Positions 1 through 23,887 of a stretch of DNA of 23,887 bases are shown one piece after another; positions within the stretch are counted from its first letter, which is position 1, and the number at the start of each line of letters is the position of its first letter. The notes under the pieces were generated by a model. That model was not told the DNA's origin and did no database searches. It saw nothing but the letters and a program-made list of their open reading frames with translations. The position numbers and the translations under genes are program-made. The stretch is from a virus: the IMG/VR virus record IMGVR_UViG_3300049893_001323, positions 1 through 23,887 of that record. One strand, given 5' to 3'.

Positions 1-321
1 ATTGAACAGGACGGGGGGAGGGGGGTCTTGGGCTAGGTTTGGGGAGAGGTTATACCGCTCGATCAATTCTTTCGCCGCTAGGTGTGGCCGGTCATACTTG
101 CGCAGCGCACCATAGAGCGCAACTAAATCCCCACCGCGCTCATCCCCGCTGAATTCACCCCAGCGACCGTTCTCTGTATTGACCGAAAACGATCTCCCCT
201 CGCCGCCTTCGATACTGCCGCAGACATATTCCTTGCCTACGAATCTACCCCCGGGGAGCCATTCCGGTAGTATCTGCCGAACGATTATTAAAAGCTGACT
301 ATTTAGCCCTTGGTAATTCAT
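1..321 (-). CDS. Primase-like protein, N-terminal part (cut by window edge)
   Basis: Minus-strand reading frame open from an ATG at 321 to the window edge, giving the first 107 residues. The visible part has the pattern LPGGRFVGKEY, then SVNTENGRWGEFS, then DERGGDLVALYGALR. This Gly-rich fold with a GRW..F and a RGGDL motif is typical of the N-terminal region of phage and plasmid primase or primase-helicase proteins, where it precedes the catalytic part. The catalytic domain lies outside the window, so primase activity is inferred. The ATG overlaps the stop of the nuclease gene by 4 bp (ATGA), so the two are probably translationally coupled. It is the last visible gene of the leftward replication operon, which suits a role in priming DNA synthesis. 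A proline run near residue 100 may be an interdomain linker. Confidence 0.62.
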   Translation of the reverse strand, partial: MNYQGLNSQLLIIVRQILPEWLPGGRFVGKEYVCGSIEGGEGRSFSVNTENGRWGEFSGDERGGDLVALYGALRKYDRPHLAAKELIERYNLSPNLAQDPPPPVLFN

Positions 322-623
322 GTGACCAATTTCTCCAGGAATTCATCGACACTGTAGACGATCATTCCTATCCCCCCGTCGGCATTAACCTGATTTACGA
401 AGGCAATCTGCTCTGGGGTTGGTTTACCTTTGCCTATCTTCACCTCTACTGCCAGGAACTGTCCGCGGAACCAACCGATTAAATCAGATGAGCCCTTGCA
501 CAGTCCCGTCTTGACTTTGCGACCGTCCAGTGTGGTGAACAACCCAACGTTGTTCCGGAACAGACGAGCCCCGCGCTTGCTCGCTTCCAACTGAATCAAG
601 TGCATGAGTTCATTTTCGGTCAA
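318..623 (-). CDS. VRR-NUC domain nuclease
   Basis: The 101-residue product fits the whole VRR-NUC family, a PD-(D/E)XK-type nuclease fold common in phage replication modules. Visible signatures are an N-terminal Glu helix (residues 3-17), GLCKGSSDLIGW at 40-51 with the acidic D47, VEVK at 59-62 (E60 and K62 of the ExK pair) and a Gln at 72 in the PTPEQ helix. The family is linked to branched or structured DNA cleavage, and a single-domain form like this is normal in phages. The start is TTG at 623, with GAGG seven bases upstream; the next in-frame ATG (605) has no such site. The gene overlaps the PQ-loop gene by 14 bp and the primase-like gene by 4 bp. A role in recombination or replication-fork processing is inferred from its neighbours. 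Confidence 0.88.
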   Translation of the reverse strand: MTENELMHLIQLEASKRGARLFRNNVGLFTTLDGRKVKTGLCKGSSDLIGWFRGQFLAVEVKIGKGKPTPEQIAFVNQVNADGGIGMIVYSVDEFLEKLVT

Positions 624-858
624 GCGGATACCTCAAGATTATGCCGATGATCATTATGTTCAACGACGCATTTACCATCATTGGGCCTAGATGTCGAGCA
701 GATGCATATGCTAGAAGTAATATCTCCCCGGCTAACCATATACCGAGGAAGGCGAACGAGACCCCGGCGCTGCTCTTTGTCTTCCACGATTTCCACGCTT
801 GGGGGATACCGCAGACCGCTAACAAGAACGCGCTCGCAAAACCAATAGCTTCGATCAT
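610..858 (-). CDS. PQ-loop (SemiSWEET-like) small membrane protein
   Basis: An 82-residue protein with three predicted membrane segments (about 3-19, 32-53 and 57-76) and a PQ-loop signature: CGIPQAWKSWKTKSSAGVS at 16-34, with Pro19-Gln20 at the end of the first helix. This is the layout of one triple-helix bundle as in bacterial SemiSWEETs, which dimerise into sugar transporters; other PQ-loop families carry amino acids or act as receptors. An Asn at 63 falls where SemiSWEETs keep a substrate-site Asn, but the usual partner Trp in helix two appears to be Leu48, so the substrate cannot be predicted. AGGGGGG lies just upstream of the ATG, and the start overlaps the stop of the small lipoprotein gene by 4 bp. 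Such a gene in a phage replication operon is unexpected; roles in host metabolism or superinfection exclusion are only guesses. Confidence 0.72.
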   Translation of the reverse strand: MIEAIGFASAFLLAVCGIPQAWKSWKTKSSAGVSFAFLGIWLAGEILLLAYASARHLGPMMVNASLNIMIIGIILRYPLDRK

Positions 859-1013
859 CGTCCCCCCTGTACTATCACAATTTCAGTTTCCACCCCGCAT
901 TGCATCAAGGCGTGGGGCTGCATATCCTCTGCAAGTCGCGGGCCAGCAAAACATTTCGCTTTTACCGCCCAGGGAGTACACCCAGCAAGTAGAAGAACAA
1001 AAATATATTTCAT
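855..1013 (-). CDS. 52-residue predicted lipoprotein
   Basis: A short gene filling the apparent gap between the polymerase and the PQ-loop gene. Its ATG at 1013 overlaps the polymerase stop (ATGA) and its stop at 855-857 overlaps the PQ-loop start (ATGA), so both junctions match the operon's coupling style. GAGAGG lies about eight bases upstream of the ATG. The product begins MKYIFVLLLAGC, a compact signal peptide with a clean lipobox Leu-Ala-Gly-Cys and lipidation predicted at Cys12. The mature part has about 40 residues with Cys21 and Cys39, which could form a disulfide outside the cytoplasm. No family is recognised. Short phage lipoproteins include outer-membrane spanins and superinfection-exclusion proteins. 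The position next to a membrane protein suggests the two act together, but this is inference. Confidence 0.68.
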   Translation of the reverse strand: MKYIFVLLLAGCTPWAVKAKCFAGPRLAEDMQPHALMQCGVETEIVIVQGGR

Positions 1014-2830
1014 TTCTTGTACCTCTCATCCCGCCAGGTCTCAACCTTGATAGGTAGACCTTCGGCCCAAGGGGGCACCACTTCCATCAATTCTTTGAAA
1101 TGGCCTTCTTCACCCCCGCCTTCGCAGACGACTTCATCATGAACCGTCATTATAACCGGAAACCCTGCGGACTCCAAACGAAATAGGGCGTCACGGAGCA
1201 CATCCCGGGCTACGGCCTGCGTGATATTCTCCACCAGCTTCCCGCCATAGGTGCGGATGTCGTCCCGGTATGTGATGTCCGGGTCCAACCTGGGGTTGTA
1301 ATAGGCCAAACTTCTTCCGGAAGGTAGCTTACAGAATAAGTACTTATCCTGAAGATAGAACGTCACCCCTCGGCACCGCGTCGTTTCCCCGAACGCGATG
1401 GTTTGGGTGGCGCAGTCTTGGACCTGATACCAGAACGTGCGCACGGCGTGGTATTTTGACCGGTAAGTCTGCACCGCGTAATCCGCGAATTGTCGATCGA
1501 TTTGGATACCGTACGTCTCACATGTGGCCTGGAACTTCTCGCTGCCCATGCCGAACCCGCAGGCCAGGACGATGACCTTGCCTAGCTGGCGCTGCTCTTT
1601 CGTGATTTGCGAATCGGGAATATTGAATACCCGGGCAGCCATCTCGATATAGGGGTCACCTCCGCGTACGTAGGTATTCAGGTTCTCGTCACCTGCGAGC
1701 CAGCACACGACCCGCGCCTCAATGGCGTTGAAGTCTCCAGCTAGCAAGTAACTCCCGGGAGTGGCACGGAGCATACCCCGAACCCCGGCAGCCAGGGTGG
1801 TAAACAGGTCCGGGTGCTTGGCCTTAAATGCACGATAATCGCATTTTTCGATATTTTCGAACAAATCACCGTCTACTTTTCCCTTGATTAGGTTCTGCGG
1901 TTGGATCCCCCGGCCCGACCAGCGGCCTGTATGGGCGCCGTGGTATAGCAGGGTACCTCGGATGCGGTTGTCCGGGCAAGCCATGTTAACCATAGCCTGG
2001 TACTTGCTGATAGACGAACGACTCAAGGCGCGTCTGATTTCGAGCAGCCGCTTTTGGTAAGGATTTAGCTTATCTGACTTGAGCCACTCGTCGATCGTGT
2101 CCGCTTGCATGTCCGGAATCGGTACCTCTTTCAGGAATCGGGCGACCTGCCCCGGAGATGTGATGCGCCCCTCGGTGATATTCCCTAGCTCGGCGGTCAG
2201 TTCCTCGTTATACCGCTGCGCCAATACGATAGCTTTCGTACACAATTCTGTGTCACAGTAAATCCCCCGCTCGTTAATCTTGGCAGTGAGTTCCCACGTT
2301 TTCTGCTCCGCATCAATCAGGCAGCGAAGGGGTAGGGCCATCTCTGCGGCCACGTCCTGCTTGCAATAGTCGTAGAGTTTCTGTAAATCTTCCGGCTTCT
2401 CATGCCAGTCTGACAAATCGTTCTTGGTATGTCTACGCGGCTTGGACATACGCAGCATTAATCGACTATCCCCCTTTTGAACGTCGAGTTCCAGCATCTT
2501 ACCTAGCTCGCTTAGTTTCCGGGGCAGCCCAAGCGCCGCGGCCTTGGCCGCCGAGCAGCGCAGTTGCTCCAGATTGAGCCGGGGCCACCCGAAGCGAACG
2601 GCGCAGATGTTATTCCATATGACGTATTCGAACTCAGCGTTATGCGCTTCGATTAGCCCGCCATTCCTGACGTGCGACAATAGGTCAACGGGGTCATTGT
2701 CGCCAGGCTTCCAGAAACCATCGGTATATGCCAAGCACAGCACCGAGGTCGTCTCGTCGATCGAATACCGATACGCGCCGCACGCTTTGAGGTCACAAGC
2801 GCTCCGTGTTTCAAAGTCGATGGTGATCAC
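1010..2830 (-). CDS. Family A DNA polymerase with 3'-5' exonuclease
   Basis: The 606-residue replicative polymerase has an N-terminal DEDD exonuclease (DFETRS with D5 and E7; AHNAEFE at 62-68; YCKQDV with D159) and a complete family A polymerase domain. Motif A is AGDFNAIEAR with catalytic D366. Motif B (O-helix) starts RQLGK at 414-418 and continues to GFGMG at 425-429. Motif C is HDE at 564-566. There is no 5' nuclease domain. In E. coli Pol I numbering, position 762 is Leu (L422 here) and the usual Tyr766 is Phe (F426). Published surveys of viral family A polymerases connect residue 762 with replication style; Leu is more often found in temperate or slower phages. The start is GTG at 2830, overlapping the previous stop (GTGA), with GGGAGG four bases upstream inside the preceding gene. 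Confidence 0.95.
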   Translation of the reverse strand: MITIDFETRSACDLKACGAYRYSIDETTSVLCLAYTDGFWKPGDNDPVDLLSHVRNGGLIEAHNAEFEYVIWNNICAVRFGWPRLNLEQLRCSAAKAAALGLPRKLSELGKMLELDVQKGDSRLMLRMSKPRRHTKNDLSDWHEKPEDLQKLYDYCKQDVAAEMALPLRCLIDAEQKTWELTAKINERGIYCDTELCTKAIVLAQRYNEELTAELGNITEGRITSPGQVARFLKEVPIPDMQADTIDEWLKSDKLNPYQKRLLEIRRALSRSSISKYQAMVNMACPDNRIRGTLLYHGAHTGRWSGRGIQPQNLIKGKVDGDLFENIEKCDYRAFKAKHPDLFTTLAAGVRGMLRATPGSYLLAGDFNAIEARVVCWLAGDENLNTYVRGGDPYIEMAARVFNIPDSQITKEQRQLGKVIVLACGFGMGSEKFQATCETYGIQIDRQFADYAVQTYRSKYHAVRTFWYQVQDCATQTIAFGETTRCRGVTFYLQDKYLFCKLPSGRSLAYYNPRLDPDITYRDDIRTYGGKLVENITQAVARDVLRDALFRLESAGFPVIMTVHDEVVCEGGGEEGHFKELMEVVPPWAEGLPIKVETWRDERYKK

Positions 2831-3033
2831 TTATCCTCCCACGGTAATGGATTTGTGCGCCCAAGCTCGTTTCTAAATCCACACGCTAGTGTTCTAGCCT
2901 CTGACAGTAATTCCCGGGTAAACCTCAGCTCCCGCTGTGCATATTCCAGCCCATCTTGCAATCGCCTGCATCTATCGCGAAGATACTCGATCAATTCGCG
3001 GTCGCTGATCGTCATGTTGGTTCCGTTATCCAT
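2827..3033 (-). CDS. Small helical protein with C-terminal Leu-Pro-Trp-Glu (PWE family, member 4)
   Basis: A 68-residue, largely helical, charged protein with a likely coiled coil at about 10-50 (SDRELIEYLRDR through RELLSEARTLA) and a short tail ending NPLPWEDK. It is the most diverged of four tandem proteins sharing a helix around EAR.LA, a polar linker and a terminal PWE. The start ATG at 3033 overlaps the TAA of the upstream gene by one base (TAATG); an alternative is Met7. The codons for Pro-Trp-Glu-Asp contain TGGGAGG, which is the ribosome binding site for the polymerase GTG start. Function is unknown. Its place between helicase and polymerase suggests a small replication accessory protein or a peptide that binds a host protein through its tail. 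Confidence 0.7.
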   Translation of the reverse strand: MDNGTNMTISDRELIEYLRDRCRRLQDGLEYAQRELRFTRELLSEARTLACGFRNELGRTNPLPWEDK

Positions 3034-3293
3034 TATTTCTCACCCTCCCACGGCGCAACGGGGCGCGGTTTGGTGTGCAAAATACCGTGTGGCTTGTCAT
3101 CTCGGCCCCAATTTCCATAGGGCTCAACGCTGTCAGCGTACTCCATCGCCTCTCTGAACAACCGCCGCGCTTCGTCTCTTTGCCTCTCAACAAGTTCAAT
3201 ATATTCACTTATTGCTTTTTTAATTTCTAAAGAAACTCTAACGCCGAATGGTTCAATTCGTTTATTAATGAAATCATTGATTTGCTTATCCAC
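3033..3293 (-). CDS. Small helical protein with C-terminal Pro-Trp-Glu (PWE family, member 3)
   Basis: An 86-residue product from a GTG at 3293. The frame stays open further upstream to an ATG at 3335, but GTG is preferred: it has GGGAGG six bases upstream and sits inside the end of the previous gene like every other start in this cluster. The N-terminal part (residues 1-25, with an IEPFGVRVSLEIKKAI stretch) differs from its neighbours. The middle helix carries RQRDEARRLFREAMEYA, the family signature, and the tail ends PVAPWEGEK. The Pro-Trp-Glu-Gly codons again supply GGGAGGG for the next gene. Function unknown. The shared middle and end show descent from one duplicated gene with a replaced N-terminus. 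Confidence 0.68.
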   Translation of the reverse strand: MDKQINDFINKRIEPFGVRVSLEIKKAISEYIELVERQRDEARRLFREAMEYADSVEPYGNWGRDDKPHGILHTKPRPVAPWEGEK

Positions 3294-3603
3294 TCTTATC
3301 CTCCCATGGCAACACGTAGTCGCTGTCTGGCCCAAGCCCTGAGCAGATAGATTCGGAAATTTTCGCGTTGTCTCTCCACTCCTCCGCCAACCGCCGCGCC
3401 TCCTCCCTTAACCTACGCTCTTCGTCAAGCTCTTTGACGGCCCTGTTCAGCTCTATTTGAAGATATATAACCGCATCAATTTCTTCATATACGTTCTTCA
3501 CCTCTCCACCTCCCACGGCAGCGTATTCCAGTCTCCAGGGTTAACTGCCCCGGCTAGAACGCTAGTATTCCGCCACTTCTCCGCCAACCGCCGCGCTTCT
3601 TCC
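3151..3603. repeat. Diverged direct repeats under the PWE-family genes
   Basis: Three segments on the plus strand are similar at the DNA level: 3576-3603, 3379-3406 and 3151-3176. The shared core is CCAACCGCCGCGC or AACCGCCGCGCTTCGTC, which reads as the EARRLA helix on the minus strand. The first two are close to identical across 28 bases and are 197 bp apart, about the length of one gene. This fits tandem duplication of a whole small gene. The repeats could still serve for recombination between copies. Confidence 0.7.
3286..3501 (-). CDS. Small helical protein with C-terminal Leu-Pro-Trp-Glu (PWE family, member 2)
   Basis: A 71-residue product starting at GTG 3501, whose last two bases overlap the TGA of the previous gene (GTGA); GGAGGTGGAG lies just upstream. 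An upstream ATG at 3516 is in frame but lies before the ribosome binding site. Almost the whole protein is one predicted coiled coil (about 5-50), including REEARRLAEEWRDNA, which is nearly identical to member 1. A polar linker follows, then DYVLPWEDKSG. The tail codons carry GGGAGG for the next GTG. The DNA under the shared helix is close to that of member 1 (3379-3406 against 3576-3603), so this pair split most recently. Function unknown. Confidence 0.72.
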   Translation of the reverse strand: MKNVYEEIDAVIYLQIELNRAVKELDEERRLREEARRLAEEWRDNAKISESICSGLGPDSDYVLPWEDKSG

Positions 3604-3779
3604 AACTCCTTGCGCCGCCTAAGAAGCTCATCATTCCCATCGCACAGCGCCTTGCTAAGCGCCTCTATCTCTACGGTCGCCTCCGCCAACTCGGCGCGGA
3701 GTTCGTCGCGCTCTTTCTCGGTAGCATTTAGCTTTACCTTCATATCCCACAACAGGGCCTGTTCTCGTTCATTTAGCAT
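3498..3779 (-). CDS. Small coiled-coil protein with C-terminal Leu-Pro-Trp-Glu (PWE family, member 1)
   Basis: A 93-residue protein, first and longest of the four tandem PWE proteins. Residues 5-70 form a strongly predicted coiled coil rich in Glu, Arg and Leu, ending in EEARRLAEKWRNTS. A flexible part follows, then WNTLPWEVER. The start ATG at 3779 has GGAGG six bases upstream, inside the last codons of the helicase gene, and overlaps that gene by 11 bp. Its own Pro-Trp-Glu-Val codons contain TGGGAGGTGGAG, used by the next GTG start. No enzyme motif is present. A self-associating helical protein that presents a Trp-containing tail peptide is the simplest reading. Confidence 0.74.
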   Translation of the reverse strand: MLNEREQALLWDMKVKLNATEKERDELRAELAEATVEIEALSKALCDGNDELLRRRKELEEARRLAEKWRNTSVLAGAVNPGDWNTLPWEVER

Positions 3780-5136
3780 ATCGGCCCTCCATCACTCTGC
3801 GGGCCCACCAATAGGGGTTCTTGTAGCCCCTGTCGGTGCCTAGCTGCACTAATTGTTCGAGAGTATTGCATTGTCCTTGTTCCCTTCGTTTGATTGCTCG
3901 TTGCTGTTCGATGTCGATTTCTGTGAGTTCTCCATCTCGTTGAGGTATGTTTCTAGACTCAACTGGGAACTCTGCCCCGCAGCATCCGCAGGTTGGAGAT
4001 CCACTTGGGTTGGCTGCGAAGCAAGACATACAGACTCGGACGGCAGAGTCGCTTGCAGAACGCTTTCCTCTGTTGGGGTTGCCGTCGAGGCTCCATTGAT
4101 ATTCATCGTCAGGTAATCCATGCCGTGAGCAATTTCCGACGTGATCGAGGATAATAGCTTCGCGCTTCCCTTCGACTGGCCGAAGAGCGCGGCCAATCTG
4201 CTGACGATAGAGGGATCTAGATTGTGTTGGACGCAATAAGATCGCACACTCGATTCCAGGGCAGTCAAATCCCTCCCCAAACAGGTCGCAGTTGCATATA
4301 ACCTGAATGTCTCCGCTACTAAATCTTTTAATGGCTTCGTCTCTTTCCGCATCTGGCGTACCTCCATCTATATGTTGGGCGTTTACCCCAACGGTTTGAA
4401 ATTGCTGCATAATATGCTTTGAATGCTCGATGCTGACCGCGAACACAATCGCGCGCTTACCCGCACATAACTTGGAATAATGCGCAACAGCGTTGCCGGT
4501 AATCCCCGGGCGGTCAACAGCTTGTGATAATTCCCCGCGTATCCAATCGCCCGCACGACTGTGAACCCCTTTCAGGTCTACGGTGGAGGGTGCAAATAAA
4601 CGATAGCGCGACAGCCACCCCGCGTCAATCAATTCTTTCACTTGAGGACCCACAACCATTTTCTTGAAGAACTCTCCCAGCCCGCGACCATCTAAGCGCT
4701 CAGGTGTGGCAGACAGCCCGACGTGGTAGGCATTCGGCAGGCTGTGAAATACCCGGCCCCAGGATTCCGATGCAATGTGATGGCACTCATCATATATCAC
4801 GAAATTCCTATCCTGAATGCGATCAAGATGCCGCGTCACGGTCTGAATAGAGCCAACCATGATGCGATCGTCCGTGCCCCCTGAAACGCTAGCACTGAGG
4901 ATTTTGGGGTCCACACCGAATTCTCGCAGCGTGCGTACCGTCTGATTAATCAGTTCGCGTCTGTGAACTAGGAATATAGACTTATACCCGCGTTCAGCAG
5001 AGCGCTGTAGCATATAGGATACAAGAACAGTCTTACCACTCCCAGTGGGTGAGGTGATAAGAATGCTCTTATGCCCTAGTGACATAAGATGTCGGGCATC
5101 GCCGACTATTTTGTGTTGGTAGTCTCTGAGTTGCAT
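3769..5136 (-). CDS. SF2 DEAD/DEAH-box DNA helicase
   Basis: A 455-residue superfamily 2 helicase of the type found in phage replication modules and related to UvsW and restriction-type ATPases. Motifs in order: LRDYQ near the N-terminus, motif I SPTGSGKT at 29-36 (K35), motif II DECHH at 116-120, motif III SATP at 142-145, motif IV/V region around DLFGEGFDCP at 284-293, and motif VI QQIGRALRP at 312-320. After the helicase core a four-cysteine zinc ribbon is visible (C369, C372, C383, C386), then a helical tail. The ATG at 5136 lies 31 bp inside the previous gene and has no clear ribosome binding site, but MQLRDYQ is the normal beginning of this family. It probably unwinds or remodels branched DNA with the polymerase and nuclease encoded downstream. 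Confidence 0.92.
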   Translation of the reverse strand: MQLRDYQHKIVGDARHLMSLGHKSILITSPTGSGKTVLVSYMLQRSAERGYKSIFLVHRRELINQTVRTLREFGVDPKILSASVSGGTDDRIMVGSIQTVTRHLDRIQDRNFVIYDECHHIASESWGRVFHSLPNAYHVGLSATPERLDGRGLGEFFKKMVVGPQVKELIDAGWLSRYRLFAPSTVDLKGVHSRAGDWIRGELSQAVDRPGITGNAVAHYSKLCAGKRAIVFAVSIEHSKHIMQQFQTVGVNAQHIDGGTPDAERDEAIKRFSSGDIQVICNCDLFGEGFDCPGIECAILLRPTQSRSLYRQQIGRALRPVEGKREAIILDHVGNCSRHGLPDDEYQWSLDGNPNRGKRSASDSAVRVCMSCFAANPSGSPTCGCCGAEFPVESRNIPQRDGELTEIDIEQQRAIKRREQGQCNTLEQLVQLGTDRGYKNPYWWARRVMEGRYAK

Positions 5137-5312
5137 TTTTCGAAATACCGGCTAGCAATCCATACGGCTTTTTTCAGTTCGTCATAGGTTACGCTGATCG
5201 CATCCCCATCTTTATCTGCTAGTACAATCTCCTTTGGTGAATAGATTTCTACACGGACCCACTCCCACTCGTCGATGAATTCTGGCCTCTCGTCGTCGTG
5301 AAAATATCTCAT
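5106..5312 (-). CDS. Hypothetical protein (68 residues)
   Basis: A small acidic, aromatic-rich protein (MRYFHDDERPEFIDEWEW at the start) with a predicted beta-rich middle and a helix at about 45-60. No family is recognised. The ATG has AGAGGT seven bases upstream and lies three bases after the stop of the preceding gene. The last 31 bp overlap the helicase gene, so it is likely co-translated with the helicase. Nothing points to a specific activity. Confidence 0.6.
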   Translation of the reverse strand: MRYFHDDERPEFIDEWEWVRVEIYSPKEIVLADKDGDAISVTYDELKKAVWIASRYFEKCNSETTNTK

Positions 5313-5315
5313 CGT

Positions 5316-5669
5316 TCACCTCTCATACTTCGGGCACCACGTTGAATGCCCCGTTTTAGTTTTCTCTCCGCCGCATTCGCACACAACCGACGTTACTGGC
5401 GCGGGTCTAACCTTGAAATCAACGGGGTTAAAATCTTTAGTATCAGCGTTGAATTTCAAATACATCTTGTCGCCCTTTAACATATATAACGAGTGCACTT
5501 TTTTGCGCTCCGCGTCGGCCCAGCAGATAATATTCCACCCATTTTCGAAGTCACATTCTAGCTCGATCGTTTCCCCTGGCTTGGGGTGTTCCTCATATTT
5601 ATTATGGTAAATATCAAATAAGGTTAAATTCTCCCCATATGAATCGGCCTTCGTGTATAACTTCCGCAT
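5316..5669 (-). CDS. Hypothetical protein with C-terminal Cys/His cluster
   Basis: A 117-residue protein with a beta-rich main part and a C-terminal candidate metal site: CECGGEKTKTGHSTWCPKY (Cys98, Cys100, His109 and Cys113 by position in the product). This CxCG...HS.WC ending is a shape I recall from the tails of several unrelated small phage proteins and may be a minimal zinc knuckle. The ATG at 5669 has GGTGGGAG about seven bases upstream; those bases encode the Trp-Glu end of the preceding 59-residue gene. Function unknown. Confidence 0.62.
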   Translation of the reverse strand: MRKLYTKADSYGENLTLFDIYHNKYEEHPKPGETIELECDFENGWNIICWADAERKKVHSLYMLKGDKMYLKFNADTKDFNPVDFKVRPAPVTSVVCECGGEKTKTGHSTWCPKYER

Positions 5670-5673
5670 GGTT

Positions 5674-5853
5674 TTACTCCCACCTCAAAGTTGCATCGGG
5701 TGGCGGGGGCATATTCGGGTGCTCACCGTGCCAGTCTAGCGCCCACGTACGCCACTCGTCTCGGTGCGCTTGCATCTCATGCAGCCGTTTCGAGTATTCT
5801 TCGAGCATGAATTTAGCTTTCAATAGTAATTCCAAATCTGACATATCGCTCAT
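5674..5853 (-). CDS. Small protein ending in Arg-Trp-Glu (59 residues, PWE-like)
   Basis: A gene of only 59 codons filling an otherwise unexplained stretch. It begins MSDMSDLELLLKAKFML, continues as a helix with QAHRDEWRTWALDW, then a proline-rich linker (MPPPPDA) and ends LRWE. The layout (helix with an R.EWR motif, flexible part, terminal Trp-Glu) resembles the four PWE proteins near 2827-3779, though the similarity is weak. As in those, the terminal Trp-Glu codons contain TGGGAG, the ribosome binding site for the next ATG at 5669. The ATG at 5853 has GGAG six bases upstream, inside the preceding gene, with which it overlaps by 41 bp. Function unknown. Confidence 0.58.
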   Translation of the reverse strand: MSDMSDLELLLKAKFMLEEYSKRLHEMQAHRDEWRTWALDWHGEHPNMPPPPDATLRWE

Positions 5854-6316
5854 TTTTTACTCCATATCGTGTTTTGTGTTTAATGATCGTTACACCGTCA
5901 ACGGTCTCGCTGTCAACATCAAAAATCTGTACGTTATCTTTTCGGATTGCATCCTTCACAAATTTCTTCAGCTCTGGATCACGTCCACGGTCTACCTTGT
6001 ACAAAACTTCATCAAATTTCTGCTGCAGTATCGCCTGAGACTCTAAGATATATTTAGTTTTCCGACCGCCATATCGCCGCGCAAGGTCTAGGGCACAATG
6101 TGGGCAGACCCAAGTTCTTGAGTCAGTTGTAAGCGGTTCTTCCTTTCCCTTCGCCAACTTGCGGAACGCTTGATGCCCGCACTCGTCACAGATACACAAT
6201 CGCTTGCCGCTACCGCGCATCTTGCGACGTTCCTTCGCCCATTGTCGCCATATTTCCATGTTCAATTGCGCAAAATATATTTGCGCCGCTGTCACGATCG
6301 TTTCATCTGGTTTCAT
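5813..6316 (-). CDS. Zinc-ribbon-containing hypothetical protein
   Basis: An unknown protein of 167 residues from the ATG at 6316, or up to 193 residues from an ATG at 6394. It contains CICDEC (residues 41-46 of the shorter form) and CPHC about 28 residues later, a CxxC...CxxC zinc ribbon; the half before it is helical and very basic (RQWAKERRKMRGSGKR), suggesting nucleic-acid contact. The later half mixes helix and beta and lacks recognisable motifs. The shorter start is preferred because the longer one would overlap the preceding gene by 92 bp out of frame, while the operon normally overlaps by 1-15 bp; neither start has a good ribosome binding site. Confidence 0.6.
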   Translation of the reverse strand: MKPDETIVTAAQIYFAQLNMEIWRQWAKERRKMRGSGKRLCICDECGHQAFRKLAKGKEEPLTTDSRTWVCPHCALDLARRYGGRKTKYILESQAILQQKFDEVLYKVDRGRDPELKKFVKDAIRKDNVQIFDVDSETVDGVTIIKHKTRYGVKNERYVRFGITIES

Positions 6317-6521
6317 GGTTTGCATTCCAGTCTGGCCAGCGTACTTGATGGCCCTCTCGTAATTTCTTCCATCCGTCCAGGCGGAGAAATTCATCGGTTA
6401 AGTGTTCCAATTGCCTTGTGCATTCGGCGAGACTCACGACCTCGCCAGTATCTAATACGGCATCGCCGTTTTTAATAAATATTTTGTGTGTATGTCCTAA
6501 AAACTTAATTGTTACTAACAT
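6303..6521 (-). CDS. Hypothetical protein (72 residues)
   Basis: A small protein with a beta-rich first half (MLVTIKFLGHTHKIFI, then DAVLDTGEVVSL) and a helical second half rich in charged residues and Trp. No family is recognised. The ATG at 6521 lies inside the end of the previous gene (7 bp overlap) with GGGGATAA directly upstream. The good ribosome binding site supports it over the long alternative start of the following gene. Confidence 0.52.
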   Translation of the reverse strand: MLVTIKFLGHTHKIFIKNGDAVLDTGEVVSLAECTRQLEHLTDEFLRLDGWKKLREGHQVRWPDWNANHETR

Positions 6522-6763
6522 TTATCCCCATTTCGTGTTCGAAATACCGTGTTACCTTGGCGATCAACTACAATTACGGGCCCATGATTCGCGTCCGCTA
6601 GCCTTGCTAGTGCAATTGCGTTGACCTGCGACAGGTGAGTAGCTACTACTTCACCCGACGCCACAACTACACTACAAACCATTTCGCGTTGCCGCCTGTG
6701 TCTGCTGTGGTGACTATGATCTACAAACTGGATTTTCAACATCTGTGAATCTCGCTTTCGCAT
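6515..6763 (-). CDS. Hypothetical basic protein (82 residues)
   Basis: An unknown small protein. The frame opens at 6799, but the start at 6763 is chosen because AGGA lies four bases upstream; Met at 6742 is another option. The N-terminal part is rich in His and Arg (HSHHSRHRRQRE), followed by a hydrophobic beta-alpha stretch (MVCSVVVASGEVV, then NAIALARLA) and a beta hairpin near the end (GPVIVVDRQGNTVF). The basic patch could contact nucleic acid, which is inference. It overlaps its neighbours on both sides. Confidence 0.5.
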   Translation of the reverse strand: MRKRDSQMLKIQFVDHSHHSRHRRQREMVCSVVVASGEVVATHLSQVNAIALARLADANHGPVIVVDRQGNTVFRTRNGDKC

Positions 6764-6938
6764 AATATCCTGGTTTATGGTTTTCAATCCATTCAACACA
6801 AATGAACTCGCCTACGTGCTCAGTCTCAAGGATTAGCGCCTCTAGTAGTTCAGGGTAATATCCGAAGGGCAGTTCAATAGCTAGACTCCCCTGCGGAATC
6901 GTTAACCCTTGATTGTATTGCAATCTCAGTAACTTCAT
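6714..6938 (-). CDS. Hypothetical protein (74 residues)
   Basis: An unknown small protein starting at the ATG at 6938, which overlaps the TGA of the upstream gene (ATGA). Two earlier in-frame ATGs (6974, 6950) would lie deeper in that gene and are less likely. There is no clear ribosome binding site, so translation probably depends on coupling. The product has a beta-rich N-terminus (LQYNQGLTIP), a helix around ELLEALILE, and an aromatic second half. No motif is recognised. Confidence 0.5.
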   Translation of the reverse strand: MKLLRLQYNQGLTIPQGSLAIELPFGYYPELLEALILETEHVGEFICVEWIENHKPGYYAKARFTDVENPVCRS

Positions 6939-7192
6939 GATGCAAAACATACAGCCTTGAGATAGTTTGACCAATTTCGAATATCTTTGATTTTTCTAGC
7001 GCGCACATGGGCCGCGTCAAGCGTCTCTGCCTCAAGGTCCTCGATTGCTTCAAAGATATCGCTAATGATTTCGTGTTTTGCATAGTCCTGCTCCAGTTTG
7101 CTGTAGGTGCAATAACGTGGCGTTACTAATCCCCGATAAAATCCGCGCATCACGGTCAGTTCCCCATAACTTTGATATGTGATCATCATCAT
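6935..7192 (-). CDS. Hypothetical protein (85 residues)
   Basis: An unknown protein beginning at a triple Met (ATG at 7192). GGGGGG lies about seven bases upstream. The start overlaps the TGA of the 26-codon gene before it; an earlier in-frame ATG at 7207 is less likely because it precedes that ribosome binding site. The N-terminal third is aromatic and basic; residues 38-75 are a strongly acidic then basic helical region (ISDIFEAIEDLEAETLDAA, then HVRARKIKDI). No domain is recognised. Confidence 0.52.
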   Translation of the reverse strand: MMMITYQSYGELTVMRGFYRGLVTPRYCTYSKLEQDYAKHEIISDIFEAIEDLEAETLDAAHVRARKIKDIRNWSNYLKAVCFAS

Positions 7193-7269
7193 TTTGGTGC
7201 CCCCCATACAAATTCGATCAGAGCGTGAGTAAAAAAACCTAATACAAACGCGGCGATGAATAATTCCAT
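7189..7269 (-). CDS. 26-residue predicted membrane peptide
   Basis: A very short gene supported by its junctions. Its ATG at 7269 overlaps the TAA of the preceding gene by one base (TAATG), and its TGA overlaps the ATG at 7192 of the next gene (ATGA). AGGG lies about eight bases upstream of the start. The peptide, MELFIAAFVLGFFTHALIE plus seven residues, is one hydrophobic helix of about 18 residues with a short aromatic, basic end, so it should insert in the inner membrane. It could be a regulatory membrane peptide, or a coupling leader that keeps ribosomes moving to the next gene. Function unknown. Confidence 0.55.
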   Translation of the reverse strand: MELFIAAFVLGFFTHALIEFVWGAPK

Positions 7270-7595
7270 TATAATAACCCTACTACTTCAATCTTAAAGT
7301 TTTTCAGAAATACATCTTTCACTGCTGAATCACCACAGCCCCCGAAATGTGGCAATGCGTCAAATCCCATTTTCTGCATCGCTGTTTCAATCGCTGCTGA
7401 TTTCTTGTCATACCCATATCCGCCACACGATGCCGTGTTTGATTTTCCGTCAAACTGTACGAAAACATACAGATTGCCAGCGCCATCCTTCGGATATGCT
7501 GTTACGATGCGTCCACGGTATTCGTGAGTCTCGCTATCGAGCAGCACGTCCACGCCAGTACGTGATGGTCCAGGTTTATCGAATACGTTAACCAT
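7269..7595 (-). CDS. Hypothetical protein (108 residues)
   Basis: An unknown small protein with a beta-rich N-terminal two thirds, Gly and aromatic residues (SCGGYGYDKKSAA) and a HFGGCGD segment at about 83-89. No catalytic set is clear. The ATG at 7595 overlaps the TAA of the preceding gene (TAATG) and has a strong GGAGG six bases upstream, encoded by the Lys-Gly-Gly-Leu end of that gene. It is co-translated with its neighbours. Confidence 0.6.
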   Translation of the reverse strand: MVNVFDKPGPSRTGVDVLLDSETHEYRGRIVTAYPKDGAGNLYVFVQFDGKSNTASCGGYGYDKKSAAIETAMQKMGFDALPHFGGCGDSAVKDVFLKNFKIEVVGLL

Positions 7596-7810
7596 TATAG
7601 TCCTCCTTTTAGCATGCCGTTCATCGAATCAGTCCAGGCATATGTCGCCCGATTCATGGCCGAGCGAAGCGTGACACCTGACGTGTAATAACATCCGTCG
7701 ATTAGAACCCTATATTCGTCCTTGAGCGGCACGATTGTGATAGTCCCAAAGCTTGCAACACGCCACCAGGTGCCGTCTTGCGACCTTGTATATCCGAACA
7801 TCGTTTTCAT
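7595..7810 (-). CDS. Hypothetical protein (71 residues)
   Basis: An unknown protein, predicted mostly beta (GYTRSQDGTWWRVASFG, then TITIVPLKDEYRVLID), with a final helix around SAMNRATYAWTD. The sequence suggests a small beta-sheet domain with an exposed Trp pair. The ATG at 7810 overlaps the TGA of the preceding gene (ATGA), with AGGA just upstream. Its own terminal Lys-Gly-Gly codons carry the GGAGG for the next start. Function unknown. Confidence 0.58.
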   Translation of the reverse strand: MKTMFGYTRSQDGTWWRVASFGTITIVPLKDEYRVLIDGCYYTSGVTLRSAMNRATYAWTDSMNGMLKGGL

Positions 7811-8157
7811 AGTCCTGCCCTTTCTTGCTGTAGTTTCACAGCATTCTGGATTGCTTCATCAATTTCCGCAAGCAAATTCTGACGTGCTTCGTGACATAAA
7901 TCCTCATAGTATCCGCTGTTCTCTACAAAATCGCGTTCGCTGTCGTATGTGCATCCACCCAGGAATGCAGCACCGATCAAGCCACGGTACTCAGCACGGA
8001 TTTCGACGGTGCACCATGCCCAATCGTCACCACGATTGAGACGATCGATAATCTCATCCTCAACACGCTTGTCGAGTTCATCGTCTCCAGAGGCCATTAC
8101 GTTGCCACGAACTGGCATATCTTCGGGATGAACATGAAGTGTGTATGTGATACGCAT
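7807..8157 (-). CDS. Conserved phage hypothetical protein (116 residues)
   Basis: An unknown protein whose pattern I recall from other phages: PVRGNVMASGDDELDKRVED near residues 15-34, then DDWAWCTVEIRAEYRG, then FLGGCTYDSERDF and GYYEDLCHEA. I know no function for it. The acidic Asp/Glu runs with Trp, Cys and Tyr suggest a compact alpha-beta fold. The ATG at 8157 overlaps the TAA of the preceding gene (TAATG), with GGAG seven bases upstream. It is one of the first genes of the leftward operon, so it is probably expressed early. Confidence 0.66.
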   Translation of the reverse strand: MRITYTLHVHPEDMPVRGNVMASGDDELDKRVEDEIIDRLNRGDDWAWCTVEIRAEYRGLIGAAFLGGCTYDSERDFVENSGYYEDLCHEARQNLLAEIDEAIQNAVKLQQERAGL

Positions 8158-8357
8158 TATCGTACTCCTTCCTTGTCTAGTGCAGTTTCGAAATCCTTGA
8201 TTAATGCCGCGCGCAGTGTTTGGCGTTCTTCGCTATTCATTTCAAACAGTGCAGCAGCATATCCAGCACGCTCGGCAAGTACATAAATCAGTAATTCACT
8301 GCCAGTGTCGTTGTGAATCGTTGTCATTGTCTTGACTGCTTCAATCGGGTTAGTCAT
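8157..8357 (-). CDS. Hypothetical protein (66 residues)
   Basis: A small, mostly helical unknown protein (MTNPIEAVKTMTT through LRAALIKDFETALDKEGVR). The frame is open to 8387, but the ATG at 8357 is chosen: GGGAGG lies six bases upstream, and the overlap with the 49-residue gene is then only 8 bp. The Gly-Val codons at its end hold the GGAG for the next start. It has no recognisable motif. Confidence 0.58.
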   Translation of the reverse strand: MTNPIEAVKTMTTIHNDTGSELLIYVLAERAGYAAALFEMNSEERQTLRAALIKDFETALDKEGVR

Positions 8358-8499
8358 TGCGTGCCTCCCACCATGTATTCCATTCATTCAGCGTGACAAT
8401 TGAATCGCATTGCTCACATTCCGCGTCAGTGTATGCTGCTTCTACGCAATCCTGCCAGAGGGCGATTTTGATTCCGATTATCAGTATCTGTAGGGTCAT
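8350..8499 (-). CDS. 49-residue hypothetical protein, first gene of the leftward operon
   Basis: A short gene nearest the leftward promoter. The product starts with a hydrophobic segment (MTLQILIIGIKIALW) and has three Cys, including an ECEQC pair, so it could be membrane-attached or zinc-binding. It ends EWNTWWEARND. The Trp-Trp-Glu-Ala codons contain TGGTGGGAGG, the ribosome binding site of the next gene, which echoes the arrangement of the PWE genes. The ATG at 8499 has GGAG about ten bases upstream. Confidence is limited by its size; an overlapping 27-codon frame starts just before it. Confidence 0.48.
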   Translation of the reverse strand: MTLQILIIGIKIALWQDCVEAAYTDAECEQCDSIVTLNEWNTWWEARND

Positions 8500-8620
8500 T
8501 TGTCATCATCTCCGATGTATATGGCTTATGCAATGCGTGTGCCATGAAAAAGGCTAATGATTTCGCAAGGCACATGCTACGTGGTGCGAATAGCATTACG
8601 CAGTAAAAACAGAAAACCTA

Positions 8621-8649
8621 ATGATATTCCTTATCTGGAGATGTGTAAA
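8621..8649 (-). promoter_or_regulatory. Leftward sigma70-type promoter
   Basis: On the minus strand TTTACA (8649-8644) and TATCAT (8626-8621) are separated by exactly 17 bp; each differs from consensus at one position. Transcription would begin near 8614 and run into the 49-residue gene at 8499. The GTTACC repeats begin 30 bp upstream of the -35 box, where an activator or origin protein could act. Confidence 0.6.
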
Positions 8650-8679
8650 AGATTGCGCGGGTGTGTAAGAGTTTACGCT

Positions 8680-8925
8680 GTTACCAGTGTTACCAAGTGT
8701 TACCGAAAAAGGTCAAAGAAATCAAAGAGGTAACAAGGTAACACAAGGTAACATAAAGGTATAGGAGTAGTAAAGTAGAGAGAGAATACAGGAGATAGTA
8801 AATATGTAATATACACTACACTAGGGAAAAATACACACCACTACTCTACCTAAAGGTTAAGAAATCATGTGCTACCTAGTGTTACCCGTTACCCCTGCGA
8901 AATCATTAGGCATTCCGATGTTACC
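8680..8925. repeat. Nine GTTACC/GGTAAC iteron-like hexamers
   Basis: GTTACC occurs at 8680, 8689 and 8699; its complement GGTAAC at 8729, 8737 and 8747; and GTTACC again at 8881, 8888 and 8920. Spacing within the first two groups is 8-10 bp, close to one helical turn. The first three and next three face each other across a 24-bp A-rich stretch, forming a large imperfect inverted repeat. Flanking bases are partly shared (AGTGTTACC, ACAAGGTAAC). Phased, opposed repeats suggest cooperative binding by a phage protein. Confidence 0.8.
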
Positions 8926-9184
8926 CGCGAAATCATTGGGGAATTCGGCAGGACGCATTTAAACGCGTTATAAGACGTCGCGCGGCGGGTAATGCCTAGG
9001 TATCACTCCCCTGCCTATCGCCTCACCTTGGCCCGTATACGCAGCCGTTTTTTAGTACATAGTTGGCATGCTAATTGCTACGCGTACTTAGCTCAGCGCT
9101 TGGCATGCAGCTTGCTAGTAGTAGCAAGAATCGTGCCATGGCTCAAAGTAGGTGTGTGTATGGAGACCCCCTACCCCGGGGTTC

Positions 9185-9218
9185 GAGGTGGGAGCGCGCG
9201 GGGGGACCCACCCACCTC
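9185..9218. terminator. GC-rich hairpin followed by a T tract (possible terminator)
   Basis: GAGGTGGG (9185-9192) can pair with CCCACCTC (9211-9218) around an 18-base loop. A run of seven T begins 12 bases later (9231), followed by A8 and T6. The gap between stem and T run is too long for a standard intrinsic terminator, so this is weak. It may instead insulate the rightward promoter from upstream transcription, or the A/T tract may act as an UP element. Confidence 0.25.
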
Positions 9219-9263
9219 CAGACTTGTATATTTTTTTCCAAAAAAAATTTTTTATGGATTTTC

Positions 9264-9292
9264 TTGACACAAGTCCTGCCTAATGTTAGTCT
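9264..9292 (+). promoter_or_regulatory. Rightward sigma70-type promoter
   Basis: TTGACA (perfect -35) at 9264-9269, a 17-bp spacer and TAGTCT at 9287-9292, which keeps the three most conserved -10 bases. Transcription would begin near 9299, about 27 bases before the first rightward ATG. The A/T tract ending at 9253 could serve as an UP element. It drives the whole packed right block unless later promoters exist. Confidence 0.62.
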
Positions 9293-9314
9293 GAATCTTG
9301 TCAACATTTAGGCA
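9277..9314. promoter_or_regulatory. Inverted-repeat operator overlapping the rightward promoter
   Basis: TGCCTAATGTT (9277-9287) faces AACATTTAGGCA (9303-9314), an 11-base inverted repeat with one extra T. A second pair, TTGACA (9264-9269) and TGTCAA (9299-9304), partly overlaps it. The arms cover the spacer, the -10 box and the start site, and the right arm abuts the AAGGAGG ribosome binding site. A bound repressor would block this promoter. The small Phd-like protein encoded directly downstream is the natural candidate, which is inference. Confidence 0.58.
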
Positions 9315-9325
9315 AGGAGGTGCCA

Positions 9326-9661
9326 ATGAAGGTCGTTCAGCTATCGGATTTACGAAATTTAGCCAAGATTCAGGCATTGCTTGGCGCGCCCGGGGAGAAA
9401 GTTATCCACGTTATGTCCAGAGGAAAGTTCATTTGGAGACTAACTCCGTCAGAACATGCCTACGTTCAGCCAGAGCCCGTCACAAAACAGCCACAAAAAG
9501 ACAGGACGGACTATGAATTATTGCTCCTTGGACCGGTCGCTCTTGAGGGAATGGTGGAGCGTGGAGAGCTTACTCAAGAGAAGTTTGACTACCTGATGGA
9601 CCAACCTTCCCCCGATTACCTGGGTCAACAGACCCCAGCGAAGAAGGAGCCAGTAATATGA
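9326..9661 (+). CDS. Phd/YefM-like small protein, possible autoregulator
   Basis: A 111-residue protein; the ATG at 9326 is chosen because AAGGAGG ends five bases upstream, although an in-frame GTG lies at 9320. Residues 1-41 follow the pattern of Phd/YefM antitoxin DNA-binding domains: a first strand and helix (KVVQLSDLRNLAKIQALL), then GEKVIHVMSRGKFIWRLTP, matching the family's G..V.V...GK.V..L arrangement. The second half has a Lys/Gln-rich linker and a helical part (ELLLLGPVALEGMVERGEL). Phd proteins often repress their own promoter at palindromes, and one sits just upstream. No recognisable toxin follows; the next gene is a lipoprotein protease joined by an ATGA overlap. The similarity is by eye and the domain call is tentative. 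Confidence 0.5.
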   Translation: MKVVQLSDLRNLAKIQALLGAPGEKVIHVMSRGKFIWRLTPSEHAYVQPEPVTKQPQKDRTDYELLLLGPVALEGMVERGELTQEKFDYLMDQPSPDYLGQQTPAKKEPVI

Positions 9662-10137
9662 GATACCTACTACTTCTACCACTCACCCTCCTATCCTGTG
9701 GCGGCCCCTGCCTGAATACGGACAGGCTGCTCTACGACCCGCCGGTAGAGAAGGCTCCGTTTCGGATAGACTTATCGAGAATCAATGACGATAAGAAGGC
9801 TGGGGATGCTGCTCGGTTCGCGATGGAGTATATCAACATGGCGGTCGGGTGCCCGGTTCTGGCGATTGGGGACGACATCCCGGTCAAGACTGACGACCGA
9901 TGTGGGGGATTGTTCCACATGCCCAACGGGAAGCCGGAGATTATAGTCACGAATAAGTACGAGTGTGGTACACAGGAATGGAGACTTTACGCGCATGAGA
10001 TGCTACACTTACTTGGATTAGACCACACTGACCGAAAAGACGATATAATGAACGGCTGGATGGACCCATACGACTCGAATCTATGGATCAAAGAATCCGA
10101 CGCCGAATTATTGGGTGTTCTCTACTGTGGGGGTTAA
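9658..10137 (+). CDS. Predicted lipoprotein zinc metalloprotease (metzincin type)
   Basis: A 159-residue protein. It begins MRYLLLLPLTLLSCGG, a signal peptide with a lipobox-like LLSC and lipidation predicted at Cys14. Near the C-terminus is AHEMLHLLGLDH (112-123), the full HExxHxxGxxH zinc site of metzincins (H113, E114, H117, H123), followed by DIMNGWM, where Met131 suits the family's Met-turn. The domain is small, closest in shape to matrixins. It should act outside the cytoplasm, anchored to a membrane, cutting proteins. Its ATG overlaps the stop of the Phd-like gene. A host-surface or lysis-related role, or action on an incoming phage, are all possible. The motif is clear; the role is not. 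Confidence 0.75.
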   Translation: MRYLLLLPLTLLSCGGPCLNTDRLLYDPPVEKAPFRIDLSRINDDKKAGDAARFAMEYINMAVGCPVLAIGDDIPVKTDDRCGGLFHMPNGKPEIIVTNKYECGTQEWRLYAHEMLHLLGLDHTDRKDDIMNGWMDPYDSNLWIKESDAELLGVLYCGG

Positions 10138-10139
10138 CA

Positions 10140-11429
10140 ATGCAATTTTGGACAAAAGAAAAATTAACATGGATGAAGATGGATTGTCTCCCGAAGCACC
10201 GGACGCTGGCATCGGCGTTGCAGGCTGGAGCGATCAAGTACAACAGAAAACTAGGACTCAGGCAGTTTCGCCAAGCATTTACGGACGCCTTCGGGGTTTC
10301 CCCTGGGCAGTATCTATCAACCTCTCCCCCGCCGCCAGTTCACGCCGAGACCCCTCCTCTCGAAAATCCTGCCTTCCTCCGCAAGAGGATTAGTCAGCTT
10401 GAGGCAGAACTCAAGCGCCATCGGGACTCTGGCGAGTCGGCGGCACTCGTCAAGTCCATCTTACACGGTTTTGCAGAGGTGGATATCAAGCCTCCGCAGT
10501 GGATTGTAGAACCCCCGAAGCAGCAGCCGATGTTCCACGGCGTGCCTACCCTGTTCCTCTCTGACGTACACCATGGGGAGCGGGTGTTCACTAATCAGGT
10601 GAACGGGGCGAATGCGTTTAACATGGACATCTCACGGAAGCGCTTGGAGCGGACGTTCAAGCGTGCGACATATTTGTTACACCAGGTGTTCCAGAATCCC
10701 AACTATCCGGGGATTGTGCTACCATTAGGTGGGGATATGGTGAGCGGGAATATCCATGAGGAACTGAGGGAGACGAACGAAGCTCCGATATTCGAGGTGG
10801 TCATTGACCTGGCTGAGATACTGTCTGCAGGAATTAGATTACTTGCTGAGGAATTCGGTCGTGTATTCGTGCCGTGTGTTGTGGGCAACCATGGCCGGTT
10901 GGACAAGAAACCTAGGGCTAAGTACGCGCCCAGCGACAACTATGAGTACATTTTGTATCACATGCTTCTTAAAGAATTCCGCGACGACGAACGGGTCACG
11001 ATACTGGTTAGCGATTCCCTTACACTCCACTACCGAGTATACGGAACAAGATACCTGCTTACTCATGGCCATCAATTCAAAGGGGGAGCCGGTATTGCTG
11101 GAAACGTTACCCCATGGAGTCTGGGAGACTTCCGACTCAGAAAACAAATGCAGTCGATGTCATCCTGGACAAAGCACCCCGTCGAGTACGATGTCATGAT
11201 TTTTGGACATTTCCATAGCTACTTCCCCGGACGCGGCTTCCTCGTCAACGGCAGCGTCAAGGGTTTCGATGAGTACGCGAAGCTCAGTGGCTTTGCCTTC
11301 GAGCCCCCGCAGCAGGCACTGTGGCTGACCAATCCCGAATATGGTATGACCTTCAACTGTGCGGTATACTGTGAAGATCCAGGGGAGAAAACAAAGGATG
11401 AAAAACCATGGGTCAGCTTGCCCCGGTAA
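10140..11429 (+). CDS. Calcineurin-like metallophosphoesterase with an extra N-terminal domain
   Basis: A 429-residue protein from the ATG at 10140, with GGGGG six bases upstream; an open frame from 10083 inside the previous gene is ignored. The phosphoesterase core is complete: LSDVHHGE at 140-147 (D142, H144), GGD at 197-199, GNHGR at 249-253, THGHQF at 308-313 and GHFHS at 356-360. Members cut phosphodiester or phosphomonoester bonds with two metals. Before it lies a helical, possibly helix-turn-helix segment (about 15-60, ASALQAGAIKYNRKLGL to FGVSPGQYL), then a proline-rich linker and a short coiled coil (75-96). This suggests binding to DNA or a partner. The 22-bp overlap with the small terminase gene hints at a link to packaging, which is inference. 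Confidence 0.85.
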   Translation: MQFWTKEKLTWMKMDCLPKHRTLASALQAGAIKYNRKLGLRQFRQAFTDAFGVSPGQYLSTSPPPPVHAETPPLENPAFLRKRISQLEAELKRHRDSGESAALVKSILHGFAEVDIKPPQWIVEPPKQQPMFHGVPTLFLSDVHHGERVFTNQVNGANAFNMDISRKRLERTFKRATYLLHQVFQNPNYPGIVLPLGGDMVSGNIHEELRETNEAPIFEVVIDLAEILSAGIRLLAEEFGRVFVPCVVGNHGRLDKKPRAKYAPSDNYEYILYHMLLKEFRDDERVTILVSDSLTLHYRVYGTRYLLTHGHQFKGGAGIAGNVTPWSLGDFRLRKQMQSMSSWTKHPVEYDVMIFGHFHSYFPGRGFLVNGSVKGFDEYAKLSGFAFEPPQQALWLTNPEYGMTFNCAVYCEDPGEKTKDEKPWVSLPR

Positions 11430-11920
11430 CCTATGACATCGGTGATATTTGCGCTGCTGTATCGAACGGCAATACGCTGTACGCATATTGCAAAGAGCGC
11501 ATGTTCGACTTCGGCGAAGTCCATACCTGGGTCACAGCACATCCAGCAAGGAAGCGCCAGTACGAAACCGCGGTCGCCGCGCGAAAAGATCTCGTCGCTC
11601 AGACGCTATCTCACATCGTGGTATCGATGATTCGGTTCGATCCCGCGACGGTGCATCACAGGGATGGGAGCTACAAGAACATTCACGACTGGCCCCCAGA
11701 GGCGCGCGCCGCGTTGGAACAGCTTGATGTGGACCCAGTGTCTGGCGTTATAACGAAGGCGAAGTTCACGCCGCGGGTGAAGTCGCTAGAGATTGCTGGG
11801 AAGATGGTCGGCGCGTTCAAGATTGAGAAGGAACAGAAGGAACAGGTTACTCTCATTGAAATTTTACAAAAGAGTTTAGATGAAAACAAAGACGGTAAAG
11901 ACCCGGCTGGCGAAGGCTGA
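11408..11920 (+). CDS. Terminase small subunit (probable)
   Basis: A 170-residue protein matching the layout of phage small terminases: an N-terminal helix-turn-helix-like part (IGDICAAVSNGNTLYAYC, then WVTAHPARKRQYETA), the pattern FDPATVHHRDGSYKNIHDWPP, and a later KAKFTPRVKSLEIAGKMVG segment. The order of an early helical DNA-binding region, a DP..V...G....I..WP pair and a final SLE..GK helix is usual in this family. The protein would bind phage DNA and deliver it to the large subunit for packaging. AAGGATG lies about ten bases before the ATG, inside the phosphoesterase gene. The gene is separated from the large subunit by about 2 kb of small genes. Confidence 0.72.
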   Translation: MGQLAPVTYDIGDICAAVSNGNTLYAYCKERMFDFGEVHTWVTAHPARKRQYETAVAARKDLVAQTLSHIVVSMIRFDPATVHHRDGSYKNIHDWPPEARAALEQLDVDPVSGVITKAKFTPRVKSLEIAGKMVGAFKIEKEQKEQVTLIEILQKSLDENKDGKDPAGEG

Positions 11921-12296
11921 GAAGTTCGTCGATATCTGGCGGACCCGGCTACACATTGACCCCAAGTGGGAGTTGACCGTCGTGTATGATTCGGAACGCC
12001 CGAAGGATAGCCCGCAGTCTCTCTGCATCTTCGACGACTCATCGGCCCAGTACTGGCAGGTGACTCTGCGGCTACTCCCCGAACTCATGGAACTGCCCCG
12101 GGAAGAGTTTGACGCGGTGTTAGACCGAACGATCCTTCACGAACTCCTCCACCTTATCACTTGGCAGTATTCTTCATGCGCGCTGAATTTAGCGGGAAAG
12201 CGAGCGGAGAATGAGTTAGTCAAACTAGAGGAACAGTTAGTGCAAGCCCTTGAAGATTTACTCAACGATGTTAAATGGCCGAGGGTAAAAAAATGA
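11880..12296 (+). CDS. Small HExxH putative metallopeptidase
   Basis: A 138-residue cytoplasmic protein without a signal peptide. It contains ILHELLHLITW at 85-95, an HExxH site (H87, E88, H91); acidic residues near 110 (RAENELVKLEEQ) could provide the third ligand, as in gluzincin-like enzymes. The preceding part is alpha-beta (ELTVVYDSERP, then VTLRLLPELM). Small proteins with this outline occur in other phages as putative metallopeptidases. The start overlaps the small terminase gene by 41 bp with only a weak ribosome binding site. A role in processing virion or host proteins is possible but not shown. Confidence 0.66.
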   Translation: MKTKTVKTRLAKAEKFVDIWRTRLHIDPKWELTVVYDSERPKDSPQSLCIFDDSSAQYWQVTLRLLPELMELPREEFDAVLDRTILHELLHLITWQYSSCALNLAGKRAENELVKLEEQLVQALEDLLNDVKWPRVKK

Positions 12297-12520
12297 AAGG
12301 TACTTGTCAAAAGTGTGGTACAATGAACGTAGACATTACAGATGCAAACGTTTGCATTTGGTGTGAGGATACGGTAGAGTTAAAGCTCGACGGGGATGAC
12401 GGCTTCAAGATCATTCGTGAAAAGCAACTCGCCAACCGATTCTGCACCCAATGCGGTCGCGGAAAAAAGTGGATTGATATGATTACGTCTCGTTTCTGGG
12501 GGTGTCCGAAATGCGGGTAA
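12293..12520 (+). CDS. Double zinc-ribbon protein (75 residues)
   Basis: A small protein with four CxxC knuckles: CQKCG (5-9), CIWC (about 22-25), CTQCG and CPKCG in the second half. These can form two zinc ribbons. The ATG at 12293 overlaps the TGA of the preceding gene (ATGA) with GAGGG upstream; an earlier in-frame ATG at 12275 is less likely. Zinc ribbons of this size commonly bind nucleic acid or a polymerase, so a regulatory role is possible. No specific family is recognised. Confidence 0.72.
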   Translation: MKGTCQKCGTMNVDITDANVCIWCEDTVELKLDGDDGFKIIREKQLANRFCTQCGRGKKWIDMITSRFWGCPKCG

Positions 12521-12717
12521 GAGCAGTAGGTTCTGTAATCGTCATGGGCCGGTGCGCATACTGCCACAGGGCCTTTTATAAACAAGGCGCTCACGACGAA
12601 GAGTGTCCAGAATGTAGGGGGTATTTAGATGATAATGGATCCGAGGAAAGTAGTAGCGATCGGGTTGCTAGCAGGTCTCGCAGTTGTGGCAAGCTCGATA
12701 ATGATACTTGCGAGTAG
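12511..12717 (+). CDS. Small zinc-ribbon protein (68 residues)
   Basis: A small protein with CAYCHRAF and CPECRGYL, a CxxC pair on each side of a short loop. The tail is polar and Ser/Asp-rich (NGSEESSSDR) with two more Cys. The ATG at 12511 has GGGGG about eight bases upstream; an in-frame GTG at 12502 is the alternative. The last 89 bp overlap the next lipoprotein gene out of frame. The tail may therefore be little constrained, and the functional part is probably residues 1-40. Confidence 0.55.
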   Translation: MRVRAVGSVIVMGRCAYCHRAFYKQGAHDEECPECRGYLDDNGSEESSSDRVASRSRSCGKLDNDTCE

Positions 12718-13072
12718 CGGGTGCGACAGGATGGATTGCTGCCAAGCACACCGCCCATGCGGCGCGGCTACTCCGGAATGGTGCCCCTTTCCTGTCGGGC
12801 ACACACCAGACGCTGGAGTTCCTGGAGATGACGACGGCTCCGGAGTTTGTCCTGATAAACCGGGGGATCCAGGTGACCTCCCAAAAGACGGAGGGTCGGT
12901 TGCTACGGATGGCGGGTTAAATTCGATCGATGCCTCCGACTCTGGTGCTCCAGATACCGAATATGAAGAGTGCCAAAACGTCGGCTGTTGTGTATCAAGA
13001 TGTGTGAAATGGCACAGGAACTGGACCGGCGCGGAGTGCGCTCGCTTTTGCAAGGAGGAAATCCGTGACTAG
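12629..13072 (+). CDS. Cys/Asp-rich predicted lipoprotein
   Basis: A 147-residue protein with a signal peptide (KVVAIGLLAGLAVVASSIMI) ending in a lipobox-like ASSGC at about residue 32. The middle is a long disordered segment rich in Asp, Gly, Pro and Ser (GVPGDDDGSGVCPDKPG, SIDASDSGAPD), followed by a compact Cys cluster (CQNVGCCVSRCVKW, then CARFCKEE). About a dozen Cys in the mature part suggest disulfides and hence an extracytoplasmic location. AGGGGG lies seven bases upstream of the ATG at 12629. A stalk-like linker with a terminal knotted domain suggests a surface-displayed binder. Function is unknown. Confidence 0.66.
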   Translation: MIMDPRKVVAIGLLAGLAVVASSIMILASSGCDRMDCCQAHRPCGAATPEWCPFPVGHTPDAGVPGDDDGSGVCPDKPGDPGDLPKDGGSVATDGGLNSIDASDSGAPDTEYEECQNVGCCVSRCVKWHRNWTGAECARFCKEEIRD

Positions 13073-13436
13073 GGAAGAATACTTCGAGTTTCACAAAAGC
13101 TGTTGCGACAAGATGGTATCGATTACGCGATCGAAGAACCACGACTACGGCGGAGACTCAGACCCGTTTTCGAACTTCACTTGCGTGGAGCGCCTGGGCA
13201 TCTGCTCGACGGAGCAGGGATTCCTGACCCGTATGATGGACAAGATGGCCCGTATTACGACGTTCACCCGCCAGGGCAAGTTGCTCGTAAAGGATGAATC
13301 GGTGGAGGACACGCTGTTAGATTTAGCTAATTACTGCATTCTGATGGCTGGGTATTTAAAATCGAGGAAGGTAAACAATGTCACGGATAATCGGGAAAAA
13401 ACTCTCGTCATTTTTAAAGCAGACCGAGAAGTCTAA
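13065..13436 (+). CDS. DUF1599 / Nmad1-like protein
   Basis: A 123-residue all-helical protein with the pattern KNHDYGGDSDPFSNF at 24-38, then RMMDKMARITTF at 56-67 and VEDTLLDLANYCILMAGYL at 79-97. This KN.DY....DPF.NF ... DK..R ... EDTL.DLANY outline is that of the DUF1599 family, also named nucleotide modification associated domain 1, which occurs in many phages. Its exact reaction is not settled as far as I know. The start is GTG at 13065 with AAGGAGG six bases upstream, overlapping the lipoprotein gene by 8 bp. Conserved acidic and His residues could coordinate metal. A link to nucleotide metabolism is from the family name only. Confidence 0.75.
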   Translation: MTREEYFEFHKSCCDKMVSITRSKNHDYGGDSDPFSNFTCVERLGICSTEQGFLTRMMDKMARITTFTRQGKLLVKDESVEDTLLDLANYCILMAGYLKSRKVNNVTDNREKTLVIFKADREV

Positions 13437-13638
13437 AGTATACTGTTTCAAGTGTCGTTACTACCGCGCGCCTGAAGCCGCGTTAATGATGGCGCAACAT
13501 CGCTGCGCACACCCCAAGTTCGCACGACCTTACGATACTCCTATCAACCAACAGATAGAGTACGGGGATTGTATGGAGATTAACAAGAACAACGATTGTT
13601 TCCATTTCTTGGAGAAGGGGCGGAAGATCGATGAGTGA
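13378..13638 (+). CDS. Small Cys/His-rich protein (86 residues)
   Basis: A small protein with CFKCRYYR (23-30), HRCAHPKF (about 41-48), and CMEINKNNDCFHF (about 65-77). The six Cys and the His residues suggest a zinc-binding fold, a layout I recall from other small phage proteins. The basic N-terminus (SRIIGKKLSSFLK) may bind nucleic acid or a membrane. The ATG has AAGG six bases upstream and lies 59 bp inside the previous gene, in another frame. Function unknown. Confidence 0.65.
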   Translation: MSRIIGKKLSSFLKQTEKSKVYCFKCRYYRAPEAALMMAQHRCAHPKFARPYDTPINQQIEYGDCMEINKNNDCFHFLEKGRKIDE

Positions 13639-13900
13639 CGCAAAGAAAAAATTAGATACTGCGATTGACCGCAGTAAAGAAACGATCTACAAGTTCCGAG
13701 ATTTCTTTAAGGAGGAGGTAGGCAGCAACGAGGATAAAGCTCTTGCTGGCATTCAGTATCTGATGATCATTGCGCGGCTGGCGGGGATTCCCCGCGATGA
13801 GTTACTGAAGATAGTGACTCTAGCGCTCGCCCGCGCGTATGAGGCAAAGGACCCAGACGATCCCAAGGCGAAGACGGCGCCCACCTATGGACCAAACTAG
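13631..13900 (+). CDS. Hypothetical helical protein upstream of the large terminase (89 residues)
   Basis: An unknown protein of three predicted helices (MSDAKKKLDTAIDRSKETI, then DKALAGIQYLMIIARLAG, then DELLKIVTLALARAYEA) and a short disordered tail. It overlaps the previous gene by 8 bp and the large terminase by 14 bp. The closeness to the terminase suggests a packaging or head-assembly accessory role, but the sequence alone does not show it. GGAAG lies just before the ATG. Confidence 0.58.
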   Translation: MSDAKKKLDTAIDRSKETIYKFRDFFKEEVGSNEDKALAGIQYLMIIARLAGIPRDELLKIVTLALARAYEAKDPDDPKAKTAPTYGPN

Positions 13901-15305
13901 ACTATTCCGGGCCTGGCAGCAGGACCCGGTTCAATTCGTTTGGGATAACTTCGGCGGCGGTATCGAGAAGATCGATCCCTGGCAGGAGGAATATCTCCGC
14001 TCACTTGCCGAACACAACCGCATCGCTGGTACCGCGTCGAAGGGCCCCGGTAAAACGTGCTGCCTTGCCTGGGCCTCCTGGTGGTTTATGACCTGCTTCC
14101 CGAAGCCGAACATCGCGGCGGTATCTATCAGCAGTGAGAACTTGCGCGATGGTCTCTGGAAAGAGATGGCGAAGTGGTCCGCGCATAGTGACTTGATAAA
14201 AAATCAATTCACGATTACGACCACCCGTATCGTTCAGAAGGACAACCCCTTTGACTGGTGGATGTCCGCCCGCGCGTTCAGTAAGACGGCGGATGCTACC
14301 GCGCAGGCCGATACGCTGGCCGGTTTGCACTCTGACTATATGATGTTCATAATCGACGAGGCAGGCTCCGTCCCTGATGGCGTAGGAGCTGCAGCCGAAG
14401 CAGCGATTAGTACTGAGGGCGGCAAGAAGCTCTACCTCATCATGGGAAACCCTACGACCCGCGGCGGCCCGCTCTGGCGCGCGAACACTTCTGAGACCCA
14501 CCTCTGGAAGAACATTCGTATCAACGGCGACCCCGACAGCCCGGTGCGTTCTAGTCGCGTCAGTGTGAAGTGGGCCAGGGAGCAGATCGAGAAATACGGT
14601 CGGGACAGTGCATTCGTTAAGGTAAACGTCTTCGGTGAGTTCCCAGAAGTCTCCCTCAACGCTCTGATGGGTGATAGCGAGGTTGTGGCGGCCTTCCGCA
14701 GGCGGGCGGACCAGGACGTTATTGACCGCTCCCAGAAGCGCATAGGCGTTGACGTGGCCCGCTTTGGTGATGACCGTACGGTTATCATGCGGCGTCAAGG
14801 TCCAATGGCCTACGCCCCCATGGAATACCGCAACCTGCGCACGAACGAGATTGGCGACTTGATTATCAAAGAGGCAGCCGACTGGGAATGCCGTAATATC
14901 TTCGTTGACGACACCGGCGGGTACGGCTCTGGCGTAGTTGACTATCTTTTGCAGCACGGCCTCGCCCCTACCCCGGTGAATTTCGCTAGCAAGCCTATAG
15001 ATGCGCAATACCTGAACCGCCGGGCGGAAATGTGGTTCGAGATGAGCAAGTGGGTTAAGGGTCATGGCGTCCTACCGGAGAATTCTGAAATGTGCCGGGA
15101 GTTATCAGCACCCATGTATGATTTTAGCAATGGGAAATTCAAGCTAGAGAGCAAGGAAGACATCAAATCCCGGTTGGGGTACTCCCCGGACATCGCCGAC
15201 GCCCTGGCTCTGACCTTCGCCATACCAGAATTGCCCGCTAAGAAGTACGAACTACCTGGAATTAAACAGGAAAAAGTCAAAATTGATTGGGATCCATTTA
15301 TATAG
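13887..15305 (+). CDS. Terminase large subunit
   Basis: A 472-residue packaging motor from the ATG at 13887; an in-frame ATG at 13839 would add 16 residues inside the previous gene. The N-terminal ATPase has Walker A SKGPGKT at 51-57 (K56), Walker B FIIDEAG at 154-160 (D157, E158) and a coupling motif GNPT at 187-190. The C-terminal nuclease keeps GVDVARFGDD at 287-296 (D289), FVDDTGGYG at 339-347 and SPDIADAL at 433-440, the acidic clusters of the RNase H-like fold. It cuts concatemeric DNA and drives it into the prohead through the portal, guided by the small subunit. Neither candidate start has a clear ribosome binding site, so translation is probably coupled to the preceding gene. Confidence 0.93.
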   Translation: MDQTRLFRAWQQDPVQFVWDNFGGGIEKIDPWQEEYLRSLAEHNRIAGTASKGPGKTCCLAWASWWFMTCFPKPNIAAVSISSENLRDGLWKEMAKWSAHSDLIKNQFTITTTRIVQKDNPFDWWMSARAFSKTADATAQADTLAGLHSDYMMFIIDEAGSVPDGVGAAAEAAISTEGGKKLYLIMGNPTTRGGPLWRANTSETHLWKNIRINGDPDSPVRSSRVSVKWAREQIEKYGRDSAFVKVNVFGEFPEVSLNALMGDSEVVAAFRRRADQDVIDRSQKRIGVDVARFGDDRTVIMRRQGPMAYAPMEYRNLRTNEIGDLIIKEAADWECRNIFVDDTGGYGSGVVDYLLQHGLAPTPVNFASKPIDAQYLNRRAEMWFEMSKWVKGHGVLPENSEMCRELSAPMYDFSNGKFKLESKEDIKSRLGYSPDIADALALTFAIPELPAKKYELPGIKQEKVKIDWDPFI

Positions 15306-15314
15306 GGGGTTACT

Positions 15315-15881
15315 ATGAACGCATATTGTGTAAGGAAGGCTACGTTTCAAGATATTCCGTGGATTTCCGGGCAACTAAAGGATTTCGCTAAGGTTCTCCC
15401 AGAAGCCCAGGCGGTTAAAATCCCGTCTGACGAATACATCAGCGCAACTCTGGCGGAAATGATCAGGAATCACGTAGTCTTAGTGGCTACCAACGAGAAA
15501 GACACCCCCGCCGGGATGATTGCCGGGGTAATCAATAACAATATGATGAACCCAGGCGTAACCTACCTTACAGAAATGATGTGGTGGGTAGTTCCTGGTT
15601 TCCGCCGGGAAGGCGTGGGCAAACTTCTACTGAAAGCCTTTATCGCTTGCGGACGGGCGAATGAATCTGTAGAATACATTACGGTTTCTCTTGAAAAAAA
15701 TAGTCCGGTGAGGGATAATATCCTCATAGCCGAGGGCCTTCGGCACGCCGAGTCTACTTTCGTCATGGAGGCAAAACATCATGCCAATGTTTACGAGTCT
15801 AGCACTACTGGGGGGTCTGGGGACGATGACCGCGTTGTCGGTGAAGAACCAAGCGGATCAAGCGAAGGCGATGAAGCGTGA
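15315..15881 (+). CDS. GNAT-family acetyltransferase
   Basis: A 188-residue protein. The GNAT core is visible: an N-terminal strand and helix (YCVRKATFQDIPWISGQL), AGMIAGVI at about 65-72, then EMMWWVVPGFRREGVGKLLL at 86-105, where RREGVG is the acetyl-CoA pyrophosphate-binding motif, and a later N-terminal-side Asn (KNSPVRDN). GNAT genes between terminase and portal are seen in other podovirus-like genomes, with unknown substrate. AGGGGG lies five bases before the ATG. The last 101 bp overlap the next gene out of frame; the resulting tail (after FVMEAKHH) is low-complexity and Gly/Ser/Asp-rich, unlike a GNAT end. It may come from loss of an earlier stop, and the functional part probably ends near residue 155. 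Confidence 0.82.
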   Translation: MNAYCVRKATFQDIPWISGQLKDFAKVLPEAQAVKIPSDEYISATLAEMIRNHVVLVATNEKDTPAGMIAGVINNNMMNPGVTYLTEMMWWVVPGFRREGVGKLLLKAFIACGRANESVEYITVSLEKNSPVRDNILIAEGLRHAESTFVMEAKHHANVYESSTTGGSGDDDRVVGEEPSGSSEGDEA

Positions 15882-16101
15882 GCAACTCCGCCAGGGCGCC
15901 GAACAAGATAAGGCACTCCTCCTGCGGGATTTCGAAACTAGAAAAACAGAACAACAGAAGCGCGCAGTTCGCGCTCAGGCAGAGATGTCTGCCGATGTCG
16001 GGTACAAGCGAGCGATGGGTGAAACCGGTGCGGGGGCAGGAACGTTGCTTGGCGGTTCTGGCTCCACATTAGGGACGACTAAACGCGCGAAGATGTACTA
16101 A
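15781..16101 (+). CDS. Small coiled-coil protein, probably virion-associated (106 residues)
   Basis: The product has a hydrophobic Gly-rich N-terminus (FTSLALLGGLGTMTALS), a charged coiled coil at about 22-68 (AKAMKREQLRQGAEQ to TEQQKRAVRAQAEM) and a Gly/Ser/Thr-rich end (GAGTLLGGSGSTLGTTK). Small proteins with such an outline often lie beside the portal gene of podovirus-like phages and may be minor head or ejection components; this is recalled and not proved. GGAGG lies nine bases before the ATG at 15781. Its first 101 bp overlap the GNAT gene. Confidence 0.6.
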   Translation: MPMFTSLALLGGLGTMTALSVKNQADQAKAMKREQLRQGAEQDKALLLRDFETRKTEQQKRAVRAQAEMSADVGYKRAMGETGAGAGTLLGGSGSTLGTTKRAKMY

Positions 16102-16102
16102 C

Positions 16103-17839
16103 ATGAACGCACAAGAGCGCATTCAACGATATGAAAGTCTCCGGAAAACGATGGAGAATGAGCGCTCGACGTTCATCTCTCACTGGCGAGAACTCGCAGA
16201 GTATATCCTTCCCCGACGCCCCCGCTTCAATACTTTCGATGTAAACAAAGGCGATAAACGGAATCAGAAGATAATCGATTCTACGGCCACGTATACGATG
16301 CGTACGCTCCGTTCTGGTATGATGAGCGGCATCACATCTCCTGCTCGCCCCTGGTTTCGTCTAACGACGCAAGATCCAGGGATGGCTGAATCAGGTCCGG
16401 TTAAAGACTGGTTATACGTGATGACAACGCGCATGCAAACAGTATTCGCTCGTTCGAATCTGTATAACATGCTCCCTGTTGTTTATGGAGATCTCGGCAC
16501 GTTCGGTACAGCGGCAATGCTCGTCGAAGAAGACTTTGATAAAGTAATTCATTGCCACGTTTTCCCGATAGGAAGTTATTCCATTTCATGCAATGACAAA
16601 GGATATGTTGATTGCTTCAGCAGAACATTTATGTTGACAGTCCGTCAGATTATCGAGAAGTTCGCGACGGACAAAGAAGGTGAAATTGATTTCTCCCCTG
16701 TATCCGATACAGTAAAGAACGCCTATCTGAACGGGCAGCATGAGATGTGGATCGAAATCGTTCACTTCATTTGTCCCAATGCGGATTACAATCCAAAAGC
16801 TGCTAACGCTAAATTCAAAAAATATACTTCATGCTACTACGAGACCGGGGGTAGTTCTACGGGCGGCACGTCGCCAAGTAACATTCACACTCCTGCGGGA
16901 GGGAGACCGGATAAGTTTCTCCGCGATAGCGGGTACGATCGCTTCCGTGTTCTCGTCCCCCGCTGGGAGGTGACTGGCGAGGATGTTTGGGGAACTGATT
17001 GCCCCGGCATGACGATTCTCGGTGATACGAAGGCCCTCCAAACGGCAGAGAAGCGAACCGCTATGGCGATTGATAAAATGATCAACCCGCCGCTCGTTGG
17101 CCCCGGGCAGCTTCGCAACTCTACCGTTTCCCTTCTCCCTGGCGAAATTACTTATCAAGATACGCGCGACGGACAGACCGGCTTACGCCCAGTACACGAA
17201 CTGAATTTCCGAATCGCTGAAGTTGAGCAGATGAAGGAACAGATTCGTATGCGTATCCGCAAGGGTGGGTTTGAGGATTTGTTCTTAATGCTTGCTACCT
17301 CAGACCGGCGAGAGATTACCGCGCGCGAAGTTGAAGAGCGCCACGAAGAAAAACTCTGGGCGCTAGGCCCGGTCCTTGAGCGCTTGAACCAAGATTTACT
17401 TGACCCACTGATTGATATCACCTTTGATACTATGCTTGCGCAGGGGCTCGTCCCAGATCCGCCAGAGGAATTGCAGGGCACGAATTTGAAAGTTGAATAC
17501 GTCTCCGTGATGGCTCAAGCGCAGAAGTTGATCGGTCTCAGCAGCATCGAACGCTTCACTCAATTCGCAGCGCAGGTTGCAGCGGTGAACCCCGATGCTC
17601 TCGACAAGTTTGATACCGACCAGGTGCTGGATGTCTACGGGGATCTGACCGGTATCCCGCCGGGTATCATTCGGCCCGATGATGAAGTCGAGCAAAGACG
17701 GCAAGAACGTCAGCAGGCTATTCAGCAACAGCAGCAGATGATGAATGTAGCTGAAGGCGCTAAAGCGGCTAAAGACCTAAGCGCAGCTAAAACTGACGAC
17801 GAAAATGTTCTTAGCAATCTTTTGAAAGGACGGGTCTAA
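16103..17839 (+). CDS. Portal protein (T7-like head-to-tail connector)
   Basis: A 578-residue protein with the N-terminal signature of T7-like portals: ERIQRYESLRKTMENER, then WRELAEYILPRRPRF, then a TLRSGMMSGITSPARPWF block, which marks the head-to-tail connecting family. Later blocks include YGDLGTFGTAAMLVEED, an ITAREVEERHEEKL segment near residue 415 and a Gln-rich C-terminal coiled coil (RRQERQQAIQQQQQMM). Twelve copies form the ring through which DNA enters and leaves the head. This is the main evidence for podovirus morphology. The stop of the preceding gene lies one base before the ATG. Length is normal for the family. Confidence 0.93.
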   Translation: MNAQERIQRYESLRKTMENERSTFISHWRELAEYILPRRPRFNTFDVNKGDKRNQKIIDSTATYTMRTLRSGMMSGITSPARPWFRLTTQDPGMAESGPVKDWLYVMTTRMQTVFARSNLYNMLPVVYGDLGTFGTAAMLVEEDFDKVIHCHVFPIGSYSISCNDKGYVDCFSRTFMLTVRQIIEKFATDKEGEIDFSPVSDTVKNAYLNGQHEMWIEIVHFICPNADYNPKAANAKFKKYTSCYYETGGSSTGGTSPSNIHTPAGGRPDKFLRDSGYDRFRVLVPRWEVTGEDVWGTDCPGMTILGDTKALQTAEKRTAMAIDKMINPPLVGPGQLRNSTVSLLPGEITYQDTRDGQTGLRPVHELNFRIAEVEQMKEQIRMRIRKGGFEDLFLMLATSDRREITAREVEERHEEKLWALGPVLERLNQDLLDPLIDITFDTMLAQGLVPDPPEELQGTNLKVEYVSVMAQAQKLIGLSSIERFTQFAAQVAAVNPDALDKFDTDQVLDVYGDLTGIPPGIIRPDDEVEQRRQERQQAIQQQQQMMNVAEGAKAAKDLSAAKTDDENVLSNLLKGRV

Positions 17840-17840
17840 C

Positions 17841-18272
17841 ATGGCTGGCATTCATATCACTGAAGCAGTTCTTCAGGCCGGGGTTCTACGCACCGCGCTG
17901 AATGTTGGCGCCGCTGCGGAACTTCGTATTTATACTGGGGCGGCTCCTACATACACCAGCGATGCGGCGACAGGCACCTTACTTGTTTCTTTTACAATCG
18001 GGCCCTTCGCTGCTGCCTTTGATGACACCCCAAATGGACGTACCGATGCAAACCCCGCGGCTCCTTTCCCAATTACCCAGAACGCCGTTGCCACCGGAAC
18101 CGCTGGGTACTTTCGGGTTACAGCAGACCCCGGTGGGGGCGGGGAGAGGGATATCGTGCAGGGTACGGTGGGGATTGCGTCTGGGGACTTAGCGATGAAT
18201 TCTCTCTCCATTACTAGCGGACTTCCGGTTATCATAAACAGTTTTTCGCTCATTGTTCCGGAGGAATTCTAA
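17841..18272 (+). CDS. Beta-rich phage structural protein (143 residues)
   Basis: A predicted beta-sandwich protein with AAELRIYTGAAPTY near 27-40, a TGTLLVSFTIG strand, then ATGTAGYFRVTADPG and GDLAMNSLSITSGLPVI. I recall this order (L.IYTG..P ... GTLL ... GTAGYFRV ... LN..SI..G) from many phage genomes next to tail genes, where the proteins are called structural without a defined role. AAGGA lies upstream and the start follows the portal stop by one base. A tail-attachment or decoration protein is likely. Confidence 0.6.
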   Translation: MAGIHITEAVLQAGVLRTALNVGAAAELRIYTGAAPTYTSDAATGTLLVSFTIGPFAAAFDDTPNGRTDANPAAPFPITQNAVATGTAGYFRVTADPGGGGERDIVQGTVGIASGDLAMNSLSITSGLPVIINSFSLIVPEEF

Positions 18273-18530
18273 ATGGCTGAGGAAATCACATCAGCGGATG
18301 TAACAGGTAGTTCGCTTCTTATCGAAGCGGATGGTTACTCCCCGCCACTAATTGACGATACCGTTCCCGGGAGTTCGCTCATTATTTCCGGTAAGATATT
18401 TTTAGTTGGGCGCTATGTGACCCTCCCCGCAGTCTGCGTGGGTGCGATAGATATTACTTCGGTCCATCCTTCGGCTCCGGAACTGGTTGCCGTCCACGAC
18501 GACGAAATTGATTTAGCGGGGGTGGCATAA
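18273..18530 (+). CDS. Hypothetical protein (85 residues)
   Basis: An acidic beta-rich protein with two similar short segments, VTGSSLLIEADG at about 10-21 and VPGSSLIISGKI at about 31-42, suggesting a small internal repeat. No domain is recognised. GGAGG lies eight bases before the ATG, and the gene directly abuts the previous stop. The next gene begins at its own stop codon (TAATG). It is probably a minor structural protein, by context only. Confidence 0.55.
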   Translation: MAEEITSADVTGSSLLIEADGYSPPLIDDTVPGSSLIISGKIFLVGRYVTLPAVCVGAIDITSVHPSAPELVAVHDDEIDLAGVA

Positions 18531-18856
18531 TGGCTTTCGTACAAAAAGACGACGCAGGTATAGTAATTACCTTTACAGTTTACCAGGAAGATACGACAAC
18601 TCCGTATAATCTTACTGGGGCCGATGCGAATAGTATGGAGATGTGGTTCGGTCCCCCTAGTGGTGAGGCTATTCAAAAGACTGACGGCGACGGTGTAGCT
18701 ATCACAGATGCTGCAAATGGTGTAGTATCGTATGCAGTAGAGGCGGATGTGTTCACAGTGGCAGGTGACTGGAACGTGCAATGCAAATGGCTTGAATCTG
18801 GGTTGAAGAGACATAGTACAGTCGTTCAACTCGAAGTTTACGAGAACGTGGAGTAA
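18530..18856 (+). CDS. BppU-like N-terminal (Ig-fold) tail protein (108 residues)
   Basis: A beta-sandwich protein resembling the N-terminal domain of baseplate upper proteins: an initial VITFTVYQ strand, TTPYNLTGADANSMEMWF, then DGVAITDAANGVVSYAV and DWNVQCKWLESG. That domain normally docks receptor-binding fibres onto a tail baseplate. Here it stands alone, directly before the large fibre gene, so it could be an adaptor for the fibre. The start uses a TAATG overlap with GGGGG upstream. The family call rests on the pattern of strands. Confidence 0.58.
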   Translation: MAFVQKDDAGIVITFTVYQEDTTTPYNLTGADANSMEMWFGPPSGEAIQKTDGDGVAITDAANGVVSYAVEADVFTVAGDWNVQCKWLESGLKRHSTVVQLEVYENVE

Positions 18857-18859
18857 ACG

Positions 18860-21800
18860 ATGGCAACTTTTTCAGCAGCGGGGCAGAAAAGCTCAGTTCT
18901 CCTAGTTGGTCTCCGGGACACAATTAATATTGTGCTCGACGACGGCGCGGGCACGTTTAGTGGCACAATTGAGCTACAAGGCTCTACTAACGGGTTTGCT
19001 ACCTACGACGTTATTAGATCTTACACGGGGAATATTACCGACGAGTATCAATACCAAGAGAGTGAATATCTCTTTCTCCGCCTTGTCTGTACCGCGTACT
19101 CTGGAGATTCCATTGATTACACCTTTGAAGTTGATAAGACTGTAGCCGATAAGCTACGCTTCCATGAACACTATATTATTGATAAGAAAGGGCATACCTC
19201 TGCAGAATTCACTCACGCAGGTATCGATGTCAAAGGTGAACTTACCGTAAATGGGGCTCCGGTGCCTACCGGAAATGGGTTCCTTTTTCTCGATCCCGTT
19301 GGTGATGCGACTACCGATACCTTCCAGATTCAGCAAGCTATGGACAACCTGGGCGACGAAGGCGGGACAATCTTCCTCGGCCCGGGTGACTGGTATATCA
19401 ACAGCACTCTGACGAAAGAGTGGACTACGACCTGGACTCCGTTAATTAAGTTCCAGGGCTACGGAATGTATTCTACCCGGCTCATTAATCAACTTGCCAC
19501 CGATGATTACATCTTCGACTTCACCACGTCCACGGATTATGTGTACGGCACTGGGTTGACGTTCCATGATATGTCGTTCCAAGGTGAGGGATACACTGCG
19601 GCGAATCATAGAGGCGGAGTATTAATCCGCGGCGTATGGCATGTTAACTTCCAACGCTGCAATTTTTCCAATCTATCTGGAGACGCTATTACGATCAACA
19701 ATGAATCAGTCGCCTCATCTTCCGCGGGTGACCGTCAGACCTCGCTCTATGTTGACATTGCAAATTGCACATTCGACGATATCGGCGGGTGGGCCATCGA
19801 CGCGGGAGCGTCTATCGCTGCGATTAACGTGAAGCAATGCTACTCCTCGCGCGCTGGCGGGTTCTTCCGCGGCAAACCGCTCCTCGCTTCTTATATCGAG
19901 AACTGTGGTATCGCGTACTGTCAACGCAATACGGCAATCCGTATCGATAACCGTGGCCGCGCAGCGGCACGCTTGATGCACATTCGTAATACTGGATTCG
20001 AAGGCAACCTGATGGGGGATATCTACCTTAGTGGTAACCTCCATGAAGTTAATAACGTCAGCTTTGTCGATGCTAAGGTTACTGGTACCGACGATCGCGA
20101 CGAATCCCCGCAAGGCGTATACGGGATTCGTTTCGGGGATGATTACGACGCTTCGGGGTCCGATGGTGTTCTTGGCGCGGTATCTGATAAGGTACAGACC
20201 TTTACCGCAGCCTCAGCAAACTTTCCGGAGACTGTTGTCGGTCAATGTATCTATGTTTACGAGGAAGGCGATTTCGAATTATCCTACCCCATCGTTGGGT
20301 GGAATAGCGCTACCTCGATTGACATCTACGCCCCAGAAGGCGCTGCGCACGCTGGCCCCCTAGAGTGGGAGACCGGATTCCCCTGCGCGATGGCGAAGTT
20401 TGAACGAGCTAACGTTGTCATTGTCGGTATGGGTGAATCGGCTACTATCGCCGCAGCCCGCGGGTCCTTTTTACCCTCAGTCACCGCTCCTGATGGTAGC
20501 AATAACCAATACCTCCAACCCGGCTCGCTCGGCGGGCGTTTCCGATCAACCATTGTCGGTTCGGATGTAACTATCCTTGATTCTGCTACCCCAGGAAATA
20601 ACGGCACCTTCGCAATTACTGCCGTGGAGCCCCTCTTTGGATATGGCACGGCTGGGGGAACTATCTCCGCCCCGGTCGCCAACGAGCAGACTATTACCAT
20701 CACTAGTCTATCCGGCACGATCCCAGCTAACTGCGTAGGCAAGTATATCCACGTAACGGATACAACGAACCCAGCGAATACCGGGTTGTTTGTCATTACT
20801 ACCAAGGTGAGTGCAAACTCGGTTAAGTATCTGAACCCCGCCGGTGGCGCCGAAACAAACGCTAGCTTTGCAGCCTGGATCGGACCTTGGGTTGAGTATA
20901 ACAATGCCGCCGGTGCGGCAGATATCTCCACCGACTTTAGTTGGCGCACGGAAGGCCCCGGTGGCACTCGTTTCTGGAAGTGGGATACATTCTACATCGG
21001 CGATTATCAATACAACTACTACAATAAAATCGGACCGCACTATGGCCAGCTTTTTGCCGACGGGTATAACGACAACGTCAAACATCTGCGGTTGAATACC
21101 GGCCCGCTCCCGGAATTAGACTACGAGTTTCTCGGTCGTGCCGTCACCCCGTATAACGCGGTATATGATGCCGGAAACGTGGCGACGGGTTCGTATACCC
21201 CCGATCTCTCACTCGGTGCTCACCACGTAGTCGATGTCACCCTAGAAGGGGATTTCACCATAAATCTTCCGACACAGACCCCGTATACTTCCGGCCCGGA
21301 GTTGTCTTTCTTCATTCGTAACATGGTCGGAGCAGATACGACCGTGAACCTATTATGGGATGCCTCCTATAATATGCCACCCCATATTCAGACCAATCTA
21401 AGTAACTCGATGGGTGTTCTCGCCCGGTTCTACTGGGAAGATTCGATTTCTGATTGGGTATGCACCTCATATACATGCCCTCAATTCGAGACACATAACC
21501 GGAAGAATCAATACGCCGACCTGAGCATCACCGACGACTTTTACCATCCGCAATGGGTCAAGGGGGCGTATCATCGTCTTGACTTTAATACCTACGGCGA
21601 AGTGCTCATCGGTTCTTCGACGAGCTTCTTTACATACGATAAGCCCGACTATCACGGCGCGCAGATGTGGATGCGTATTGCCTGCACCGATTCTGGTGGT
21701 GGTGGCGGGAGATCGATTACCCCGGTGTTCTATCAGAGCGGTACTGCGGCCAGTCTATCGGCAAACAGTGGTGCCCCGAATTTTACCCAGACTCTCACCG

Positions 21801-23863
21801 CGGCAGTCGGCGTTGATTTCCACTCCTTCATCGACGGGGATACTATCCTACTTACTGGTAGTGCCCTTGGGAACAACGGAACATTTGACGTAGTAAGTTT
21901 CAACCCCGCTAATCCAAATGAAATTGTTATCACAAACCCAACCGGAGTAGCCGAAGGGGCGGTCCTTAACTGGTTCCGAAGCACTCAGTACGACACATTA
22001 AGTAATATCATTCGCCCGATTCCTTACGGGACGCACGCACATTTCTTGTGGGAATGGGATGATGCGTTCAACAAATGGATTCTTAAGTCCTATCAACCAA
22101 GCCAAGGCTCTGCCCAGGATTTCAAAGCCTCCGAATCAGATGGCACCGTAGCCGCAGCGACCTATACCCCGGATTACGGGCAAGGGACTATGTTCGATGT
22201 TACGTTTAGCTCTAGCGGCACCGTGACTGTTGCTAACTTGGATAATTTCGACGCCGCCGATAATTCTCTGAATGGTACTGAAGTGTTCTTCCGGATTACG
22301 GCTAGTCCTGGAGCGGGATTAACTACTACCATTGCCTGGGACACAGAATTTAACGTAGGCAATTTGAAAGATAATACGATTGCCAACGGAACATATCGAA
22401 TCTATCGATTTCTATTCGACGCAGGGCTGAATCGGTTTAGCTTAATTAGTCTTTATGACTCGACATCCAGTAAGAATATCTATATGGTTCGGTCTACGAA
22501 TTTAGCGTTCACCGCGGCCACACTTACTCCGGATATCGCCACAGCGACGTGGTATGACATCGACGTAACCTCTGGGGCGGCTGTAACTATCGCTGCACCT
22601 ACCTTCGTAGATGATATCAGCGGGACCGAACTGGTTATCCGGTTGAGGAACAAAACGGGAGCACTGATTACATTCACCTGGAACGGAGTGTATCGCTTCG
22701 CTGGCACTGGACACACAACGTTAACCGCACTCAACGATTATATGTTGGCGAAGTTCTATTATGATAGCTCGTTCAATGGTTGGTTCCCGGATGGTTTCTA
22801 CAAGTCTACCGGAAGCGGTACGGTTGCGCTAACCGAACTTGATACATCTAGTCTGTCAGCCTCCCAGGCGGTATTCACTGATGGAAGCAAGGCCCTCGTA
22901 AGCAACGCGATTACCGGAACTGGTAACGTGGTTATGTCCGCCTCGCCGACACTGACGGGTACCGCGTCGTTAGCGAATCTTACGGTTTCTACGAATACAA
23001 CCTTATCGAACTTAACCGCTTCCCGGGCAGTCTTTACCGATGGGAGCAAGATTCTGACGAGCAACGCGATTACTGGAACTGGTAACGTGGTTATGTCGGC
23101 GTCTCCTACGCTGACAGGAACCATTAGCGCCGCAGATATCAGCGCAAGCGGAACTATTACAGGTACTACAGCAGTATCCGCCCCCGCGATTATACGCGGA
23201 GGGTTTACCACGATGACCGCTCTTGCTGGCGGGGGACTTCCAACGCTCGCAGCTAATTGTATATCAACTCCGTGGACGTATGTCGGAACTTGTGCAACTA
23301 ACGGGGATTCAATTCGACTTCCCACAACGCCTACCGCAGGAGATATGTATTTTGTTATTAACGGCGGGGCGAAGGATTGTGCTATTTGGCCTCACACAGG
23401 AGATACCATAGGCAATCTTGCGGTGAATACTCCTATGCAACTGCACCCAGATTGTCGTATAGGGTTTGTCGCTGAATCCGCGTCTCAGTGGAGATTCTTC
23501 TCGACTTCTATGCGATATATCTCTCTAGGCGATCTCTCGGCTAACCATTTCGCGTTAGGTGATATTACTGCGGATGGAACGTACCGGGATTTATCTTTGA
23601 CTTCGATTATCCCCCCGTCAGCGTATGGCAAACTCATTCATTTCAAGGTTCGCTTAGATACCGCCTCTTCTGCGGAATGCGTCCTCCGCACAAATGGATA
23701 CTCTAACACCGTTAATATCGGCGGTACTCGAAGTGAAACAGTAAATAATTTAGATGACACATTTGTTGAATGTGATTCTAATGGTGTGATTGAATATTCA
23801 GTAGGCGCAGCAGCTAGTTCGTTTGTATTAACCGTTCGAGGCTATTGGGTCTGGAGCATGTAA
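18860..23863 (+). CDS. Large modular tail fibre / tailspike (1667 residues)
   Basis: GGAG lies six bases before the ATG, encoded by the end of the preceding gene. Residues 1-135 form a beta-rich, likely virion-binding part. Residues 145-420 look like a right-handed beta-helix of the pectate-lyase type (DTFQIQQAMDNLGDEGG, then many short strand-turn coils), as in tailspikes that bind or cut surface polysaccharides; no catalytic set could be picked. Small modules around an N-G-T-F core occur at about 445-503, 565-600, 606-676 and 975-1039. Modules beginning Y/LTPD occur at about 778-871, 1102-1200 and 1222-1315, and a divided fourth at about 888-1078. Two near-identical 53-residue repeats lie at 1337-1421, followed by a C-terminal beta domain (about 1560-1667), probably for trimerisation. 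Confidence 0.85.
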   Translation: MATFSAAGQKSSVLLVGLRDTINIVLDDGAGTFSGTIELQGSTNGFATYDVIRSYTGNITDEYQYQESEYLFLRLVCTAYSGDSIDYTFEVDKTVADKLRFHEHYIIDKKGHTSAEFTHAGIDVKGELTVNGAPVPTGNGFLFLDPVGDATTDTFQIQQAMDNLGDEGGTIFLGPGDWYINSTLTKEWTTTWTPLIKFQGYGMYSTRLINQLATDDYIFDFTTSTDYVYGTGLTFHDMSFQGEGYTAANHRGGVLIRGVWHVNFQRCNFSNLSGDAITINNESVASSSAGDRQTSLYVDIANCTFDDIGGWAIDAGASIAAINVKQCYSSRAGGFFRGKPLLASYIENCGIAYCQRNTAIRIDNRGRAAARLMHIRNTGFEGNLMGDIYLSGNLHEVNNVSFVDAKVTGTDDRDESPQGVYGIRFGDDYDASGSDGVLGAVSDKVQTFTAASANFPETVVGQCIYVYEEGDFELSYPIVGWNSATSIDIYAPEGAAHAGPLEWETGFPCAMAKFERANVVIVGMGESATIAAARGSFLPSVTAPDGSNNQYLQPGSLGGRFRSTIVGSDVTILDSATPGNNGTFAITAVEPLFGYGTAGGTISAPVANEQTITITSLSGTIPANCVGKYIHVTDTTNPANTGLFVITTKVSANSVKYLNPAGGAETNASFAAWIGPWVEYNNAAGAADISTDFSWRTEGPGGTRFWKWDTFYIGDYQYNYYNKIGPHYGQLFADGYNDNVKHLRLNTGPLPELDYEFLGRAVTPYNAVYDAGNVATGSYTPDLSLGAHHVVDVTLEGDFTINLPTQTPYTSGPELSFFIRNMVGADTTVNLLWDASYNMPPHIQTNLSNSMGVLARFYWEDSISDWVCTSYTCPQFETHNRKNQYADLSITDDFYHPQWVKGAYHRLDFNTYGEVLIGSSTSFFTYDKPDYHGAQMWMRIACTDSGGGGGRSITPVFYQSGTAASLSANSGAPNFTQTLTAAVGVDFHSFIDGDTILLTGSALGNNGTFDVVSFNPANPNEIVITNPTGVAEGAVLNWFRSTQYDTLSNIIRPIPYGTHAHFLWEWDDAFNKWILKSYQPSQGSAQDFKASESDGTVAAATYTPDYGQGTMFDVTFSSSGTVTVANLDNFDAADNSLNGTEVFFRITASPGAGLTTTIAWDTEFNVGNLKDNTIANGTYRIYRFLFDAGLNRFSLISLYDSTSSKNIYMVRSTNLAFTAATLTPDIATATWYDIDVTSGAAVTIAAPTFVDDISGTELVIRLRNKTGALITFTWNGVYRFAGTGHTTLTALNDYMLAKFYYDSSFNGWFPDGFYKSTGSGTVALTELDTSSLSASQAVFTDGSKALVSNAITGTGNVVMSASPTLTGTASLANLTVSTNTTLSNLTASRAVFTDGSKILTSNAITGTGNVVMSASPTLTGTISAADISASGTITGTTAVSAPAIIRGGFTTMTALAGGGLPTLAANCISTPWTYVGTCATNGDSIRLPTTPTAGDMYFVINGGAKDCAIWPHTGDTIGNLAVNTPMQLHPDCRIGFVAESASQWRFFSTSMRYISLGDLSANHFALGDITADGTYRDLSLTSIIPPSAYGKLIHFKVRLDTASSAECVLRTNGYSNTVNIGGTRSETVNNLDDTFVECDSNGVIEYSVGAAASSFVLTVRGYWVWSM
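22869..23120 (+). repeat. Two direct repeats of 159 bp period inside the fibre gene
   Basis: Bases from 22869 and from 23029 encode the same sequence, beginning AVFTDGSK and including SNAITGTGNVVMSASPT, shifted by 53 residues. The DNA is also close: GCAACGCGATTAC, GGAACTGGTAACGTGG and TTATGTC are shared exactly, with mostly third-position changes elsewhere. In-frame recombination between the copies could shorten or lengthen the fibre by 53 residues. Confidence 0.85.
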
Positions 23864-23875
23864 GGAGGAATTAAT

Positions 23876-23887
23876 ATGGCATCATTT
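23876..23887 (+). CDS. Start of the next gene (cut by window edge)
   Basis: After the fibre stop, AAGGAGG (23862-23868) is followed seven bases later by ATGGCATCATTT (Met-Ala-Ser-Phe), which runs to the window end. The strong ribosome binding site makes it a credible gene start. Nothing can be said about its product; a tail or fibre-associated protein would fit the position. Confidence 0.6.

Follow-up and report, generated by a model that had tools for sequence, protein, structure and literature searches.

The window (the whole stretch of DNA analyzed here) is a 23.9 kb virus record in which the minus strand carries an early/replication block and the plus strand carries packaging and structural genes, including a terminase and a head-tail adaptor. 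On the minus strand, an SF2 helicase gene is followed by four small genes, M4, M3, M2 and M1, and by a family A DNA polymerase gene, each overlapping the next (Table 1). A first-pass annotation, made from the sequence alone, had described four consecutive genes with a shared helix and a terminal [L/A]PWE at positions 3779-2827; we confirmed them on the minus strand and corrected their start codons on the basis of overlap and Shine-Dalgarno sequences. The corrected proteins have 93, 71, 86 and 68 residues (M4 to M1), M3 being shorter than the 76 residues of the earlier frame and M2 shorter than the 100 residues of the longest open reading frame. From helicase to polymerase, the stop/start offsets at the five junctions are -11, -4, -8, -1 and -4 nt and the GGAGG spacers are 6, 7, 6, 10 and 4 nt. 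Every junction thus combines a stop/start overlap with a properly spaced Shine-Dalgarno sequence inside the upstream gene.

Table 1. Coordinates of the coupled genes, tail elements and helix boxes in the window, and of the family members in the related phage (L125 coordinates).
Feature	Coordinates	Strand	Description
SF2 helicase	3769..5136	-	Opens the coupled chain and overlaps M4 by 11 nt; codons of its VMEGRYAK end include GGAGG; PHROG 16, E 2.8e-103
M4	3498..3779	-	Open reading frame, 93 aa from ATG; helix box EARRLAE; tail LPWEVER
M3	3286..3501	-	71 aa from GTG; EARRLAEEWR; tail LPWEDKSG; start overlaps M4 stop as GTGA; GGAGG 7 nt upstream
M2	3033..3293	-	86 aa from GTG; EARRLFREA; tail APWEGEK; 8-nt overlap with M3; GGAGG 6 nt upstream
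M1	2827..3033	-	68 aa from ATG; EARTLACGFR; tail LPWEDK
Family A DNA polymerase	1010..2830	-	Last coupled gene, after M1; PHROG 17, E 2e-100; Pfam DNA_pol_A
CCGTGGGAGG	3509..3518	-	M4 Pro-Trp-Glu codons, Shine-Dalgarno of M3 (GTG 3501, spacer 7)
CCATGGGAGG	3300..3309	-	M3 Pro-Trp-Glu codons, Shine-Dalgarno of M2 (GTG 3293, spacer 6)
CCGTGGGAGG	3044..3053	-	M2 Pro-Trp-Glu codons, Shine-Dalgarno of M1 (ATG 3033, spacer 10)
CCGTGGGAGG	2835..2844	-	M1 Pro-Trp-Glu codons, Shine-Dalgarno of polymerase (GTG 2830, spacer 4)
Helix box in M4, GAAGCGCGGCGGTTGGCGGAG	3579..3599	-	21 nt, letter-identical to L125 B and L125 D
Helix box in M3	3382..3402	-	1 mismatch
Partial helix box in M2	3159..3173	-	First 15 nt identical
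L125 A	7548-7291	-	Family member
L125 B	7294-6995	-	Family member; N-terminus matches almost all 67 positions of the PHROG 4811 profile, E 2.5e-8
L125 C	6998-6759	-	Family member; without intact helix box; PWE codons without GGAGG
L125 D	6762-6541	-	Family member; N-terminus cysteine-rich, zinc-ribbon-like
L125 F	6374-6060	-	Family member; internal LPW plus PWE at true end

All four small proteins carry [L/A]PWE followed by 2-4 residues to the end. The helix reported in the first pass as EARRLA.[E/K]WR holds strictly in M4 (EARRLAEKWR) and M3 (EARRLAEEWR) and is degenerate in M2 (EARRLFREAM) and M1 (EARTLACGFR). Pairwise similarity exceeded that of shuffled sequences both for the full proteins (p 0.0005-0.007) and after removal of the tails (p 0.0005-0.016), in a comparison that leaves coiled-coil composition uncontrolled. 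The AlphaFold model of M4, built from the family alignment, predicts a helix at residues 4-75, a loop and a short helix at 88-92 over the tail (mean pLDDT 92); modeling L125 B by itself gave a poor result (pLDDT 57). In agreement with the earlier statement that no described family has such a build, M1–M4 had no significant family in PHROG or Pfam, where weak coiled-coil matches were found (best PHROG E 8e-4; Pfam E 4e-4, below the curated cut-off), and no significant match in a PDB sequence search (best E 0.017).

We proceeded to search for further members. A gapped pattern run over genome contigs led to a related phage (L111/L125) on a contig of 21 kb that belongs to a metagenome-assembled genome from Delaware Bay. 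This is a phage whose polymerase is 72% identical to that of the window and whose VRR-NUC-type nuclease, helicase, terminase and head-tail adaptor genes also match, as read from the open reading frames. The profile search proposed in the first-pass annotation, performed with M1–M4 on this phage, reported three members (E 2e-5 to 9.5e-5), and reading of the locus brought the total to five, upstream of the polymerase as in the window and all with PWE near the end. Defined by an EARRLAE-type helix and [LAF]PWE at the gene end, the family comprises nine members as judged by profile searches and alignment. The expectation that N-termini differ between members was borne out here as well, with unrelated N-termini among the L125 members. 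Gene E, between L125 D and L125 F, has neither helix nor PWE. Two small paralogues (NDEQLSAW...DWPDL), at L125 6544-6371 and 5962-5768 on the minus strand, are likewise interspersed in the array and contain no helix box or PWE. The L125 helicase lies downstream of the polymerase (1970-3334), whereas in the window it lies upstream of the small genes; module order has therefore been rearranged between the two phages.

Outside these two phages the family was not recovered. Single-protein scans of IMG/VR with M4 and M3 and a tblastn search of M4 against phages gave no match, and the closest relative in a polymerase-based search of IMG/VR reached 39% identity. All three matches to a degenerate EARRLAExWR pattern and all seven to a combined RLAExW and PWE pattern in IMG/VR were unrelated. 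About 1 Mb from 80 loci with related polymerases contained no plausible gene with a PWE end, and the helix box was absent from other phages among 46 genomes of the phylum of the L111 genome. One weak match, L092 (AERDEARRLAEIER...FPWEVGE), was insignificant (E 0.0036 for one among about 90 genomes searched); its PWE lies 26 residues before the end and its Glu is encoded by GAA. M1–M4 belong to a local family of small proteins of the early or replication region.

The codons for the terminal Pro-Trp-Glu of each small gene coincide with the Shine-Dalgarno sequence of the next gene (Table 1). In M1–M4, the codons CCR TGG GAG Gnn contain GGGAGG in 4 out of 4 cases. Across both phages, all nine tails are located at the start of the next gene, with overlaps of 1-8 nt. 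In eight of them the codons for Trp-Glu-X, TGG GAG Gnn, contain GGAGG at a distance of 4-10 nt from the next start. Different amino acids follow PWE (V, D, G and D in M4, M3, M2 and M1, respectively), all encoded by codons beginning with G (9/9 members; expected 0.34 each). Since GGAGG lies in TGG GAG Gnn, it is largely the RNA that dictates the Glu and the G-codon behind it, and Glu-Gnn is largely a translation signal. Similar ends occur elsewhere. A baseline of 88 loci contained 115 gene ends with an internal Shine-Dalgarno site; 73 of these sites were in register xxG GAG, and Trp preceded Glu in 7 of the 73, about one tenth. For example, an unrelated Erwinia phage gene ends in KWEVKK with the same kind of junction, and in another unrelated phage family an LPWEDEK end is found in a member with an overlapping next start and is absent in two relatives without one. 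As Trp-Glu ends recur at Shine-Dalgarno junctions of unrelated genes, Trp-Glu-X-X-Lys/Arg-stop is a form that the ends of coupled genes take repeatedly. In the first-pass annotation, a PWE end confined to genes with another start immediately behind them counted as evidence against selection on the terminal peptide. In form this is the arrangement of all nine members, none of which carries the tail without a downstream overlapping gene.

The preceding residues behave differently from the Glu. Pro-Trp is invariant in the nine members, and Leu directly precedes the terminal PWE in seven. The Leu and Pro codons, drawn from many synonymous ones, agree across phages at about chance level (identity 0.27 vs 0.22 expected), which indicates that the residues and not the DNA letters are kept. 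Moreover, Pro-Trp is present in 9/9 family genes vs none of 9-15 other coupled genes of both phages (Fisher about 1e-5). L125 C ends in TGG GAA GGC GAG GAT ACA TGA, keeping PWE with codons that no longer form GGAGG; its Shine-Dalgarno sequence has likely moved to GAGG, 4 nt before the ATG. In L125 F, the internal LPW has Asn in place of Glu and no gene start nearby, and a second PWE stands at the true end. Decoupling is seen in one member only, L125 C, and the internal LPW of L125 F may be a coincidence; although single cases, both point to a constraint on LPW at the protein level. These codon patterns support protein-level selection on Leu-Pro-Trp, which is not fully separable from recent shared inheritance because the family is found in two phages only. 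The earlier suggestion of selection for the terminal peptide is thus upheld for Leu-Pro-Trp, given the invariant Pro-Trp, the synonymous turnover and L125 C, but not for the Glu, the next G and the final Lys/Arg-stop, which are Shine-Dalgarno sequence and overlapping start.

Considering the observed overlaps, Shine-Dalgarno positions, family relation and dual pattern of constraint, we favor, with a probability of roughly 60%, a tail in which a protein motif is superimposed on the signal for reinitiation in a coupled gene chain. The last codons of the upstream gene, typically TGG GAG Gnn nnn (A/G)AR TGA, carry the Shine-Dalgarno sequence GGGAGG, and the stop codon region supplies the next start as RTGA. 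A ribosome finishing one gene would then reinitiate on the next, so that the gene products would be made in linked amounts. Leu-Pro-Trp would be retained because of its use in the protein, where it most likely acts as a short contact motif common to all members that binds other members or one common partner. Each protein is built of a variable N-terminal part, the short conserved helix EARRLAE, a variable hydrophilic linker and the LPWE tail.

Several known systems resemble parts of this arrangement. By analogy, the nearest described counterpart of the dual-use tail is the Start Associated Sequences (SAS) of Cluster K mycobacteriophages, 13-bp GGGATAGGAGCCC elements within a few nt of starts (PMC3203893). 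In SAS, too, short DNA containing a Shine-Dalgarno sequence recurs ahead of the starts of small genes that are unrelated to each other and lie in the non-structural genome half, and its conservation exceeds Shine-Dalgarno needs (PMC3203893). However, SAS are not described as an in-frame protein tail (PMC3203893), whereas the element in the window is coding, with a conserved peptide and a second in-frame helix box. The junction words, TGGGAGGTGGAGAARTGA and variants, do not follow the GGGATAGGAGCCC consensus, and we consider SAS an analogue only. Termination-reinitiation at ATGA overlaps, described in bacteria and archaea (PMC6728339), is similar in that every junction of the chain has a 1-11-nt stop/start overlap and a Shine-Dalgarno sequence in the upstream gene; ordinary overlaps impose no common terminal peptide on successive proteins. 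Finally, PMC3029335 mentions a proposal on phage mosaicism in which short conserved boundary sequences likewise lie at gene borders between unrelated modules, but the family of the window has a second box inside the genes, in frame.

The first-pass annotation had proposed that the tail is a peptide docking onto a replication protein such as the polymerase, the helicase or a host clamp. In phage T7, gp2.5 (single-strand-binding) and gp4 (helicase) have conserved acidic Phe C-terminal docking tails, and the likeness lies in one terminal peptide on several different bodies beside a family A polymerase; LPWE, however, is not an acidic-Phe end, and its codons double as a Shine-Dalgarno sequence. 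Docking of this kind would suit the occurrence of one tail on different N-terminal parts, the position of the genes (adjoining helicase and polymerase in the window and near the polymerase in L111/L125), the selected appearance of Leu-Pro-Trp, and the acidic DDF/YDF tails on proteins upstream of the polymerase in more distant relatives. Yet the Glu and following residues are explained by the Shine-Dalgarno sequence, PHROGs, Pfam and the PDB sequence search returned no homologue covering the helix-tail module, and nothing found points to a specific partner. Docking onto a replication protein is a tentative proposal that we think may well be wrong.

Alternatively, the tail could be a by-product, with tandem duplication of a gene that had a good 3' Shine-Dalgarno sequence copying PWE along without any use for the protein. 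Such an origin would account for all nine tails preceding an overlapping start and for the recurrence of Trp-Glu ends by chance at such junctions. We consider it unlikely, given that the Leu and Pro codons have diverged synonymously with the residues unchanged, that CCN T lacks complementarity to the 16S tail, that in both phages Pro-Trp is absent from coupled genes not belonging to the family, and that L125 C retains PWE without GGAGG within it.

The helix box is conserved at the level of nucleotides. The reported DNA-level conservation between two members holds for M4 and M3, which share 18 identical nt there, and copies with one or two changes occur in M3, L125 F and L125 A. An intact box is missing from M1, M2 and L125 C, and none was found outside family genes in either phage. 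Box copies make up six of the eight longest exact words common to both phage records. Codon agreement across phages is 82% in the box and 100% in its last four codons, where about 30% is expected, and synonymous agreement of this degree far above codon usage was reached in 0/20000 simulations. Synonymous sites of the polymerase are near saturated (identical codons for 9/34 conserved Ala, 6/33 Arg and 11/47 Leu), and the DNA flanking the boxes is unrelated. The boxes have either been homogenized through recombination or are under selection at the nucleotide level; the box core GGCGGTTGGCGG could possibly form a two-layer G-quadruplex in mRNA. That the 21-nt box and the 3' junction serve as recombination anchors or nucleic-acid signals for swapping N-terminal domains and linkers between tandem genes, with protein conservation secondary, fits these shared words, the unrelated flanks and the match of one N-terminal part to PHROG 4811, a profile without a helix-LPWE type tail, but seems quite improbable in that members without an intact box show that it is not required, the box is always in the same frame and the protein therefore matters too, the agreement of the last four codons has a probability of about 0.006 when counted as one independent split (suggestive, not decisive), and the stretch from box to junction showed no conserved RNA hairpin, its folding z-scores being near 0.

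An extension of the dual-use tail, which we regard as doubtful, is a reusable C-terminal cassette in which the 21-nt in-frame helix box is combined with a 3' box that is both LPW contact motif and reinitiation signal, unrelated N-terminal domains being plugged in front. If so, each new gene would automatically be coupled to its neighbor and given the same adaptor. Should LPW and the nucleotide-level helix box be functional, they would offer a modular route by which a phage operon could gain genes that are both coupled and adaptor-tagged. Shared terminal peptides of neighboring phage proteins are often read as docking motifs, and this case shows that much of such a peptide can be set by the ribosome-binding site of the next gene; codon choice, the residue after the motif and members with shifted sites are ways to split the two constraints.

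Some additional features were observed. Two unrelated minus-strand genes of the window, at 5853-5674 and about 8500-8352, end in LRWE and WWEARND, with TGGGAG as the Shine-Dalgarno sequence of the next gene; the former, whose Trp-Glu is also a Shine-Dalgarno sequence, was not convincing as a fifth member. In more distant relatives (loci L008-L011, L014 and L019), several proteins before the polymerase have acidic DDF/YDF-type ends, possibly a shared docking tail. The helicase genes of both phages contain an open out-of-frame reading frame (window 4367-3849 and L125 2556-2086, both minus strand; 172 and 156 codons), 53% identical over 85 residues and longer than in 99.1% (window) and 99.6% (L125) of synonymous-codon shuffles. 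In the window it has an internal ATG at about 4349 with GGAGG 8 nt upstream, and judged on sequence it is possibly a nested gene. The non-coding region between the divergent gene blocks (8560-9300) contains repeated GGTAACAC-like motifs and is a candidate origin or promoter region. Finally, a 23-nt direct repeat is located at 22916 and 23075 within a 1667-aa open reading frame, and a 16-nt perfect palindrome, ATGCAAACGTTTGCAT, is found at position 12342 of the window.
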